A stretch of 64,000 nt of DNA, from positions 1 through 64,000 of the forward strand of contig NZ_JAMPKJ010000017.1 in assembly GCF_039962115.1 (NCBI RefSeq), written 5' to 3'. Below, piece after piece: positions 1-64,000 of this stretch (within the stretch, counting starts at the first letter, position 1; the number at the start of each line of letters is the position of its first letter). Below the pieces are notes generated by a model. It saw only the letters and a program-made list of their open reading frames with translations, did not search any database and was not told the DNA's origin. The stretch is from Funiculus sociatus GB2-C1 (lineage in GTDB: Bacteria > Cyanobacteriota > Cyanobacteriia > Cyanobacteriales > FACHB-T130). A program made the position numbers and the translations under genes.

Positions 1-25
1 GTATTTCATCAGATATTCTTATGAA

Positions 26-583
26 TCAGACTGCGTGATCGCTCACCCGTTTTTTGCGAGCGCCTTTGTTTAGACCCCATATTACCTCAGCATCGACTTT
101 TGCAAGAGGTCTAATCATCCAGCCTTGAAGACGACCGCTTGCACAGACATTGGCGGAAGTATAACCGTAGGTAACGCGAACCCAAGTATAACCATTGCCT
201 TGCTGAGTGCCTCCGCTAGGATCGTTTAAAACATCGGCTCCCGGTCGAGCGACGCGCAAGATACGGCAGCTGGTGCTGGGACAAGAGCGGATATTAACGG
301 TACTCAACACGTTATAAACCCGACCATCATCTGTCGCTGTCCCTGCCACACCTGCACCGAGTGCGTTTGCTGTACCTACTCTAGCTTTTATGGATTGGCG
401 GACGGTATCGGCTTCACTAACCGCACCTCCTGCTTGTTCTGGTGCGACAGTTCTGGGAGCAAACTTATTACCTGCGTTAGATGGTTCGGCTAAATTTTTG
501 GGAACGGCAACACTTAGTGTAATTCCTAATAGAGTAAAAGCTGTTAAGCCAGCGCCAATTTTTTTGAGAGTTCCTAGTTGCAT
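26..583 (-). CDS. Secreted SH3-domain protein
   Basis: The 185-residue product has a basic N-terminus followed by a hydrophobic stretch (about residues 8-27), which fits a signal peptide or N-terminal anchor, so it should act outside the cytoplasm. Residues 30-80 are low in complexity. Residues about 88-160 resemble a bacterial SH3 domain: the segment VLSTVNIRSCPSTSC has the usual 'VN-R-PS' pattern, followed by a G-TWV-V strand and a GW-I/R end. Such domains bind peptidoglycan or cell-surface ligands. Three or four cysteines in the domain could form disulfides. No enzymatic domain is present. The function is inferred from the fold only. Confidence 0.7.
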   Translation of the reverse strand: MQLGTLKKIGAGLTAFTLLGITLSVAVPKNLAEPSNAGNKFAPRTVAPEQAGGAVSEADTVRQSIKARVGTANALGAGVAGTATDDGRVYNVLSTVNIRSCPSTSCRILRVARPGADVLNDPSGGTQQGNGYTWVRVTYGYTSANVCASGRLQGWMIRPLAKVDAEVIWGLNKGARKKRVSDHAV

Positions 584-798
584 AGCAGTTTTGTGTCCTT
601 TAATTCAGTCTGCGAGTGTCTTTTCCTCGGCATGGTATTAGACACAAATACACAAACAAATTTTTCGGAATACAACACACTGTGCAATAGCAAATCACCC
701 GAAAGGGTGATTCTTTATAAAGAAAGGAACATTTAAAGAGATAGACAGATCCCAGTGCTACCTAAAGGGTGAACCTTGGTGTTGTGGGTGTCAAAAAA

Positions 799-1377
799 TC
801 AACAGTTTGCTGTGGTAAAAATAGCGTCTTCAATCGCTTGAAGAGCATCTTTCAAGTCATCGTTGACGATCTGAATATCAAACTCGCTGGCGGCGGCAAT
901 TTCTGCTTGGGCGTGACTGAGACGGCGGGCGATCGCTACCTCAGAATCCTGTCCCCGGCCTCGTATCCGGTTTTCTAGCTCGCTTACAGAAGGAGGCATG
1001 ATAAATATCCGCAATGCCTCTGGGAAATTTTTCCTGATCTGCCGCGCCCCTTCGAGTTCAATTTCTAAAATCACCCACTGTCCTTGCTGGATGTGTTCCT
1101 CTACCCGGCGTTTGGGAGTGCCGTAATAGTTTCCGGCAAACTCAGCCGATTCGAGTAGTTCACCAGCTGTTACCATTTCCTCAAACTGGCTGCGGCTGAC
1201 AAAATAATAGTTTTTACCGTCAATCTCCCCAGGACGAGGGGAGCGAGTGGTGACAGATACAGAAAAATATAGTTCTGGATGACGCGCTAGAAGCGATCGC
1301 AGCAGCGTGCCTTTGCCTACTCCACTCGGCCCTGTCAAAACAATCAGTCTCCCTTTTCCCATACTCTTCTGACTCAT
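799..1377 (-). CDS. gmk: Guanylate kinase
   Basis: This enzyme phosphorylates GMP to GDP with ATP in the cytoplasm. The 192-residue length is normal for the family. The P-loop GPSGVGKGT lies at about residues 16-24, followed by the GMP-binding segment with TTRSPRPGEIDGKNYYFVS and the EFAGNYYGT stretch. The annotated start is the ATG at 1377. A second in-frame ATG five codons later (MGKGRLIVL) has a closer purine-rich AGAAGAG sequence upstream and could be the true start. The gene lies downstream of remA on the same strand with a gap of about 170 bases, an order also found in Bacillus. Confidence 0.95.
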   Translation of the reverse strand: MSQKSMGKGRLIVLTGPSGVGKGTLLRSLLARHPELYFSVSVTTRSPRPGEIDGKNYYFVSRSQFEEMVTAGELLESAEFAGNYYGTPKRRVEEHIQQGQWVILEIELEGARQIRKNFPEALRIFIMPPSVSELENRIRGRGQDSEVAIARRLSHAQAEIAAASEFDIQIVNDDLKDALQAIEDAIFTTANC

Positions 1378-1546
1378 GCAACAAACTGTAGACTTTCTAC
1401 TTTAAAACATTGAATTGAGACTTTGGACTATAGGAACTATATATTTCCTTCGTCTCTCAATAAGAAAGCTTTCAGGCTATCCCCCAAGAAAGAAGCGCAG
1501 CAAAAATGAATAATTTTTGCCTTTTACATGATTGCCTTTTTAGTCT

Positions 1547-1810
1547 TTAGTTGTTGGCGCTACCGTCTTTGCCGATAACGAAGCGATGGGCAACAGTTTC
1601 CGGCTGAATAGCCGAGAGAATGACGTGGCTAGAATCAGTAATAATTACTGCTCTGGTACGACGCCCGTAAGTGGCATCAATCAGCTGGCCTCGATCCCTG
1701 GCATCGGTAATGATCCGTTTGATCGGGGCAGATTCTGGACTGACAATGGCAACAACTCGGTTTGCAGACACAATGTTACCAAAACCGATGTTGATTAGCT
1801 GGATGTCCAT
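1547..1810 (-). CDS. remA: DUF370 / RemA-family regulator
   Basis: The 87-residue protein matches the DUF370 (RemA/YlzA) family, with the typical start [12 protein letters not shown], the SPESAPIKR segment and the conserved core [18 protein letters not shown]. In Bacillus subtilis RemA is a DNA-binding activator of matrix and osmoprotection genes. The cyanobacterial role is not established, so the regulatory function is an inference. It sits directly upstream of gmk and divergent from rqcH. The ATG at 1810 is the only sensible start. Confidence 0.88.
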
Positions 1811-2083
1811 AAAAAACTAACGGCATAGCCGCATAAAAAGCTTCATAGAGTCTAGTTCCCATGTTATCTACAATAATATTGACTTACAAGCTTAAAATCC
1901 ACGAAAAACCCCGTTTTTAGGTACTAACTGCTTTTTTTTACCTTTCAGTTCTTTTTAACTCTTCCAAAAGAAATAGATAAAAATACCGGTTTCATGTGAA
2001 TTGCTTCCAGATCAGGTGACTTAGTTAGCAAGGATGGAAGTAAACTAATTGTGAGCTTGTAACAATAAAAACTACGTTCTCTC

Positions 2084-3889
2084 GTGCAACTTGTTGACTT
2101 TACTACCCTAACTGGTGCTTGTTGCGAACTGCGCGATGAATGGATACCAGCGCGCACCGAACAGGTTTATCAGCGCGATCGCTTTACAATATCTCTAGCA
2201 CTGCGAACCTTGAAGCGACGGGGTTGGCTGACCATTTGTTGGCATCCGCAAGCGGCTAGAGTTTGTATAGGAAATCCACCGCCCCGGATACCGGATACAT
2301 TTACCTTCAGCGACCAGCTGCGACACCAACTGGGAGGATTTGCCTTAGTGGCGATTGAAGCGATCGCGCCTTGGGAACGAGTGCTAGACCTGCAATTTGC
2401 CAAACGTCCCGGAGACCCGGTATTCTGGCACCTGTACGTCGAAGTCATAGGCAAATACAGCAACGTTATCCTCACAGGTGCAGACAACCTAATTGTCACC
2501 GTCGCCCATCAAGTTAGCAGCCAGCAGTCCAGTGTCCGTCCTATCCAAACCGGACAACCTTACGAAGTACCCCCAGCCCTCACCAATACTACTCCCAGTT
2601 TGAGAGAATCCCAAGAGCGCTGGCAAGAGCGAGTCAGTCTTGTACCAGGAACGCTGCGGCGGAACTTACTGAAAAACTACCGTGGTTTGAGTCCAGCGCT
2701 GGTGGTATCAATGGCACAAGCCGCAGGTCTAGATTCAGAGGCTACCACCGATAGCTTGATATCATCCGACTGGGATAAATTATTTCAAAAATGGCAAGAG
2801 TGGCTGCAAGTAGTTGAACTAGGGACTGGGGAAGAGGGGAACCGAGGTAGAGGGGAACAAGGAGAGAAGGAAGAAGCGTTGTCCTCCCTGTCCCCAGTCA
2901 ACAGCCAGTTTGATCCCGGCTTTACACAAGATGGTTATAACGTCTTAGGTTGGGGTATTATCAAGCCTGCCTCATCAGTCCAAGAATTACTCAACCGCTA
3001 CTACACCGACCAACTAAATCAACAAGAATTTAACCAGATCCGCCATCAGTTAAGTCAGAAACTCAGTAATATTCTGCAAAAATTGCGTCAGAAAGCTTCT
3101 ACCTTCAAAGAACGCTTGCAGCAATCAGACCAAGCAGACCAGTACCGAGAACAAGCAGACTTGCTGATGGCTTACCTCCAAGACTGGGAACCAGGGATGA
3201 AGGCGATCGCACTCAACGATTTTGAAACAGGTAAGCCAGTCACAATTCCCCTAGATCCAGAAAAAAACGCTGTCCAAAATGCCCAATCTCTCTACAAGCG
3301 ACACCAGAAACTAAAACGCGCTCGTACAGCCGTTGAACCTTTACTCCAACAGGTGCAAGAAGAAATTGACTACCTGGAGCAAGTAGAAGCAACCCTTACC
3401 CAGCTTGATGCTTACGACGACCCAGAAGATTTACAAACGCTCTTAGAAATCCGCGATGAACTGATTGGGCAGAAATATCTAGAAGATCCAGACAACCGCA
3501 GCCGTAGGGATGAGGAAGCGAGTCACCCCTACAATTACCAGACACCCAGCGGCTTTGAATTACTCATTGGGCGCAACAACCGCCAGAACGATCAGCTAAC
3601 TTTTCGCATGGCTGGAGATTACGACCTCTGGTTCCACACTCAGGAAATTCCCGGAAGTCATGGCTTGCTGCGCGTCGCACCGGGAGAAGTCCCTGACGAA
3701 GCCGATTTGCAATTTGCCGCTGACCTAATTTCCTACTACAGCCGCGCCAGACAAAGTGACCAGGTTCCAGTGGTCTACACTCAGCCCAAACACCTCTACA
3801 AGCCTAAAGGTGCTAAACCTGGGATTGCGATTTATAAGCATGAGCGCATCATTTGGGGTCGTCCTCAGAAAGCCGTCAACTATCTTTAG
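2084..3889 (+). CDS. rqcH: NFACT-family ribosome quality control factor RqcH
   Basis: This 601-residue protein has the full NFACT architecture: an N-terminal NFACT-N domain (MQLVDFTTLT start, residues 1 to about 220), coiled-coil arms (about 330-460) and a C-terminal NFACT-R domain. In the latter, FELLIGRNNRQND, DLWFHTQEIPGSH and TQPKHLYKPKGAKPG are hallmarks. RqcH binds obstructed 50S subunits and adds C-terminal alanine tails to stalled nascent chains. The start is GTG at 2084; starting there gives the conserved first residues of the family. Residues about 245-274 form a Gly/Glu/Arg-rich low-complexity insert in a linker, caused by a purine-rich repeat at 2820-2905. The gene is divergent from remA-gmk. 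Confidence 0.92.
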   Translation: MQLVDFTTLTGACCELRDEWIPARTEQVYQRDRFTISLALRTLKRRGWLTICWHPQAARVCIGNPPPRIPDTFTFSDQLRHQLGGFALVAIEAIAPWERVLDLQFAKRPGDPVFWHLYVEVIGKYSNVILTGADNLIVTVAHQVSSQQSSVRPIQTGQPYEVPPALTNTTPSLRESQERWQERVSLVPGTLRRNLLKNYRGLSPALVVSMAQAAGLDSEATTDSLISSDWDKLFQKWQEWLQVVELGTGEEGNRGRGEQGEKEEALSSLSPVNSQFDPGFTQDGYNVLGWGIIKPASSVQELLNRYYTDQLNQQEFNQIRHQLSQKLSNILQKLRQKASTFKERLQQSDQADQYREQADLLMAYLQDWEPGMKAIALNDFETGKPVTIPLDPEKNAVQNAQSLYKRHQKLKRARTAVEPLLQQVQEEIDYLEQVEATLTQLDAYDDPEDLQTLLEIRDELIGQKYLEDPDNRSRRDEEASHPYNYQTPSGFELLIGRNNRQNDQLTFRMAGDYDLWFHTQEIPGSHGLLRVAPGEVPDEADLQFAADLISYYSRARQSDQVPVVYTQPKHLYKPKGAKPGIAIYKHERIIWGRPQKAVNYL

Positions 3890-4042
3890 TGTGAAGATTT
3901 CAACAAAATGTAAATTTTTATGATCCAAAGTTTGTATTTCCTGTTACAGTAAATATTAAGAAATCTTTTAGGCTGGCGGTTGGGAACGCGCAGGTTAGGA
4001 TTTCCTCAGATCAACGACAACAGAATCAACGAGTTTTTTGCG

Positions 4043-4070
4043 CCAGCTGTGGTAACAGCTGGTCTTTTTT
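4043..4070 (+). terminator. Rho-independent terminator
   Basis: A perfect 8-bp stem CCAGCTGT / ACAGCTGG with a GGTA loop is followed by six T residues. It lies about 155 bases after the rqcH stop and could end rqcH transcription or a short RNA. Confidence 0.65.
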
Positions 4071-4390
4071 ATTAGGTAGAGATAAATATCTATTGAAACA
4101 TTAAATTTATCAATTAAAAACCCAATTAGTTTTCCGGCTTTTCGCCTTTTTTGAGCTTTTAACCCGTTCGCGCCAGTAGCAGACGGTATGGGTACGGTGT
4201 TACGCCCCAAAGCAACCAACTTGATCATCAAGCCTAACGACTAAAAATGGACGCGATCGCTATTGTTCAGAATATTACGCGATCGCTGCCCTGGATATCC
4301 TCTATTTTCGCTATTCACCTTTTTCCTAATCTGCCATCGGCATAGCCTTGCTTGAGCGGGGCTGTAACAATTAAGTTGCTAAAAATAACC

Positions 4391-4425
4391 AATACGGAGG
4401 GAAAACGGCTTTTTCTCTCCGTATT
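4391..4425. terminator. Long near-perfect hairpin, terminator-like
   Basis: The arms AATACGGAGGGAAAA and TTTTTCTCTCCGTATT pair over about 15 bp with a single mismatch and a loop of about four bases. It is followed on the plus strand by a T-rich segment. It lies about 190 bases before the histidine kinase start and may insulate that gene from upstream transcription. Confidence 0.5.
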
Positions 4426-4614
4426 AGCTTTTTTAGCTTTCTCAGTCTTGCTCTGTCTAAACTTCAGCAGCAAATAAACATGAGAGTATGTAATAATTTA
4501 TGACGCTAAAGTAATGATTTATTGCACCCAGCTAAGAATAACAACAAAATTGGCTGTATCCTAGCTTACAATTGGCAACAGAACCCCTGTGGAAATTACT
4601 GGCTGGGTTTATAT

Positions 4615-6960
4615 ATGCACCTAAACGGTTTGCCTATTCCTTCACTATCTCTAGAGCCTGCCATTGAGCGTCAACCTCTAACCGTTGCGCCTGACACACT
4701 TCTAGTCGATGTTCTGGCGCTCATGAGTCAGTTAAGGAGTAGTTGTGTGCTACCCAACAGGATAGAAACAGATGCCAATGACGTTTCAGAAGATCCCATA
4801 AGGAGGAATTATCAGAGAAGTGTCGCATCGTCCACCTCTGTGTTTCCAGAAAGGGAAAGTGTTCTTGACACCGCCGATTCTTCCGGTTGTTACGTATTGG
4901 TCATAAAAGGTACGCAGCTAGTGGGAGTATTCACAGAGCGGGATATAGTCCGACTGACTGCTGCTGGAACTTCCCTAATAAACGTAAAAATAGGCGATGT
5001 AGTAATAAAAACAGCGATTACACTGAGGAAATCGGAAGCTCAGGATGTTTTCACTGCCCTTTCTTTATTTCGTCAGCATCGGATTCGTCACTTGCCAATA
5101 ATGGACGATAACGATCAAATTGTTGGGGTAGTGACAAACGACAGTATTCGCAAAGCGCTGCAACCCGTCAATCTCCTGACGCGATTGCGATATGTCTCTG
5201 ATGTGATGACATCTAAAGTCGTTCATGCACCTTTAACCGCTTCTGTTCTAGATTTAGCCCAGCTCATGGCTCAGCAGCTAGTCAGCTGTGTAGTTATTAC
5301 AGAACAGGGACTGGATATTGGGGACAAGGGACTAGGTAAGAGTCCTTGCAATCCCCAATCCCCAATCCCCAATCCCCAATCCCTAATCCCCAATCCCCAA
5401 CCCCTAATTCCAGTGGGAATCGTTACAGAGCGAGACGTTGTGCAGTTCCAGGCGTTAGAGTTGGACTTATCAAAAACGCAGGCTCAAGATGTAATGAGTA
5501 CGCCCTTGTTTTGCTTGCGTCCCTCAGATTCCCTATGGGATGCCCATCAAGAAATGCAACGGCGGCGTGTGCGGCGTTTGGTTGTAAGTAGCGATCGCGG
5601 ACAACTACTAGGCATCGTTTCCCAAACCAGTTTGCTGCAAGTGCTGAACCCAGCAGATATGTATAATGTCATCGAAGTATTGCAGCAAGCAGTAGAAGAA
5701 CGAACCAGCGCATTAAGAAACAGCAACGAGCGGCTGCGTTCCGAGATTGCTGAACGCAAACGAGCAGAAAATGCATTGCAGCAAGCACACGATGATTTAA
5801 AAATACAGGTAGAAGAACGAACTGCCGAACTCAATAAAGCCAATGCTCTCCTCAAACAAGACATTATTGAGCGCGTCTCAGTAGAAGCGGCATTGCGGCA
5901 ATCAGAAGCGCAATTAAAACAACAAGCCCAGCATCTACAACAAACTCTTGACAAACTGCAAAAAACGCAAGCTCAGCTAATTCAAACAGAAAAGATGTCA
6001 AGTCTGGGGCAGCTAGTTGCTGGTGTTGCTCATGAAATCAACAACCCCATCAATTTTATCTATGGCAATCTCAACTACGCAGATAAATATGTCCAAGATT
6101 TGCTGAAGCTGCTGCAACTCTTTAGCAAGCACTATCCCCAGCCAACATCTGATATTCAGCGCCTTACTGAAGAAATTGACCTAGATTTTCTCAGTACAGA
6201 CCTTCCGAAACTGTTAGCTTCGATGAAAGTGGGAGCGAACCGTATCCGGGATTTAGTGCTGTCACTGCGGAACTTCTCCCGATTAGATGAGAGTCTATTA
6301 AAATCTGTTAACATTCACGAAGGGCTAGATAGTACCCTTTTGATATTACAAAATCAGCTAGAAGCAAGAACAGGGCGTTTTGGAATTAGAGTTATTAAAG
6401 AGTACGGCAACCTGCCTCTTGTAGAGTGTTTAGGGGGTCAGCTTAATCAGGTATTTATGAATATACTGAGTAATGCGATTGATGCCTTGAAAATGCGGAG
6501 CGGAGAATTTGAAATTCCCTCTGAGGATAAGGGGCAATGGGAAATCAAGCATGGGGAGGAAAGTACCAATTACCAATTACCTACTATTCGGATTCGCACC
6601 GAAGTAGTAGACAAAAATCAAGTGGCGATTTGCATTGCAGACAACGGCATCGGTATGACAGAGGCAATCAGTCGTCAGATGTTTGACCCTTTCTTCACAA
6701 CGAAACCTGTAGGCAAAGGCACTGGGTTGGGATTGTCAATTAGCTATCAAATTATTGTGGAAAAACACGGCGGTCAGCTTCAGTGTAATTCTGCGCTTGG
6801 TCATGGAACAGAGTTTATAATTCAAATTCCGATTAGACAGCAATCTCACCCCAAACCGGTTTATCGAAACCGACGATTAAAACCTACTATTGAACGAAGC
6901 GGAACACAGAAAATACACGAGAATGAGTGTGTTTGTGAGGGATTAAAAAGGCAAGATTAA
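4615..6960 (+). CDS. Four-CBS-domain sensor histidine kinase
   Basis: I start the protein at the ATG at 4615 (781 residues). A longer frame with a TTG at 4522 has no recognisable extra domain. Four CBS motifs fill the first 350 residues; repeated VGVFTERD / VGVVTND / VGIVTERD / LGIVSQT segments mark their ends, and such pairs usually bind adenine nucleotides. A coiled coil (about 355-455) leads to the H-box GVAHEINNPINF (phospho-His near residue 470) and an HATPase domain with MNILSNAIDAL, ADNGIGM and GKGTGLGLS. No membrane segment is seen, so it should be a soluble sensor. No response regulator lies nearby. A heptanucleotide repeat interrupts CBS domain 3 in frame. Confidence 0.88.
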   Translation: MHLNGLPIPSLSLEPAIERQPLTVAPDTLLVDVLALMSQLRSSCVLPNRIETDANDVSEDPIRRNYQRSVASSTSVFPERESVLDTADSSGCYVLVIKGTQLVGVFTERDIVRLTAAGTSLINVKIGDVVIKTAITLRKSEAQDVFTALSLFRQHRIRHLPIMDDNDQIVGVVTNDSIRKALQPVNLLTRLRYVSDVMTSKVVHAPLTASVLDLAQLMAQQLVSCVVITEQGLDIGDKGLGKSPCNPQSPIPNPQSLIPNPQPLIPVGIVTERDVVQFQALELDLSKTQAQDVMSTPLFCLRPSDSLWDAHQEMQRRRVRRLVVSSDRGQLLGIVSQTSLLQVLNPADMYNVIEVLQQAVEERTSALRNSNERLRSEIAERKRAENALQQAHDDLKIQVEERTAELNKANALLKQDIIERVSVEAALRQSEAQLKQQAQHLQQTLDKLQKTQAQLIQTEKMSSLGQLVAGVAHEINNPINFIYGNLNYADKYVQDLLKLLQLFSKHYPQPTSDIQRLTEEIDLDFLSTDLPKLLASMKVGANRIRDLVLSLRNFSRLDESLLKSVNIHEGLDSTLLILQNQLEARTGRFGIRVIKEYGNLPLVECLGGQLNQVFMNILSNAIDALKMRSGEFEIPSEDKGQWEIKHGEESTNYQLPTIRIRTEVVDKNQVAICIADNGIGMTEAISRQMFDPFFTTKPVGKGTGLGLSISYQIIVEKHGGQLQCNSALGHGTEFIIQIPIRQQSHPKPVYRNRRLKPTIERSGTQKIHENECVCEGLKRQD
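5304..5411 (+). repeat. In-frame heptanucleotide repeat element inside the kinase gene
   Basis: The segment has the core GGGACTAGGTAAGAG followed by about eight heptamers of the CCCCAAT type. It encodes a low-complexity stretch with repeated NPQSPIP units at about residues 230-265 without breaking the frame. The same core occurs at intergenic loci (11.1, 12.1, 18.9, 38.0, 43.3 and 45.6 kb). Confidence 0.85.
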
Positions 6961-7528
6961 AAATTAATAAAAAAATTCTATAGGAGCTTAATTTTTTGTG
7001 CTGGGGGCGATCGCATTCTGCCGTGAGAAATAACCCAAAAAAATGCGCGATCGCTATTTTATTATTTCTACAATTTCAATAGTAAATTGGTTACTCAATT
7101 TTATTCAGCAATTGAAGGGTTGGGTGTGATACGTATGTAGGGACATGGCATTGCCATGTTTTTACTAAGGTGGCGAAAACAAAACAATCGCGATATATTC
7201 CACCCGACTGAGAAACCCTATATTTCTACAGCCGTCTTATTTAATTTGTAACCTTTAGCCCTTTTAGCCTGTCGCTCTCGTGAGGAGACGCTACGAACGA
7301 AAAAATACTTTATAACTTCTGCAAGGATAGAGACAACTTCCCAACCTGCGAATTTTGTAGCGTCTGTCCTGGCTTAACAAGTGTGTCATTCTCTTTTGCA
7401 GCCTAGATATGCCCATAATGTCTGAGCTACTACAGAAACCGTATTCAGTCTATTTGCTGCTGCGGTGAAGAACTTTTTTGATTACAGTGGGATTATCTAC
7501 TGTATTGCTGTCGTTCAGCGCAAAGAAT
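6961..7528. other. Intergenic region with dispersed repeat
   Basis: No gene is visible. It holds two HIP1 sites near 7007 and 7050, a dispersed repeat at 7128-7216 (listed separately), a fragment GTGAGGAGACGCTACG near 7280 of a type common in cyanobacterial spacers, and the probable promoter region of the HtrA gene. Confidence 0.5.
7128..7216. repeat. Dispersed repeat, TATAGCG family
   Basis: The segment contains the near palindrome ACATGGCATTGCCATGT and ends in TTCCACCCGACTGAGAAA followed by CCCTATA. A close relative lies at 56735-56812, and the end motif recurs at 63757-63854. It looks like a non-coding mobile remnant. Confidence 0.65.
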
Positions 7529-8722
7529 ATGAGTTTACTTGCCAAGCAGCTGACCACTTATCTCGCTTTGTTGGCTATCGGCGGTGGTGCAGGAATATAT
7601 GCCAGTCGCTATTTTAATGCTGACGAAACTCGCGTTAGTAGCGGACAGCAGCAAATATTTCCCCCAGCGCTACAACAAATATCTCCAGGGCGCGGGTCGT
7701 CCCAAGATAACCTGAACTTTATTGCTGAAGCTGTAGAAAAAGTCGGCCCTGCGGTGGTCAGAATAGATTCGGCTCGTACCGTGTCCCAGCAAGTTCCGGA
7801 TGCTTTCAGAAACCCCTTTTTCCGACGCTTTTTTGGCAACGAAATGCCAATTCCCCCAGAAGACCGAATTGAGCGGGGTACGGGTTCTGGATTCATTCTT
7901 AGCTCAGATGGCCGCTTGATGACAAATGCTCATGTTGTCGCTGGGGCAGATACAGTTAAGGTGACGCTCAAAGATGGCCGGATTTTGAATGGTCGTGTAG
8001 TGGGGACAGATCCAGTTACTGATGTGGCTGTGGTCAAAATTGATGCTAATAAGTTGCCGTGGGTACGGCTGGGAGATTCGGAAAATTTGATACCAGGTCA
8101 GTGGGCGATCGCTATTGGCAATCCCCTCGGACTAGATAACACTGTAACTGTAGGCATCGTCAGCGCTACAGGTCGTTCCAGTTTACAGGTGGGTGTCCCT
8201 GATAAGCGAGTAAGATTTATTCAAACTGATGCGGCAATTAACCCCGGAAACTCCGGCGGCCCGTTATTAAACGCCCGTGGCGAAGTCATTGGCATCAACA
8301 CAGCAATTCGGGCAAATGCTCAGGGACTCGGTTTTGCTATCCCGATTGAAACTGCTTCGCGAGTCGGTAATCAGCTATTTAGCCAAGGTCGTGCTGAACA
8401 TCCCTATTTGGGAATTCAAATGGTGACGATTACCCCAGACGTGAAAGAAGAAATTAACAAAAGTCCGGAAGTACAATTTAAACTCACTCAGGACAAAGGT
8501 GTTTTAATCGTGCGAGTCGTCAAAAACTCACCAGCAGACCGCGCTGGCTTACGTGAAGGAGATGTTATTAAAAGAATTAGCGGTCAACAAGTCAATAGTG
8601 CCGATCAAGTACAGGAACGGGTAGAAGCTAGTTCAGTTGGTGGCAAGCTGGAAGTAGAAATCAATCGCAACGGTCAAAACCAGAATGTCCAAGTCCAACC
8701 CGGTGCTTTCCCTGTTGAGTAG
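7529..8722 (+). CDS. HtrA/Deg-family serine protease (HhoA/HhoB/HtrA type)
   Basis: This is a trypsin-like protease with an N-terminal hydrophobic segment and a C-terminal PDZ domain. It should act in the periplasm or lumen on damaged proteins. The catalytic triad is visible: His in TNAHVVAG (about residue 133), Asp in TDVAVVKI (about 167) and Ser in NPGNSGGPLL (about 241). The PDZ domain covers about residues 295-395. I choose the ATG at 7529, which gives MSLLAKQLTTYLALLAIGG directly before the signal/anchor segment. A TTG at 7478 would add 17 residues. The gene stands alone and converges with speA. Confidence 0.93.
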   Translation: MSLLAKQLTTYLALLAIGGGAGIYASRYFNADETRVSSGQQQIFPPALQQISPGRGSSQDNLNFIAEAVEKVGPAVVRIDSARTVSQQVPDAFRNPFFRRFFGNEMPIPPEDRIERGTGSGFILSSDGRLMTNAHVVAGADTVKVTLKDGRILNGRVVGTDPVTDVAVVKIDANKLPWVRLGDSENLIPGQWAIAIGNPLGLDNTVTVGIVSATGRSSLQVGVPDKRVRFIQTDAAINPGNSGGPLLNARGEVIGINTAIRANAQGLGFAIPIETASRVGNQLFSQGRAEHPYLGIQMVTITPDVKEEINKSPEVQFKLTQDKGVLIVRVVKNSPADRAGLREGDVIKRISGQQVNSADQVQERVEASSVGGKLEVEINRNGQNQNVQVQPGAFPVE

Positions 8723-8763
8723 TTTGACGCTGACGATTTTCCCTCACTTCGCATCTAACCCAA

Positions 8764-8809
8764 ATTCCGCACCTTCAATTGTCCTATGTGACAACTGGGG
8801 GTGCGGAAT
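8764..8809. terminator. Hairpin between convergent genes
   Basis: The arms ATTCCGCACC and GGTGCGGAAT are perfectly complementary, and the inner CAATTGTC / GACAACTG pair in part, giving a long stem. It lies between the converging protease gene and speA, so it may terminate transcription from one or both sides, or be a small palindromic repeat. Confidence 0.5.
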
Positions 8810-8911
8810 ATAGGTAATAGGGCATTTGTTGGGTTTCGCGGTTGCACAGGCCCAAGCTACTAGGGCTTACTTGTCTACGATGTTAAAGGGCTTTGACATT
8901 GCCCCTGCTAC

Positions 8912-10945
8912 TTACGACGACAGATAAGTGTACCGACTCAGACTCTGCTCGTAGTTTTGCAGTAAGCGCTGGGATTCTTGTATAGTAATCCGCTTGTCTA
9001 GTAGCGCCTGTTCGCATAGACGGCGAATCTGCTCAATCAAATCTTCAGAGTCGTACTGCACGTAACCCAACACTTCCGTCATCGTGTCTCCCTTGACTAC
9101 GTGTTCAATTTTGTAGGCTTTGGGTGTCAGCTGAATGTGGACAGCGTTGGTGTCGCCAAACAAATTATGCAAATTGCCCATAATTTCCTGGTAAGCGCCA
9201 TTCAGGAACATTCCCAGGTAGTAGGGTTCTCCCGGCTTTAGGTTGTGCAGCTCTAGAACTGACTTTACATCCCGCAGGTCAATAAAGCGGTCGATTTTGC
9301 CGTCGCTGTCGCAGGTGAGGTCTGCCAGAATCGCTCGCCGCGTAGGTTCTTCATCTAACCGATGAATTGGCATGATGGGGAATAGCTGGTCAATTGCCCA
9401 ACAATCTGGCGCAGATTGGAATACAGACAGATTGATGTAGTAGATGCTCGCCATGATTTTTTCCAGGTCTTCCAGTTCGTCAGGAACGTATTCCTGCTTT
9501 CTGGTAATCGCCAGAATTTTCTCGCAACAAGCCCAGTAAAGCCGTTCGGCTCTGGCTCGTTCAGTCAGGCGTAAAATCCCCAAATTAAAGCGGCTGATGG
9601 CTTCTTCTTTGAATTGAGCCGCGTCGTGATACAGTTCTTGAAAGTTTTCCTCATTGATGGATTGGTAGGTTTCCCAGAGGTAACGAATAATTGCTGATTC
9701 GCCTTCTTGTGGGGGTTCGGGTGCGCCAGAGGGGACATCACTGGTGCCAAGAACATCAAAAATCAACACTGACTGATGGGAAGCGATCGCTCTGCCACTT
9801 TCACTAATCAGCGTTGGAACTGGCAAATTGTGTTCCGCGCAAGCTTCCTTCAACTCTGCCACGATATCGTTGGCATAGTTCTGCATATTGTAATTTTTGG
9901 AAGCGTAGAAGTTGGTTTGAGAACCATCGTAGTCCACTCCCAAACCGCCGCCGACATCGAGATATTTCATATCCGCTCCCAGATGGGCTAACTCGACGTA
10001 AATCTTGCTAGCTTCCTGAATTGCGTCTTTGATAACGTTAATAGCAGAAATTTGGGAACCAATGTGGAAGTGCAACAGCTGCAAACATCCCAGCAGATCG
10101 GCATCTCGTAACTCTTGTACCGCCTGGATAATTTCTGGAATGGTGAGTCCAAATTTAGCGCGATCGCCTGTAGAACTTCCCCAGCGCCCCACACCTTGGG
10201 TAGAGAGCTTAGCCCGGATACCCAAAATCGGTTTGATTCCTAACTGGCGACTAGCTTCAATACACAGCTGCACTTCTTCAATCTGCTCTAGCACAATCAG
10301 CGGCGTTTGTCCCAGTCTTGAAGCCAACATCGCAGTTTCGATGTATTCCCGGTCTTTGTAGCCATTGCAGATCAACAGCGCTCCTGGCGTATCCAACAAT
10401 GCCAAAGCAATCATCATTTCTGGCTTAGAGCCAGCTTCCAAACCGAACTGATGCGGCTTGCCAAACCGCACCAGATCCTCAAGCAAGTGTCGCTGCTGGT
10501 TACACTTGACAGGGTACACCCCTTTGTAAGCACCGGGATAGTTGTAACGAGCGATCGCTTTAGCAAAGCAAGCATTCAATCGCTCGATCCGGTCTTCCAA
10601 AATATCAGAAAAGCGAATCAGCAATGGCAGTCCCAGATTACGCAACTTGAGGGCGTTAACCAGTTCAAATAAGTCTAAAGATCCACCGCGTTCCCCTTTG
10701 GGAGAAACCGTGACATGACCCGCTGCATTAATCGAGAAATACGGTTGACCCCAGCCTTCAATCCGGTATAAATTCTCACTATTTTCTATTGCCCAGGATT
10801 TAGGCGAGTCTTCGCGGGTCGTCCGCGACAAACTCATTTGAGGTTGTTTAACAATTGCCGATGCACGGTCATTTGATAACTTGTCCGTGTTGACTTCATC
10901 GGTTTGTGAATGTTCTGGAATTGCAGAAGTGACTTGCTCACCCAT
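8912..10945 (-). CDS. speA: Biosynthetic arginine decarboxylase
   Basis: This fold-III PLP enzyme converts arginine to agmatine, the entry to polyamine synthesis. The 677 residues are typical for SpeA. The PLP lysine is in YPVKCNQQ (about residue 123). Other hallmarks are FGLEAGSKPEM, LLHFHIGSQ, YLDVGGGLGVDYDG and GAYQEIMGNLHNLFG. The first 70 residues are a poorly conserved polar extension, as in other cyanobacterial SpeA proteins. No ribosome-binding site stands out. Upstream on its promoter side lies a large heptamer repeat. Confidence 0.95.
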   Translation of the reverse strand: MGEQVTSAIPEHSQTDEVNTDKLSNDRASAIVKQPQMSLSRTTREDSPKSWAIENSENLYRIEGWGQPYFSINAAGHVTVSPKGERGGSLDLFELVNALKLRNLGLPLLIRFSDILEDRIERLNACFAKAIARYNYPGAYKGVYPVKCNQQRHLLEDLVRFGKPHQFGLEAGSKPEMMIALALLDTPGALLICNGYKDREYIETAMLASRLGQTPLIVLEQIEEVQLCIEASRQLGIKPILGIRAKLSTQGVGRWGSSTGDRAKFGLTIPEIIQAVQELRDADLLGCLQLLHFHIGSQISAINVIKDAIQEASKIYVELAHLGADMKYLDVGGGLGVDYDGSQTNFYASKNYNMQNYANDIVAELKEACAEHNLPVPTLISESGRAIASHQSVLIFDVLGTSDVPSGAPEPPQEGESAIIRYLWETYQSINEENFQELYHDAAQFKEEAISRFNLGILRLTERARAERLYWACCEKILAITRKQEYVPDELEDLEKIMASIYYINLSVFQSAPDCWAIDQLFPIMPIHRLDEEPTRRAILADLTCDSDGKIDRFIDLRDVKSVLELHNLKPGEPYYLGMFLNGAYQEIMGNLHNLFGDTNAVHIQLTPKAYKIEHVVKGDTMTEVLGYVQYDSEDLIEQIRRLCEQALLDKRITIQESQRLLQNYEQSLSRYTYLSS

Positions 10946-11081
10946 TTTCTTTCTAACCTCGCTATACCCTGTCGAGTAGCTAGTCTATCGTATCCTGCAA
11001 GATTAAACTGCCATTTTGTACCCAGCCTGTATCTATGGTTGGATGTCTAATAAACTCACCTCTATTGTTAACAAAATTTGC

Positions 11082-11253
11082 TGGGGGATTGGGGGCTGGG
11101 GACTAGGGGACTGGGGACTGGGGACTAGGGACTGGGTAAGATTCTTCGCAATTCCCAATTCTTAATTCCTAATCCCCAATCCCCAATCCCCAATTCTTAA
11201 TTCCTAATTCCTAATTCCTAATCCCCAATCCCCAATCCCCAGTCCCCAATCCC
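11082..11253. repeat. Large heptanucleotide repeat element with G-rich and C-rich arms
   Basis: A G-rich left arm built of GGGGACT-type heptamers leads to the core GACTGGGTAAGATTCTTC and then a C-rich right arm of AATCCCC and AATTCCT heptamers. The two arms are roughly complementary, so the whole can fold back on itself. It fills much of the 406-base spacer between speA and the gene at 11352. Nothing else is visible in that spacer. Confidence 0.85.
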
Positions 11254-11351
11254 TTCTTTTTGCAATTTGCCTCTGCTAAGTTATACCTGTTGTTCTAAAC
11301 TTTGATATAAACTACCCAATGTTAGTCAGTTGTGCCAGTTGAGGGCGTTCA

Positions 11352-12074
11352 ATGCTCAATCAGCCCGATAAGCCTCATAGACAGCGCCTCAGTGTTCATT
11401 TTCTGCACCAGATGCTCTACAACTACCCACTTGCCTTCTGGGGTGGCTTGTGGGCATCGGTAGTGGTAATTGGTGCAATAGCAGCGCTGGGTCTGGTCAG
11501 TACCGGCCCAATCAAGGAAGAGAAGCCTGTACTTGTTAATCCTGTACCTGCTCAAACAACGGTTCCGGAATCCTCAACGCCTCTACCCAGCTTGAGCCCG
11601 ACTGAGGACTCCCAGACTGCCCTACCCGGCTTCACGGCGGTTCCAGAACCGGAAGTGGAAGCTCCAAAGAAAGAGAAAGTGCCTTCTTGGTTGTATGCTG
11701 CGATCGCGTTCGGCTTTTGTGGCGGTTCTCTTTTGATAGCGCTGAACGTAAATCGTACATCTCGGCGTAAATCGCTCAAACGTCCAAGGGCAGGTACAAA
11801 ACCCGTCCCTAGTTCTAGTGTCGGCAAAAAGCGAATTGCTAAGAGCAACACCGCAACGCTGGCGCGCCCAATGCAACGCCGTCCCATGTTGCAAAATCAA
11901 CCATCTGTAGATGGGATTCAAGTAGCGCCCATCCCAAGGACTGCATCCGCAAGGAGTGAAGTAACAGTGGTGCCTGCGGAGGAGAATCATCCTCTAGATT
12001 GGGGCGAGGAAAGTTTGGCAGAAGTTATGGATCTGCGAAAGCGGCAGCCTCTTGCAGCACTGCTAAAAAAGTAA
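11352..12074 (+). CDS. Two-TM hypothetical protein
   Basis: I do not recognise a named family. The 240-residue protein has one hydrophobic helix at about residues 30-50 and another at about 115-135, separated by a Pro/Ser/Glu-rich segment that would lie outside the cytoplasm. After the second helix comes a strongly basic region (RTSRRKSLKRPRAG) and a low-complexity C-terminus ending in LRKRQPLAALLKK. The ATG at 11352 fits. It is convergent with the CHAT gene, with a heptamer repeat in between. Confidence 0.6.
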   Translation: MLNQPDKPHRQRLSVHFLHQMLYNYPLAFWGGLWASVVVIGAIAALGLVSTGPIKEEKPVLVNPVPAQTTVPESSTPLPSLSPTEDSQTALPGFTAVPEPEVEAPKKEKVPSWLYAAIAFGFCGGSLLIALNVNRTSRRKSLKRPRAGTKPVPSSSVGKKRIAKSNTATLARPMQRRPMLQNQPSVDGIQVAPIPRTASARSEVTVVPAEENHPLDWGEESLAEVMDLRKRQPLAALLKK

Positions 12075-12081
12075 AAAAAGA

Positions 12082-12149
12082 AGGGACTGGGAAATGGGGA
12101 CTGGAGAATAGGGACTGGGTAAGATTTCTTCCAATTCCCAATTCCCAAT
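12082..12149. repeat. Heptanucleotide repeat element
   Basis: A short version of the dispersed element: G-rich arm, core GACTGGGTAAGATTTCTTC, then TTCCCAA heptamers. It lies between the convergent genes ending at 12074 and 12170. Confidence 0.8.
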
Positions 12150-12169
12150 AAAAATTCAAGAGGCAATTT

Positions 12170-14677
12170 TTAATTTTTATTGGCTTTTTGCCAATCTTGA
12201 ATTATTTTTTCTGACCAGAGCCAGTTTTTACTAAGCGCCTCTGGTTGAAAATTAACGGGATCGTCTGTCATCACCTTTTGGCGAAGTTTTTTAGACTCGT
12301 CCAAAAGTTTTGTCCGCTTATCATCTGGCTGAGTTTTCGCCAATTCCTTCAGTCCCAGTGCTAAGCCAGCATAGGTAGTCAAGGTGTTTTGATTGGGCTT
12401 GTTTTCTCCAGTTAAATATAAAGCATCAAACAAAACCTCATTAGCACGCTTGAAATTGCCTTCAGCATAGTAAGCGAAACCCAAAGCATTGAGGTAGGCG
12501 ATAGATTTGGGTTGTTTTTTGACAGCTACCTCCCAAAAACGACGGGCATCATCTAGACTGTAATCCTTGTTGCCAGTTTGAATAGATTGCCACGCCAAAC
12601 GACCTCTCAAGAAACTAATTGCAGCGTCATCAATTTGCTGGCGAGAAACAGTATCTAGCGCTCCTTTGGCTTGCTGCAATGCTCCTCGGTTGAGCAATTC
12701 TTCTACAGCAGGAACTGCGGCGGCTAAGTTATTTTGACCGAACTGTTCAATTGCGGCAACTGTGACTGTGGAGGTGTTGGCTGTTTTCAAATCAACAGCT
12801 TTGAGATTTGAACTGGGTAGCTGGGTAACTGGCAAAGAGCTTCTTTGGGATTCTAAAAGTTCTCCAGGCTGGGGCGAGCGACTTTGGAAGAACCAGTATC
12901 CTAAAAGCGCGATCGCTACCGCCGATCCTAACGCCCCCAACACCACTGGAACGACCTTAACCCGTTGTCTCCCGCCCTCACCACGTCTCCAGAAGGGCGT
13001 TGGTGGCCTTATGGCACCAGAATATCCTAGTAGCGATGTCTCCGACACCGAATTCTTAGTAGGGGCTGACTGGGCAGTAGGGGCAGGCTGATTGGAGACT
13101 GGGGGCTGAGGGCTGGGGATTGGGGGTTGGGACACAGAGGGATGGAAAACTACATTGTCTCCCCCGCTCTGAGTCTCCCCAGCTGGCGTTCCCGGTTCAG
13201 GGTTGAGCTGGCGCAGCAAATCCGCGACTAGGGCGATGTCGTCCTCGTCGCCAGCATCGTCATATAGATCGTCAACCGGATCTGCCCAGTCTGGTTCGTC
13301 ATACTCATCGTATAAATCATCATCCTTGGGCGGTAGATTTGAATTGTTGTCGGGAGTTAGGGAACCGGATCTAGACACAGGCGGGGCAACAAATGTAGCT
13401 TCTTCTTCCCCGGTGAGTGTACCAAGAATTCCCGCCCAAGGAAGGTCTGTACCAGCAGCGTCAGTCAACTGGAGGCGTTCGGCTCCCGCATTCATGGCGT
13501 GATGGGCTGGTGTCAAGTAACCGTCAAATTCCGGGTGCAGATAAAGGATGGGTAAAGCCCAGTAAAGCTGGCGAGAACCATAAGTAGATATTAAATTCTG
13601 CCGCGCTCGACTCAAGCTCAGGTCTATGGGATAACCTTGATTCAAATTGCTGTAAAACCGGCGCGCCAGCGTCAAAGCTACCCGATCCGGAATCCGTTCT
13701 GCCATCGCCAGCACGCTCTTGATTCCGCGCTTAACCAAAGCGTCTGCCAGGTTTCGCTCTGCTGCGCCATCGCCGGAATTTGACATTGCGGTATGAGCGC
13801 CGCGACAAGAGTTAAATACTGCCAGTTGAACGCCGTTATTTACCAGCAACCCAGCTAGGTCATCACCGCTTAAAGTCTCCGTTAAGCCAGTTTTGCGACT
13901 AACCAGGTAGAGAGCGCCGCCATCTGCGCCTTGGTCGCTATGCCCTGCATAGTGGAAAACTTGATACTGACCTTGTTCTAGTTCGTGCGTCAGTTGTTCT
14001 GAGCCTGGTTGATCCAAAACAGTGAGCTGAATTTCTGGCAAGCCATTATGAGAGCGTTTACTGAGTTCTGCTTGCAGATGGCTTGCTTCTTGTTTGAGAT
14101 CCAAACTTTCCTGGTCAGTCGGGGCAGCGATCGCCATTAATATTTTTATTGGTTGATTTGCCTGGGAAGCTCCTGATAAGGCGGCACCTCTCAACCTGCT
14201 ATTCACCTGATAACGGGAAAAGGCGACATCTGTGCCTGTTGCCAATGGGCGCTCGCCATCGTGCAGGACTTCCCAAGGTAGGCTGAGTAAGCGGGGGTCT
14301 TTGAGTCCCAGCCGCAACCGCAGCACTTCTTGTCGATGTTGCGCGATCGCTTGGGCAATCATCCAACTATCTCGCAGCGTACCTTGAAACAACGCCTCGT
14401 AAAGCTGCTGACCCAACGCCACCAGGTTTAGAGAAGATTGATGTGCCTGTGTGTTGTTCGATGCCGATCGAGAAGTGTCGCCTGGAGACAAAACCATCAA
14501 CAACGGGTCATTCATCAAGTGCTTGGCATCGGCCAACCACCCCTCCACCTGCCACGTCACTTGCTCCTCGGCCAATGGCACAGCACCGGGTGTACCAACA
14601 CATTCTGTCCGCACCCAATATTTATTTTCCCCTAAGGGATTTACAGAGATGTGAAATTCCTGAGCCACTGCTACCAT
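12170..14677 (-). CDS. CHAT-domain protein with TM segment and TPR-like C-terminus
   Basis: The 835-residue protein begins with a CHAT (caspase HetF associated with TPRs) domain. The catalytic His is in FHYAGHSDQG (about residue 243) and the Cys in AVFNSCRGAH (about 290), so the peptidase dyad is intact. A long acidic, Pro-rich linker follows (about 400-560). A single membrane helix lies near 580-598 (VVLGALGSAVAIALLGYWF), and helical TPR-like repeats reach the C-terminus. CHAT proteases in other bacteria act in cell differentiation or in defence, cleaving specific partners. The substrate here is unknown. A G/C heptamer-type segment lies in the linker near 13080-13130. Confidence 0.85.
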   Translation of the reverse strand: MVAVAQEFHISVNPLGENKYWVRTECVGTPGAVPLAEEQVTWQVEGWLADAKHLMNDPLLMVLSPGDTSRSASNNTQAHQSSLNLVALGQQLYEALFQGTLRDSWMIAQAIAQHRQEVLRLRLGLKDPRLLSLPWEVLHDGERPLATGTDVAFSRYQVNSRLRGAALSGASQANQPIKILMAIAAPTDQESLDLKQEASHLQAELSKRSHNGLPEIQLTVLDQPGSEQLTHELEQGQYQVFHYAGHSDQGADGGALYLVSRKTGLTETLSGDDLAGLLVNNGVQLAVFNSCRGAHTAMSNSGDGAAERNLADALVKRGIKSVLAMAERIPDRVALTLARRFYSNLNQGYPIDLSLSRARQNLISTYGSRQLYWALPILYLHPEFDGYLTPAHHAMNAGAERLQLTDAAGTDLPWAGILGTLTGEEEATFVAPPVSRSGSLTPDNNSNLPPKDDDLYDEYDEPDWADPVDDLYDDAGDEDDIALVADLLRQLNPEPGTPAGETQSGGDNVVFHPSVSQPPIPSPQPPVSNQPAPTAQSAPTKNSVSETSLLGYSGAIRPPTPFWRRGEGGRQRVKVVPVVLGALGSAVAIALLGYWFFQSRSPQPGELLESQRSSLPVTQLPSSNLKAVDLKTANTSTVTVAAIEQFGQNNLAAAVPAVEELLNRGALQQAKGALDTVSRQQIDDAAISFLRGRLAWQSIQTGNKDYSLDDARRFWEVAVKKQPKSIAYLNALGFAYYAEGNFKRANEVLFDALYLTGENKPNQNTLTTYAGLALGLKELAKTQPDDKRTKLLDESKKLRQKVMTDDPVNFQPEALSKNWLWSEKIIQDWQKANKN

Positions 14678-14867
14678 GCACTCCTGCTTCAGTTAGAACA
14701 TCTGTCTGCTCTGTTTTTGGAGGAGGAGTAATTTTTCCCCTCTTTTCCTAGATAGATTTAATTTACTTAAAGTTTCCATAAATTGCAGTTTCTCCTTCTC
14801 TGATGGTACATACCTGGTGAAGCGAACGAGAGAAGGATAAAAGACTTTTTTTTCTAAGTGCCTAGAA

Positions 14868-14960
14868 ACGTAATTCTTGGAGGCTCTGCCTCCCCTAACG
14901 AGAGACGGAGTAGTAGTTTAAGTGAGGCGGTCGCCTCACAGCTGGCATTCCTTAGAACCA
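14868..14960. repeat. Dispersed palindromic repeat (GGAGGC / GAGGCGNNCGCCTC family)
   Basis: The segment contains GGAGGCTCTGCCTCC (14879-14893) and GTGAGGCGGTCGCCTCAC (14922-14939), followed by GGCATTCC. Related words occur at 18243-18350 and 39861-39905, which indicates a repeat family. Confidence 0.65.
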
Positions 14961-15039
14961 AAAAATTTTCCTGGGATTTCTCCGGATAAGTGGTGTAAGC
15001 CAGAGAAAAGTAGATTGGTAGATGCACCCTGATTGACAT

Positions 15040-15076
15040 CCCCTGGCTCACCGGTTTGAGCCGGGGATTTTTTTTT
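15040..15076 (+). terminator. GC-rich hairpin followed by a T run
   Basis: The arms CCCCTGGCTCA and TGAGCCGGGG are followed by ten T-rich bases. It has terminator form on the plus strand although no plus-strand gene precedes it. The wording GACATCCCCTGGCT... GGGGATTT resembles right-end hairpins of IS200/IS605-type elements, so it may be an element relic. Confidence 0.5.
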
Positions 15077-15077
15077 C

Positions 15078-15122
15078 AAGGTCAGGATGGCTAACCAGAA
15101 TACAATTAGCCATCCTGACCTT
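15078..15122 (-). terminator. 17-bp perfect hairpin downstream of the small OB-like gene
   Basis: The arms AAGGTCAGGATGGCTAA and TTAGCCATCCTGACCTT are perfectly complementary with an 11-base loop. It starts five bases after the stop codon of the gene at 15127-15357 and probably forms the 3' end of the subtilase operon, although no T run follows on that strand. Confidence 0.55.
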
Positions 15123-15126
15123 AGCC

Positions 15127-15357
15127 TTAGTCCGAACTCAGTTGCTCAAAAGAGTTGACTTCCAGAACCGGGCCAATCATGGCGAAAGTCATCACATCTT
15201 TTTTGACTTCACCTTTGACTTTTACTTTCAGTCCCGATTTGCGTAACTCTTCCGGGGGTTTCTGGAGTTCGTAGGTTTCGCCATCGTCGGTGACTAATGC
15301 CCAGGTTCCAGGGCCGAGTCCTTTGCGTTCGATGGTGCCTGTTACTGAAATGCTCAT
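15127..15357 (-). CDS. Small OB-fold-like hypothetical protein
   Basis: The 76-residue protein (start ATG at 15357, MSISVTGTIERKGLGPG) has alternating strands and the pattern GTWALVTDDGETYEL ... GLKVKVKGEV, which looks like a small nucleic-acid- or ligand-binding OB-type barrel. This is a fold impression, not a recognised motif. Its ATG overlaps the TGA of the upstream subtilase in an ATGA arrangement, so the two are almost certainly translationally coupled and co-transcribed. A longer frame starting 16 codons upstream would overlap the protease more and is less likely. Confidence 0.75.
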   Translation of the reverse strand: MSISVTGTIERKGLGPGTWALVTDDGETYELQKPPEELRKSGLKVKVKGEVKKDVMTFAMIGPVLEVNSFEQLSSD

Positions 15358-17201
15358 GCCGTTTGTTTCTCTCCTTGAGAGGCTAGATAGGCGAGTCCGT
15401 AACACAGAAGGGCGTTGGTAATCAGGAAGGTGCGAGCGATCGCGCCCTCACCCAACCACAATACTGCCGGATCTACTACGGCGCTCACCACTAAACAGGA
15501 TGCCACACCGACGGCTGAACCGATAGCAAACCACTTCCAGCTGCGGTGTCCCAGTAGCAGTGCTACTAAAATAAAGGGAATTAACACGCTGGCAAAGATC
15601 GGATTCAATAAACCGCTTCCTTGAACTGCACTTCCCAACTCAGGAATCGAACTACCCATGACGCGGAACGGCCACTGGGGAAGATCGAAAATATAGAACC
15701 CTCGCAGGAAAAATAAGCCAGAACTCCCAGCAAGTAATCCACTGGCAAGCGACCAACTCCAACCGAAGGGGAAATAATTCCGCAAGAACCAAGCTAGGAG
15801 ATAGGAACCCAGTACCATCGCCACTTTAGGCAACAGTGCCACAGCACCGCCATCAATCCAGAAGCGAGGATTGAGATAGCCATTGTCCCGCAGCCAGCGG
15901 AAGAAATCACGGAAGGTAATTTGTCCGCGCAGGGCAAGTTTTACAGCAGCACCAGCATCCAAATGGCCAGCACCGTAGTAGTTGAGTCCGTCATCCTGAA
16001 CCGCCCGTGCTGACTCCTTAAGAACTTTCTCAATGTCATCTGGTTCTGTCACGCCAGCGGCTTTGATTAAAGCTGCAACTCCGGCTACGTGGGGAGATGC
16101 CATGCTGGTGCCTTGGAAGGCGGCAAAGACGGGGATTAAATTATCATTTTCGTCATAGCCGATGGTTTCTTGCAGAATTCCACCAGCTGCTGAATCTCCC
16201 TCTCCTTGCATTGCTCCACCGGGGGCGGAGATATCCACACCAGCACCATAGCTGGAGTAGAAGGCTTTTTCCCCAGATGAATCAATGGCGGAAACACCGA
16301 TGACGTGGGGATAACGAGCTGGATAGGAGGCAGAATTCTCGTTAGAGTTGCCTGCTGCGGCGATGATGACGACACCTTTGCTGTGGGCGTAGTTAATCGC
16401 TTCTTGCATAATCTGGCTTTCACCGCCACCACCCAGGCTCATGTTAATCACATCAGCACCGTTATCGGCGGCAAACTTAATTGCTTCGGAAATATCGGCA
16501 ACTGTACCGCCGCCACTGGAACTCAAAACCTTGAGGGGCATGAGGCTGGCTTCGTAGGCAACACCTGCGACACCGTAGTTGTTATTAGTAGATTGAGCTA
16601 CGGTTCCGGCTACGTGGGTGCCGTGTCCGTTGTCGTCGTCGGCTTCTACTTTGTCGCTTACGAAGTCGTAGCCTTTGACGAATTTGGTATCTTTCAAGTC
16701 AGGGACTTGGCTGATTCCGGTGTCAATTACGGCAACTGTAATGCCTGCGCCTTTGGTTTCGTCCCAGGCTGGTTCAATGCTGACGTTACGCAGGTTCCAC
16801 TGCTTGCCGTATAAGGGATCGTTAGCTCCTCTAAAGGCAGGCTGCGCCTCATCCTTGCTGGATGAGAATGCCCGGTAATTGGAGTTGCCGGGAGCTTCCG
16901 GCAACTTATACATATAATTCGGCTCGATGTATTCTGTCAGTTTGGCTAGACCGGATTTTCTCAAGGCTTTCAGGGTAGTGCGATCGCCTTTGACGATATA
17001 CACATTATCCGCCTGGGAGAATTCGCTGTTTAGTTGTGCGCCGAGCGATCGCACCTGCTCCTGCCGCACCTCGGCTGGCACGTCCTCGCGGAAGTCCAGC
17101 ACAATCGTCTCAAATTCTCCCTGAGCTGCTAATCCCTTGAAGTTAAACAGGGCAAATCCTAGCCCCAATAAAAACAAGCACGCTATCAAAAGCTTTCTCA
17201 T
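15354..17201 (-). CDS. Subtilisin-like (S8) protease with multi-TM C-terminus
   Basis: The protein starts with a signal peptide (MRKLLIACLFLLGLGFALF from the ATG at 17201; another ATG at 17246 would add 15 residues). An I9-like propeptide follows (about 30-105), then the S8 catalytic domain. Asp is in VAVIDTGIS, His in NGHGTHVAGT and Ser in GTSMASPHVAG, so all three catalytic residues are present. After about residue 440 the chain changes to four or five hydrophobic helices, an uncommon end for a subtilase. The protease should therefore be membrane-anchored with its active domain outside the cytoplasm. The substrate is unknown. It is coupled to the small gene downstream. Confidence 0.9.
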   Translation of the reverse strand: MRKLLIACLFLLGLGFALFNFKGLAAQGEFETIVLDFREDVPAEVRQEQVRSLGAQLNSEFSQADNVYIVKGDRTTLKALRKSGLAKLTEYIEPNYMYKLPEAPGNSNYRAFSSSKDEAQPAFRGANDPLYGKQWNLRNVSIEPAWDETKGAGITVAVIDTGISQVPDLKDTKFVKGYDFVSDKVEADDDNGHGTHVAGTVAQSTNNNYGVAGVAYEASLMPLKVLSSSGGGTVADISEAIKFAADNGADVINMSLGGGGESQIMQEAINYAHSKGVVIIAAAGNSNENSASYPARYPHVIGVSAIDSSGEKAFYSSYGAGVDISAPGGAMQGEGDSAAGGILQETIGYDENDNLIPVFAAFQGTSMASPHVAGVAALIKAAGVTEPDDIEKVLKESARAVQDDGLNYYGAGHLDAGAAVKLALRGQITFRDFFRWLRDNGYLNPRFWIDGGAVALLPKVAMVLGSYLLAWFLRNYFPFGWSWSLASGLLAGSSGLFFLRGFYIFDLPQWPFRVMGSSIPELGSAVQGSGLLNPIFASVLIPFILVALLLGHRSWKWFAIGSAVGVASCLVVSAVVDPAVLWLGEGAIARTFLITNALLCYGLAYLASQGEKQTA

Positions 17202-17766
17202 AACCACCGTCTCGCGATCGCCAGTTTTCTCCCCACGATAACTCATGCCTCTGGCAGATGGTGTATTTATTTTTTTATTATTTTTTAGTTTTGAGATTTA
17301 TATAACTCTTATGTTGATGTGCTTTATCGGCTTGTCTCCCTCTCCCCTAGCAAAGCAGCTGTTCTTTAACGCCTCCCTGCACCTTGGCTAATCTCTGGAC
17401 TGCCATAATCGGCCGGTTCGTAGTTCTGAAATTCTATAATATTGTGCTGTTTTACTAGGGAAAATACCATTTTTATATTAATCATTTGCATCATAATAAT
17501 TAAAAGAACTATACTTATAATTTTTAGGAAACACCCCATCACATCCCCTTGATAGTAGGTAACTTCTGCACTTTCAAATTGTTGAAAGGTAAAAAGCTTT
17601 TTGTTAGTTTGAATATTTTTTAAGGAATATGTTCCATAAGTTTTTCTCAGTGGTAATTAAGAAAAATTAACTTTTATAAATTAACAATTATTTGGCATTG
17701 TCAACTATCCAAAGTATGAGAAACATTTTGCTAAAATATAAATGCCTGGTAAAGTTAGACTCGGTT
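17202..17766. other. AT-rich intergenic region
   Basis: About 565 bases of AT-rich DNA lie between the subtilase start and a small gene. I see no reading frame with coding character, no strong hairpin and no repeat; it presumably holds the subtilase promoter. Confidence 0.45.
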
Positions 17767-17970
17767 TTAATCGACAATTCTCAGTCTGCCAAGCTTCACA
17801 GCAACGAACATTTTGTCGATTAGAGTTTTCTCCAGGTCGCTGATGGAATCCTTGGATAGCAGCACTGACATCAGTAGATGCTGATCCATGCGGGAAATTC
17901 TACGAAAGGTAAATATCTGATGAATCACTTGTTCAATAGTGAACTGGGTTAGGTCAATTTGAGATTGCAT
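17767..17970 (-). CDS. Small conserved cyanobacterial protein
   Basis: The 67-residue product (MQSQIDLTQFTIEQVIHQI start) is predicted all helical and ends in VKLGRLRIVD. It resembles a small family of cyanobacterial proteins with the pattern 'I-R-DQ-LLM--LLSKDSIS--E--LI---F--L--G-LR-VD'. The pattern comes from memory and the function is unknown. It has one clean ATG start and is monocistronic as far as can be seen. Confidence 0.65.
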   Translation of the reverse strand: MQSQIDLTQFTIEQVIHQIFTFRRISRMDQHLLMSVLLSKDSISDLEKTLIDKMFVAVKLGRLRIVD

Positions 17971-18448
17971 CCTGATTCGTAAAATTCGATATTCTTAATA
18001 TGAAGCTTTTATAAAGAACATCAAGTGATAGAAACCTGTAGCAAGATGTGACATTTTAGATGTAAATTTTTGATTGAAATCCCAAAGTTTAAGCGATCGC
18101 GTTGGCTAAGAGATTGTGACTACCTCTTACTGGCCCAAGTGATCCGGGTCACATTTGACTTTAGGGAAACCGGTCGTCTTCCTAAATTTTTCAGATAGCC
18201 TTAAGCCTCAAACCTTTACCTGGCAAAGGATTCGGATAATTTGATCGTCGTTCCCAGTCAGAAAATGGGAACGACGATCGGCGGTGAAAAGGAAACAGAG
18301 AATCTGAGGCGGCCGCCTTAGTGTAGGCATTCCCAGCCAGAAACTCCTCATGAGAGACAGCCCAAAAGTTTTGGATCTGGGCTTGCTTTACTTCCAACCT
18401 CTGCTAGGCTGCAAGATATTAGGATAATTTGAGGGCAAAAGTCCGACG
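17971..18448. other. Intergenic region with palindromic repeats
   Basis: No gene is supported. A 68-codon minus-strand frame (18191-18397) only reads through the palindromic repeat at 18243-18350. One HIP1 site lies near 18093. Confidence 0.5.
18243..18350. repeat. Dispersed palindromic repeat
   Basis: A perfect 14-bp inverted repeat, GATCGTCGTTCCCA and TGGGAACGACGATC with a 9-base loop (18243-18279), is followed by GAGGCGGCCGCCTTA and GGCATTCCCAGCCAG. The TGGGAACG and GAGGCGNNCGCC words recur at 14868-14960 and 39861-39905. Confidence 0.7.
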
Positions 18449-18874
18449 ATGGAACGAGGTCTCTTGTGGTTGCCCCTCTTGGCAGCATTTATCTGGCTGG
18501 CTTGGCAAGGGTGGAACGAGTATCAAAAAGTTGAAGCATATCGCCGCTGGGCAGGGCAGTTTGAACGGTCTAAGTATGATATCTATGCAGTGCTGGCGCA
18601 AAATGACAGTAATTTGACTTGGGGAAAACCCACGCGCAAAGGCCCGGTGGAGGTGCAGACATTTTCCCTGAATGATGTGCAAGCTATTCGGTTGCTGGTG
18701 GATGACAAGCAAGTTGACTTTGATTCACCGCCTAGTAAAGGTCGCGTTGCTTCGCTGGAATTTGTATTTCCACTTGCTGCTGTGAAAGTTCCTTTTACAG
18801 AAATCCCTCTGGCAGTGCAATGGGGAAAGTTTCTTCAGCAGGAATTAGAAAATATGGCAGAGGATAACGGGTAG
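18449..18874 (+). CDS. Single-TM hypothetical protein
   Basis: The 141-residue protein has an N-terminal membrane helix (GLLWLPLLAAFIWLAWQGW, residues 4-22). A soluble domain follows that is rich in beta strands, with a V-TFSLNDVQAIRLLVDD segment. The N-in topology would place the domain outside the cytoplasm, although the helix could also be an uncleaved anchor. I do not recognise the family. It stands alone with repeats on both sides. Confidence 0.65.
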   Translation: MERGLLWLPLLAAFIWLAWQGWNEYQKVEAYRRWAGQFERSKYDIYAVLAQNDSNLTWGKPTRKGPVEVQTFSLNDVQAIRLLVDDKQVDFDSPPSKGRVASLEFVFPLAAVKVPFTEIPLAVQWGKFLQQELENMAEDNG

Positions 18875-19375
18875 CGATTTTTGTACCGTAGCTGTAGGTA
18901 TTAGACAATAGCGTTTGGGATTAGCGACTGGAAAATGGGGACTGGGAAAGACTCTTCCCAATTCCCCATTTCTCTAGCTTGGTTGCAAGCCGTGATTGTG
19001 AATAATAGTGCAGATCCTGCGAGTTTATGAATGCGGCTCCAGAGGAGTTTGGAGCCGCATTCACAACAGCAGCATGGGCAGATCAAGCGCTCCAGAACTA
19101 CTCGAAGGTTTCGAGTTAGATGTATTGTTGAGCGTGCAATGTCTGAAGATAACGACTACGCTTTAATCCGGAAAATTGCCAAATGATGCCAGACATGAAG
19201 ATTGTAAACAAGCTCTCCTAGCAGGGTTCTAAATGCACGGTTGCCAGCCTATGGAACCTGCTAATTTAGTTGCATTAGTTGCGAAACTTGATGGACGTAA
19301 TACAAAGGAGAGTTTCGATTTTTGAGTGACAAATTACTGGTTTGTAACTCCTGACTCTTGACGTGTTTTTGGGTG
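18875..19375. other. Intergenic region, one repeat element
   Basis: Apart from the short heptamer element at 18924-18972 I see no gene, and no other structure except a short inverted pair around 19030-19060 (GGCTCCAGAGGAGTTTGGAGCC), which is hairpin-like. Confidence 0.4.
18924..18972. repeat. Short heptanucleotide repeat element
   Basis: The segment has the minimal form of the dispersed element: GGGGACTGGGAAAGACTCTT followed by CCCAATTCCCC. The core differs by a few bases from the copies at 11.1 and 38.0 kb. Confidence 0.75.
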
Positions 19376-19582
19376 CTAAAATACAATTGCTTTATCAGGG
19401 TCTGAAGAAGCTTCCTGCATACGCGGACATACAGATGTAAACACTGGAATTGCCAATTGGCAACCTTGCCATCCAGCTTGAACTGAGACACCAAGAGTCT
19501 TACAACAGCCGCCTCTTCTTCCTATTGGATCGTAAAATTGACAGTACCGACAGGCTGAAACTGGAGAGTTTAAGGTGTTCAT
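19376..19582 (-). CDS. Small cysteine-rich conserved protein
   Basis: The 68-residue protein has six cysteines. These include an N-terminal C-x2-C pair (SACRYCQFYD), a CC pair in RRGGCCKTLG, and single cysteines in WQGCQLA and TSVCPRM. The spacing suggests a bound metal or disulfides. Small proteins with this CRYC-FY-P-GRRGG-C pattern occur in other cyanobacteria, in my recollection, with no known function. It starts at the ATG at 19582 and has no close operon partner. Confidence 0.65.
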   Translation of the reverse strand: MNTLNSPVSACRYCQFYDPIGRRGGCCKTLGVSVQAGWQGCQLAIPVFTSVCPRMQEASSDPDKAIVF

Positions 19583-20121
19583 AAAAGCGTTTCCGTAAAA
19601 AAAGAATCACAAGTGCGATTGGTCTGTCTTTAATTAGTATGCAAGTAATTTTTTACAAGTAGCTATAAGTTGTACAGTTTCAACTTAAAACATTGCATTT
19701 CATCACAAAAAGTGATTAAGTTAGGTAACTCAATAGTGGTAGTTCACTGCAACGAAAGTTAAGCGATCGCAACATTCTTCTCGTTTCCGCGATCAGTCTG
19801 AAAACGCTTTTCAAGGGACGATTGCCTCCCATAAAGCAATAGAGTTCTCTTAAGAATATTTGTAGGAACGAAAGCCAAGACCCATAAGCACTTGTTGGTT
19901 GAGGTTATTGCGGCCCAACCTATAAAGGCTAAACATCTAAGCCCGGCAATTTTATTGGGTGAGGTTGCAAGGACTCAACCTACAACTGAAGCCCCATCCC
20001 TATTAAGGGTGGGGTTAGGGAGAGGTATAAATGAGCTATTTTTAAGTCAAAGTCTCCTATTAGGCATTCTCCAGGCTGAAGCCGGGGAACGCGGCACAAA
20101 AATGACTGCGAGTTGCCTTTT
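19583..20121. other. Intergenic region with spacer-type repeats
   Basis: No gene is supported. The segment 19890-20060 contains repeated words of cyanobacterial spacer type (GGTTGAGGTTATTGCGGCC, GGGTGAGGTTGCAAGGACTC, CCCTATTAAGGG). A 119-codon plus-strand frame running from here into the NACHT gene is a by-product of these repeats. Confidence 0.45.
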
Positions 20122-22527
20122 TTATAGAGAATTAAGTTTTTCAATCGCCGCAATCGGCAATAATAAAGTATCTTCAATATGCGATCGCACGGCGGGTGTC
20201 ACTTCACAATCGCTATTTAAGCAATCTACAAGCAACTTATTGGCATCGTAGTATTGCCTCAACAAGTGCTTCTGCTGATTGCTGAACTGCCAATCGTAAC
20301 TGGCATTATTATGTTCCACGATCGCGGCTGATAATAGCTCAGTCCAAGTTTGTCCCTGCGCTTGCCACCATGTCTTAAATCTTTGTAAACCTTTATCTGG
20401 ATTAGGTAATTCAGCTTTGAGTTGTTGCAGGCTGCGCCGTAACTCGCGAGCGCGATCGCTATCCAAAGCCAGAGCAAAATCTATCGCACAATCTAGAACG
20501 CGATTAATCGCCCGATCCAGCGCATCAGTATTATTCAAACCAGAAGCATCGCGATTCAGAAAAAAGTCTAAGGCATAAGCAAAGTCATCATCCATCCCAA
20601 CGTCACCGTCAATAGCTTGAGCAAGACAAAGGTAAAGCGGTAAGGGAAAGAAAGGAACGGTAGGAAAAGAAAAGCTAACAGGGCCAATGCTCAGGGTAGA
20701 AGCCAGAGAATGGTCAAAGGCGCAAGCAAGCGAAAAGTAAAATGCTCGAATAGCCGCAGGTTGCTGGATATATTCGACTGAAAGAGTTTTCTTATTGATA
20801 CATCTGAGTAATTCCTGTACCTTTTCATCAGAAGCTGCGATCGCATCTATTTTTTGCTTCATCAATTGCAGCAAATGGTCAGCACTACGTAACATTCCCG
20901 TTGCCAGCAAAAACACTTCCCGCCAACGTTTTTCGCCAACATGATTAACCAAATGTTCCAAAGCTTGTGGATTAGAACTGGCAACAAATTGTCTCGCAGT
21001 CAAATACTCTTGAAAAGTTAAATGAGAAAACGAGTAAATTTGCCGCGCCCTTTCTACCAATAAACCATATTGAGACTCAATAGATTTCAGCACCGCTTCA
21101 CTATCCAGGCGCAATGTTTCCGGATCGGACTGGGAATCGGGTAAAGTTCTCAAATAGTCTGCAATCAGTTGCTGGATTTTATTTTGTTCAAAAAAGTAAT
21201 AACCTTGCTCAAAAGTGATAGCTGCAACCTGAGTCAGCAGCTTAATCTTGTGTGGCAAAGACAAATTTCGATAAACTTCATTTCGTTTAATGCCTTTAGC
21301 TTCATCTCGTTTAACAAGGAGAATATCTAATCCTTGCTCGTATAGATTAGAGCGTTTCGAGGGAAATTCTCCTTTCATCGCAAAAACTAAACAAGTCAAA
21401 TTTAGTAAAATTGGCGTGACTGCTAGTTCTCGAATTTGTTTATTTTCTGGCCGCTTCAGCTTTTCTAGAAACCGATTTGCCGTAGCTAAACCTTCTGGGG
21501 GTGAACTTCTACCAACTTCTACAAACCACTTTTTTGAAAACGACTCAATCTGCTCTGGATTCAAGTCTGCAATTTCTACTTCTGTGAATCCCGGCAATCG
21601 AGGAAACTGGGCAGCAATTCGACAAGAGATAATTAGCTGATTCTTGTAATACTTTTGGGAAAATCTGCGAATTTGTTTCAGAACTTCTTCGCTATTTGGG
21701 TGCTGAACTTCATCCAAACCATCTAGCAAAATTAAAGCTTTACCTTGCAAAAGCAAAGTTTCCACAATAGCCTCCGAAACTCCGCAGCTACCAAGTTCTT
21801 GGCTAATGTAGTTTACTAAACTGAAACTGCCTTCATCGCTGGCATCCTCAGCAAAATTTTTTAGCCTAATAAAAATTGGTATTCGGTATTCTTGAAACTC
21901 GCCTTTATTACACTGAATAGCTACATATTTCAGAAATGTGGTTTTACCGGAACCCGGTTTACCCAGCACCATCAGCTTAGGATAACTTTCTACTGCCTCA
22001 AGCCCTAAAACTCTTGCTTGACGCACCCGACTCAAGCCAAAACGATCGAACTCGTCTGCATCTGGGTTGAACCCTTGCACCAAGTCCGAAATCTCCAACC
22101 AACGTTGGCTGGTGATCTCCTCTAGAATATTGACATCGATATAAATATTGTCTACGCCAACCCGTCGCGCAATATCCAACAGGCGCAGCGTACCGCACTG
22201 TTCTTGAATTTTGTCTCGGTAGAGCGATCGCACCTGCTCCACCAAAGTATCAATCTCCCAGCCATTGTTGCGAACATTCTCTATTTGCTCAGCTCCTTCA
22301 CCTTTGATTGGATTGGCAATCTCTTCCCAATTGAGATCCAGCTGAAAGCAAAGTTCGATAAAGATCCGACGCTCCACAGGTTTGCCTGCCAAAAATCTCC
22401 CCACTGGCTGGCGAGTTCTTAACCCAACCTCAACAGCCAAATCTTCTTGCGTCCAGCCCTTGCGGGCAAAGGCTTGCCTTACGTGTTTGAGAGCTTGTGA
22501 AGAAACTTGAATAGAGCGTTTAGCCAT
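20122..22527 (-). CDS. NACHT NTPase with N-terminal helix-turn-helix
   Basis: The 801-residue protein is a STAND-type NTPase. Residues 1-70 look like an XRE-like helix-turn-helix (ARKGWTQEDLAVEVGLRTRQPVGRFL). The NACHT domain has Walker A VLGKPGSGKTTFLKYVA at about residue 190 and Walker B ALILLDGLDEV at about 268, with the usual LIISCRIA sensor strand and a winged-helix-like region after it. The C-terminal third is helical with acidic, alanine-rich repeats, and the end (DWQFSNQQKHLLRQYY ...) resembles the C-terminal helical domain of cyanobacterial NACHT proteins. Some bacterial NACHT proteins protect against phage, but whether this one does is not known. It is monocistronic with AT-rich flanks. 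Confidence 0.85.
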   Translation of the reverse strand: MAKRSIQVSSQALKHVRQAFARKGWTQEDLAVEVGLRTRQPVGRFLAGKPVERRIFIELCFQLDLNWEEIANPIKGEGAEQIENVRNNGWEIDTLVEQVRSLYRDKIQEQCGTLRLLDIARRVGVDNIYIDVNILEEITSQRWLEISDLVQGFNPDADEFDRFGLSRVRQARVLGLEAVESYPKLMVLGKPGSGKTTFLKYVAIQCNKGEFQEYRIPIFIRLKNFAEDASDEGSFSLVNYISQELGSCGVSEAIVETLLLQGKALILLDGLDEVQHPNSEEVLKQIRRFSQKYYKNQLIISCRIAAQFPRLPGFTEVEIADLNPEQIESFSKKWFVEVGRSSPPEGLATANRFLEKLKRPENKQIRELAVTPILLNLTCLVFAMKGEFPSKRSNLYEQGLDILLVKRDEAKGIKRNEVYRNLSLPHKIKLLTQVAAITFEQGYYFFEQNKIQQLIADYLRTLPDSQSDPETLRLDSEAVLKSIESQYGLLVERARQIYSFSHLTFQEYLTARQFVASSNPQALEHLVNHVGEKRWREVFLLATGMLRSADHLLQLMKQKIDAIAASDEKVQELLRCINKKTLSVEYIQQPAAIRAFYFSLACAFDHSLASTLSIGPVSFSFPTVPFFPLPLYLCLAQAIDGDVGMDDDFAYALDFFLNRDASGLNNTDALDRAINRVLDCAIDFALALDSDRARELRRSLQQLKAELPNPDKGLQRFKTWWQAQGQTWTELLSAAIVEHNNASYDWQFSNQQKHLLRQYYDANKLLVDCLNSDCEVTPAVRSHIEDTLLLPIAAIEKLNSL

Positions 22528-22759
22528 AAATCAGAGGTCAACCCCTGTATTTTTTATATATTTTTTAGGCTACCATACTTTATTTTTTTAAATATACTGC
22601 GATTAATCTTAAGCTTCACTACGATTTTACAGCAATCTTTGTAAATAATTAAGAATTCTAAAACAAATGGTACAAATCATACATGATTTGATCCTTTGTC
22701 TAAACTTTATTTCATACACGAATATTTTATGCTATAAGGCAACCTGTGGAGGAGAGTCT

Positions 22760-22876
22760 ATGCAGCAAGTTGAAGAACCAAGACCAGAGGTAGACAAACA
22801 ATACTCCGTACAATCAGAATTTGCAAACCTGGAATCCATCTTTTTTGACACTGTAACTCAGCAATTTTACAGGTAG
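22760..22876 (+). CDS. Possible 38-codon small gene or 5' fragment
   Basis: The frame begins with ATG after an excellent ribosome-binding site, GGAGGAG, placed five bases upstream, and encodes MQQVEEPRPEVDKQYSVQSE and 18 more residues. Nothing is recognised. Such a good site before so short a frame suggests either a real small protein or the 5' end of a gene whose remainder has decayed in the following 400 bases. Confidence 0.35.
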   Translation: MQQVEEPRPEVDKQYSVQSEFANLESIFFDTVTQQFYR

Positions 22877-22974
22877 CTCAATGTCATCTTAGATGCGAAT
22901 AAATCGCTAAAACGTGCCTGCGATCAATAGACGGAAGAATAAAAAGAATATTTTCGTCTGAGGTAATCGTCTGA

Positions 22975-23250
22975 TCAAAAATTGCAGAAGCAACAAAACA
23001 TTGCCTGATATTTATCAAGCCCATTAAAAACATTTTTGTCTTACTTCAACAAGAGTGGCTTGGCGAATCTAAATTTTTAGGAATATTACTAACTGTATTT
23101 ACTACTTTAGCCCTTTTATTATCGAGGCGGAAGCTAAACTTACTCCAGCGGGTTACATTGATGATCTCGAAAAGGAAGGAACCAAAGGGATCGCCGTCCA
23201 AATTTAAAAGTCCAGCAAAAACAACTACTGTAGTTGAAAATGAAGTTTAA
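22975..23250 (+). pseudogene. Possible decayed coding stretch with TM helix
   Basis: One frame is open for 91 codons after a TGA at 22972. It encodes a hydrophobic helix (FLGILLTVFTTLALLLS) followed by a very basic tail (SKRKEPKGSPSKFKSPAK), but it has no ATG, GTG or TTG near its start. In another frame the same DNA ends with TPAGYIDDLEKEGTKGIA, which also reads like protein. Frameshifted remains of one gene would explain both. The parent family is not recognised. Confidence 0.3.
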
Positions 23251-23366
23251 TAAAACTTGAAAGGTAGATAAAATATTAGAAATAAATTATGAAGATATAA
23301 AGAATAATTATTTATACACATAAAATTTTTACTTGTTTAAAACTCGTTTTTGTGGGATTTTAAAAT

Positions 23367-23723
23367 ATGAGCATAACAGTTGTCAACCTAGCCTTGCCAA
23401 TCGTAACTGATGAAATTGAAGCAACCTTAGATACTTATCCAGAAGACCCCTATCAAAAAGCCTTTGCTATTCCTGAGTTACGAGAAAAACTAATCGCTTA
23501 TGTACTCAGCACAATTCCTAGCACTTACACAGTTGTTGAGGACGCGCAACCAGGAATAGTCTACCCTAAGTTTCCTTATCGTTCTTTAGAACTAAGACTC
23601 CACATAGAAAATCAAATTCATCAGGGTATAAAATACATTCTCCAATCTAATTTTGACTGGATCGTACACCATATCCCGCCAGAAACTTACCCAGGGAATG
23701 TTCCTTCTGACTGGTTTGGTTGA
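23367..23723 (+). CDS. ComFB-like hypothetical protein
   Basis: The 118-residue protein has a central segment ELREKLIAYVLSTIPSTYTVVED that resembles the conserved core of late-competence ComFB proteins, which have an 'ALN-LPP-YVV-E' pattern. It lacks the paired cysteines of that family. Cyanobacterial ComFB proteins have been linked to c-di-GMP binding, but that cannot be inferred here with confidence. The N-terminus carries DEIEATLDTYPEDPYQKAF. The ATG at 23367 is a reasonable start. Confidence 0.6.
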   Translation: MSITVVNLALPIVTDEIEATLDTYPEDPYQKAFAIPELREKLIAYVLSTIPSTYTVVEDAQPGIVYPKFPYRSLELRLHIENQIHQGIKYILQSNFDWIVHHIPPETYPGNVPSDWFG

Positions 23724-23756
23724 TATCGATAGAGCTTATCTAGAATCGCTAGAGCA

Positions 23757-23796
23757 ATTGGTTGGGTTGAAATGTAGGCTCAACTCAACCAACAAT
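23757..23796. terminator. Hairpin between convergent genes
   Basis: The arms ATTGGTTGGGTTGA and TCAACTCAACCAACAAT pair with one or two mismatches around a loop of about nine bases. It lies between the ends of the ComFB-like and rhomboid genes and may act as a two-way terminator. Confidence 0.5.
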
Positions 23797-23841
23797 TGTC
23801 AGTGAATATTTACTCCTCGTTCCTAACTTTTTTATAATTCC

Positions 23842-24591
23842 TTAGTAAATCGCTGTAGAAGGTTTATATTTAACCATCAGTCGCGCTAATATTACTCCGA
23901 GCGCTAGTCCAATTCCATGCGCCCAGTAGGTAATATTAACTGGATTAACAGCGCTGGAAATTTTTAAGCTGCCAATTCCATAACATACCTGCTGTACAAA
24001 CCACCAAAATAAGAAGAAGAGAGCAGGTAGTTCGATAGGAATAAAAACAACTATTAGGGGTAAAATAGTGTCAATTTTTGCTTTAGGGAAATTCAAAAGA
24101 TAGGCACCAATGACAGATGCGATCGCTCCATTTGCCCCAACAGATGGCACACTTAAAGTAGGCTCAACTAAAACTTGCACAATCCCAGTAAGAAGACCGC
24201 TAATTAGGTAGAATATTAGATATCTCCTATGCCCTAAAACATTCTCTACACCCTTTCCAAAAACAAATAGAAATAAGAGATTACCCAGAATCTGACTAAA
24301 GCTGCTGTGGAGAAACATCGCTGATAACAGAGAACTAGAAACAATCAAAACAGCAAACCACGCAGCAGGATTATTCTCACTAAGTGCATCTGACATCACC
24401 GCACTTAAATGAGCTGGGACGATACCCCAATGTTGGATAAAATTGGTAAGTTCACCCGCAACTTCTAACTTTAGCTCCCACAAAAACAAAGCAATATTAA
24501 TACCGATAAAGAAGTAATTAATAATCGGCTTGCGGCGACTGGCAATATTATCTGCAATAGGAATCATGAATTTTGGTGTTTTGAACGCCAA
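23842..24591 (-). CDS. Rhomboid-family membrane protein lacking the catalytic serine
   Basis: The 249-residue protein has about six membrane helices and the rhomboid layout. The usual H-x3-N motif of helix 2 reads SQILGN (Gln100, Asn104), so the histidine is replaced. The GxSG active-site motif reads GANGAIAS with Asn154 in place of Ser. The later histidine is kept in YWAHGIGLALG. With the nucleophile missing, proteolysis is unlikely by the classical mechanism. The protein may instead bind membrane-protein clients, as rhomboid pseudoproteases do in eukaryotes. It is convergent with the ComFB-like gene and follows hemW on the same strand after 75 bases. Confidence 0.85.
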   Translation of the reverse strand: MAFKTPKFMIPIADNIASRRKPIINYFFIGINIALFLWELKLEVAGELTNFIQHWGIVPAHLSAVMSDALSENNPAAWFAVLIVSSSLLSAMFLHSSFSQILGNLLFLFVFGKGVENVLGHRRYLIFYLISGLLTGIVQVLVEPTLSVPSVGANGAIASVIGAYLLNFPKAKIDTILPLIVVFIPIELPALFFLFWWFVQQVCYGIGSLKISSAVNPVNITYWAHGIGLALGVILARLMVKYKPSTAIY

Positions 24592-24666
24592 GGTAAGCAG
24601 AAAAATATTTTACTTTGCGTACCTTGGTGATTACCTTCGCTATCTGGAGCGTTTAAAAAAGATAAT

Positions 24667-25929
24667 TTATTCCAACTGGCTAAACAAATCTGCCAAAATG
24701 ACATTAGAAAACAAGAACCCCTCTGGATCGGTTAATTTTATCCGCCCTGATGCTGAGAGTTTCTGGGTTTGTGGTCTAATGGCTTCCCCATCGTCCGTTA
24801 CGACTTCTACCCAACCTTGTTGATAGTAGGGTTGCAAACATTTGCCAATTTTTGAGAGCGTTTGTTCGCCAAACCGTTCAGCCAGGGTTGATAAACTTAA
24901 GCCTTCTGCCAAACGCAACCCTAACATCAATGTTTCTAACAATACCTCAGAGGCTGATATCTGAGGACAGTCCAACACCCCGCCAGCTTCACTCAGCTGT
25001 TGCACCCATTCGTAATATTCTCGTGTTTTGCGGGGACGGGTGAAACGGCACCCCTGCAAGTAACTTGCAGCACCCATACCAAAGGCGTAGTAAGGGCGAT
25101 TCTCCCAGTAAACACGATTATGGCGGCATTGATGACCGGGCTGGGCGTAATTAGAAATTTCGTAATGTTCGTAACCAGCACCCGTAAGGATTTCGCTGGC
25201 TTGGCGATACATTTGGGCGGCGGTTTCATCCTCTGGTAAGGGTTTAGCGCCGGGTTGATATTGCCGCCCAAAGGCAGTTACAGGTTCTACTTGCAGATCG
25301 TAAATTGAAATATGGGTAGGAGCGATCGCAACTGCTTTAAAGAGAGAATCTTGCCACTGCTCTAAGGTTTGATGGGGCAATCCAGAAATTAAGTCCAAAC
25401 TAAAGTTGGCAAACCCTACCTGACGGATTAGCTCCACAGATGCAAAAATGTCAGAGACAGTATGCGATCGCCCGCAGACTTCTAGCAACTTTTGCTCAAA
25501 CGACTGCACCCCTAGACTGATTCGATTCACACCCGTTGAGCGGTAGCCTTGGAGTTGTTTCCCATCAAACGTCCCTGGATCTACCTCCATCGAGATTTCA
25601 GCGTCTGCGGCAATACCAAAGCAACCGTCTAGCTTATCCAAGATACGCCCCAGTTGTTCCACCGACAACAACGAAGGAGTACCGCCGCCAAAGAAAATTG
25701 TTTTCAAGGGAAATCCCAGCGCTGGTGTTATTTCAATTTCTTGCAATAGCACCTCAACATAATGCTCAATTGTGCCAGAGTTGTTGCCAGTCTTGCGATC
25801 CCCAACCACTGACACTGGAAAATCACAGTAAAAGCATCGCCTTCTACAAAATGGGATGTGTAGATAAGCGTTCCTGGGAACCTCAAAATCAATAAATTTC
25901 TTAGCTGGCTTTAAAGAATTTAATACCAT
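24667..25929 (-). CDS. hemW: Radical SAM protein HemW (CPO-III-like)
   Basis: The 420-residue protein has the radical SAM iron-sulfur motif with the HemW spacing C-x3-C-x2-C (PFCRRRCFYCDF, near residue 25), the FFGGGTPSLL segment and the HISIYDLQVEP segment. HemW is a heme chaperone related to the oxygen-independent coproporphyrinogen oxidase HemN. True HemN has a further C-terminal and N-terminal pattern not seen here, so HemW is preferred. The ATG at 25929 is chosen over a TTG at 25947. Confidence 0.9.
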   Translation of the reverse strand: MVLNSLKPAKKFIDFEVPRNAYLHIPFCRRRCFYCDFPVSVVGDRKTGNNSGTIEHYVEVLLQEIEITPALGFPLKTIFFGGGTPSLLSVEQLGRILDKLDGCFGIAADAEISMEVDPGTFDGKQLQGYRSTGVNRISLGVQSFEQKLLEVCGRSHTVSDIFASVELIRQVGFANFSLDLISGLPHQTLEQWQDSLFKAVAIAPTHISIYDLQVEPVTAFGRQYQPGAKPLPEDETAAQMYRQASEILTGAGYEHYEISNYAQPGHQCRHNRVYWENRPYYAFGMGAASYLQGCRFTRPRKTREYYEWVQQLSEAGGVLDCPQISASEVLLETLMLGLRLAEGLSLSTLAERFGEQTLSKIGKCLQPYYQQGWVEVVTDDGEAIRPQTQKLSASGRIKLTDPEGFLFSNVILADLFSQLE

Positions 25930-26296
25930 GTTTGCATCAATACTCAATATAGCGATGAAATATTCAAAAATTTGATTAATAGTTGTAACTTTAATAAATT
26001 TATCGTCAGCTATTTAATTTTATACCTCACACCGCCCTAAGCTCAGACGCTAGTCTAGTCCAGGCTTCAGCAGGCTAAAAACTGCGAGAAATTTTTCGCT
26101 TCCCTATCTCTAATAAAAAACAATTGACTTCATTAAAAAAATCAAATTGTATAGAGATGCTGATATTAACTGAACCTCATCCAAAAAGTGAATGTCATAA
26201 CACAAAAGATATAATATAACGGTAAATCTAAACAAGCATCAGTTTTTGAGATCCGCTCCCAGAAATTGAAGCATTCATCCCAATCAACTTGAAACA
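25930..26296. other. Intergenic region, divergent promoters
   Basis: This AT-rich spacer separates the divergent hemW and PIN/TRAM genes and presumably holds both promoters. I see no repeat or coding frame. Confidence 0.4.
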
Positions 26297-27376
26297 ATGC
26301 TTGACGCACTCATAATTCTTTTATTCATCCTAGCAGCGGCGGGAGTCGGTTTCGACGCTATAGAATTGCTACCCAGTGGCATGCTGGATCAAGTCAGCAA
26401 TCAGGACGCTTTACGCTGGGTATTCGCTGGGTTTGCCGCCATAATTGGGGGTGCATCTGGGCTGCTGGTGCAGACAACCTATCGCCGCCTAGAAAAGAAA
26501 GTCCGCGAAATGCCGATAGAGGTCATCCTGACTAGAGCAGTCGGCTTGGTGCTTGGCTTATTAATAGCAAACTTGATGCTGGCACCAGTTTTCCTGTTAC
26601 CAATGCCCTTCGATTTTGCTTTTATTAAGCCTTTGGTTGCCATTTTAGGCAGCGTGATGTTTTCCTTCTTGGGTGTCACCTTAGCAGATACCCACGGTCG
26701 TTCCTTCTTGAGGCTGATTAGTCCCCACTCAGTAGAAACGATGTTGGTATCAGAAGGAACCCTCAAGCCTGCCTCCACAAAAGTTTTGGATACCAGCAGC
26801 ATCATTGATGGTCGCATTGAAGAACTGCTGAACACTGGTTTTATAGAAGGTCAACTTTTAGTGCCGCAGTTTGTCTTGCAGGAACTGCAACAACTGGCAG
26901 ATGGTTCCAACGATATGAAGCGCATCCGGGGACGACGAGGGTTAGATATCCTGAACCGAATGAAAACAGCTTACCAAGAACGCATTGTCATCCACCCAGC
27001 GGACTATGATGAAATCGCTACGGTAGATGCTAAGTTAGTGCGTTTGACGCAAGAAATTAATGGCACGCTGTTAACCAACGATTACAATCTCAGTAAAGTT
27101 GCCACCTTGCAGAAGGTGTCTGTACTGAATATTAACGACTTGGCTCAGGCAATTAGAGCAATTTATCTGCCTGGTGACACTCTTGAGCTGAAAATTCTCA
27201 AAGGTGGCAAGGAACCCGCGCAAGGTGTTGGCTATTTGGATGATGGCACTATGGTAGTTGTGGAAGATGGTCGCGACTACGTGGGTGGTGAAGTCCGGGT
27301 GGTGGTGACAAGTGCCTTGCAAACCTCGGCGGGACGGATGATTTTTGCCAGACCCCAGGCTTCTGTTCCTGTCTAG
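26297..27376 (+). CDS. PIN/TRAM-domain membrane protein (YacL type)
   Basis: The 359-residue protein has four hydrophobic helices in the first 140 residues. A PIN nuclease domain follows (STKVLDTSSIIDGRI with the first acidic residue; LLTNDYNLSKVA near the last), and a C-terminal TRAM-like domain (GDTLELKILKGGKEPAQGVGYL). PIN/TRAM ATP-independent nuclease-like proteins of this architecture occur in cyanobacteria and Firmicutes, and their RNA target is unknown. It is followed after four bases by a small zinc-ribbon gene, so the two are probably one transcript. Confidence 0.88.
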   Translation: MLDALIILLFILAAAGVGFDAIELLPSGMLDQVSNQDALRWVFAGFAAIIGGASGLLVQTTYRRLEKKVREMPIEVILTRAVGLVLGLLIANLMLAPVFLLPMPFDFAFIKPLVAILGSVMFSFLGVTLADTHGRSFLRLISPHSVETMLVSEGTLKPASTKVLDTSSIIDGRIEELLNTGFIEGQLLVPQFVLQELQQLADGSNDMKRIRGRRGLDILNRMKTAYQERIVIHPADYDEIATVDAKLVRLTQEINGTLLTNDYNLSKVATLQKVSVLNINDLAQAIRAIYLPGDTLELKILKGGKEPAQGVGYLDDGTMVVVEDGRDYVGGEVRVVVTSALQTSAGRMIFARPQASVPV

Positions 27377-27380
27377 ACAG

Positions 27381-27566
27381 ATGTCGAGAGCCATACGAGT
27401 CAAATCATGCGACCGATGCAGCGAACCTGCATCGGTTCTTTTTCGAGTTCGTTATGATGAGTCTGAACAATGGATTTTTGTGTGCCAGCAGTGTTGGACT
27501 TCTATCAGCCAAAATAATCCATTTTACGTTTACGGCGGTACTTGGAAAGCTAGGAAAAAGGGATAG
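27381..27566 (+). CDS. Small zinc-ribbon protein
   Basis: The 61-residue protein has two C-x2-C pairs (SCDRCSEP and FVCQQCW), the pattern of a zinc ribbon. The end FYVYGGTWKARKKG recalls other cyanobacterial small proteins of unknown role. I choose the ATG at 27381, four bases after the upstream stop, over an earlier start inside the PIN/TRAM gene. Confidence 0.75.
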   Translation: MSRAIRVKSCDRCSEPASVLFRVRYDESEQWIFVCQQCWTSISQNNPFYVYGGTWKARKKG

Positions 27567-27607
27567 GGAGCGGGGATTTTATCGTGTTGAACATAGCGAT
27601 CGCGCTT

Positions 27608-28192
27608 TCAAACGGATAATACCTGTCCTGCCGTTATATTTAACTCTGGGAAAGTCCGAGAGTTAAGCCGTTCAGTCCTGGTAAATTCCGTTGTTTCATA
27701 GCATTGCTCGTTTAAAAGCAATACAGAAACCTTGGATTGACGCAAGTCTACAATCCAATACTCATAAATCCCGACTGTTTTATACTCTTCCTGCTTGGTT
27801 TTGTAATCTGTCTTTTTAGAACCAGGGCTAACTATTTCCACAGCCAGTAACGGTGCAGTTCTCAAAACAGCGGCTCTAGTCTTATCTGCTTTAACAGTAG
27901 CCCACTGCGCGGTTGTTACCACACATAAATCTGGAGTACGAGAACGTTCTTTTCCCGTTTCCGGGTTAATGCCTATATAAACTCCCACATCGCGCTTGAC
28001 TATCCACGGCTGCTGTTGTCTTGCTATTTCTGTCCTGATAGCATTTGAAAGTAAATCAATTACATCTGAATGGTCGTCCGTTGGCAATGCAACCATTGCC
28101 AGTTCGCCATCCACAAATTCATAACGATTGTCGGTTCCATCATCGTAAGTTAGGTATTCCTCAAAAGTAAGTTTTACTGGTGTTCGAGTCAT
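27608..28192 (-). CDS. Uma2-family (DUF820) putative endonuclease
   Basis: The 194-residue protein has the PD-(D/E)XK signature of the family: RTPDLCVV, then LLAVEIVSPGSKKTDYKTK with the acidic-x-x segment, and YKTVGIYEYWIVD. Uma2 genes are abundant in cyanobacteria, often in accessory positions. Their DNA-cleaving function is predicted from the fold. It lies 29 bases from the VWA gene on the same strand. Confidence 0.88.
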   Translation of the reverse strand: MTRTPVKLTFEEYLTYDDGTDNRYEFVDGELAMVALPTDDHSDVIDLLSNAIRTEIARQQQPWIVKRDVGVYIGINPETGKERSRTPDLCVVTTAQWATVKADKTRAAVLRTAPLLAVEIVSPGSKKTDYKTKQEEYKTVGIYEYWIVDLRQSKVSVLLLNEQCYETTEFTRTERLNSRTFPELNITAGQVLSV

Positions 28193-28221
28193 AACCGAAT
28201 CGCGCTTTTGAGCTTTGCGTT

Positions 28222-29463
28222 TTATTCTTGCAAAATGGTTTTAGACACGATCCGCGTCTTTTTCCTATCGGCTTCGGAGAGTTCTTCTCCTGATTGCAGG
28301 CGAGTGGCACTGGTTTGCAGAACGGTCGCGGCGCTATTGTCTCCCATTTGTAGGGCAGTTTTGGCGGCAGTTTGTAACATTGTCGCAGCACCGACGCGAT
28401 CGCCTTGTTGCAATTTCGCTTCTGCCAGTTGGGTTTGCCTATATTTCGCCAACGCCAAAATAGACTGTTGTACCTGCTGGTTGGGCGCGGGTTGGTAACT
28501 CCGGACAACATTCGCCTCGACTGGCATCATTTGGGAAAGTAACCCAGTTTGATTCTGGGTGGGATCGTCGTAACGGATTTGTACACTCGCAATATTTTGA
28601 CGACCTTCGGACAACTGGCTAACGTAAAGGTTAGCTAAGATGACTCGCGGCACATTCTTCATCAAGTCTCCCAGACGCACTACTAAGGAGTTGCCTTCTT
28701 GTTGCACTGGCAACTCAATTGTATCTGGAGCGACTTGGGCAATCGGTTTGAGTTCGGCAAGCCGTACCTTCGGCATCAGAGACAGTAGCAAGTAAGCGTT
28801 AGTTAATCCCACCGAAGAGATGCGATTAAACAATCGCCCAAACTCATCCACCGCCTGCTCTGGACGCTCAATATAAGACAGCATACCCCCCCCGGCGTCG
28901 GCAATTTTCTCCAATATGTCCTGGTTCCAGTGAGCGCCAAACCCCAACGTGTTCAACGTCAGATTGTAGCCAGTAGCTACTTGGGCAAATTTCAGACAGC
29001 GGTTGTTGTCGCCATGCTCATTTTCGCCATCGGTTAACAGGAAAACCTGGGAAACCGTTTCCTTTTTGCCCTTTGCCAGTTCTTCAATTCCCAGCTTTAG
29101 ACCCTCATCAATGGCAGTACCTCCATCAGCAGTGAGCCGATTAATCTGCTTTTTGACGTTTTCTGGGTTGTCTATGACTTGGTTAGGGACGAGGACTTTG
29201 GCTCTGTGATCGAAAGCAACCACAGAAATGCGATCGCCTGGTACGAGACGCTCCACCAGTCGTACAGCTGCCTGTTTCACCGTTTCCAAAGGGCGTCCGT
29301 TCATCGAGCCACTGTGGTCAAGAACCAAACATAAGTTTAAGGGAGCGCGACCTTCAAACTCGCTGGCGATCGCAGAAATTGAAATCTCTAGTTGACGCTG
29401 GCTACTCCCTTGAGTTGCGTCAATATTGGCATCATTCAGGGTAGGCTGTAAACCAACTCTCAT
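28222..29463 (-). CDS. VWA-domain protein
   Basis: The 413-residue protein has a von Willebrand factor A domain with an intact metal-binding MIDAS site: DHSGSMNG (DxSxS), the threonine in DGGTAIDEG, and the aspartate in LLTDGENEH. A beta-rich middle part follows, then a helical C-terminus. No signal peptide is seen, so it may work in the cytoplasm in protein complex assembly. A partner ATPase is not nearby. Confidence 0.88.
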   Translation of the reverse strand: MRVGLQPTLNDANIDATQGSSQRQLEISISAIASEFEGRAPLNLCLVLDHSGSMNGRPLETVKQAAVRLVERLVPGDRISVVAFDHRAKVLVPNQVIDNPENVKKQINRLTADGGTAIDEGLKLGIEELAKGKKETVSQVFLLTDGENEHGDNNRCLKFAQVATGYNLTLNTLGFGAHWNQDILEKIADAGGGMLSYIERPEQAVDEFGRLFNRISSVGLTNAYLLLSLMPKVRLAELKPIAQVAPDTIELPVQQEGNSLVVRLGDLMKNVPRVILANLYVSQLSEGRQNIASVQIRYDDPTQNQTGLLSQMMPVEANVVRSYQPAPNQQVQQSILALAKYRQTQLAEAKLQQGDRVGAATMLQTAAKTALQMGDNSAATVLQTSATRLQSGEELSEADRKKTRIVSKTILQE

Positions 29464-29854
29464 AACACTTGAATCCTGGCAGGAGAAGACACGATCTGAC
29501 TAACCACAACGCAAAATACCGCCGCTACGGAAAATGAACCGCAAATAGTTACAGAACTTATTTTCCACAATAGCTTGTAGCCTAACCCTGAGGAAGCACT
29601 CACCACGAAAATTACCACTCTTGGTAGAAACGCTAAACAACACGGAAAAGTGGGACAGTGGTAATTACCGATTATCCATTACTAATCTCCCATACTGGCA
29701 TCCTTAGATTCCAAATCCTTGTATCCTAAGACCGAACCTTAACCGTAAGCGGTAATGAAAGCAAAACTGCTAGAATCCAAGCAGTACGGTGAGGTACACC
29801 GGAATTTAATGTCAAATTAAAGATAGCGCCATTATTGACCGCTCATACAACGCC
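29464..29854. other. Intergenic region, divergent promoters
   Basis: This 391-base spacer separates the VWA gene and clpR, which are divergent. It has GGTAATTACC-like words near 29660 of the kind found in cyanobacterial spacers, but no gene. Confidence 0.4.
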
Positions 29855-30514
29855 ATGAACTCACCCATGAAGGCTGTTCAAGCTCCTTACTACGGCGATA
29901 ACTTCTACCGTACACCGCCACCAGATTTACCCTCCATGATATTGAAGGAGCGGATTGTCTATCTGGGAACGCCCTTGGTGCCAGAGGTAACGAAACTAAT
30001 TATCGCTCAGCTACTGTTTTTGCAGTACGAAGACCCCGAAAAACCGATCAAAATCTACATCAATTCCACTGGCACTTCGCGTTATGACGGTGAACCCGTT
30101 GGCTTTGAAACTGAAGCCTTCGCCATCTGTGACACGATGAATTACATTAAGCCGCCCATCCACACCATCTGCATCGGTTCGGCGATGGGGATGGCGGCGA
30201 TGCTACTGTCAGCTGGAACCAAAGGCTTTAGAGCTAGTCTCCCCCATGCCACGATTATCCTGCACCAGACCAAGAGCTACGCTCGCGGTCAAGCGACGGA
30301 TATTCAAATTCGCGCTAAAGAAGTGTTGGCTAATAAGGAAACGATGCTTGATATCCTATCGCGCCATACGGGTCAGCCAAAACAAAAAATCTCTAAGGAT
30401 ATGGATCGGCTCTACTACCTGACACCCCATCAAGCTGTTGAATATGGCTTGATTGACCGGGTTCTGGAGAGTAAAGCAGACTTACCAACACCGCTTCCCG
30501 CAGGCGTCATCTAA
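29855..30514 (+). CDS. clpR: ClpR, catalytically inactive Clp protease subunit
   Basis: The 219-residue protein has the ClpP fold, but the segment that holds the catalytic serine in ClpP reads ICIGSAMGMAAMLLSAG, with Gly where Ser should be. The histidine is kept in LPHATIILHQT. That is the ClpR signature; with ClpP3 it forms the mixed core of the essential cyanobacterial Clp protease. A ClpP-type insertion TGTSRYDGEPVGFE replaces the usual PGG turn. It lies 112 bases upstream of clpP3 on the same strand. Confidence 0.92.
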   Translation: MNSPMKAVQAPYYGDNFYRTPPPDLPSMILKERIVYLGTPLVPEVTKLIIAQLLFLQYEDPEKPIKIYINSTGTSRYDGEPVGFETEAFAICDTMNYIKPPIHTICIGSAMGMAAMLLSAGTKGFRASLPHATIILHQTKSYARGQATDIQIRAKEVLANKETMLDILSRHTGQPKQKISKDMDRLYYLTPHQAVEYGLIDRVLESKADLPTPLPAGVI

Positions 30515-30588
30515 AGAATTAAAAATTAAAAATTAAAAAAGGAAATGCTTCATTTTTAATTTTTAATTTTGCATTTTTAATTCTTTAG
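30511..30588. repeat. AT-rich inverted repeat between clpR and clpP3
   Basis: CTAAAGAATTAAAAAT and ATTTTTAATTCTTTAG form a perfect 16-bp inverted repeat around an AT-rich centre; the left arm overlaps the clpR stop codon. It could attenuate read-through or stabilise the RNA end. Confidence 0.55.
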
Positions 30589-30626
30589 ACACCAATTTCA
30601 AAGATTCAAAAACGGAGTTTTGTACC

Positions 30627-31220
30627 ATGCCTATTGGCTACCCTAGAGTTCCCTACCGGATGCCAGGGGGACAATATACTGATTGGATTAACATCTACGA
30701 TCGTCTTTACCGGGAACGGATTATTTTCCTGGGTGAAGACGTGGACGATGAACTGGCTAACCAGATTGTTGCTGTGATGCTCTATCTGGATTCAGAAGAT
30801 CCAGGTAAGGACATCTACCTCTATATCAATTCTCCTGGTGGTGTAATCACATCTGGCATGGCTATTTATGACACCATGCAGCACATTAAATCTGATGTGG
30901 TGACAATTTGTGTGGGCTTAGCTGCGTCGATGGGTTCTTTTCTGTTGGCAGCTGGCACAAAAGGCAAACGCCTTGCTTTGCCTCACTCGCGAATTATGAT
31001 CCACCAACCCTCCGGCGGTACGCGGGGACAAGCCACAGATATTCAAATCGAGGCTAAGGAAATTCTGCGGATTCGTCACCAACTGAACCAGATTTATGCT
31101 GACAGAACAGGTCAATCCATCGAAAAAATCGAGAAAGACATGGATCGTGACTTTTTCCTATCTGCTCAAGAAGCTAAGGAATACGGTTTGATTGACCGCG
31201 TGATTGAAGAACGTCTGTAA
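30627..31220 (+). CDS. clpP: ATP-dependent Clp protease proteolytic subunit ClpP3
   Basis: The 197-residue protein has the complete Ser-His-Asp set: Ser in [14 protein letters not shown], His in [14 protein letters not shown], and the Asp in the DMDRDFFLS segment. The start with [20 protein letters not shown] and its place after clpR identify it as the ClpP3-type subunit rather than ClpP1 or ClpP2. A sequence CGGAG lies at a suitable distance before the ATG. A hairpin follows right after the stop. Confidence 0.93.
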
Positions 31221-31223
31221 TAA

Positions 31224-31253
31224 GTAGAGACGCGATGCTCCTCGCGTCTCTAC
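31224..31253 (+). terminator. Hairpin after clpP3
   Basis: A perfect 12-bp stem GTAGAGACGCGA / TCGCGTCTCTAC with a six-base loop starts three bases after the clpP3 stop. No T run follows, so it may also be a repeat of the GTAGAGACG type. Confidence 0.55.
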
Positions 31254-31309
31254 AATGGCAATGGAAACTATAAACAAAAATTGGAAGAAGATAGTTAAAG
31301 ATACCTCTG

Positions 31310-31918
31310 ATGAACCTCGCAGATTGTTACCGATTGTTGGGGTTAGGCTCAGGGGCATCTTTTGCAGAAATTAAAGCGTCTTATCGGCGTTTGGCACGAA
31401 AGTATCATCCTGATGCAAATCCTGGCAATCGCCAAGCTCAAGATAAGTTTATTGAGTTGACTGAGGCTTACAAGTTCCTTCTCGGCGTGGTGCAAACGTC
31501 GGAAACCCAAGAGGAGGAATCAAGCCAACAAGAGACAGTCGGAGAAACGCCACCTCAACCAACCGTCACCAAGATTACTCGCAAGGAGACGCAACTGCCA
31601 AAGACTCCCCAGTTGTCACAAATAGATCAACAACTGAAGTGGAGTTCTTATCAGCAGTTGCAACAGTTGCTGAAATATCGCCGTTTTGCGCGAGCGATCG
31701 CTCTGATTGAAGGACTCGCTCAACGTCTACCACAAGATCCGGAAGTTCGTCAGTGGCAAGCGATCGCATATCAACAGTGGGGTCGTCAACTAATCGCTGA
31801 AAAGCAACTTGATAAGGCAAGAATTTATCTAAAAAAAGCCTTGAAAACTGACCCCCACAACCGTTCCCTCTGGGCTGAGGTTGAGCGAGATTTTCGCCGC
31901 CTAGAGCAGCTTTTTTGA
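31310..31918 (+). CDS. J-domain protein with TPR-like C-terminus
   Basis: The 202-residue protein opens with a J domain (residues 4-68), including the HPD motif in RKYHPDANPG. It is therefore expected to stimulate an Hsp70 partner. A polar linker (about 70-115) leads to a helical region with two TPR-like repeats (about 125-200). It lacks the Gly/Phe and zinc domains of DnaJ itself. It ends 8 bases from the oppositely oriented kinase gene. Confidence 0.85.
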   Translation: MNLADCYRLLGLGSGASFAEIKASYRRLARKYHPDANPGNRQAQDKFIELTEAYKFLLGVVQTSETQEEESSQQETVGETPPQPTVTKITRKETQLPKTPQLSQIDQQLKWSSYQQLQQLLKYRRFARAIALIEGLAQRLPQDPEVRQWQAIAYQQWGRQLIAEKQLDKARIYLKKALKTDPHNRSLWAEVERDFRRLEQLF

Positions 31919-31926
31919 ATCTTTAT

Positions 31927-34362
31927 TTATTTTTTGCAATTCTCTAAGCTGTTAGCTTTCGGTGGGGGATAGTTCACAGGTACAAAAATGTAACTATCAG
32001 TTGAGCAATTAGCTCGAACTACTTTAACCAAAGTAGAAATAGGCTCATTGCGATCGCCACCTCGAAAACTAATCGTCCCTGTAGCTCCTTGGGCTTTAAA
32101 GTTTTTGTCTGCTAAGGCTTGTTGCAAACTAACACGGCTCGGTGATGATTGTTTTTCTAAAGCTATTATCAGCGCACGAGTAGCATCATAAGCCGTAGCT
32201 GTGCGCCAACTTACATCACCTTTCCATAAATTCCTAGCCGCTTGAGGAAATTCTGGGTTTTCATTGCTTTCTAAATGATGCCATGTTACAACCACCACAA
32301 AGCGGTCTAAAGCATCTTTTCCTAACAGCAGTAAAGTATCAGGACTGTAGAGGGTATTACCTCCAACTATCCAAGAACTACCTTGATTAGCTTTGATCAA
32401 CCTTAAAGTATTGGGAATAGCAAAAGTAGTGGTTCCACCATCGGGAAATACACCCAACGCTGTAACTCCTTCCTTGCGTACTTGAGCGATCGCAGCACCC
32501 GCATTAAACAGAGGGTTAGATAGATCAAATTCCTTCACAACTTTGCCGCCACTAGCTTTAAAGCTAATAAGAAATTGCTCTCGTAGAGAACGGCTAAAAT
32601 TACTCCCAGGAGCGTAAAAAACGGCTGTTTGTTGGTCACGAGATTGAGCTAGTAAGTAGCTTGCTAAATATTGGGCAGCCACTCGCGTATTCGGTATAGT
32701 ACGAAAGAAAACGTGATTGGGAATATCGCCCCAGCGTGAAAGTTCTTCTGATGTGCTACCAGGGGAAATTACTACCAATTTATATTCTTGATAAACAGGC
32801 ACAGCTGCCAGCGTCACTTCACTTGCATAATGACCGACAACTGCTAGAATATCCCCTCTTTTCACCAGTTTATTGGCAACTTCGTGAGCTTGTTTAGGGT
32901 TATTTGCATCATCGGCAATTAACACTTTAAGACCAATACCATTAATCTTTTTTCCCTGATTTATTTCATTTTGGGATTGGGCGACTCCTCGCATCATCTC
33001 CATTGCTGTGTCTGAACTCTTGCCTATGGGAGCAACAACCGCAATAGTGTAAGCTTTTTGGTTTCCAAGTTGGGCATTATTCAGATAAATCAAAGTTTCA
33101 GGATCGCTTGGTTGTTCTTCCCGTGCCTTTTTTAATAAGCTGACAGCTTCAGCATACTTACCCTCTTTGATTTTTTGCACTCCCTGTTGTTTAAACGATA
33201 CTTCAGAATCGGGAACTAAAACTTCTTCTCCACAACTTAAATTGTCCCCGATAATTTTATCGCAAGCCTTGGGTCGGTTTATTAAATAAATTATTGCTGG
33301 TATTACCGACAGTAAAATTGCACCAGATAAAATTGCCAGTGTAAGTTTTTTGTTTCGCGGTTTAAAAAGCGTTGTAGTTTCCTCATTTATATTATTACTG
33401 CTAGGAGGAATTAGGGGCTTTCGGGAAGGTTGCATAAGCTGAAAGCTGCTACTGGTTCGTTTCTCAATTTGTTTTAACCGTTGCAAAATTTCGTGTGAAT
33501 TTCTCGGACGCTTTGTTGAGTATGGAGGTAAGGGAGCCATCATGTCATCAATCAAATCTGCTAAGTTTGGCAAAACTTGTGGCGCTTTGTTTCGCCAAAT
33601 TAAGCGGCCCGTCTCGCTGTCTTCAGGCAGCAAATCGGGAGATATCCCTGTGACCAAATGAACAAAAGTTCGCCCCAAAGCATAAAAATCAGATGCACGA
33701 ACAGCTCTGCCATTTACTTGTTCTGGAGGCGTGTAACCACGGGAAATAATTACTGTGCAGCCTTTTCCTTGTAAGTTATGCAAGTAGGTTTCTGTAGCTT
33801 CTCGTACTGCACCAAAATCAATCAAGACCAATTGATTGTCAGGTTGCAGCATAATATTAGACGGCTTAATATCTCGATGAAAATAATTGTGTTGATGTAT
33901 CTTGTTTAAGATTTCTGTTATTTGTTTTAACCAGTCGCAAGCTTGCGGTTGGGTGATGGGTTTGTTGTTTTGATTCAACCAGTCTCTCAAATTGCTTCCT
34001 TCAATTTTCTCCATTACCAGACAATGCAATGGCTTGTTGCTATTTACAATATCAATTTTGAAGTATCCATCTGACTCGACTCTGGGAATACCTTGATAAT
34101 TCAGCTGCTTTAGTACCTCTGCTTCCCGCTGAAATAGGCAGATTGCCTTATCGCAATCAATGTGCAAAACTTTCAGGACTTTTCGCGTACCTCCGCGACA
34201 CGTATCCTCCACCTCAAAGGTGTGAGCAAAGCCTCCTTTGTCCAGACGTTTAATTACTCGATACCGTCCTGTAACTAAGATTTCTGTCCCACAGCTAGGA
34301 CAAGCGAGTTGATTCGCAGGATTATCGAAATGAAGGCAGGTGGGATTGATGCAATAACTCAC
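31927..34362 (-). CDS. Ser/Thr kinase fused to an extracytoplasmic ligand-binding domain
   Basis: The 811-residue protein begins with a zinc ribbon (C4, C9, C21, C24), then a full Ser/Thr kinase domain: glycine loop LDKGGFAHTF, catalytic loop FHRDIKPSNIML and LIDFGAVRE. One membrane helix (LAILSGAILLSVIPAIIYLI) separates it from a TPR-like segment (GKYAEAVSLLKKAREEQPS) and a periplasmic-binding domain of the branched-chain amino acid/amide receptor type (Peripla_BP_6). The protein is thus a receptor kinase: ligand outside, kinase inside. The zinc ribbon and kinase resemble those of the kinase at 48315, and the outer part resembles the protein at 49794. No permease gene is nearby. Confidence 0.9.
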   Translation of the reverse strand: MSYCINPTCLHFDNPANQLACPSCGTEILVTGRYRVIKRLDKGGFAHTFEVEDTCRGGTRKVLKVLHIDCDKAICLFQREAEVLKQLNYQGIPRVESDGYFKIDIVNSNKPLHCLVMEKIEGSNLRDWLNQNNKPITQPQACDWLKQITEILNKIHQHNYFHRDIKPSNIMLQPDNQLVLIDFGAVREATETYLHNLQGKGCTVIISRGYTPPEQVNGRAVRASDFYALGRTFVHLVTGISPDLLPEDSETGRLIWRNKAPQVLPNLADLIDDMMAPLPPYSTKRPRNSHEILQRLKQIEKRTSSSFQLMQPSRKPLIPPSSNNINEETTTLFKPRNKKLTLAILSGAILLSVIPAIIYLINRPKACDKIIGDNLSCGEEVLVPDSEVSFKQQGVQKIKEGKYAEAVSLLKKAREEQPSDPETLIYLNNAQLGNQKAYTIAVVAPIGKSSDTAMEMMRGVAQSQNEINQGKKINGIGLKVLIADDANNPKQAHEVANKLVKRGDILAVVGHYASEVTLAAVPVYQEYKLVVISPGSTSEELSRWGDIPNHVFFRTIPNTRVAAQYLASYLLAQSRDQQTAVFYAPGSNFSRSLREQFLISFKASGGKVVKEFDLSNPLFNAGAAIAQVRKEGVTALGVFPDGGTTTFAIPNTLRLIKANQGSSWIVGGNTLYSPDTLLLLGKDALDRFVVVVTWHHLESNENPEFPQAARNLWKGDVSWRTATAYDATRALIIALEKQSSPSRVSLQQALADKNFKAQGATGTISFRGGDRNEPISTLVKVVRANCSTDSYIFVPVNYPPPKANSLENCKK

Positions 34363-34890
34363 GACGAATACACCATCCCGATTAAAGTGGGAATGTTATA
34401 GTATTATAGTTGCTGGCGCAAAGTAAGTTAATTTCTTAAATAATCGTTTAATTAAAGTTCCTTATAACATACTTTTCCCAACTGATGGAAGTGTGAAAAT
34501 AGCTCCGTTGCTTTCAGGAGAGCTTTTAGCTCAGGGAATAACGTCCTAATGGTTGGATGGCTGAGCTTATGTTGGTGGAAAATTATAGTTAAAAATTATC
34601 CTTTACTTGAGATATTGAATTCGTCTGACAATAATTTTGTCCTAAATATTTGCCAAGCTTCTGTATGATTTAGATTGGTCTAAGAGGAAAGGACGAACCT
34701 GTATATCTCCCTACACTATTGCAAAAATCCCAGCGATCGCATTCTTAATGAAGGTTGTAGTAGATGCTCCCTCGCTGGCGCTCCATCCCTCTATACTAAC
34801 TACTACCCAGTGGTTACTAAGGCGCGATCGCGTAAGCTAAAATTAGCGCGATCGCGCTAATCTAATGACAATCGAAGAGCATCAGTTCCT
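34363..34890. other. Intergenic region with HIP1 sites
   Basis: This spacer between the divergent kinase and moaD genes holds a cluster of GCGATCGC-type sites (34733, 34823 and 34850 area), a TAGTAGATGCTCCC repeat word near 34762 and no gene. Confidence 0.45.
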
Positions 34891-35151
34891 ATGTCCCAAA
34901 AAGCGATCGCTATTACCGTCAAATTATTCGCCGCCTATCAAGAAGCCTATGGAGTTTCGGAACTGTCGCGAGAATTTCCGCCAAATACACCCGTCAAAGC
35001 AGTGCTAGATAGTTTCATGGCTGAGCATCCAGAACTCAACAAATGGCGCGAATTTACCCGCTTCGGTGTAAATCTCCAATTCGTTGATCCAGATACCATT
35101 ATCCAAGATGGTGATGAAGTTGTGCTGATTCCACCTGTCAGCGGCGGCTGA
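34891..35151 (+). CDS. MoaD/ThiS-family sulfur carrier
   Basis: The 86-residue protein has a beta-grasp pattern and ends in PPVSGG, the diglycine tail that is adenylated and thiocarboxylated in MoaD and related carriers. It could serve molybdopterin synthase, but no moaE or moeB is in the window, so the pathway is inferred only from the family. The ATG at 34891 is the natural start. A strong terminator follows. Confidence 0.85.
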   Translation: MSQKAIAITVKLFAAYQEAYGVSELSREFPPNTPVKAVLDSFMAEHPELNKWREFTRFGVNLQFVDPDTIIQDGDEVVLIPPVSGG

Positions 35152-35177
35152 CCCGATGCAAGGATTTTGGATTAATC

Positions 35178-35215
35178 AAACGAAAAGACGCGATGTTTCT
35201 CGCGTCTTTTCGTTT
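35178..35215 (+). terminator. Strong hairpin terminator after moaD
   Basis: AAACGAAAAGACGCGA and TCGCGTCTTTTCGTTT form a perfect 16-bp stem with a six-base loop. The symmetric A/T tracts make it likely to work in both directions. Confidence 0.75.
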
Positions 35216-35270
35216 AGCCTCGCATTGTCTGAGCTTGATAGATTAGGTTAGGTCGCTAAGTGTTGGCTTT

Positions 35271-35428
35271 TAGAGGATGTCTGAAAAGTCATAATCGAGA
35301 CGCTTAAACGGTCGAGATCCCCCTTGCATCCCCGTTTTCAAGGGGGAATAAGACTTGATTCTCCCCCCTTGAAAAGGGGAGCTGGGGGGGATCAAGCTAA
35401 CTTTTGACACTTGTGAGACATCCTCTTA
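35271..35428. mobile_element. MITE-like element
   Basis: The element of about 158 bases is bounded by inverted ends: left TAGAGGATGTCTGAAAAGT, right (reverse complement) TAAGAGGATGTCTCACAAGT. The ends share AGAGGATGTCT exactly, and a TA is present at each outer edge. The inside has a second inverted repeat of CCCCCTTG / CAAGGGGG type. No transposase is encoded, so it would have been moved in trans. The ends resemble those of IS5/IS630-type elements, from memory. Confidence 0.7.
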
Positions 35429-35437
35429 GGCAACGCA

Positions 35438-35635
35438 TTAGTTAACAACAGTTGTATTGATGGGAGTAGTCGTTTCCGAAAGCTGAGGTTGCTCGGCTAT
35501 AATCGCATTACCCAGCAGGACGGCGATAACGATCATTATTCCAAAACCAAACCCGCCAAGGGCAGGCTCACGGCGCTGATTGCAGCAGCAGCATGACTGT
35601 TGAGAGAAAGAGTCGGATCTGCAAGAACATGGCAT
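35438..35635 (-). CDS. Cys-rich single-TM mini-protein
   Basis: The 65-residue protein starts at the ATG at 35635, which has an excellent ribosome-binding site (GGAGGTG, nine bases upstream). The N-terminus MPCSCRSDSFSQQSCCCC has six cysteines, four of them consecutive. A membrane helix follows (FGFGIMIVIAVLLGNAII), then a short polar tail. The arrangement suggests a metal- or cluster-binding patch on one membrane face, but this is inference. The MITE-like element ends 10 bases downstream of the stop. Confidence 0.55.
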   Translation of the reverse strand: MPCSCRSDSFSQQSCCCCNQRREPALGGFGFGIMIVIAVLLGNAIIAEQPQLSETTTPINTTVVN

Positions 35636-35971
35636 GAGAGCGAACACCTCCAAAGTAAATGCCGAAGGTAGATGGGAATTGCAAGCTGGAAACCTGACGC
35701 TATTGCTTAACGCACTCTCAAGAGGTTGTTATCGTCGATGCGCGATGCAGCTTGTTTTTGCTCTTTTATGGAGTAGAACCATCATCCTTTCAGTAATGCT
35801 GTCTACCAGCACAATTTGTTGGCGCTGTCAACTAGCATATTATTTTTCTTCACAAGTGTTGGCTGCGTTTCGGGAAAAAGCTGAAATTTAATTGAAAAAA
35901 TCTTCACAGTCCGGGCCGAAGTCAGGGGCAAAGCGATCGCTTCCCTTCCTTCGGCTTATTTCAACCCCAGA
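35636..35971. other. Intergenic region
   Basis: The segment between the Cys-rich protein and the beta-barrel candidate has an open plus-strand frame of 85 codons (35634-35891), but its composition is unlike protein and it overlaps the ribosome-binding site of the minus-strand gene. A HIP1 site lies near 35935. I see nothing else. Confidence 0.4.
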
Positions 35972-36640
35972 TTAAGGCATCCATTCCAAAACAATGCCAA
36001 CGCGACTATCTTTTTGTTGTCGGGCGTTTTGTTTCTGGATGTCAGTCGATAAGCGGAAATTACGGGTGAAGGCATAGCCTACAGAAAGCGTTGTGATGCC
36101 GACTTCTTCACTGGTGGCTGGAGCAACCCAACTCTGAGTTAAAGAGATATCTGCGGCACCAGTGCGAGACAAAACTAGCAACACTCTTGCACCGACATTA
36201 ACGCCATCCGTCGAATATTTGTCAGTTTCCAGATGCCGATAGCCTACGACGGGCGCAAAGTTGACGTAACTGCCCAAGGGACGCACGTAATATCGCAAGT
36301 CTACCCCGTAGGCACTCCTGTCCCCTTCAAAGGTTCCCTGATAGTCGCCACTAACCGTTAAACCAGTGCGACCAATAAACAAATCTTCTACACCAACATT
36401 TACTCCTCCCGCTTGCCCAGATGAGGGAAACTGAGAGTAACCCAGCCGTACTCTGGTACGGAAGCTGGGGTCATTACGAATTTCTTCTAAAACATTCGGT
36501 ACTTTTTCCCGCCACCGCTGCAACGCTGGACTATTTTCCATTTTTTCCGGTGTCGCTTGTGGTTGGGTTTGACTTGATGCAGGCGGTATCCCGATCAAGC
36601 TTATACCGAACGTTAACAGCCACCAATAATTTAATCTCAT
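35972..36640 (-). CDS. Secreted beta-barrel-like hypothetical protein
   Basis: From the ATG at 36640 the protein of 222 residues begins with a signal peptide (MRLNYWWLLTFGISLIG, cut near ASS-QTQ). The mature part after about residue 60 has regular amphipathic strands (VRLGYSQFPSS, TGLTVSGDYQGTF, GVDLRYYVRPLG) and ends in VGIVLEWMP. This looks like an outer-membrane or soluble beta-barrel. An upstream frame would add 31 residues without signal character. The function is unknown. Confidence 0.65.
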   Translation of the reverse strand: MRLNYWWLLTFGISLIGIPPASSQTQPQATPEKMENSPALQRWREKVPNVLEEIRNDPSFRTRVRLGYSQFPSSGQAGGVNVGVEDLFIGRTGLTVSGDYQGTFEGDRSAYGVDLRYYVRPLGSYVNFAPVVGYRHLETDKYSTDGVNVGARVLLVLSRTGAADISLTQSWVAPATSEEVGITTLSVGYAFTRNFRLSTDIQKQNARQQKDSRVGIVLEWMP

Positions 36641-36801
36641 GCAAAAATTTTGAGGTTTAAACGCTTTAGGTAGCGAAGGGAATCGCAAAGGTACGCAGAG
36701 CCAGATTAACCTCTTTGCATACCTTTGCGTCAACCGTACCTTTGCGTTAAAAAAAGTGGCTTTGCTTTGTGCAAAACCACTTCAGTTGAAGAAGCTTAAA
36801 A

Positions 36802-37878
36802 TTAGCGTACTGTGCCGTGTACTGATGTCATGTCAATCGGCTTCATCAGGTATAACCGCAGCAATTGCCAAGCATTGGAAACGTAGAACGGTAGCTTCTG
36901 GAAGAATTGCAGGAATTTGGGGGTGTTGGAGTTAGCGATCGCGCCCAGTTTTTCGTTATTGTTGATGCAAACATCCAGCCGTTGATAAAATTCCGGCTTG
37001 GACACATCCAGAATTACTGGAAAAACACGTCCTGCTGTTTCATTGGTCTTTTCAATCACTTTGATATCATAGTCCCGTGCATCCAATCCCAGTGAGGCGT
37101 AAAAGCCGGAACGCTGAATATCGTTAAGGTACATTGTTGCAAACACTGACAGCAGGAAGAACCGACACCACAGCTTCGCTCTCCAATCATTCAAAAACTG
37201 GGGTTGCGCTCGCATTACCGCATCGAAAAAGTCACCGTGGCGGTTTTCATCCTGACACCAGTTTTCAAAGAACCGGAAAATCGGATAAATCCGGTTTTCG
37301 GGATGTGCTTCCAAATGACGATAAATTGTGATATAGCGCCAGTAGCCAATTTTCTCAGACAGATAGGTAGCGTAGAAGATGAACTTTGGCTTAAAGAAGG
37401 TGTATTTATGAGTCTTGGTCAAAAATCCCAAGTCTAGCGACAGGTTGAAGTCTGACAGCGCCTTATTCAGGAAACCTGCATGACGCGCTTCATCCCGTGA
37501 CATCAGGTTAAAGCCTTCCGCCAACAGTGGATTTTTGTCTTTCAATCTGCGTCCCAGCTCTTTGTACAGCAGGAAACCGGAGAATTCTGCTGTGCAGGAA
37601 CGTTCTAGGAATTCGATAAATAATTTGCGAGTTTCCCCGTCGATGCTATCCCACGATTGTTCAAATTCTGCATCTCTGACAAAGTGGTGACGGTTGTAGT
37701 CAGCGCGAAACTCTTCCAGCAGCGCTTTGAGTTCTTCTTCATTCGGCGAGAGATCCATCTTCGCCATTTCATCAAAGTCGGTGGTATAGAACCTGGGTGT
37801 CAGCAAAGTTTCTTTTGCTGGTACTTTCACCCCTGGTCTTAATTCTTCAAAGCTGGGTTTTTTGAGGGAATCCACCAT
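36802..37878 (-). CDS. acsF: Mg-protoporphyrin IX monomethyl ester (oxidative) cyclase AcsF
   Basis: AcsF is the aerobic di-iron cyclase that forms the fifth ring of chlorophyll. The ATG at 37878 ([16 protein letters not shown]) gives 358 residues, the usual length. An upstream frame with 13 extra residues has no support. The di-iron ligands are visible in [24 protein letters not shown] and [12 protein letters not shown]. The purine-rich stretch AGAGAAAGAGAA lies before the start. An oxygen-requiring cyclase indicates aerobic phototrophy. Its spacer includes a heptamer repeat at 38013-38123. Confidence 0.95.
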
Positions 37879-38012
37879 ATTCTCTTTCTCTCTTGTTATA
37901 AATTCTGTCGCTCTCACTCTTTGCCTGCGTTCCAGTCTACCAATCTCCAGGGTAGCGATCGCTCACCTGTTCGGTTAAGACTTGCTAAGCACTTTCAACT
38001 TTTGTCACATTT

Positions 38013-38123
38013 GCTGGGGACTGGGAGCTGGGACTGGGAGCTAGGGACTAGGGACTGGGTAAGATTCTTCCCTATTCCCAATTCCCAATTCCCAATTCCC
38101 AATTCCCCAATTCCCAATTCCCA
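38013..38123. repeat. Heptanucleotide repeat element
   Basis: A G-rich arm (GGGACTGGGAGCT units), the core GACTGGGTAAGATTCTTC and a C-rich arm of TTCCCAA heptamers. It has the same order and core as the element at 11082-11253, and both begin with TTTGCTGGGG. Confidence 0.85.
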
Positions 38124-38176
38124 AAACAAAATATCTATCATTGAAACCAGGATACCTGAAGCAAAGCGGGAATTTT

Positions 38177-38653
38177 ATGAACAATGTCTCCACTGCCTAT
38201 TTTCTTTGGCTCGGCTGTTTATTTTCCCCGCCCATAGCGGGGCTGCATCGCCTTTACAATGGAAAAATCGGGACTGGTCTGCTGTGGCTGTTTACTTTTG
38301 GTTTATTTGGTGTCGGGCAGGTAGTGGATTTATTTTTGATTCCTCGAATGGTAGAAGAGCATAACGCCCTGTCTAAAGCCAAATTGGGGGTATCTGCCAA
38401 TGGTGTGCCTTTGTCGCAGCCTGCGATCGCTCTCACCAAGCAAGAGCTAACCCGTGACGAAATGATGCTCAAACTTCTGAAAGCCGCCGCTGTTAGAGGG
38501 GGCAAACTTTCCGTCACCCAAGCAGTGATGGAAACTGGGCTTAACTTTACCCAGGTAGAAGCCACGTTGAAAGACATGGTTAAAAGTGGCTACGTTATGA
38601 TTGACAATCATCCCGAAACAGGCATCGTCATTTACGAGTTCATCGAGTTGTAA
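38177..38653 (+). CDS. TM2-domain protein with C-terminal winged-helix-like region
   Basis: From the ATG at 38177 the 158-residue protein has a TM2 domain: two helices (AYFLWLGCLFSPPIAGLHRLY and GLLWLFTFGLFGVGQVVDLF) with the G-HR-Y and DLF-IP signatures. The C-terminal part (residues about 95-158, including GGKLSVTQAVMETGLNF) looks like a winged helix-turn-helix. A TM2 protein with such a cytoplasmic domain could be a small membrane-bound sensor, but the role is unknown. Confidence 0.75.
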   Translation: MNNVSTAYFLWLGCLFSPPIAGLHRLYNGKIGTGLLWLFTFGLFGVGQVVDLFLIPRMVEEHNALSKAKLGVSANGVPLSQPAIALTKQELTRDEMMLKLLKAAAVRGGKLSVTQAVMETGLNFTQVEATLKDMVKSGYVMIDNHPETGIVIYEFIEL

Positions 38654-38709
38654 AAGGGTTTATCGAATACTTGCAATACCCCCTACAGGTGTTACCTGGG
38701 GCTAAAGCC

Positions 38710-38745
38710 GAATGTAGAGACGTTGTATATAACATCTCTACATTC
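38710..38745. terminator. Hairpin between convergent genes
   Basis: GAATGTAGAGACGTT and AACATCTCTACATTC pair over 15 bp with one mismatch around a six-base loop. It lies between the convergent TM2 and DUF2996 genes and can serve both. Confidence 0.6.
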
Positions 38746-38759
38746 GTCAGGCATTTTCA

Positions 38760-39503
38760 CTAATTTCTAGTCAGCCACTTTTGAGCATTCAACCGCTGCG
38801 TAACCCCAAACACCAGTAAATCTAGCGTTATTTTACGCTCATCACACAAAAAAGGCTCAATCGTGCTAGGTTTAGAACCTTCATAACAGGAAAAAGCTCT
38901 TTGTTTTTGGATGTCTTCTTCAGGGAAATAAACGTTAAATTGACGTTTACCGCCTTGCCAACTACCGTAGACTTGCCAGCAGTCCGAGACTTCTTGAAGC
39001 GATCGCTTTTCCAACTTTAACTCTAAATCTTGAACACCCGTTTTCTCAAGTGCTGTTTTTAAAGCTGGCAAGTAGTCTTGTTGGATAAATTCCATAAATG
39101 GCTTATCTTCAACCGCCGGAGCTTTTTCTTTTTTTGCGGCTGCGGGTTTGGCTGCTGGCTTATCCCCATCTTTAGCGGGTTTGGCTGCTGGCTTATCCCC
39201 ATCTTTAGCGGCTTTAGCCGCTGGCTTGTCCTCTTTCGGTACTTGTGCAGTTTTTTTAGGATTTGGCTGCACTTGAGCCGAGTCATCTGGAGTTGATGCC
39301 GCGGTAGAAGATTTCTCGCCAGCAGCGTTAGGGTTGACTTCTGGATTGGTGGATGCGGGGTCGGGGGCGTTTGCTGTAGGAATGTTGGTTGCTACATCCG
39401 CGTCGGTACTGGGAGCATTGTCCTCAGAAACATCGGGAGCTTGTTTATCAACAGTGCTGGGAGCTACCTCTTCAGCATCATTATGATTAATTTCTTCTGG
39501 CAT
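38760..39503 (-). CDS. DUF2996-type protein with repetitive N-terminus
   Basis: The 247-residue protein has a disordered, Ala/Pro/Lys/Asp-rich first half and a folded C-terminal domain (from about 125: DKPFMEFIQQDYLPALK). That domain has the Trp-rich segment DCWQVYGSWQGGKRQF, which I take to be DUF2996, a cyanobacterial domain. The low-complexity part contains a tandem repeat of an 11-residue unit (DGDKPAAKPAK) coded by a 33-base repeat near 39140-39215. It is probably co-transcribed with the MoaD-like gene and thrC upstream. Its function is unknown. Confidence 0.75.
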   Translation of the reverse strand: MPEEINHNDAEEVAPSTVDKQAPDVSEDNAPSTDADVATNIPTANAPDPASTNPEVNPNAAGEKSSTAASTPDDSAQVQPNPKKTAQVPKEDKPAAKAAKDGDKPAAKPAKDGDKPAAKPAAAKKEKAPAVEDKPFMEFIQQDYLPALKTALEKTGVQDLELKLEKRSLQEVSDCWQVYGSWQGGKRQFNVYFPEEDIQKQRAFSCYEGSKPSTIEPFLCDERKITLDLLVFGVTQRLNAQKWLTRN

Positions 39504-39553
39504 TCTTCTACTCCAAGGCTTGACGGTTCCTTTATTGCCAATCCTAACTTGAA

Positions 39554-39829
39554 TCAGCCTCCAGCCTGCGCTGCCACAATGCTTACTTCATCGCCTTCTT
39601 TGAGAGGTGTTTTGGCTCCTTCCAAAAAGCGGATGTCTTCGCTGTTAACGTAGAAGTTTACAAATCTGCGTACCTCCCCTTGTTCGTCGCAAAGACGCAT
39701 TTTGATGCCAGGGAAGCTTTGCTCTAGGGATTCGAGCAATTCACTAATCGTACTGCCATTACCTTCGACAGCGGCTTGATTGTTTGTCAGCTTTTGTAGA
39801 GGAGTGGGAATTAAAACTTTGACGGACAT
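39554..39829 (-). CDS. MoaD/ThiS-family sulfur carrier next to thrC
   Basis: The 91-residue beta-grasp protein ends in VAAQAGG, the diglycine tail needed for adenylation. The middle ([16 protein letters not shown]) fits MoaD/ThiS-like carriers. It lies 89 bases downstream of thrC on the same strand, with a palindromic repeat in the gap, and 50 bases upstream of the DUF2996 gene. Known cases such as CysO/CysM link such carriers to PLP enzymes, and the neighbourhood of a PLP enzyme here is suggestive only. Confidence 0.82.
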
Positions 39830-39860
39830 AGTAATCAGTAATTGGTAATTGTCAATTTCT

Positions 39861-39905
39861 CGTTCCCAGCATCTGACTGGGAACGAAATAAGGAGGCTCT
39901 ACCTC
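39861..39905. repeat. Dispersed palindromic repeat
   Basis: CGTTCCCAG, a seven-base loop and CTGGGAACG form a perfect 9-bp hairpin, followed by GGAGGCTCTACCTCGG. It belongs to the same family as 14868-14960 and 18243-18350. It lies in the gap between thrC and the MoaD-like gene. Confidence 0.7.
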
Positions 39906-39918
39906 GGTGCTAAGAAAA

Positions 39919-41211
39919 TTAGACCAGCACTTGCTGCCAGTCGAGACGCTCCAGTGTACGCGATCGCTCCAAGGCACGCTCGAAACTATCCAACTTCGCC
40001 TCAATTGTCAGCGGTTCACCAATGTATCCTTGCACGGCTTCCTGAGTTTTCAGCCCGTTGCCCGTGATATATACAACAGTGGTTTCCGAAGGATCAATCT
40101 TACCAGCTTCCACCAGCTTTTTCAGCACAGCCACAGTTGTGCCGCCAGCAGTTTCGGTGAAGATGCCTTCAGTTTCAGCCAACAGCTTGATGCCGTCAAC
40201 AATTTCTGCATCGTTGACTGATTCGATGCTGCCGTTTGTTTTCTTAGCTATTTCCAGCGCATAGACTCCATCAGCAGGGTTGCCGATAGCGATGGATTTA
40301 GCAATTGTATTCGGCTTGACTGGGGTCACAAAGTCGCGTCCATCCCGATAAGCTTGGGCAATGGGGGAACAACCTTCTGCCTGTGCGCCACTGAAACGGA
40401 CGCTCTTTTCGTCAACCAGCCCAACTTTGATAAATTCTTGGAACCCTTTGTAGATTTTGGTGAACAGAGAACCAGAGGCAAGAGGGGCAACGATATGATC
40501 CGGCAACTGCCAGCCTAGCTGTTCTGCAACTTCATAGCCAAGGGTTTTGGAACCTTCGGAGTAGTAGGGGCGCAAATTGATATTGACAAATCCCCAGCCT
40601 TGTGTATTGGCAACTTCGCAGCAGAGGCGGTTTACTTGGTCGTAGTTACCTTGAACTGCCATAACCGTAGGGCCGTAGATGAGCGTACCCAGGACTTTGC
40701 CAGCTTCGAGGTCAGCGGGGATGAAAACGCAGCAGTCTAGTCCGGCGTGGGCAGCGATCGCAGCTGTAGAATTAGCCAAATTTCCTGTACTGGCGCAGGA
40801 CACCGTAGTGAAACCTAACTCCTGCGCTCTTGTTAAAGCCACCGACACCACCCGGTCTTTAAAGCTCAGGGTGGGCATATTGACGGCATCGTTTTTAATA
40901 TAAAGATTTTTAATACCCAGGCGACGTGCCAAGCGATTTGCTTTAACTAGCGGTGTCATGCCAGTTCCTACATCAATCGGTGTTTCGGTGACAACTGGCA
41001 AAAATGGACGATAGCGCCAAATTGAGTTCGGCCCTTTCTGAATACTTTCACGAGTAACGGTGCGGCGCAGCGCATCGTAGTCATAGGTTACTTCCAAAGG
41101 GCCAAAACAAAACTCACATACATGAGTTGCCTTGGGTTCGTACTCGGTGCCGCACTCTTTACACTTAAGCGCTTTAAAGGTTGCCGTTGTTGACTGGGTT
41201 GCCTGGGTCAT
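39919..41211 (-). CDS. thrC: Threonine synthase
   Basis: This PLP enzyme turns O-phosphohomoserine into threonine. The 430-residue protein has an N-terminal zinc-ribbon-like segment (CKECG ... CEFCFGPL) typical of this ThrC type, the PLP lysine in PTLSFKDRVVS (about residue 118), and the glycine-rich phosphate loop ASGSLFTK. It is the first gene of a probable thrC - MoaD-like - DUF2996 transcript. Confidence 0.95.
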   Translation of the reverse strand: MTQATQSTTATFKALKCKECGTEYEPKATHVCEFCFGPLEVTYDYDALRRTVTRESIQKGPNSIWRYRPFLPVVTETPIDVGTGMTPLVKANRLARRLGIKNLYIKNDAVNMPTLSFKDRVVSVALTRAQELGFTTVSCASTGNLANSTAAIAAHAGLDCCVFIPADLEAGKVLGTLIYGPTVMAVQGNYDQVNRLCCEVANTQGWGFVNINLRPYYSEGSKTLGYEVAEQLGWQLPDHIVAPLASGSLFTKIYKGFQEFIKVGLVDEKSVRFSGAQAEGCSPIAQAYRDGRDFVTPVKPNTIAKSIAIGNPADGVYALEIAKKTNGSIESVNDAEIVDGIKLLAETEGIFTETAGGTTVAVLKKLVEAGKIDPSETTVVYITGNGLKTQEAVQGYIGEPLTIEAKLDSFERALERSRTLERLDWQQVLV

Positions 41212-41480
41212 GGGTATTTACACTCTACTGAACTTCCGTCATCAGTTCGGTTGATACTAGCACAGGTAAAAATACCCGTCAAATATATCCGACTATTTTA
41301 GTCGGGATTAACAGAACGCTAGTTGTGTTAACTATTCCCCACGGTTAACAGGGTGTGTTGCTCTGGGGTGATGATAATCCAGAGCTTCTGGATAAACGAA
41401 CCAAAATTATTGGCAGCCTGAGAATAAGATATATCTTTTGCCTTGGTAAATAATTCTTCACCGCGATCGCATCCCCAAAA

Positions 41481-41508
41481 CAAAAAGCCCCCACACGGGG
41501 GCTTTTTG
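41481..41508 (-). terminator. Second ndhD terminator
   Basis: The stem of about 12 bp is CAAAAAGCCCCC with GGGGGCTTTTTG, with A and T tracts that allow function in both directions. It is the distal copy, 98 bases beyond the first. Confidence 0.75.
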
Positions 41509-41578
41509 CGTAGCTGCGCCTTCTGGCGTTCGGCATTTTAATTAGTTGGGAAATTAGTACGCGATCGCATCCCCAAAA

Positions 41579-41606
41579 CAAAAAGCCCCCGTGTGGGGGC
41601 TTTTTG
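41579..41606 (-). terminator. First ndhD terminator
   Basis: This hairpin has the same arms as the distal one. It starts about 30 bases after the ndhD stop codon on the minus strand, so it is the primary terminator of the ndhF-ndhD operon. Confidence 0.8.
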
Positions 41607-41636
41607 CGTAGCTTGCGCCTTCCGGCATTCGGCCTT

Positions 41637-43214
41637 TTAATTAGCACCAATTTCCGGCGCACGCAAAGACACGGTTTCCGTACTCTGTCGCTGTTGCGCC
41701 AAAGACGGTACAGAATCTCGCAATCTTGCCGTCAGCTGTATCGTTGTCGCATCATAAATCTGCGTCAACAACTTCGGATAAAAACCAATGCCAATAATTG
41801 GCACCAACAGACAGGCAATAATAAACACCTCTCGTGGTTCAGCATCGATCAAGGCTTCGTGTTCAACTAATTCCTTGTTCTCCGAACCATAGAAAATTTC
41901 CCGCAGCATCGAGAGTAGGTATATTGGTGTCAAGATCACACCAACAGCCGCTAGGAAGACCACTATCACCTTAAAAGTCGAGTTATAAGCATCGCTGGTA
42001 GCAAAGCCGACAAACACCATCAATTCCGCCACAAAGCCGCTCATCCCAGGCAACGCCAAAGATGCCATCGAACAGGTAGTGAACATGGCGAAAATTTTCC
42101 GCATTTTCTGCCCGACACCGCCCATTTCATCCAGCATCAGCGTGTGAGTGCGATCGTAAGTCGCTCCCACCAGGAAGAATAAACTCGCCCCAATTAAGCC
42201 GTGGGAAACCATTTGCAGTACCGCACCACTCAAACCTAAATCGGTGAATGAGGCAATCCCAATCAGCACAAATCCCATGTGAGAGATCGAAGAATAGGCG
42301 ATTTTGCGCTTCAGGTTGCGCTGGGCAAAAGAGGTGAGAGCAGCGTAGATGATGTTAGTAACACCCAGAATCACCAACGCTGGCGCAAACAGCGCATGAG
42401 CGTCAGGGAGGATCTGGGCGTTCATCCGAATCAGCGCGTAGCCGCCCATCTTCAGCAAAATTCCCGCCAGCAACATATGCACGGGCGCGGTAGCTTCGCC
42501 GTGGGCATCAGGAAGCCAGGTATGTAGGGGAATGATGGGCAGCTTAACGCCGTAGGCTATTAGGAATCCGGCGTAAATCCAGAGTTGGAAATTGAGGGCG
42601 TAATCTTTGGCAGCCAGCGCGCTCATATCGAACGTTACCGTATCGCCGTAGAACGCCATCGCCAGCGCTGCCACTAAAATGAACAGCGAAGCGCCTGCGG
42701 TGTAGAGGATAAACTTGGTCGCCGCATAAAGACGCTTTTTACCGCCCCAGATTGCCAATAGCAGGTATACCGGAATCAGTTCCAGTTCCCACACTAGGAA
42801 AAACAACAGCATATCTTGGACAGCAAACACGGCAATTTGACCGCCGTACATTGCCAGAAGCAAAAAGTAAAACAGCTTCGGCTTAAAAGTTACAGGCCAA
42901 GCTGCCAAAGTTGCCAGTGTGGTGATGAAGCCAGTAAGCAACACCAGGGGCATTGACAAGCCATCTACGCCCACCGACCATTTTAAATCCAGCTGCGGCA
43001 CCCAAGAATAACTCTCTACCAGTTGCAAACCGGGGTTAGAAAAGTCGTACTGGGTATAGAAGGTGTATACTATGACCGCGAAATCAATCAGCCCGACAAT
43101 CAGGGCGTACCAACGCACTGTTTTGCCATCTTTATCCGGCACCAGCGGCACCAGCAGAGAGGCAGCGACGGGAAACAAAATGATGAAAGTCAGCCAAGGA
43201 AAGTTTGCATTCAT
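41637..43214 (-). CDS. ndhD: NDH-1 subunit NdhD (NdhD1/D2 type)
   Basis: NdhD is an antiporter-like membrane subunit of the photosynthetic NDH-1 complex. The 525-residue protein has about fourteen helices and family hallmarks such as [35 protein letters not shown] and [15 protein letters not shown] conserved membrane glutamate is in VWELELIP and a lysine in GVKLPIIP. These fit the respiratory/cyclic-electron-flow NdhD1/D2 group. ndhF lies upstream with a 128-base gap that contains a heptamer repeat. Confidence 0.93.
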
Positions 43215-43227
43215 TGGTAATTGCTAA

Positions 43228-43340
43228 TTGCTATTTGCTAATTGGCAATTGGGGAAAGGGTGATTGGGGATTGGGAATTGGTGAAAAGTCTTACCCAGTC
43301 CCTAGCCCCCAGTCTCCAGTCCCTAGTCCCCATTTCCCAA
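43228..43340. repeat. Heptanucleotide repeat between ndhF and ndhD
   Basis: It is the dispersed element in opposite orientation: reading the minus strand gives GGGACTGGGTAAGACTTTTC and the C-rich heptamers. It fills nearly all of the space between the two ndh genes, so it is transcribed in the operon. Confidence 0.82.
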
Positions 43341-43342
43341 TA

Positions 43343-45439
43343 TCAAGTGACACCAAAGACAATCACGCCTACCAGCACCGCAGCAAACACAATCAGCGCA
43401 TAGAATTGGACGCGACCAGTTTCAAAGTATTTCAGGCTTTCACCACTTAAGAGGGTAGCTAATCCGGTGAGGTTAACTGCACCATCGACAACTCGAAAGT
43501 CCACTTCCATAACTTGTCGTGCTATGCGGCGGCATCCCTGAACAAAAAGGTTGTCATAGATTTCGTCAAAGTACCACTTGTTGAGAGAAAGCTTGTACAG
43601 GAAGGGGATTTTGGATGCGATCGCTGCCGGATCGATTTTGCCATGCAAGTACATCAGAGAAGCCAAAGTAATTCCGATCAAGGCAATTCCTACTGAATTA
43701 CCACCCATGATCAGAAATTCCGTCAAGTTGAACTCGGTTGCTTTTTCCAAAACTTCCTCAACGGACTCGCTTGGCGCGTGAATGAACTCCTCAAAGTAGT
43801 TGTGGAATGGCGTTCCCACCAAACCAATTAGCGCCGAAGGCACCGCCAAAATTAGTAATGGCAGCGTCATAGAAATTGGTGACTCGTGGGGATACTCACT
43901 GTGGCTGTGGTCGTCGTGGCTATCATGTGCTTTAGCCTTCAACTCTCTGGTATCCATTGCCCCCGGGCCAAAATTAGGACTAAGGGTTGCGGACTCAGAA
44001 CCCAGTTCTAAGGTAGATTTAGCGCCTGCTAGAAGTTGCTTGCGAATATCCATCTCATTGCCCCGGAATTCGCCCTCAAACGTCCGGAAGTACATCCGGA
44101 ACATATAGAAAGCGGTCATCCCAGCCGTCAGCCAACCGATGCCCCACAGCAACGGATTAGCGCCAAAGGCAGAACCCAAGATTTCATCTTTCGACCAGAA
44201 GCCAGCAAAAGGCGGAATCCCACTAATTGCCAAAGTTCCCACCAAAAACGTCATGGCGGTAATCGGCATATACTTTCGCAGTCCCCCCATCAGCCGCATA
44301 TCCTGATTTAGGGCGGTATCGTGACCCACAACATCTTCCATGCCGTGAATTACAGAACCAGAACCCAAAAACAGCATCGCCTTGAAGTAGGCGTGAGTCA
44401 TCAGGTGAAACAAACCAGCAGTGTATGCCCCTACTCCCATCGCCATCACCATATAGCCCAGTTGGGACATAGTGGAATAGGCTAGACCCTTCTTGATATC
44501 GTTTTGGGTAATAGCGATTGTGGCACCTGTAAAGGCGGTAACGGCTCCCGTCCAGGCAATCACATCCATTGCCACTGGGATGCCTTCAAACACCGGATAC
44601 ATCCGGGCAATTAGGAAAACACCAGCCGCCACCATCGTTGCCGCGTGAATCAGCGCAGAGATGGGCGTAGGGCCTTCCATCGCGTCTGGTAGCCAGACGT
44701 GTAGGGGAACCTGGGCAGATTTTGCCACAGGCCCCATAAATACTAAAACTGCGAACAGGGCGGCAAGACCGGCGCTGAGGTAGCCAGATTCGACCAATGT
44801 GTGCAAGCGATCGCCCATCACGTCGAACTCAAAGCTGCCAGTTGCCCAGTAAAGCCCCAGCATCCCCAACAGCAGACCAAAATCGCCAACGCGGTTGGTT
44901 ACAAAAGCTTTTTGACAGGCATCAGCTGCCCCTTTGCGGTCATACCAGAACCCGATCAGTAGGTACGAACACATACCGACCAGTTCCCAGAAAATATAAA
45001 CCTGTACCAGGTTTGGGCTGACCACTAGACCCAACATTGAGGAGCTAAATAGGCTCAGGTAGGCGTAAAATCGCACATACCCCGGATCGTGAGCCATGTA
45101 GCCATCGGTATAAATCATCACCAGGAAGGCTACTGTCGTCACGATGACCAGCATCAAGGCTGTTAAATGGTCAATCGTGTAGCCCATATTCAGGTGAAAA
45201 TTTCCTGCTGCTGCCCATTCTAGGGCGCGGGTGTAGGGCGGGTGTCCGTGAAATTGACTCCAAAGCAAAGCTAAGGAGTAACCCATCGCCGCCCCCAGCA
45301 GGGAAACTATAACTACGGCGTTTAACTGCCGTAGACGGTTAGTAAGTTGGTTAATCGAAATTAGTCCCAGACCGACCAGCATCGCCCCAGCTAGTGGCAG
45401 CACCGGGATGATCCAGGCATACTGATAGAGTGGTTCCAT
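43343..45439 (-). CDS. ndhF: NDH-1 subunit NdhF (NdhF1 type)
   Basis: NdhF is the large antiporter-like subunit of NDH-1. I start at the ATG at 45439 (698 residues); a GTG one codon earlier is less likely. Hallmarks are ELVGMCSYLLIGFWYDRKGAADACQ split over a helix pair, the PLHVWLPDAMEGPTPISALIHAATMV motif region, and about sixteen helices. The acidic/His-rich segment HDSHDDHSHSEYPHES near residue 500 lies in a loop. The gene is followed by ndhD, the usual NdhF1-D1 pair. STRR DNA separates them. Confidence 0.93.
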   Translation of the reverse strand: MEPLYQYAWIIPVLPLAGAMLVGLGLISINQLTNRLRQLNAVVIVSLLGAAMGYSLALLWSQFHGHPPYTRALEWAAAGNFHLNMGYTIDHLTALMLVIVTTVAFLVMIYTDGYMAHDPGYVRFYAYLSLFSSSMLGLVVSPNLVQVYIFWELVGMCSYLLIGFWYDRKGAADACQKAFVTNRVGDFGLLLGMLGLYWATGSFEFDVMGDRLHTLVESGYLSAGLAALFAVLVFMGPVAKSAQVPLHVWLPDAMEGPTPISALIHAATMVAAGVFLIARMYPVFEGIPVAMDVIAWTGAVTAFTGATIAITQNDIKKGLAYSTMSQLGYMVMAMGVGAYTAGLFHLMTHAYFKAMLFLGSGSVIHGMEDVVGHDTALNQDMRLMGGLRKYMPITAMTFLVGTLAISGIPPFAGFWSKDEILGSAFGANPLLWGIGWLTAGMTAFYMFRMYFRTFEGEFRGNEMDIRKQLLAGAKSTLELGSESATLSPNFGPGAMDTRELKAKAHDSHDDHSHSEYPHESPISMTLPLLILAVPSALIGLVGTPFHNYFEEFIHAPSESVEEVLEKATEFNLTEFLIMGGNSVGIALIGITLASLMYLHGKIDPAAIASKIPFLYKLSLNKWYFDEIYDNLFVQGCRRIARQVMEVDFRVVDGAVNLTGLATLLSGESLKYFETGRVQFYALIVFAAVLVGVIVFGVT

Positions 45440-45597
45440 CACTAACGCCTACTTTATATTTCTTCACTAATTTGGCAAGACCGTTTACATTGTGACATAC
45501 ACAGTCCTCTAAAGTATTTATAACTAAACGTTTAGGAAGCGACAAAGCAATAGAAAAAAATAAACCCATCGGTAGAGATAACCAATGGGTTCATTGT

Positions 45598-45680
45598 TTG
45601 GGGGATTGGGGATTGGGGATTGGAGATTGGAGATTTGGAAAAAGTCTTACCTAGTCCCTAGTTCCCAGTCCCCAGTCCCC
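45598..45680. repeat. Heptanucleotide repeat element
   Basis: The element has the GGGGATT heptamers first and, read on the minus strand, the core GGGACTAGGTAAGACTTTTT. It lies between ndhF and the thioredoxin gene, directly beside the latter's stop codon. Confidence 0.8.
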
Positions 45681-45683
45681 TTT

Positions 45684-46025
45684 TTAGGCCGAATTCGGCA
45701 GACAGCTAACCATAATTTTCTCCAGCCCTAGCCGTAAATCATCCCGTCCTTGGAAGCCATCAATGCGGTGAACCGCTTTGCCACCTTCAAACAAGATTAG
45801 CGTTGGCAGAGTTTTCAGGCGATAAGTATTCGCCAGCTTCAAATTTTGATCGGCGTTAATTCCAACTAATTTAACTTGTCCGCCCCATTCCGCTTGAAAT
45901 CGCGTCAGGAGAGGGTTGATCAACCGGCACACTCCACACCAAGGTGCCGAAAAATGAACTAAAACAGGGGTCGAAGATTCTAAAACTTCTTGTGTAAACG
46001 TCCGTTCGCTTACAGAAAGCACCAT
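45684..46025 (-). CDS. Thioredoxin-like protein with WCGVC active site
   Basis: The 113-residue protein has the thioredoxin fold with the active-site motif APWCGVC (Cys30, Cys33) where classical thioredoxin has WCGPC. The cis-proline segment LKTLPTLILF is present. The change of Pro to Val in the motif usually raises or lowers the redox potential, so partner choice may differ. It reduces disulfides in the cytoplasm, by family inference. It lies between ndhF and the NnrU gene and is apparently monocistronic. Confidence 0.88.
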   Translation of the reverse strand: MVLSVSERTFTQEVLESSTPVLVHFSAPWCGVCRLINPLLTRFQAEWGGQVKLVGINADQNLKLANTYRLKTLPTLILFEGGKAVHRIDGFQGRDDLRLGLEKIMVSCLPNSA

Positions 46026-46223
46026 GATCCCTCTAGATTTTATGGTTTTTTACTATTAATAGCCTGCGTTATTAGGTTGTGGGCTATAGGAAACTTGGTC
46101 AATGGGTGGGTAAAAATACTTACTCCATATCACCTGTTACCTGTTAACTATTCCTAATTGATATGGCTATTTGGGATCATGCTACATCCAATTGGGATCG
46201 CGTGACGCTTTTTGATCGCTAAA

Positions 46224-46937
46224 CTACCAATTGAGTTTTGCTGTCGATCCAATCAACAAGGGGTGCGCCCACCACAGCAGCAGGATGAAACCGACGACTC
46301 CCGCATAGGAGGGACGGAGAAATTCTTGCAACTTAAGGGTTTGACGACCTTGCAGAAGCGCTAAGAAGGGGATGACAGAGGTACGAGATTTGGCAGCAAC
46401 AAAGGCTTCTCCATAGCGAGCTAAAAGACGGCGATCGCCATGCCATACTGCGAATAAATGGTGTAGCACTAATCCTACTGATGTCAATAGGGTGAAGCTG
46501 GTGCCAATCCAAAGCGTGTGGGCAATACACCAAATTACCTGTCCTACCATCTGGGGGTGCCTGGTGATGCGGATAATCCCAGTTTCGTACAGATGGACTT
46601 GGGGCTTTTCGATGGCGGCGATTTCCAGCAAATTGAAGGTGGCGGGATAGAGAAACAAAAAGGAGATGGCTGAGAGTACCCATACCAGGGTTTGCACGCC
46701 TGTCACACCTTGAACTTGCCACAGTTGGACGCCATCATAGCGATGATTGAAAAAGTAAATTATCAACACCACCGCCAAGGGAAGACTGACGAGGGCAAAC
46801 AGGATGCGGTAGAGTCGGGGGCCAATTCGTTTTTCGCCCCACGGTCTTAGCGCCGCTAACCCACTGTGAGCGATCGCAAACCCTAAAAGTAGCGCCAGCA
46901 TTACCCAGTGGCTAGGAGTAAGAACCTCAAATAACAT
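46224..46937 (-). CDS. NnrU-family membrane protein, possible 15-cis-zeta-carotene isomerase
   Basis: The 237-residue protein has about six membrane helices and the NnrU pattern (GFAIAHSGLAALRPWGE, ITRHPQMVGQVIW with the Arg-His-Pro triplet, AHTLWIG and HLFAVWHGDRRLL). The plant Z-ISO isomerase of carotenoid biosynthesis belongs to this family, and cyanobacterial members have been linked to that reaction. Conserved His residues could bind heme. The assignment as isomerase is by family relation. It is divergent from the RbcR-type regulator. Confidence 0.75.
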   Translation of the reverse strand: MLFEVLTPSHWVMLALLLGFAIAHSGLAALRPWGEKRIGPRLYRILFALVSLPLAVVLIIYFFNHRYDGVQLWQVQGVTGVQTLVWVLSAISFLFLYPATFNLLEIAAIEKPQVHLYETGIIRITRHPQMVGQVIWCIAHTLWIGTSFTLLTSVGLVLHHLFAVWHGDRRLLARYGEAFVAAKSRTSVIPFLALLQGRQTLKLQEFLRPSYAGVVGFILLLWWAHPLLIGSTAKLNW

Positions 46938-46971
46938 AAACTTCGATTACACAATAGGGACTTTTGGACTG

Positions 46972-47035
46972 GGTAATGGCGAAAAAGGTAATAGGTTTAT
47001 ATAGGTAGGTGCCAATTTTCTTTTTCGCCATTACC
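46972..47035. repeat. Inverted repeat in the NnrU-rbcR divergent spacer
   Basis: GGTAATGGCGAAAAAG and CTTTTTCGCCATTACC form a perfect 16-bp inverted repeat with a 32-base loop. It lies in the spacer that should hold both promoters; it may be a dispersed repeat or, less likely, a regulator site. Confidence 0.55.
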
Positions 47036-47226
47036 GATTACCCATTCTCTAAGCAAAAACCATACCCCCAAATATTAAGCGCGGGACTTGATCTCGTGTT
47101 GTGTTACTGTCGATGACTGAGAGGCTTGACAAGGTCGTGGGCAATAAATCACGCTCAAAGGAAGCGCGATCTCCAAAATTGTTAGTTGCCTCAGTCGCTC
47201 CTTCCCCTGTTTCGGGTAAAGCCTGT

Positions 47227-48231
47227 ATGTCTGACCTTCCTTTCACTTTAGACCAACTCCGCATTCTTAAAGCGATCGCCGCTGAGGGGAGCTTCAAGCG
47301 TGCCGCCGATAGCCTGTATGTTTCGCAACCCGCTGTCAGCCTCCAAGTGCAAAACTTAGAGCGACAGTTAGATGTGCCGTTGTTCGACCGGGGTGGACGC
47401 CGCGCCCAGCTAACGGAAGCAGGGCATCTCCTCCTCAGCTATGGGGAAAAAATCCTGACACTTTGCCAGGAAACTTGCCGCGCGATTGAAGATTTGCAAA
47501 ATCTCCAAGGCGGTACGCTGATTATCGGTGCTTCTCAGACGACAGGAACGTATTTGTTGCCCCGGATGATTGGGATGTTTCGGCAACAATATCCGGATGT
47601 AGCAGTGCAATTACACGTTCACTCGACGCGCCGCACTGCTTGGAGTGTCGCTAATGGGCAAGTTGACCTGGCAATTATCGGCGGAGAAGTTCCTTCTGAG
47701 CTACATGACTCCTTAGATATTATTCCCTACGCCGAAGATGAGTTGGCGTTGATCTTGCCAGTCTTTCATCCCTTCGCCAAACTGGAAACCATCCACAGAG
47801 AAGATTTGTATAAATTGCAGTTTATTGCCTTGGACTCTCAATCAACCATTCGTAAGGTTATTGACCAAGTGCTCACACGCAGCGACATTGATACTCGCCG
47901 CCTCAAAATCGAGATGGAACTAAACTCGATTGAAGCGATAAAAAATGCTGTGCAAGCAGGATTAGGAGCAGCTTTTGTTTCAGTTTCGGCGATAGAAAAA
48001 GAGTTGCAGATGGGCGTTCTCCACAGGGCTCACATTGACGATGTAGTGGTTAAACGGACGCTGTGGGTGATTGTTAACCCGAATCGCTACCGCTCTAAGG
48101 CAGCAGAAGCTTTTACTAAAGAAATTTTGCCAGAATTTGCCTCACCTGGATGGGGAAAGGTGCTGGAGGAGTCATCTGTCCTTGAAGCAGATGCTTTTAA
48201 AGCAGCTGCTCCTAACCCAGCAGGAAGTTAA
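47227..48231 (+). CDS. rbcR: LysR-type regulator of the RbcR (Ycf30) group
   Basis: From the ATG at 47227 ([18 protein letters not shown]) the protein has 334 residues. An earlier frame start would add 42 residues without domain character. The winged-helix region has [20 protein letters not shown] and the effector domain follows. It matches the cyanobacterial and plastid RbcR/Ycf30 group, which regulates CO2-fixation genes, from overall sequence recollection. NdhR and CmpR are related alternatives. It is divergent from the NnrU gene. Confidence 0.88.
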
Positions 48232-48235
48232 GCTT

Positions 48236-48312
48236 AGGTTAGTCATTAGCCCTTAGTCCTTAGTTTATGACCAATGGCTAATGACTAACGGCAAGGACTA
48301 ATGACTCATGAC
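48236..48312. repeat. TAATGAC heptamer cluster
   Basis: The segment between rbcR and the kinase gene is built of TTAGTCATT / TAATGACT / CTCATGACTCATGG-type words with period about seven, in both orientations. It runs up to two bases before the kinase start codon. Confidence 0.6.
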
Positions 48313-48314
48313 TC

Positions 48315-49769
48315 ATGGAAATTTATTGCACCCGTCCAGGCTGCCCCCGACCCCAAAACTTTTTTTCCGAGCTCGATAACAACACTATTCTCAAGACGGT
48401 GCAACAAAAGTATTGCACTACTTGTGGAATGCCCCTAATTTTAGATGGGCGCTATGTGCCAACAAAGCTGTTGGGGCGTGGGGGATTTGGGGCGGCGTTT
48501 CTCGCACGCGATCGCCGCACTCCTGGTATGCGCTACTGCGTAGTAAAACAGTTTCAACCTGTGGGCGACTTAAACCCAGAACAGCTACAAATCGCCCAAA
48601 ATTTATTTGAACGGGAAGGAGAAGTTTTAGAAGACTTGGGCAGGCACCAGCAAATTCCAGACTTGTTTGCTTTCTTTGAAATAATACTGCCCAGTATGCA
48701 AACGGGAAAACAAGATCAGTTTTTCTATCTGGTACAGGAATTTATCGATGGACAAAACTTGGAGGAGGAACTAGCGGCTAAGGGACAGTTCTCACAAGCC
48801 GAGGTGTTGCAACTGTTGCAGGAAATCCTCCCGGTGCTGAAGTTTGTCCATGACAATAACTCGATCCACCGAGATATTAAGCTTTCTAACATCATGCGTC
48901 GTAAAGACGGTTTGATTTATCTGTTAGATTTTGGTGCCGTCAAGCAGGTGACGAAGGGAACGACTGGTGGATCGTCAACTGGGATTTATTCGATGGGATT
49001 CGCGCCACCAGAGCAAATGAGTAGGGGACAAATCTACCCGTCAACAGATTTGTATGCTTTGGCTGTGACTTGCATTACCTTGGTGACTGGCAAGCAGCCA
49101 AACGAGCTATTTGATACTTTCAACAACCAGTGGAACTGGAGAAGTCAGGCAAAAGTAAGCGATCGCTTTGCCGAAATCCTCGACCGAATGCTCTTGCCTG
49201 CACCTAATCAACGCTTTCAGTCCGCCCAGGAAGTTCTCAGCGCCATCAACGCCATCAACCAAACAACGCCACCGCCGCAACCAGTAGCACCCACTCAGGT
49301 TCCTTCGACCCGCCCAGTAGCGCCAGCAGCGCCTGTTAGCCTCCCAACACCCGCACCGACTCAACCGCCAGCCCCCGTCCCACTTCCCTCTAAAGCGAGA
49401 TTTTCTCTAATAGAAATCTTGGCAGGGGCAGCTTTCACTGGGTTTGAGGGTGGCTTACTGTTGATAGCCTTGAGCAGTCTTTTGCCATCACCAGGGATTA
49501 GCATTGGATTATTGGGGATGGTTATCGGAGGTCTGATTTTTGCCCAATATCGCCGCCTAATTGAAGGCAAGGATTTGCCAATTATTGCTGGCATTACCCT
49601 GCTAGTTGTGATGTTCCTCCCCGGCGTGAAAACGTTGATTGCCAGCTTGATACCTGGAAATCCTGCGATCGCGGGTGTATTATTTGTGGCGATTGTAGCT
49701 GCGGCGGGCGCGATCGCAATTACAGCCCTGTTTCGCCTCATCTACAAATTGCTTTCTAGTATATTTTAA
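48315..49769 (+). CDS. Zinc-ribbon Ser/Thr protein kinase with C-terminal membrane helices
   Basis: The 484-residue protein opens with a zinc ribbon (C5, C10, C34, C37). The kinase domain (about 48-310) has the glycine loop LGRGGFGAAF, the VVKQF lysine, the catalytic loop IHRDIKLSNIMRR and LLDFGAVKQ. A Pro-rich linker (about 315-360) leads to three hydrophobic helices. Unlike the kinase at 31927 it has no outer ligand-binding domain. The next four genes encode membrane-tethered binding proteins on the same strand with short gaps (24, 54, 29 and 66 bases), which suggests an operon in which they supply ligand sensing. Substrates are unknown. Confidence 0.9.
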   Translation: MEIYCTRPGCPRPQNFFSELDNNTILKTVQQKYCTTCGMPLILDGRYVPTKLLGRGGFGAAFLARDRRTPGMRYCVVKQFQPVGDLNPEQLQIAQNLFEREGEVLEDLGRHQQIPDLFAFFEIILPSMQTGKQDQFFYLVQEFIDGQNLEEELAAKGQFSQAEVLQLLQEILPVLKFVHDNNSIHRDIKLSNIMRRKDGLIYLLDFGAVKQVTKGTTGGSSTGIYSMGFAPPEQMSRGQIYPSTDLYALAVTCITLVTGKQPNELFDTFNNQWNWRSQAKVSDRFAEILDRMLLPAPNQRFQSAQEVLSAINAINQTTPPPQPVAPTQVPSTRPVAPAAPVSLPTPAPTQPPAPVPLPSKARFSLIEILAGAAFTGFEGGLLLIALSSLLPSPGISIGLLGMVIGGLIFAQYRRLIEGKDLPIIAGITLLVVMFLPGVKTLIASLIPGNPAIAGVLFVAIVAAAGAIAITALFRLIYKLLSSIF

Positions 49770-49793
49770 ATCTCTTGTATAATTGACCGCTTT

Positions 49794-51224
49794 ATGTCTC
49801 ACAAAAATGAAACTGCGGTTCTAGTAACATCTTTATTTATCACTGCTATCTTCATAGCAGCTGTTGCTTGGTGGGTTACAAAACCGCAAGACAAACCTCC
49901 GGGTGTACCAACATCCCCAAATGGCCCGGTAGATACAACCCCAGAAAATCCGCTCAACTCTATCAGTTTTGGGGAAAAAATTTTAGTGGCAGAGGAGGTT
50001 AGAGGTGGGAGTCCTGCCTTCAAAACTTTAAAACAAGCGGGAGTAAATGACATTGCAGCCGGAAAATATAATGAAGCAGTTTCCCAACTATCAGCAGCAC
50101 TAAGGGAAAACCGTAACGCTCCCGAAACGTTAATTTATTTAAACAATGCCCGAATTAATCTTAATCAGCAAAAATCTTACACGATTGCCGTAGCCGTACC
50201 GATTGGCAGTGACCCGAATGGTTCTTTAGAGGTATTGCGCGGGGTGGCTCTTGCCCAAAATGAAATTAATCAGGCTGGGGGAATTAACGGGGTACTGCTA
50301 AAAGTAGCGATCGCCAACGACAATAATCAAGAAGAACAAGCAAAAAAAATTGCCAGCGCCTTAGTTGACAATAAAGACGTTTTAGGAGTTGTCGGTCATT
50401 GGGCAAGTCAAGTTACTTTAGCAGTGGCTCCCATCTACGACTCTAAACTTGTTGCGATTTCCCCTATCAGTACCGCCGTTAGTCTTTCCGGCAAAAGTCT
50501 CTATATTTTTCGCACCGTCCCCAGCGATTATATGGCGGCTAGGGCGTTAGCGGATTATATGCTTACCAAATTGCAACGGAGAAAGGTAGCTGTTTTCTTT
50601 AATTCCAAAAGTACCTATAGTCAGTCCCTCAAGTCTGAGTTTGTCACGGCTGTTGGACTGGCAGGCGGGCAGGTGAAAAATGAGTATGACCTATCTGATT
50701 CTGCTTTTAGTGCTGCTGGGAGTGTAGAACAGGCAATTGAGCAAGGGGCAGAGGTGCTCATGTTAGCCTCAAACACGGGTGAACTAGACAAGGCACTTCA
50801 GGTAGTTCAGGTAAACCGGAAACGGTTAAGTATGCTGGCAGGAGATGATGTTTACGCGATCAAAACTTTGGAAATTGGTGCAGATGCGGCACTAGGAATG
50901 GTGGTGGCTGTTCCCTGGGACATTGACGGCGACCCAACTTCAGCCTTTCCCCGCCAAGCCAGAGAGCTTTTTGGATCTGATGTGAACTGGCGTACCGCCC
51001 TCGCCTATGATGCTGCAAAGGCTTTGATTGCGGCGATCCAGCGCAACCCCACCCGAACCGGGGTGCAACAAGCGCTCGCATCATCAGACTTTACGACAAA
51101 GGGAGCCTCTGGCACAATTGGTTTTTTGCCGTCAGGCGATCGCAATGGGACAATTCAACTGGTGAAAATCGTTGCCGATAAGCGCTCACCAACTACCTAT
51201 GACTTTGTACCAGTACCTCGATGA
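49794..51224 (+). CDS. Membrane-tethered amide/amino-acid-type binding protein
   Basis: The 476-residue protein starts MSHKNETAVLVTSLFITAIF, an N-terminal membrane anchor. A short TPR-like pair follows (ITAGKYNEAVSQLSAAL type, residues about 75-110), then a periplasmic-binding domain of the Peripla_BP_6 type (YTIAVAVPIG ... AQNEINQAGGINGV). The order TPR-like plus binding domain matches the outer half of the kinase at 31927 (FKQQGVQKIKEGKYAEAVS...). No cleavable lipobox is seen. It lies 24 bases after the kinase gene. Confidence 0.88.
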   Translation: MSHKNETAVLVTSLFITAIFIAAVAWWVTKPQDKPPGVPTSPNGPVDTTPENPLNSISFGEKILVAEEVRGGSPAFKTLKQAGVNDIAAGKYNEAVSQLSAALRENRNAPETLIYLNNARINLNQQKSYTIAVAVPIGSDPNGSLEVLRGVALAQNEINQAGGINGVLLKVAIANDNNQEEQAKKIASALVDNKDVLGVVGHWASQVTLAVAPIYDSKLVAISPISTAVSLSGKSLYIFRTVPSDYMAARALADYMLTKLQRRKVAVFFNSKSTYSQSLKSEFVTAVGLAGGQVKNEYDLSDSAFSAAGSVEQAIEQGAEVLMLASNTGELDKALQVVQVNRKRLSMLAGDDVYAIKTLEIGADAALGMVVAVPWDIDGDPTSAFPRQARELFGSDVNWRTALAYDAAKALIAAIQRNPTRTGVQQALASSDFTTKGASGTIGFLPSGDRNGTIQLVKIVADKRSPTTYDFVPVPR

Positions 51225-51278
51225 TAGAGCAACAAAGATTAAACTAAGGTTGCAACAGCCCTAAACTAACATCTGTCC

Positions 51279-52313
51279 ATGTCGCAGAAAAACGAAACGA
51301 CAGTTCTAGTCTTAGCCCTCCTGATAACGGCTGGGTTGTTAGGCGGCGGGTTCTGGTGGTTTACCAATCGGTCTGGTGTAAATTTGGGTGGTAAGCCCAT
51401 TAATGCAACCAACCAATCTGCACAATCTACAGTTGAAACTTTTGCTCAGGTTCAAGGCGTTCCATCGGGACTATTTAGTTACGGTGGTAGCACAACTTGG
51501 GCCCCAATTCGTAAAGAAGTAGACTGGGGAATCCAAACTGTTTGGCCTAAGTTTGTCCTGCGCTACACCGATCCTACCAGCGGTGCGCCTGGATCTGGTG
51601 CTGGCATCAAAATGCTATTAAATAATCAGCTCGCCTTTGCACAATCTTCGCGCTCAATTAAAGATGAAGAATATCAGCAGGCACAACAACGGGGTTTTAC
51701 TCTCAAAGAAATACCCGTAGCGATTGATGGAATTGCGATCGCAGTGAATCCAAATCTCAACATCCCCGGTCTTACCATCGCCCAACTCAAAGACATTTAC
51801 ACAGGCAAAATAACCAACTGGCAGGAAGTCGGTGGTTCTAATCTTTCCATTAAACCTTACTCTCGTCGCATTGAAGAAGGAGGCACAATCGAATTCTTTG
51901 CAGAAAACGTCTTACAAGGACAGAACTTTGGTGCCAACGTTCAGTTTATCGGCACGACAACCGAAGCCTTGAGAGAAGTAGCAACTAATCCAGGCAGCAT
52001 CTACTACGCCTCAGCGCCGGAAGTAGTCGGTCAGTGTACCGTTAAACCCCTGCCGCTTGGTCGAACATCCGATCAACTGGTTCCTCCCTATCAAGAGCCT
52101 TTCGTACCCCTTGAACAATGCCCAACTCAGCGCAACGGCTTAAACTCCAGTGCCTTTCAAAGCGGTAAATACCCAATTACTCGCAATTTATTTGTCATTG
52201 TTAAACTAAATGGTCAACCAGACCAACAGGCAGGAGAAGCATACGCCAATTTATTGCTTACACAGCAAGGTCAACAACTGCTGGAAGAAGCTGGATTTGT
52301 CAGAATCCGCTGA
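51279..52313 (+). CDS. Membrane-tethered PstS-like binding protein, copy 1
   Basis: The 344-residue protein begins MSQKNETTVLVLALLITAGL, a membrane anchor nearly identical to those of its neighbours. A polar stretch follows, then a phosphate-binding (PstS/SphX-type) domain with YGGSTTWAPIRKEV, FAQSSRSIKDEEY and IYTGKITNWQEVGG. Two cysteines flank a conserved loop (QCTVKPLPLG and EQCPTQRN). No pstCAB genes are near, so I favour a sensory role with the kinase. Confidence 0.88.
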   Translation: MSQKNETTVLVLALLITAGLLGGGFWWFTNRSGVNLGGKPINATNQSAQSTVETFAQVQGVPSGLFSYGGSTTWAPIRKEVDWGIQTVWPKFVLRYTDPTSGAPGSGAGIKMLLNNQLAFAQSSRSIKDEEYQQAQQRGFTLKEIPVAIDGIAIAVNPNLNIPGLTIAQLKDIYTGKITNWQEVGGSNLSIKPYSRRIEEGGTIEFFAENVLQGQNFGANVQFIGTTTEALREVATNPGSIYYASAPEVVGQCTVKPLPLGRTSDQLVPPYQEPFVPLEQCPTQRNGLNSSAFQSGKYPITRNLFVIVKLNGQPDQQAGEAYANLLLTQQGQQLLEEAGFVRIR

Positions 52314-52342
52314 AACCATTTTTTTACCACTGCAATCTACCC

Positions 52343-53329
52343 ATGTCGCAAAAGAACGAAACACTGCTTCTACTTTTAACCCTCCTGATAACAGCTGGGT
52401 TATTAGGTGGCGGGTTCTTGTGGTTTACCAATCGGTCAAGCGTTGAATTGACTGGGAGGCGCATTAATGCAACCAATCAATCTGCACAATCCACATCTGA
52501 AACTTTTGGCTCTGTTCAAGGCGTTCCATCGGGACTAATTAGTTACGGTGGCAGCACTACTTGGGTACCTATCCGCAAAGATGTAGATTCAGCCATTCAA
52601 AGAACATGGCCTAAGTTCCAGTTGCGCTACACCAACCCCAGCAAGGGTGCCCCTAACTCTGAGACAGGTATTCGGATGTTATTAGAAAATCAACTGGACT
52701 TTGCTCAGTCTTCAGTTCCTATTCCAAACAAATATTATCAGCAAGCGCAACAACGTGGTATTAGCCTTAAAGAGATAGCAGTCGCGATCGATGCTCTGGC
52801 AGTTGTTGTCAACCCTAGCTTAAACATCCCAGGTCTGACTGTAGAGCAGGTAGATAAAATTTACGAAGGCAAGATTATTAACTGGAATCAAGTCGGTGGC
52901 CCCAACCTTAAAATTAAGCCTTACAGTAAAGCCCAGCAAAAAGCCGATTCTCATATTGAATTTACGGCGACTACGACCGAGGCTCTACGCGGGGTAGCTA
53001 GAAATCCCGGAGGTATTTTCTACGCTTCAGCACCGCTACTGGTAACGCAGTGTAATGTTAAGCCGTTGCCGTTGGGCCGTAATGCTAATCAGCTGGTTTC
53101 CCCTTACAAAGAGCCATTGGTTCCTCTGTCTGAGTGTCCTGCTAAACGCAACCAACTGAATATTGATGCTTTCAAGAGCGGTCAATATCCGAATACTCGG
53201 CGGTTGTTTGTTATTGTCAAACAGAATGGTCAACTCGACGAGCAGGCAGGTGAAGCTTATGCCAAACTATTGCTGACAGCTCAAGGACAAAAATTGATCG
53301 CAAAAGCTGGATTTGTCAGAATCCGCTAA
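52343..53329 (+). CDS. Membrane-tethered PstS-like binding protein, copy 2
   Basis: The 328-residue protein is a close paralogue of copy 1, with the same anchor (MSQKNETLLLLLTLLITAGL) and the same cysteine pair. After IKPYS it jumps directly to IEFTATTTEALRG and lacks about 16 residues present in the other two copies. That segment lies in the second lobe, near the cleft in related proteins, so ligand preference may be altered. It begins 29 bases after copy 1. Confidence 0.87.
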   Translation: MSQKNETLLLLLTLLITAGLLGGGFLWFTNRSSVELTGRRINATNQSAQSTSETFGSVQGVPSGLISYGGSTTWVPIRKDVDSAIQRTWPKFQLRYTNPSKGAPNSETGIRMLLENQLDFAQSSVPIPNKYYQQAQQRGISLKEIAVAIDALAVVVNPSLNIPGLTVEQVDKIYEGKIINWNQVGGPNLKIKPYSKAQQKADSHIEFTATTTEALRGVARNPGGIFYASAPLLVTQCNVKPLPLGRNANQLVSPYKEPLVPLSECPAKRNQLNIDAFKSGQYPNTRRLFVIVKQNGQLDEQAGEAYAKLLLTAQGQKLIAKAGFVRIR

Positions 53330-53395
53330 CGCAGATTTTGAAGAGGATATCAATACAAAGCACCATACGCCAATAGTTAATTTAAAAATCAGCTC

Positions 53396-54487
53396 ATGTC
53401 TCAGAAAAACGAAACACCTGTTCTGATATTGGCTCTTTTGATTACATCTGCATTATTAGGCGGCGGCTTCTGGTGGTTTACCAAACGCTCTGGCGTTGAC
53501 GTGGGTAACTTGTCCAAACCCACCCCATCGGCAAGTCAACCCGCGCAACCCGATAATTCTGCCTCCAGTCCCCCAGTCAATCAAACCAATCAAACAGCAC
53601 AATCGGCGGGTGAAGGCTTTGCCCAAGTGCAAAATGTCCCCACTGGGCTATTTAGCTATGGTGGTAGCACCTCGTTTGCACCGATTCGCCTTTCAGTAGA
53701 CTCAGCTATACAAGCGGCGCGACCTGAGTTTAAATTGCGCTATGTTAATCCAACCAGTAGTTCCGCCGGATCTGGTACGGGCATCAAGATGTTAATAGAT
53801 GGGAAACTTGATTTTGCCCAATCCTCCCGACCAATTCTTTCACAGGAATATCAACAAGCACAGCAACGCGGTTTTGGTCTGAAAGAATTTGCCATTGCCA
53901 TTGATGGATTAGCAGTAGCTGTTAACCCAAATCTCGATATTCCAGGTTTGACTTTAGACCAGTTGAAATCTATCTACACTGGCAAGATTACCAACTGGCA
54001 AGAACTGGGTGGCCCGAATGTGGCAATAAAACCCTATACCCGCCCAAACCAGGGCGGCACAGTGGAACTATTTATCGAAGAAGTTTTGGCCAATGAAAAG
54101 TTTGGTACAAATGTTGAGTTTGTCCCTGACACTACTACCGCACTACGAAAACTCGCTGCTAACACTGGCGGAATTTATTTTGCTTCTGCGCCAGAGGTAG
54201 TGCCGCAGTGTAGCATTAAACCTTTGCCACTGGGCAGTAAAGCGGGTGAATTTGTGACACCCTATCAACAGCCTTTGGTATCTCCTCAAGAGTGTCCCGA
54301 TAAACGCAATCAGCTCAATATTGCGGCTTTCCAAAACGGGCAATACCCGATTACTCGAAAGCTGTTTGTCGTAGTTAAACAGAATGGTCAGCGAGAGCAA
54401 CAAGCTGGAGAAGCTTATTCTAACTTTTTACAGACGCAGAAGGGTCAGGAACTGATTAGCGACATTGGATTTGTCCGCATCCGCTAA
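53396..54487 (+). CDS. Membrane-tethered PstS-like binding protein, copy 3
   Basis: The 363-residue protein has the shared anchor (MSQKNETPVLILALLITSAL), a longer Pro/Ser/Asn/Gln-rich linker (about residues 42-75) and the complete PstS-like domain (SYGGSTSFAPIRLSV, FAQSSRPILSQEY, IYTGKITNWQELGG). The cysteine pair is kept (PQCSIKPLPLG, PQECPDKRN). It is the last gene of the cluster. Confidence 0.88.
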   Translation: MSQKNETPVLILALLITSALLGGGFWWFTKRSGVDVGNLSKPTPSASQPAQPDNSASSPPVNQTNQTAQSAGEGFAQVQNVPTGLFSYGGSTSFAPIRLSVDSAIQAARPEFKLRYVNPTSSSAGSGTGIKMLIDGKLDFAQSSRPILSQEYQQAQQRGFGLKEFAIAIDGLAVAVNPNLDIPGLTLDQLKSIYTGKITNWQELGGPNVAIKPYTRPNQGGTVELFIEEVLANEKFGTNVEFVPDTTTALRKLAANTGGIYFASAPEVVPQCSIKPLPLGSKAGEFVTPYQQPLVSPQECPDKRNQLNIAAFQNGQYPITRKLFVVVKQNGQREQQAGEAYSNFLQTQKGQELISDIGFVRIR

Positions 54488-54591
54488 ATAATAGCTAATA
54501 GCTATTATTTATAATTCGTCATAGCCCAACAACTAAAGGCTAGGAGCTAGAGCTAGCGAATAGCTGTTAAGTAGAGTCACTTAATTACTTG

Positions 54592-54718
54592 TAGGATGGG
54601 TAGAGCGATCGCGAAACCCATCAAACCTTTACCAATGTTTGATTTCCTGCCTCAAATGCCACCCATCAAAAGGCCGGGAAACAAAGCACCACGGGCGTAG
54701 ACTGCCCAACCTACACGA
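54592..54718. repeat. Spacer repeat with inverted ends
   Basis: The segment begins TGTAGGATGGGTAGAG and ends CTGCCCAACCTACAC, so its outer ends are inverted copies with mismatches. It has GCGATCGCGAAACCCATC inside. It is of a kind common in cyanobacterial spacers. Confidence 0.55.
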
Positions 54719-54756
54719 TGATATCGGTTAGTTTGGTTCTCCAACTTAGCTATTAG

Positions 54757-55458
54757 CTAGTTGTTATTATTGGAACCCAAAGTAGATATCGGTAAACACA
54801 GCAAATTATCTCCTTGTGTTCGGATTAATCCCTTTTGGCGTAACTTGCCCATTAACCGAGTCACGGTTACGCGAGTGGAACCAATAGCACTGCCAATTTG
54901 GGCATGAGTCAGAGGAAATGGCAGACAGTAACCGTTTTCATATGGTTCGCCGAATTCTTCAATTAACAGGGTCAAAAATCCCAAAAGTCGGTCAATTGTC
55001 CGCCTTTGTCCCAGCGTACTCAGCCACAGCAGCTTGCGCTGATGCTGATAGCGAAAGGCATCAAATACCTCTCGGCGAAAATGCGGCCAGTTGTCCAGGT
55101 CATGCCAGTACATCCACACCACAGAAGTTTGATCGACGTGGGCGTAAGCCTGGAGTGTAAATGGTGACTGCGCCACAATTTCAAATGGCTGTCCGGCACC
55201 AACAAAGCCTAAAAAAGCTTCTTCTGGACTCAAACGCATGGCTTTAGCAGCAGAATTACTGGTGGTAGCAGTAATTTGAGCTGTACCTACCAAGCGGATA
55301 GCACCCCTCTGCACTAAATACAACAGTCCTGGTCTGGCCGGAATCCGTTCGTCTTTGGTGAAAGTTCGATATCGATAATGTTCCTGCGCCCAGTCAAGAA
55401 TTCTTTGCCAGGTTAAAAAGGGGCGAGATACCTCTGATGTGGAGGATGGTGAATGCAT
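54757..55458 (-). CDS. Crp/Fnr-family transcriptional regulator
   Basis: The 233-residue protein has a cyclic-nucleotide-type beta-barrel domain (about 20-125) and a C-terminal helix-turn-helix with LTHAQIGSAIGSTRVTVTRLMGKLRQKGLI, a typical Crp recognition helix. I cannot assign an effector. It differs from NtcA in the effector domain. The gene is divergent from the DALR protein gene at 55631. Confidence 0.88.
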   Translation of the reverse strand: MHSPSSTSEVSRPFLTWQRILDWAQEHYRYRTFTKDERIPARPGLLYLVQRGAIRLVGTAQITATTSNSAAKAMRLSPEEAFLGFVGAGQPFEIVAQSPFTLQAYAHVDQTSVVWMYWHDLDNWPHFRREVFDAFRYQHQRKLLWLSTLGQRRTIDRLLGFLTLLIEEFGEPYENGYCLPFPLTHAQIGSAIGSTRVTVTRLMGKLRQKGLIRTQGDNLLCLPISTLGSNNNN

Positions 55459-55630
55459 ATAACGCAGCGATAATCTTTTATAGATTCTACCAAGATTTCA
55501 ATGTAGCAAAAAATACTTGCTGCGGCTTCAGCTAAAATTAGAAATTATTCTCAAATAACTCTTCCATTAGATAGACGTAAAAACGATACTGATAATTAGG
55601 TTACGCCATTACAAACCTGCGAGGATCAAG

Positions 55631-56536
55631 GTGAGTTTATCAAACATTGGCTGCGCTAGTCTTCAGCATCTGCTGATTATTCAGCTACAGACAGCTATCG
55701 GTTTGTACAGAGAAAGAGAAACTTTGTATACACAAGCACAACAATTGTCTACAGCTGAGGAAAATTTGTCTTTGAGTGTTGGGTTGATGGCTGGGGAGGC
55801 AATTCCTTTAAAGCGATTTTGGCATACGGGCATTCTATACAGGTCGAGCGTAGCGCTGAAACTTGCACCCCTGTGGAACCTGCCAGCTCTGGAAATTGCT
55901 GCTGGCTTGGCTAAATATCTCTGTGCCACTACCGATACAAATCAGGAAAATATAACTTTACAAAGTTTTACAATTCAAGTTACTCCTCCCGGTTTAATTG
56001 AATTCCAACTAACCGATCGGGGAATGGCACTTTGCTTGCAGTTCTTGGTGAACAGAGACAGTGGGCAATTCCCAATTCCCAATTCCCAATTCCCAATTCC
56101 CAATTCCCAATCCTTATCAAGTTTCCCTATACAGTACGCCCATGCTCGTTGCTGCTCTCTGCTGCGCTTAGGAGAGCGGGAAGGTTTAATCCGGCTAGGT
56201 GTTCCGGCTCTGAGGATAGTCGAGCCAGACGTGATTCCTTGGCTGAATGAAGATTCCGTCCGCTTAGTTGATCCAACAGAACGCTCTTTGATTGCTCAGG
56301 TGCTGGGGTTGTTAGATGAATTGGACGGATGGGGTCAACCCGACTGGGTGAAACTGGCGATCGCTTTGAGTCAAACTTGGGAAAGCTTCTACCGTGAGTG
56401 TCGCATTTTTGGTGAAGTGAAGACCCAGACACCGCATCTGGCTCAAGCCAGATTAGGTTTAGTGGCGGCTACTGGCTCCATTTTGCGATCGCTGTTGCAA
56501 AATCGGTTATTCATCCTAGCACCGACAGAACTTTGA
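55631..56536 (+). CDS. Stand-alone DALR (ArgRS anticodon-binding) domain protein
   Basis: The 301-residue protein starts at GTG with a good GAGG ribosome-binding site. Its C-terminal half resembles the DALR anticodon-binding domain of arginyl-tRNA synthetase (IQYAHARCCSLLRLGEREG ... ARLGLVAATGSILRSLLQN). No catalytic domain is present. A role in tRNA binding is inferred from the fold. A heptamer stretch coded at 56062-56111 adds residues NSQFPIPNSQ between the halves. Confidence 0.7.
   Translation: MSLSNIGCASLQHLLIIQLQTAIGLYRERETLYTQAQQLSTAEENLSLSVGLMAGEAIPLKRFWHTGILYRSSVALKLAPLWNLPALEIAAGLAKYLCATTDTNQENITLQSFTIQVTPPGLIEFQLTDRGMALCLQFLVNRDSGQFPIPNSQFPIPNSQSLSSFPIQYAHARCCSLLRLGEREGLIRLGVPALRIVEPDVIPWLNEDSVRLVDPTERSLIAQVLGLLDELDGWGQPDWVKLAIALSQTWESFYRECRIFGEVKTQTPHLAQARLGLVAATGSILRSLLQNRLFILAPTEL
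56062..56111 (+). repeat. In-frame TTCCCAA heptamer run
   Basis: Six or seven copies of the heptamer TTCCCAA encode a low-complexity stretch of FPIPNSQ units inside the DALR protein at about residues 145-160. Confidence 0.8.
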
Positions 56537-56638
56537 TCGGAAAAAAGTATACCTAAAGGTAGAAAATTTGCTCAAGGGGAGTGACAAATTAAATTAAGTC
56601 GAATACTATTGCTCTTGTGTGAGGAGCGAACCAGATAG

Positions 56639-56678
56639 GGGAACCGAGACGAAACACGGCCAGTCGTCGGTTCCCTTT
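56639..56678 (+). terminator. Probable terminator hairpin
   Basis: GGGAACCGA and TCGGTTCCC form a perfect 9-bp stem with a 19-base loop, followed by TTTCT. It lies about 100 bases after the DALR gene. Confidence 0.5.
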
Positions 56679-56734
56679 CTGATTTGTAGGGTAAGAATTA
56701 AAAATAAAGCAATTCAATGGTTGGATGACATAAA

Positions 56735-56812
56735 TAGTAGGAGCATAGCAATGCCATGCCCCTACCGAAGGTAAGAACTGCCATATATTCCACCCAACTG
56801 AGAAACGCTATA
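56735..56812. repeat. Dispersed repeat, TATAGCG family
   Basis: It contains AGCATAGCAATGCCATGCC and the end TTCCACCCAACTGAGAAACG followed by CTATA. It matches 7128-7216 in order and ends. Confidence 0.65.
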
Positions 56813-56879
56813 AAAATTGAAGAGAATTTAAAGGGATGGGCGGGCAAGATGCCCACCTGACCAGAATCGAAAGATATTT

Positions 56880-57755
56880 TTAAAGTAGGAACTTCTCAAT
56901 TGCGGTAGCAGCACCGTCTTGCTCAACACTGGGAGCTACCCAAGTAGCGATCGCTTGAACGTCTGCGGGTGCATTACCCATCGCTACACCAATTCCAGCG
57001 TATTCCAGCATCTCGAAATCATTAAAATTATCCCCAATGGCCATCACATTACTGGCTTCCAGTCCCAGTATCTCTTCAGCTAAGTAGCGCACCGCCGTTC
57101 CTTTATTAACGCTGGGGTGAGTTGCTTCAAAGAAAGTCGCCACCGATGTAGTTAAGTACAGTTCAGCCGGGGTGTAACGCGATCGCAACGTACCCATCAG
57201 GTTGTCAATTACGGCAGTATCCTCACACAGAGCCAAAACTTTCGTCGGTTCAGTATTTAAAACGTTACGCAGGTCGCCTACAGCGATAGGCTGGATACCA
57301 GAACGCTCTGAGTAAGCTTGTGTAGCTGGCGTAATTTCCCGGACATAAAGCTGGTCGTTGATATAGAAGTGGATAGAAAGTAGCGATCGCAACTCTGGTT
57401 CCTCAAAGTAATCCAACAACTGCAACACTAATGGTTTAGAGACAGGACAATGCCTGAGAACTTGGTTTTGTGCAGGATCTTGAATCCATGCCCCTTGATA
57501 CGCCATCACAGGCAGCGTCGAGCCGACTTGCTGATGGAAGCGCAAAGTAGAACGATACATCCTCCCAGTCGCGATCGCTATCTGAATGCCCTTCGCCTGG
57601 GCGGCACGAATCGCCTGGAGTACAGGTTCCCGGATATCGTTGGATACACCAGCAATGGTGCCATCGATGTCTAGCACCAGTAATCGAATAGCATCAGAGT
57701 TTACACTGGGCAAGCTTCCCGCACTTACCTGGTTAGCAGAAGAAGGTTTTGGCAT
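56880..57755 (-). CDS. Cof-type HAD-superfamily phosphatase
   Basis: The 291-residue protein has HAD motif I VLDIDGTIAGVSNDI (catalytic Asp pair), motif II IATGRMYRS and motif IV GDNFNDFEMLEYAG. The large cap domain between motifs II and III is type C2B, as in Cof-like sugar phosphatases. The substrate is unknown. The first 20 residues are an extra polar leader. Confidence 0.9.
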   Translation of the reverse strand: MPKPSSANQVSAGSLPSVNSDAIRLLVLDIDGTIAGVSNDIREPVLQAIRAAQAKGIQIAIATGRMYRSTLRFHQQVGSTLPVMAYQGAWIQDPAQNQVLRHCPVSKPLVLQLLDYFEEPELRSLLSIHFYINDQLYVREITPATQAYSERSGIQPIAVGDLRNVLNTEPTKVLALCEDTAVIDNLMGTLRSRYTPAELYLTTSVATFFEATHPSVNKGTAVRYLAEEILGLEASNVMAIGDNFNDFEMLEYAGIGVAMGNAPADVQAIATWVAPSVEQDGAATAIEKFLL

Positions 57756-57840
57756 AAGTTGTTAATTATTCCTTGTTCGTTGTTAGAGTAACCAAACCTC
57801 TGAAAACTAACAACTAAAAACTAATAACTCCTTAAAGGCC

Positions 57841-58812
57841 ATGACCGAGGCAAAAAATCGCTTTCGTGCCAGTCGTCGGGTTTTATATGTCACCCTTTGG
57901 CTTACATTGTTCATTTTGTCAGTCAAAGTTTCAGCCGCATGGGTGACGCAAAGTCTCAGTCTCTTAGCAGAGTCGCTGCATACCCTGATTACCAGCTTCA
58001 GTACCCTACTGAGTTTGCTCGCCGTTGCTGCACCTAACCGTCTGGCAGGGCGCGAAATCTATGGTCATAGCAAACTGGAAAGCTCAGCAACACTAATACT
58101 GGTGGCATTTTTGGGCTTTGCCTGTACAAATTTATTGGGGATGTCCGCCCAGCAACTGATAGCTGTCACTAATGCAGCCGATCTACCATTTCCCACCCGG
58201 GTAAGTCTACCCCTGATTCAAATCCTATCCGCACTTGCAGGCGTTACTATCCTCTTGGCTTTCTTAAACATCCACCAAGCCAAAGTGTTGAATAGCCCTA
58301 CCCTACGTTTCAATGCTAACCAGCTGCTCAAGGATGTGTTGCTGACACTCGCCGTGGTGCTGTGTTTAGTAGGAGTTTTGTGGGGTGTGTTCTGGCTGGA
58401 TCTGCTGCTGGCAGTTTTATTGGTAATCCAGACAGTGAGAAGTTGTTGGTACATGGTGAACTGGCAGTTACCACTGATGGTGCAACAAAGCGCGATCGCT
58501 CCTGAAGTTTTGGCTCAAATTGCCCGTCAGGTTGGCGGTGTCACCCACTGCTACCACATTGAGTCGCGGGGAATTGTGGGGCGCTTAGTATTTGTACAGA
58601 TGCACCTGATTCTGCATCCAGACTTTGTGGAAGTTGCCTCCCAGATTGCCGAACGTATCGAATTAGCCATTAGAGAACGCTACGGCCCCATTCAAGCCAT
58701 CTTCTACATTGATGACTATCTGCGAGAGCCTCCCGGCACCAGTCTGCCAAATCAGCCCTCAGAGGTCGATGGTAGAAGCGATCGCCACGATGAGACACAC
58801 AGCCAAAATTAA
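57841..58812 (+). CDS. Cation diffusion facilitator-like transporter
   Basis: The 323-residue protein has six membrane helices and the CDF layout with a C-terminal cytoplasmic domain (HYHIESRGIVGRLVFVQMHL type). In helix 2 the usual metal site H/D-x3-D reads ESLHTLIT, so the second Asp is Thr. In helix 5 the corresponding site reads ANQLLKD, with Gln in place of the usual His. Metal transport is therefore uncertain. It is 85 bases from the divergent HAD gene. Confidence 0.8.
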   Translation: MTEAKNRFRASRRVLYVTLWLTLFILSVKVSAAWVTQSLSLLAESLHTLITSFSTLLSLLAVAAPNRLAGREIYGHSKLESSATLILVAFLGFACTNLLGMSAQQLIAVTNAADLPFPTRVSLPLIQILSALAGVTILLAFLNIHQAKVLNSPTLRFNANQLLKDVLLTLAVVLCLVGVLWGVFWLDLLLAVLLVIQTVRSCWYMVNWQLPLMVQQSAIAPEVLAQIARQVGGVTHCYHIESRGIVGRLVFVQMHLILHPDFVEVASQIAERIELAIRERYGPIQAIFYIDDYLREPPGTSLPNQPSEVDGRSDRHDETHSQN

Positions 58813-59434
58813 TTGAGCATCAGTTCAACTAAAACACCGAATTATTACTGATTCGCGTCAGGACTGCATTGCTGCGCTTATCGCGTAGCAAGCTCTGCCT
58901 CGTGCGTATCGCCAATTTATGCTTGCGTTTTCAGCTCAGGAGAAGCAATTATTCCAGTCTGGATAACACCCATTTCTAGTGTTTGACACTTGTTGAACAA
59001 AAAGTATTATCCGCAAAAACTCTTACAACTTCTCAGCAAATTTACTGATATTTCTTAGATAAAAACTCTTTTTTCAGGAAACTGTCTCCCGCTAAAAAAT
59101 AAATATGAATTACTTTTACTGTAGTCAGCGAAATTACCGATGTTTTTTAAATAACGCTTTTCTTTAAACTGAGGAAATTACTGCTGGAAAAATCAATAAT
59201 AATCAGTAAATTAGTAAGTAGATTCGGGCTTTGCGTAAATGTCGAAAGAGTATGAAGAGTTAAACAAGACTTGCAAGACTTGTAGACATTCAACTGCAAA
59301 GTCAGATATTAATAGAGAAGAAAAGCAAATCACTTCAACATCGGTTCTCTAAAAAAAAATAACTCAATTTTTTTTTAGGTTATATGCCGATTAAATGAGG
59401 TGAAGTCGTTCATCGCCTTGGTAGAGGTACTTAA
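58813..59434. other. AT-rich leader region
   Basis: About 620 bases hold no gene. A GCGCTTATCGCGTAGC-type spacer repeat lies near 58875. The last 200 bases are an AT-rich leader with A and T tracts and AGAGG before the PEP-CTERM gene start. Confidence 0.45.
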
Positions 59435-60286
59435 ATGAAAACCAAACTATTTACTACACTGTTTGCCGCTGCTGCTGCCCTGACCGGCGTCATCTCTGCA
59501 ACTGCTCCTGCATCCGCTCAAATTAACTGGGGTCCTAATTCTTTAGATAGCGCGCCTACAAAGAAGACATTGAGTCAATCTTCTGATGCTTTGAACATTC
59601 AAAATCTTTTGAAGGGCTTAAACACTCAGCTCAACAAGACTCAAGAGAAAAACGCATTCCCTGACTTAAGCCTTCTAGGAGGTAAATCGTTTGATCTGAG
59701 CAAGTTAACAGTGAAAAATAACACTGATATTCGCGCTTACTTTGTCAATGAAGGCGCGGATTATAACAATCAGTTGGGTTATCAAGCGCTTGACACTAAC
59801 GGCAACGTTGCCAAAGAAGGGCTGGCTTTTTGGGAACTCAACAGCACCGATAGCATTAGAGAAAACGACATTAGTTATACCAATCTCAAGCAAGGAGACT
59901 GGGTAAGCTTAGGCAGCTTCAGCAAAGGTACGACTCTGAATTTCCAGTTGAATGCCAATAGCTTATACGGCACACAAAACTCATACGGTATCTACAATTC
60001 TGTTTCTAGTGCTGCTAACCCAGATGGACTACAGCACGCCAAAGGCTATATGTTTGACTCTCGTTACCTAGTAGTTGGTTTCGAGGATTTGTATGGAGAT
60101 GGCAGCTGGACTGGCGTAACTCCAGCATCTGACCGCGACTTCAACGACACTGTGTTCATCGTCGATTTGGGTGAAGGCGGTTTTGCAAGCGTACCTGAGC
60201 CTTCTGCAACCTTAGCGCTAGCGGGAATGAGCCTTGTTGGTATGTTTGGGGTGCGTCGCCGCCGCAACAGCCAAATCAACGGCTAA
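59435..60286 (+). CDS. PEP-CTERM protein with DUF4114-type domain
   Basis: The 283-residue protein has a signal peptide (MKTKLFTTLFAAAAALTG, cut near ASA-QIN). Its C-terminus is the PEP-CTERM sorting signal: VPEPSATLALAG, a membrane helix and an Arg-rich tail (VRRRR). Before it lies VGFEDLYGDGSW ... SDRDFNDTVFIVD, the acidic DUF4114-type signature often linked to calcium-rich surface proteins. It is expected to be exported and processed by exosortase. AGAGG lies eight bases before the ATG. Confidence 0.85.
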   Translation: MKTKLFTTLFAAAAALTGVISATAPASAQINWGPNSLDSAPTKKTLSQSSDALNIQNLLKGLNTQLNKTQEKNAFPDLSLLGGKSFDLSKLTVKNNTDIRAYFVNEGADYNNQLGYQALDTNGNVAKEGLAFWELNSTDSIRENDISYTNLKQGDWVSLGSFSKGTTLNFQLNANSLYGTQNSYGIYNSVSSAANPDGLQHAKGYMFDSRYLVVGFEDLYGDGSWTGVTPASDRDFNDTVFIVDLGEGGFASVPEPSATLALAGMSLVGMFGVRRRRNSQING

Positions 60287-60344
60287 TCTGCTGATACATC
60301 GCTGATGTTTATGTAAGTTTGATTAGTCAACACCCATTTTTTCT

Positions 60345-60366
60345 AGCCTGCTGTTGCGGGCTTTTT
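60345..60366 (+). terminator. Terminator of the PEP-CTERM gene
   Basis: A 7-bp stem AGCCTGC / GCGGGCT with a four-base loop (one G-T pair) is followed by TTTTT. It lies about 60 bases after the PEP-CTERM stop codon. Confidence 0.65.
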
Positions 60367-60475
60367 CCATTAGAGGTAATATTTGCAGCCGCAGTAGGTA
60401 TGGTTGCCAGCAATCGCAGTCACCGCAACCAAGTTGATTAATTGGTTGTTGGAGCGTTCCTGAAGGATCTATAGT

Positions 60476-60512
60476 CAAAAAGCCGTTGAATATACCACTC
60501 AACGGCTTTTTG
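60476..60512. terminator. Strong symmetric terminator before polA
   Basis: CAAAAAGCCGTTGA and TCAACGGCTTTTTG form a perfect 14-bp stem with a nine-base loop, T tract on one side and A tract on the other. It insulates polA from upstream transcription. Confidence 0.8.
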
Positions 60513-60581
60513 CTGTGAATTATCAATCTGAACCATATAAAAAACCGAATAAGTTTGCAAGCGGCTAGATAAAATAAGGCT

Positions 60582-63500
60582 ATGTCTCAATCCACCTCTG
60601 CCTCATCCCAAAACCGACCTCTACTCATCCTAGTAGATGGTCACTCGTTAGCCTTCCGCTCCTACTTTGCGTTTGCCAAAAGTCGGGATGGGGGCTTAAA
60701 AACAAAAACAGGTATTCCTACGAGTGTCTGCTTTGGCTTCCTCAAGTCCTTGCTGGAGGTGATAGCATCTCAGCATCCGCAGGCGATCGCGATCGCATTT
60801 GACCTCGGCTTACCCACTTTCCGCCACGAAGCCGACGACACATACAAAGCCGACCGAGCCGAGACACCAGAAGATTTTATCACCGACCTAAAAAATCTCC
60901 ACGAACTTTTGGATGCCTTGAATCTACCGATTCTCACCTCTGGTGGCTATGAGGCAGATGATGTCTTGGGGACTTTGGCAGTTCGGGCAAGTGCTGCGGG
61001 TTACAGTGTCAAAATCGTTACAGGTGATAGAGATTTATTTCAACTGGTTGACACCGCAAAGGAAATTAACGTTTTATATCTCGGTCAAACCTTCTGGCAA
61101 CGCACCAGCACCGCAGGGCCAGTAGAATTTGGCCCAGAGGAAGTAAAACAGAAGCTAGGAATACTACCAGAGCAGGTTGTCGATTACAAAGCTCTCTGCG
61201 GAGATAGCTCCGATAACATCCCCGGCGTTAAGGGAATTGGCGACAAGACGGCGGTGAAGCTGCTTACAGATTATGGCTCTCTAGACGGGATTTATGCTTC
61301 CTTAGATGAGATTAAAGGAGCAGTCAAGCAGAAACTGGAAACTGGAAAACAAGAGGCCTATCGCTCCCAGCACTTGGCGAAAATAGTTCTTGATGTTCCT
61401 CTGGATTTTAGTTTAGAAGACTCCCATTTGAAGGGATTTGATGCCCCTGTCTTGAAGCAGCAGCTGGAAAAGCTAGAGTTAAACAAATTTTTAAGCAAAA
61501 TCAGCGAAATCCAGCTAGCGTTTGGTGGTACAGATGAGGAACCTAATGTAGAGCAGGTTTCTAGCTTGCTAGAGGAAAAGGGTGGGCAGAAACCAGAGGA
61601 TGCTCAACTGGAAGATGAAGACGGCGACCTGTGGTTTTTCAGTGCAGCGGACACCGAAGCGGCTGCAAAGACAGACAAAAATGCTGCTAGCACGATTACA
61701 CCCCAAATTATTGATACTCCAGAAAAACTAACTCAACTGGTAAACCAGCTGAAAACTTGTACTGACTCAGCTTCGCCTGTGGCTTGGGATACGGAAACTG
61801 ATTCCCTAGAGCCGCGAGATGCTTCTTTAGTGGGGATTGGCTGCTGTTGGGGAACCGAACAATCGGAAATTGCCTACATCCCTACTGCACATAAATCAGG
61901 CTCAAACCTGGATAAAACAACTGTTTTAGAAGCTTTGCGTCCAATTTTGGAAAGTAATGATTATCCCAAAACGTTGCAAAATGCCAAGTTTGACCGCTTG
62001 GTATTACGCTTTCAGGGAATTAAGCTTTCCGGAGTCATCTTTGACACGATGCTTGCTAGTTACGTACTAAATCCAGAAGATAGCCACAACCTCGGCGATT
62101 TAGTTCTGCGCTACTTGGGGCTACAAATAAGTAATTATACGGATGTAGTGCCAAAAGGCAAGAATATTGCCGATCTGGATATTCAGACTGTAGCTTACTA
62201 CTGCGGGATGCAGGTTTATGCAACATTCCAGTTGGTGCCAAAACTAAGAGAAAAACTGAAGCAAGTTGAAGCTCTCCACAAGCTGCTGCTGGAAGTAGAA
62301 CAACCTCTAGAACCAGTCTTAGCCCAGATGGAATACACGGGCATCCGGATTGATGTGGGATATCTCAAAGAACTCTCGCAACAGATGGAACCAGATTTAG
62401 AGGCGATTAAGCAGAAAGCTTATAACTCCGTACCCCGTAATATCTTCAATGAGTACGTCGAAAAACTCTTGTCACAGTTGGAACCAGATTTTGAGGCGGT
62501 TAAGCAGAAAAAATACGACTCTGTAGCCAGTCCTATTTTTAAGGCTTATCTCAAAAAAACCTCACAAAGCAAGGAAACGGATTTAGCAGCGATTAGGCAA
62601 AAAGTTTACGAGACCGAACCCAGCGTTATTTTAAATTTGAACTCGCCTGCTCAGTTGAGTGAATTGCTGTTTGAGATAGTCAAGCTGGAAAAAAAGAAGT
62701 CTCGCAAAACCCCAACAGGGCTTTACTCCACCGATGTCTCCGTTTTGGAAAAATTGCAAGGAGATCATCCAATTATTGATGCTCTCTTAGAGTACCGCAC
62801 CCTATACAAGCTTTATTCTACCTATGTGGAAGCGATACCAAAGCTGGTGCGTAGCGATACTCAGCGAGTACATACTGATTTCAATCAGGCGCTTACTGAT
62901 ACTGGGCGGCTGTCTTCTTCTAATCCAAATTTACAGAATATTCCCATCGGCACGGAATTTAGTCGGCGGATTCGCAGAGCATTTTTACCAGAACCGGGTT
63001 GGTTACTGCTTGCTGCTGACTATTCGCAAATCGAGTTGCGAATTTTGGCTCACCTGAGCAAAGAGCCAGTGTTAGTTGAAGCATATCGGCAAAATGAGGA
63101 TATCCACAGCGTTACTGCTCGGCTGTTATTTGAGAAGGACACAATAACATCCGAGGAACGCCGCTTAGGGAAGATTATAAACTTCGGCGTGATTTACGGG
63201 ATGGGTGCGGCGCGGTTTGCGCGGGAAGCTGGAGTAAAGGCGACAGAGGGTAGACTGTTTATCGATCGCTTCAACGAGCGTTATCGCAAAGTTTTTGATT
63301 ATTTGGAGCAAGTCAAGAGGGAAGCGATCGCGCACGGCTACGTTGAAACTATTTTAGGTCGTCGTCGCTACTTTAATTTCGAGGGCGGCAGTCTCCGCAA
63401 GCTCAAAGGTAGCAACCCGGATGATATCAAACTTGATGAATTCCGGCGGTTAGGACAATCTGATGCCCAACTTTTGCGAGCAGCTGCTAACGCACCGATT

Positions 63501-63737
63501 CAGGGTTCTAGCGCCGATATCATCAAAATTGCGATGGCGCAATTGCACGAAGTTTTACAGAATTATCAGGCACGTTTGCTGTTACAAGTTCACGATGAAT
63601 TAGTGTTTGAAGTTCCTCCCTCGGAGTGGGAAGAATTACAGATGAAGATTCGTTCCACAATGGAAAATGCTGTTTCTTTGAGCGTTCCTCTATTAGTTGA
63701 TGTTCGTGCTGGACAAAACTGGATGGAAACGAAGTAA
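60582..63737 (+). CDS. polA: DNA polymerase I
   Basis: The 1051-residue protein has the 5'-nuclease domain (LILVDGHSLAFRSYFAF; GYEADDVLGT; VTGDRDLFQL), the 3'-5' exonuclease domain and the family-A polymerase domain with motifs A (LLAADYSQIELRILAHLS), B (RRLGKIINFGVIYG) and C (QVHDELVFEVP). It fills gaps and removes RNA primers. In the exonuclease, Asp403, Glu405 and Asp471 are present. The position of the third motif reads YCGMQ (Gln544), where E. coli has YAAED with a metal-binding Asp, so proofreading may be weak or absent. A 31-residue unit occurs three times just after (residues 594-686), in the thumb-base helix before LNLNSPAQL. Confidence 0.95.
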   Translation: MSQSTSASSQNRPLLILVDGHSLAFRSYFAFAKSRDGGLKTKTGIPTSVCFGFLKSLLEVIASQHPQAIAIAFDLGLPTFRHEADDTYKADRAETPEDFITDLKNLHELLDALNLPILTSGGYEADDVLGTLAVRASAAGYSVKIVTGDRDLFQLVDTAKEINVLYLGQTFWQRTSTAGPVEFGPEEVKQKLGILPEQVVDYKALCGDSSDNIPGVKGIGDKTAVKLLTDYGSLDGIYASLDEIKGAVKQKLETGKQEAYRSQHLAKIVLDVPLDFSLEDSHLKGFDAPVLKQQLEKLELNKFLSKISEIQLAFGGTDEEPNVEQVSSLLEEKGGQKPEDAQLEDEDGDLWFFSAADTEAAAKTDKNAASTITPQIIDTPEKLTQLVNQLKTCTDSASPVAWDTETDSLEPRDASLVGIGCCWGTEQSEIAYIPTAHKSGSNLDKTTVLEALRPILESNDYPKTLQNAKFDRLVLRFQGIKLSGVIFDTMLASYVLNPEDSHNLGDLVLRYLGLQISNYTDVVPKGKNIADLDIQTVAYYCGMQVYATFQLVPKLREKLKQVEALHKLLLEVEQPLEPVLAQMEYTGIRIDVGYLKELSQQMEPDLEAIKQKAYNSVPRNIFNEYVEKLLSQLEPDFEAVKQKKYDSVASPIFKAYLKKTSQSKETDLAAIRQKVYETEPSVILNLNSPAQLSELLFEIVKLEKKKSRKTPTGLYSTDVSVLEKLQGDHPIIDALLEYRTLYKLYSTYVEAIPKLVRSDTQRVHTDFNQALTDTGRLSSSNPNLQNIPIGTEFSRRIRRAFLPEPGWLLLAADYSQIELRILAHLSKEPVLVEAYRQNEDIHSVTARLLFEKDTITSEERRLGKIINFGVIYGMGAARFAREAGVKATEGRLFIDRFNERYRKVFDYLEQVKREAIAHGYVETILGRRRYFNFEGGSLRKLKGSNPDDIKLDEFRRLGQSDAQLLRAAANAPIQGSSADIIKIAMAQLHEVLQNYQARLLLQVHDELVFEVPPSEWEELQMKIRSTMENAVSLSVPLLVDVRAGQNWMETK
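62361..62639 (+). repeat. Triplicated 93-base unit within polA
   Basis: Three in-frame units of 93 bases encode 31-residue copies that begin YLKELSQQMEPDLEAIKQK, YVEKLLSQLEPDFEAVKQK and YLKKTSQSKETDLAAIRQK. The copies are diverged at the DNA level, so the duplication is not recent. Confidence 0.88.
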
Positions 63738-63756
63738 ATCTACATCTATAATTAAA

Positions 63757-63854
63757 TATAGCGTTTCTTGATCGCATGAGTTACACCAAAACTCCTACGA
63801 TAGCAAGCATTCCAACCTGTCAGTTTGTACCTCGGTAGATTGAGAACCGCTATA
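63757..63854. repeat. Dispersed repeat, TATAGCG family
   Basis: The 98-base segment begins TATAGCGTTTCTT and ends AGAACCGCTATA, so its ends are inverted copies with an indel (TATAGCGTTTCT against TATAGCGGTTCT). It follows polA by 19 bases. The rest of the window to 64000 holds no gene that I can see. Confidence 0.6.
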
Positions 63855-64000
63855 GTTAGAATGTGACTAATAAAAATTAAGGAATCAGTAGCTAACTGGT
63901 TTATGTTTTTGTAGGTTCAGGGTTCAAGAGTCCTACCTTGCATACGCTTTGTGTGAAGCTATCTTCGTAGCGATCGCGCCTATCCCATAGCGATCCAGAG

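Follow-up and report, generated by a model that had tools for sequence, protein, structure and literature searches.

The gene at positions 31,927–34,362 of the 64,000-nucleotide stretch of the Funiculus sociatus GB2-C1 genome analyzed here (the window) probably encodes a one-chain, single-pass receptor serine/threonine kinase for a small molecule. We show from sequence the parts of this putative receptor, their order and predicted topology, its kinship, and its neighbors. Its outer portion is a module composed of a transmembrane (TM) helix, a tetratricopeptide repeat (TPR)-like stalk, and a Venus-flytrap (VFT) domain. As judged by profiles and motifs, this module is joined in cyanobacteria to several kinase lineages, CHAT proteases, orthocaspases, and two kinds of AAA/STAND-like ATPase. 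The larger result is the same outer clamp with different inner switches, constituting a little-noticed cyanobacterial family that includes cell-death-type proteases. The features of the fused gene and of two split-type neighbors discussed below are as follows.

31,927–34,362, minus strand: fused receptor kinase gene, an 811-amino acid ORF with a GTG start
34,282–34,356, minus strand: 4-Cys prefix (zinc-ribbon-like), amino acids 3–27 (NF045510, 29.7 bits, cut-off 24)
33,589–34,263, minus strand: Hanks-type protein kinase domain, amino acids 34–258 (Pfam) or 18–300 (family profile)
33,280–33,351, minus strand: single TM helix, amino acids 338–361 in the model and 343–361 by hydropathy
33,067–33,198, minus strand: TPR-like stalk of three helices in the model, amino acids 389–432
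31,969–33,057, minus strand: VFT/Peripla_BP_6 outer domain, amino acids 436–798
48,315–49,769, plus strand: split-type 4-Cys kinase with a hydrophobic C-terminus, belonging to a different kinase subfamily
49,794–51,224, plus strand: split-type TPR-VFT protein with an N-terminal membrane anchor (amino acids 7–25)

From the N- to the C-terminus, the fused protein consists of the 4-Cys prefix, the Pkinase domain, a weakly predicted linker, the TM helix, the stalk helices, and Peripla_BP_6. Profile, hydropathy, and model evidence agree on this architecture, which had been proposed in an earlier, sequence-only reading with correct coordinates and the strand left unstated. The kinase domain matches Pkinase (PF00069) at 94.1 bits (cut-off 31.7) and retains the catalytic Lys, HRD, and DFG motifs, which together with the NF045510 match identify a 4-Cys prefix Hanks kinase. 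Peripla_BP_6 is matched over amino acids 441–771 (130.6 bits, cut-off 31.7), and this match and the VFT fold of the model identify a type-I solute-binding fold of the Leu/Ile/Val-binding kind. The only hydrophobic segment is that at amino acids 343–361, and the stalk region of the family profile matches consensus TPR chains. The name ‘bifunctional serine/threonine-protein kinase/ABC transporter substrate-binding protein’ is presumably one that NCBI uses in annotation. Identity as a PASTA kinase (PknB/Stk1) was considered and rejected, as NF033483 scored 121.4 bits against a cut-off of 450 and a PASTA match was absent in the Pfam search. The ORF is intact both in GB2-C1 and in Trichocoleus sp. 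FACHB-40 (locus L050, 96.9% identical over 11.2 kb), and a dN/dS of 0.25 between the two indicates that the gene is under purifying selection.

The AlphaFold model of the fused protein has a mean pLDDT of 85.4 and a pTM of 0.60, with a pLDDT of 56–64 in the TM helix; the individual domains are thus trustworthy, but their mutual placement across the membrane is not. The VFT superimposes on the leucine-binding protein 4n0q_B (VIA-align Z 40.8, rmsd 2.3, 339 residues aligned). It resembles leucine- and GABA-binding proteins, with mGluR ectodomains lower in the list of structural matches. Foldseek matches of the kinase region are led by PknB.

In a sample of 292 genomes from the phylum, 76 contain the module at E ≤ 1e-40. 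Thinning of 214 modules left 165 distinct ones: 52 kinase fusions, 32 split forms with a kinase adjoining, 52 solo forms, 8 CHAT, 3 caspase, 3 caspase-NACHT, 12 AAAg ATPase, and 3 AAA_35 fusions. Because the choice of loci favored long ORFs, these class counts are not frequencies, and the solo class includes loci whose upstream flank is too short to show a kinase. L017 and the second ORFs of L162 and L198 were dropped for covering fewer than 300 profile positions. Nine non-kinase fusions were run against Pfam (L129, L168, L185, L176, L177, L170, L165, L167, and L184), and the others were classed by eye and motif. Pfam recognized CHAT in L129, L168, and L185; Peptidase_C14 in L176, L177, and L170, the last also having nSTAND1 and WD40; and AAA_35 in L167 and L184. 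The AAA_22 and nSTAND2 scores of L165 fell just below their cut-offs, and the designation AAAg hence rests also on a GQRRIGKS motif (12 of 14 ORFs). All eight CHAT and all six caspase ORFs have the His and Cys motifs. Other variations on the module include a 934-amino acid ORF with two tandem VFT modules (L166, 7013–9814) and ORFs with internal VFT gaps that adjoin a full copy (L162, 6755–9115, and L198, 6369–8162). GB2-C1 itself has a third VFT-module protein (L005, 343–1986; G000:C118), which has a short Cys-rich N-terminus and a TM segment without a kinase and is followed by a gene for what reads by eye as a VWA-like membrane protein.

A TM segment lies no more than 90 amino acids before the module in 47 of the 52 kinase fusions, the remaining five having none near the module. 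The same holds for 8/8 CHAT, 12/12 AAAg, 3/3 AAA_35, and 3/3 caspase fusions, but for only one of the three caspase-NACHT rows. In the other two of these (L170 and L172), the sole predicted TM segment is far from the VFT; that of L170 seems to precede the WD40 part, which would place the β-propeller outside the membrane. Among the 47 kinase fusions with a TM segment, the positive-inside rule fits 35, is even in five, and is reversed in seven. A simple check of the kinase motifs was passed by 43 of 50 fused kinases, including the one described here. The kinase of L035 (1213–3630) lacks HRD and DFG and may be a pseudokinase. A model of the CHAT fusion L129 (pLDDT 83.3, pTM 0.55) has a caspase-like fold, a TM helix at 370–389, stalk helices at 434–477, and a VFT at 482–829, and this fusion is thereby predicted to have the same order of parts as the fused kinase receptor.

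The sequence-only reading regarded the gene as a fused version of the two separate neighbors at 48,315 and 49,794. The resemblance of the outer half to the protein at 49,794 is sound: the shared wording (YTIAV..PIG and LIYLNNA) is found in both, and the identity is 42.8% over 435 amino acids (E 1e-98). That of the inner half to the kinase at 48,315 was overstated (32% identity, E 9e-38, 119.1 bits). Thirteen other kinases of the same genome score higher, the best being C26 (L003; 287.6 bits, 50% identity), the C-terminal half of which reads by eye as WD40 repeats. The fused kinase and that at 48,315 are no more alike than any other pair from this large kinase family.

Trees, proposed in the same reading as a check on whether fused and split forms are sisters, separate both halves from the split pair, the outcome which that reading had itself set down as refuting it. 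In the kinase tree (108 rows; short L057, L126, L142, and L154 and the copies L002/L017 left out), the fused kinase falls in a clade of 32 or 33 rows (starred branch, 96) comprising 19 fused and 13 or 14 background kinases. The kinase at 48,315 belongs to a separate 30-row clade (starred, 100) of 26 split, three fused, and one duplicate row. In the VFT tree (138 rows, including 25 of ~52 solo rows and excluding L166 with its two VFTs), the fused VFT lies in a 48-row clade (starred, 95) of 42 kinase fusions, three CHAT, two solo, and one caspase. The VFT at 49,794 lies in a 20-row set (starred, 95) of 16 split, three fused, and one solo. For groups picked after the trees were known, AU tests rejected forcing the fused kinase with the 48,315 clade (p 0.006) and the fused VFT with the 49,794 clade (p 9e-6). 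Descent of this gene from a fusion of its two neighbors is therefore barely credible, despite the common domain order, the 43% identity of the outer halves, and the existence of just such fusions elsewhere: both halves sit in different clades from their supposed sources, and 13 closer kinases exist in the same genome, on which grounds we rejected this origin.

Those fusions, L028, L031, and L193, each carry a 48,315-type kinase and a 49,794-type VFT in one chain and group with the split forms in both trees, marking them by sequence as true fusions of the split pair. Of the 292 genomes, 74 carry a 48,315-type kinase, and in at least 28 of these a VFT-module match lies no more than 3 kb from it. 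These fusions, this proximity, and the repeated joining of kinases to the module support the idea that this kinase type and VFT type work together. Hence the argument that fusion betrays cooperating partners survives as a general link between kinase and VFT and fails for the particular pair in the window.

Joining has happened repeatedly. A single origin of the kinase-VFT fusions was rejected, since forcing all fused kinases into one clade gave an AU p of 2.4e-9; different kinases thus joined the TM-TPR-VFT module more than once. The fused label requires 12 changes on the kinase tree, seven of them forced by starred branches, with gains and losses counted alike. In the VFT tree, the CHAT fusion L090 and the kinase fusion L092 are sisters (starred, 98), which argues that one inner part replaced another while the outer part was conserved.

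The fused kinase's clade has a characteristic neighbor. An NB-ARC STAND gene occurs within 2.6 kb upstream in 11 of the 20 clade loci (L057, assigned by judgement, together with the 19 fused rows from the kinase tree) and in none of 31 kinase fusions outside the clade that have 400 nt or more of upstream sequence (Fisher 3.5e-6, the loci not being independent). The upstream gene of L021 matches NB-ARC at 37.5 bits (cut-off 23.5). The gene is further off in L057 (709 nt) and L070 (2211 nt), and the L023 and L025 loci end inside it. In four further clade loci, including that of the fused gene, the STAND search gave faint matches of 6.5–9.4 bits, as compared to ≤0.2 bits in other fusions, and the match was absent in five of the 20. 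Outside the clade, STAND matches occur 9.7 kb from the split locus L218 and, at a weak level, downstream of L060. The faint match in the window is located as follows.

34,448–34,682, minus strand: faint relic of an NB-ARC/STAND gene, comprising two pieces that are collinear but lie in different frames (8.5 and 3.1 bits)

One tblastn piece spans 34,679–34,620, and the pieces stop 86 nt short of the start codon of the fused gene. None of 400 shuffled controls reached 8 bits (maximum 2.8), while a distant stretch of the window scored 5.4 bits. We infer that the STAND gene has decayed in GB2-C1, leaving this faint relic. Being gone from the window and missing in five of 20 clade loci, the STAND gene is not obligatory. 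Elsewhere in the window, the first ~86 residues of a NACHT-NCH2 protein (20,122–22,527, minus strand) resemble the N-terminal domain found in the STAND partner family at 35.9 bits, a score that reflects a true shared domain. The window also encodes an 835-amino acid CHAT-domain protein (12,170–14,677, minus strand; 111 bits).

Other classes have neighbors of their own. Clustering places a DUF1822-type gene, the family being named from the neighbor of L174, upstream of all eight CHAT ORFs. A 243-amino acid gene with no Pfam match lies upstream of the CHAT fusion in L168 (1963–2691) and recurs at CHAT fusions in 8/8 by clustering and in 5/8 by direct profile-free search. Another AAA ATPase is upstream in 11 of the 12 AAAg rows. 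Upstream of the 32 split loci, a LysR-like gene recurs in 21 and an NnrU-like gene in 17 (names by eye), suggesting that the split pair has long occupied a stable position. In the window, the gene at 49,794 is followed by three tandem PBP_like_2 (PstS-like) proteins (51,279–54,487) that have the same N-terminal anchor wording as the protein at 49,794 (MSQKNET/MSHKNET), the middle one of which (52,343–53,329) has no aligned counterpart in the sister stretch L226.

The binding pocket of the fused VFT differs from that of the split one. We take the positions that bind an α-amino acid to be the equivalents of Ser 79, Thr 102, aromatic 150, and acidic 226 (LivJ/Atu2422), and we read these from an alignment with Atu2422 and other solved proteins. 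The split VFT has S, T, Y, and D at these positions, which predicts an α-amino acid ligand. The fused VFT has S, T, F, and N, and its Phe and Asn at the 150 and 226 equivalents depart from the α-amino acid-binding set. Asp occupies the 226 equivalent in 30 of 32 split rows versus 21 of 52 kinase-fused rows, with Trp in 16 of the latter. These differences suggest that the fused receptors probably sense other molecules, and that the ligand of the fused VFT is likely to differ from that of the VFT at 49,794. Two features of the outer domain are of note in the comparison with Trichocoleus (L050).

32,356–32,358, minus strand: codon of N669 at the acidic position that binds the α-amino group, Ser in L050 and Asp in the split VFT
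32,200–32,799, minus strand: divergent segment, amino acids ~522–721, in which 68 of 600 nt (11%) differ from L050

Over the rest of the compared stretch, 263 of 10,581 nt differ. Between the same two genomes, the ligand domain of the split VFT shows no such peak (2.0–3.0% per 300 nt), its highest divergence (7.7%) being at the N-terminal linker. The dS relative to L050 is 0.19 in the outer half, 0.10 in the kinase half, and 0.0065–0.09 in six flanking genes. As dS is raised too, we do not claim positive selection on the outer domain; recombination is as likely an explanation of its divergence as selection.

In the receptor mechanism we favor, a small periplasmic molecule would close the VFT, and closure would be transmitted via the stalk and TM helix, perhaps by rearrangement of a dimer, to activate or silence the kinase. 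For this kinase clade, the ancestral target or partner may have been the NB-ARC STAND ATPase encoded just upstream; because that gene appears to have decayed in GB2-C1, the receptor would now have to use another substrate. The whole family might, as we tentatively propose, pass an outside small-molecule signal to interchangeable effectors (Ser/Thr kinase, CHAT, orthocaspase, AAA/STAND), with partner genes adjoining and fast-diversifying outer domains, and so be the outward-looking counterpart of cytoplasmic NLR-like conflict proteins.

A role as a defense or self-killing switch, with the kinase and STAND protein acting in phage defense or programmed death and the VFT responding to a molecule linked to damage or phage, is unlikely. 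The NB-ARC STAND partner speaks for it, as does the joining of the module to CHAT, caspase, and AAA/STAND-like domains. The best PADLOC model of the kinase half is PD-T4-6 (406.6 bits), but 35 PADLOC models match this kinase, as expected of general kinases, which makes the label weak. PADLOC gave no match for the CHAT, L165, L167, STAND-partner, and DUF1822-type neighbor proteins and only a marginal one (18 bits) for the AAA partner. Furthermore, the receptor is under purifying selection even though the STAND gene is lost here. Control of transport, in which the VFT would go on delivering solute to an ABC importer whose uptake the kinase adjusts, is quite improbable. It would account for a VFT that belongs to the branched-chain amino acid transporter class, but the VFT is tethered to a kinase, no Liv permease was recognized by eye among the listed neighbor clusters, and the one ABC-ATPase-like cluster (11 loci) is spread over five classes. 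We consider the single-chain receptor kinase the best explanation.

To our knowledge, the triggers of bacterial Ser/Thr kinases, CHAT proteases, and orthocaspases are mostly unknown. A common outer module whose binding fold is well understood provides a single soluble handle on what triggers every one of these effectors. A functional precedent for the putative receptor is GlnH-GlnX-PknG of Actinobacteria (PMC6069109, which describes what stimulates bacterial kinases as an outstanding question). In that system, extracellular amino acids are sensed by a solute-binding protein that controls an intracellular Ser/Thr kinase, with participation of a TPR domain. However, that system has three proteins, with GlnH a lipoprotein and GlnX the membrane link, whereas the present one is a single chain. 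Invertebrate Venus kinase receptors (PMC2680970), for which the amino acid L-arginine is an activator, are a further functional parallel, having an outer VFT, one TM helix, and an inner kinase in a single chain, as in our model. Their kinase is an insulin-receptor-like tyrosine kinase, unlike that of the fused protein (Pkinase 94.1 bits versus PK_Tyr_Ser-Thr 63.8), and their order is reversed relative to the N-terminal kinase and C-terminal VFT seen here. We regard this architecture as a parallel that carries no evidence of common descent.

The family is already known in part, from single caspase-receptor cases and from the C-type lectin (CLec)-based sensor-effector proteins of cyanobacteria. 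Our literature searches, to which subscription journals were mostly closed, found no description of the VFT family as a whole. A Nostoc punctiforme metacaspase with an ANF-receptor domain is a single case of a caspase with an outer periplasmic-binding domain (PMC2853523), and the caspase, TM, and PBP instances of conflict System 4 (PMC7159879) likewise join a caspase to such a domain. These are reported as isolated additions, and the relevant passages of both sources mention neither the kinase, CHAT, and ATPase versions nor the common TPR-VFT module. Cyanobacterial Ser/Thr kinases with added domains (PMC2176072) are similarly Hanks kinases with C-terminal additions, including WD40. That source gives 14 added-domain types, and its text does not contain the words periplasmic, ligand, binding protein, or ABC transporter. 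In the portions of PMC7517822 that concern them, cyanobacterial targets of diversity-generating retroelements also combine a common C-terminal ligand-binding module with an N-terminal Ser/Thr kinase, orthocaspase, CHAT, or other domain, but their sensor is a CLec domain diversified by retroelements, whereas the sensor here is a VFT behind a TM helix.
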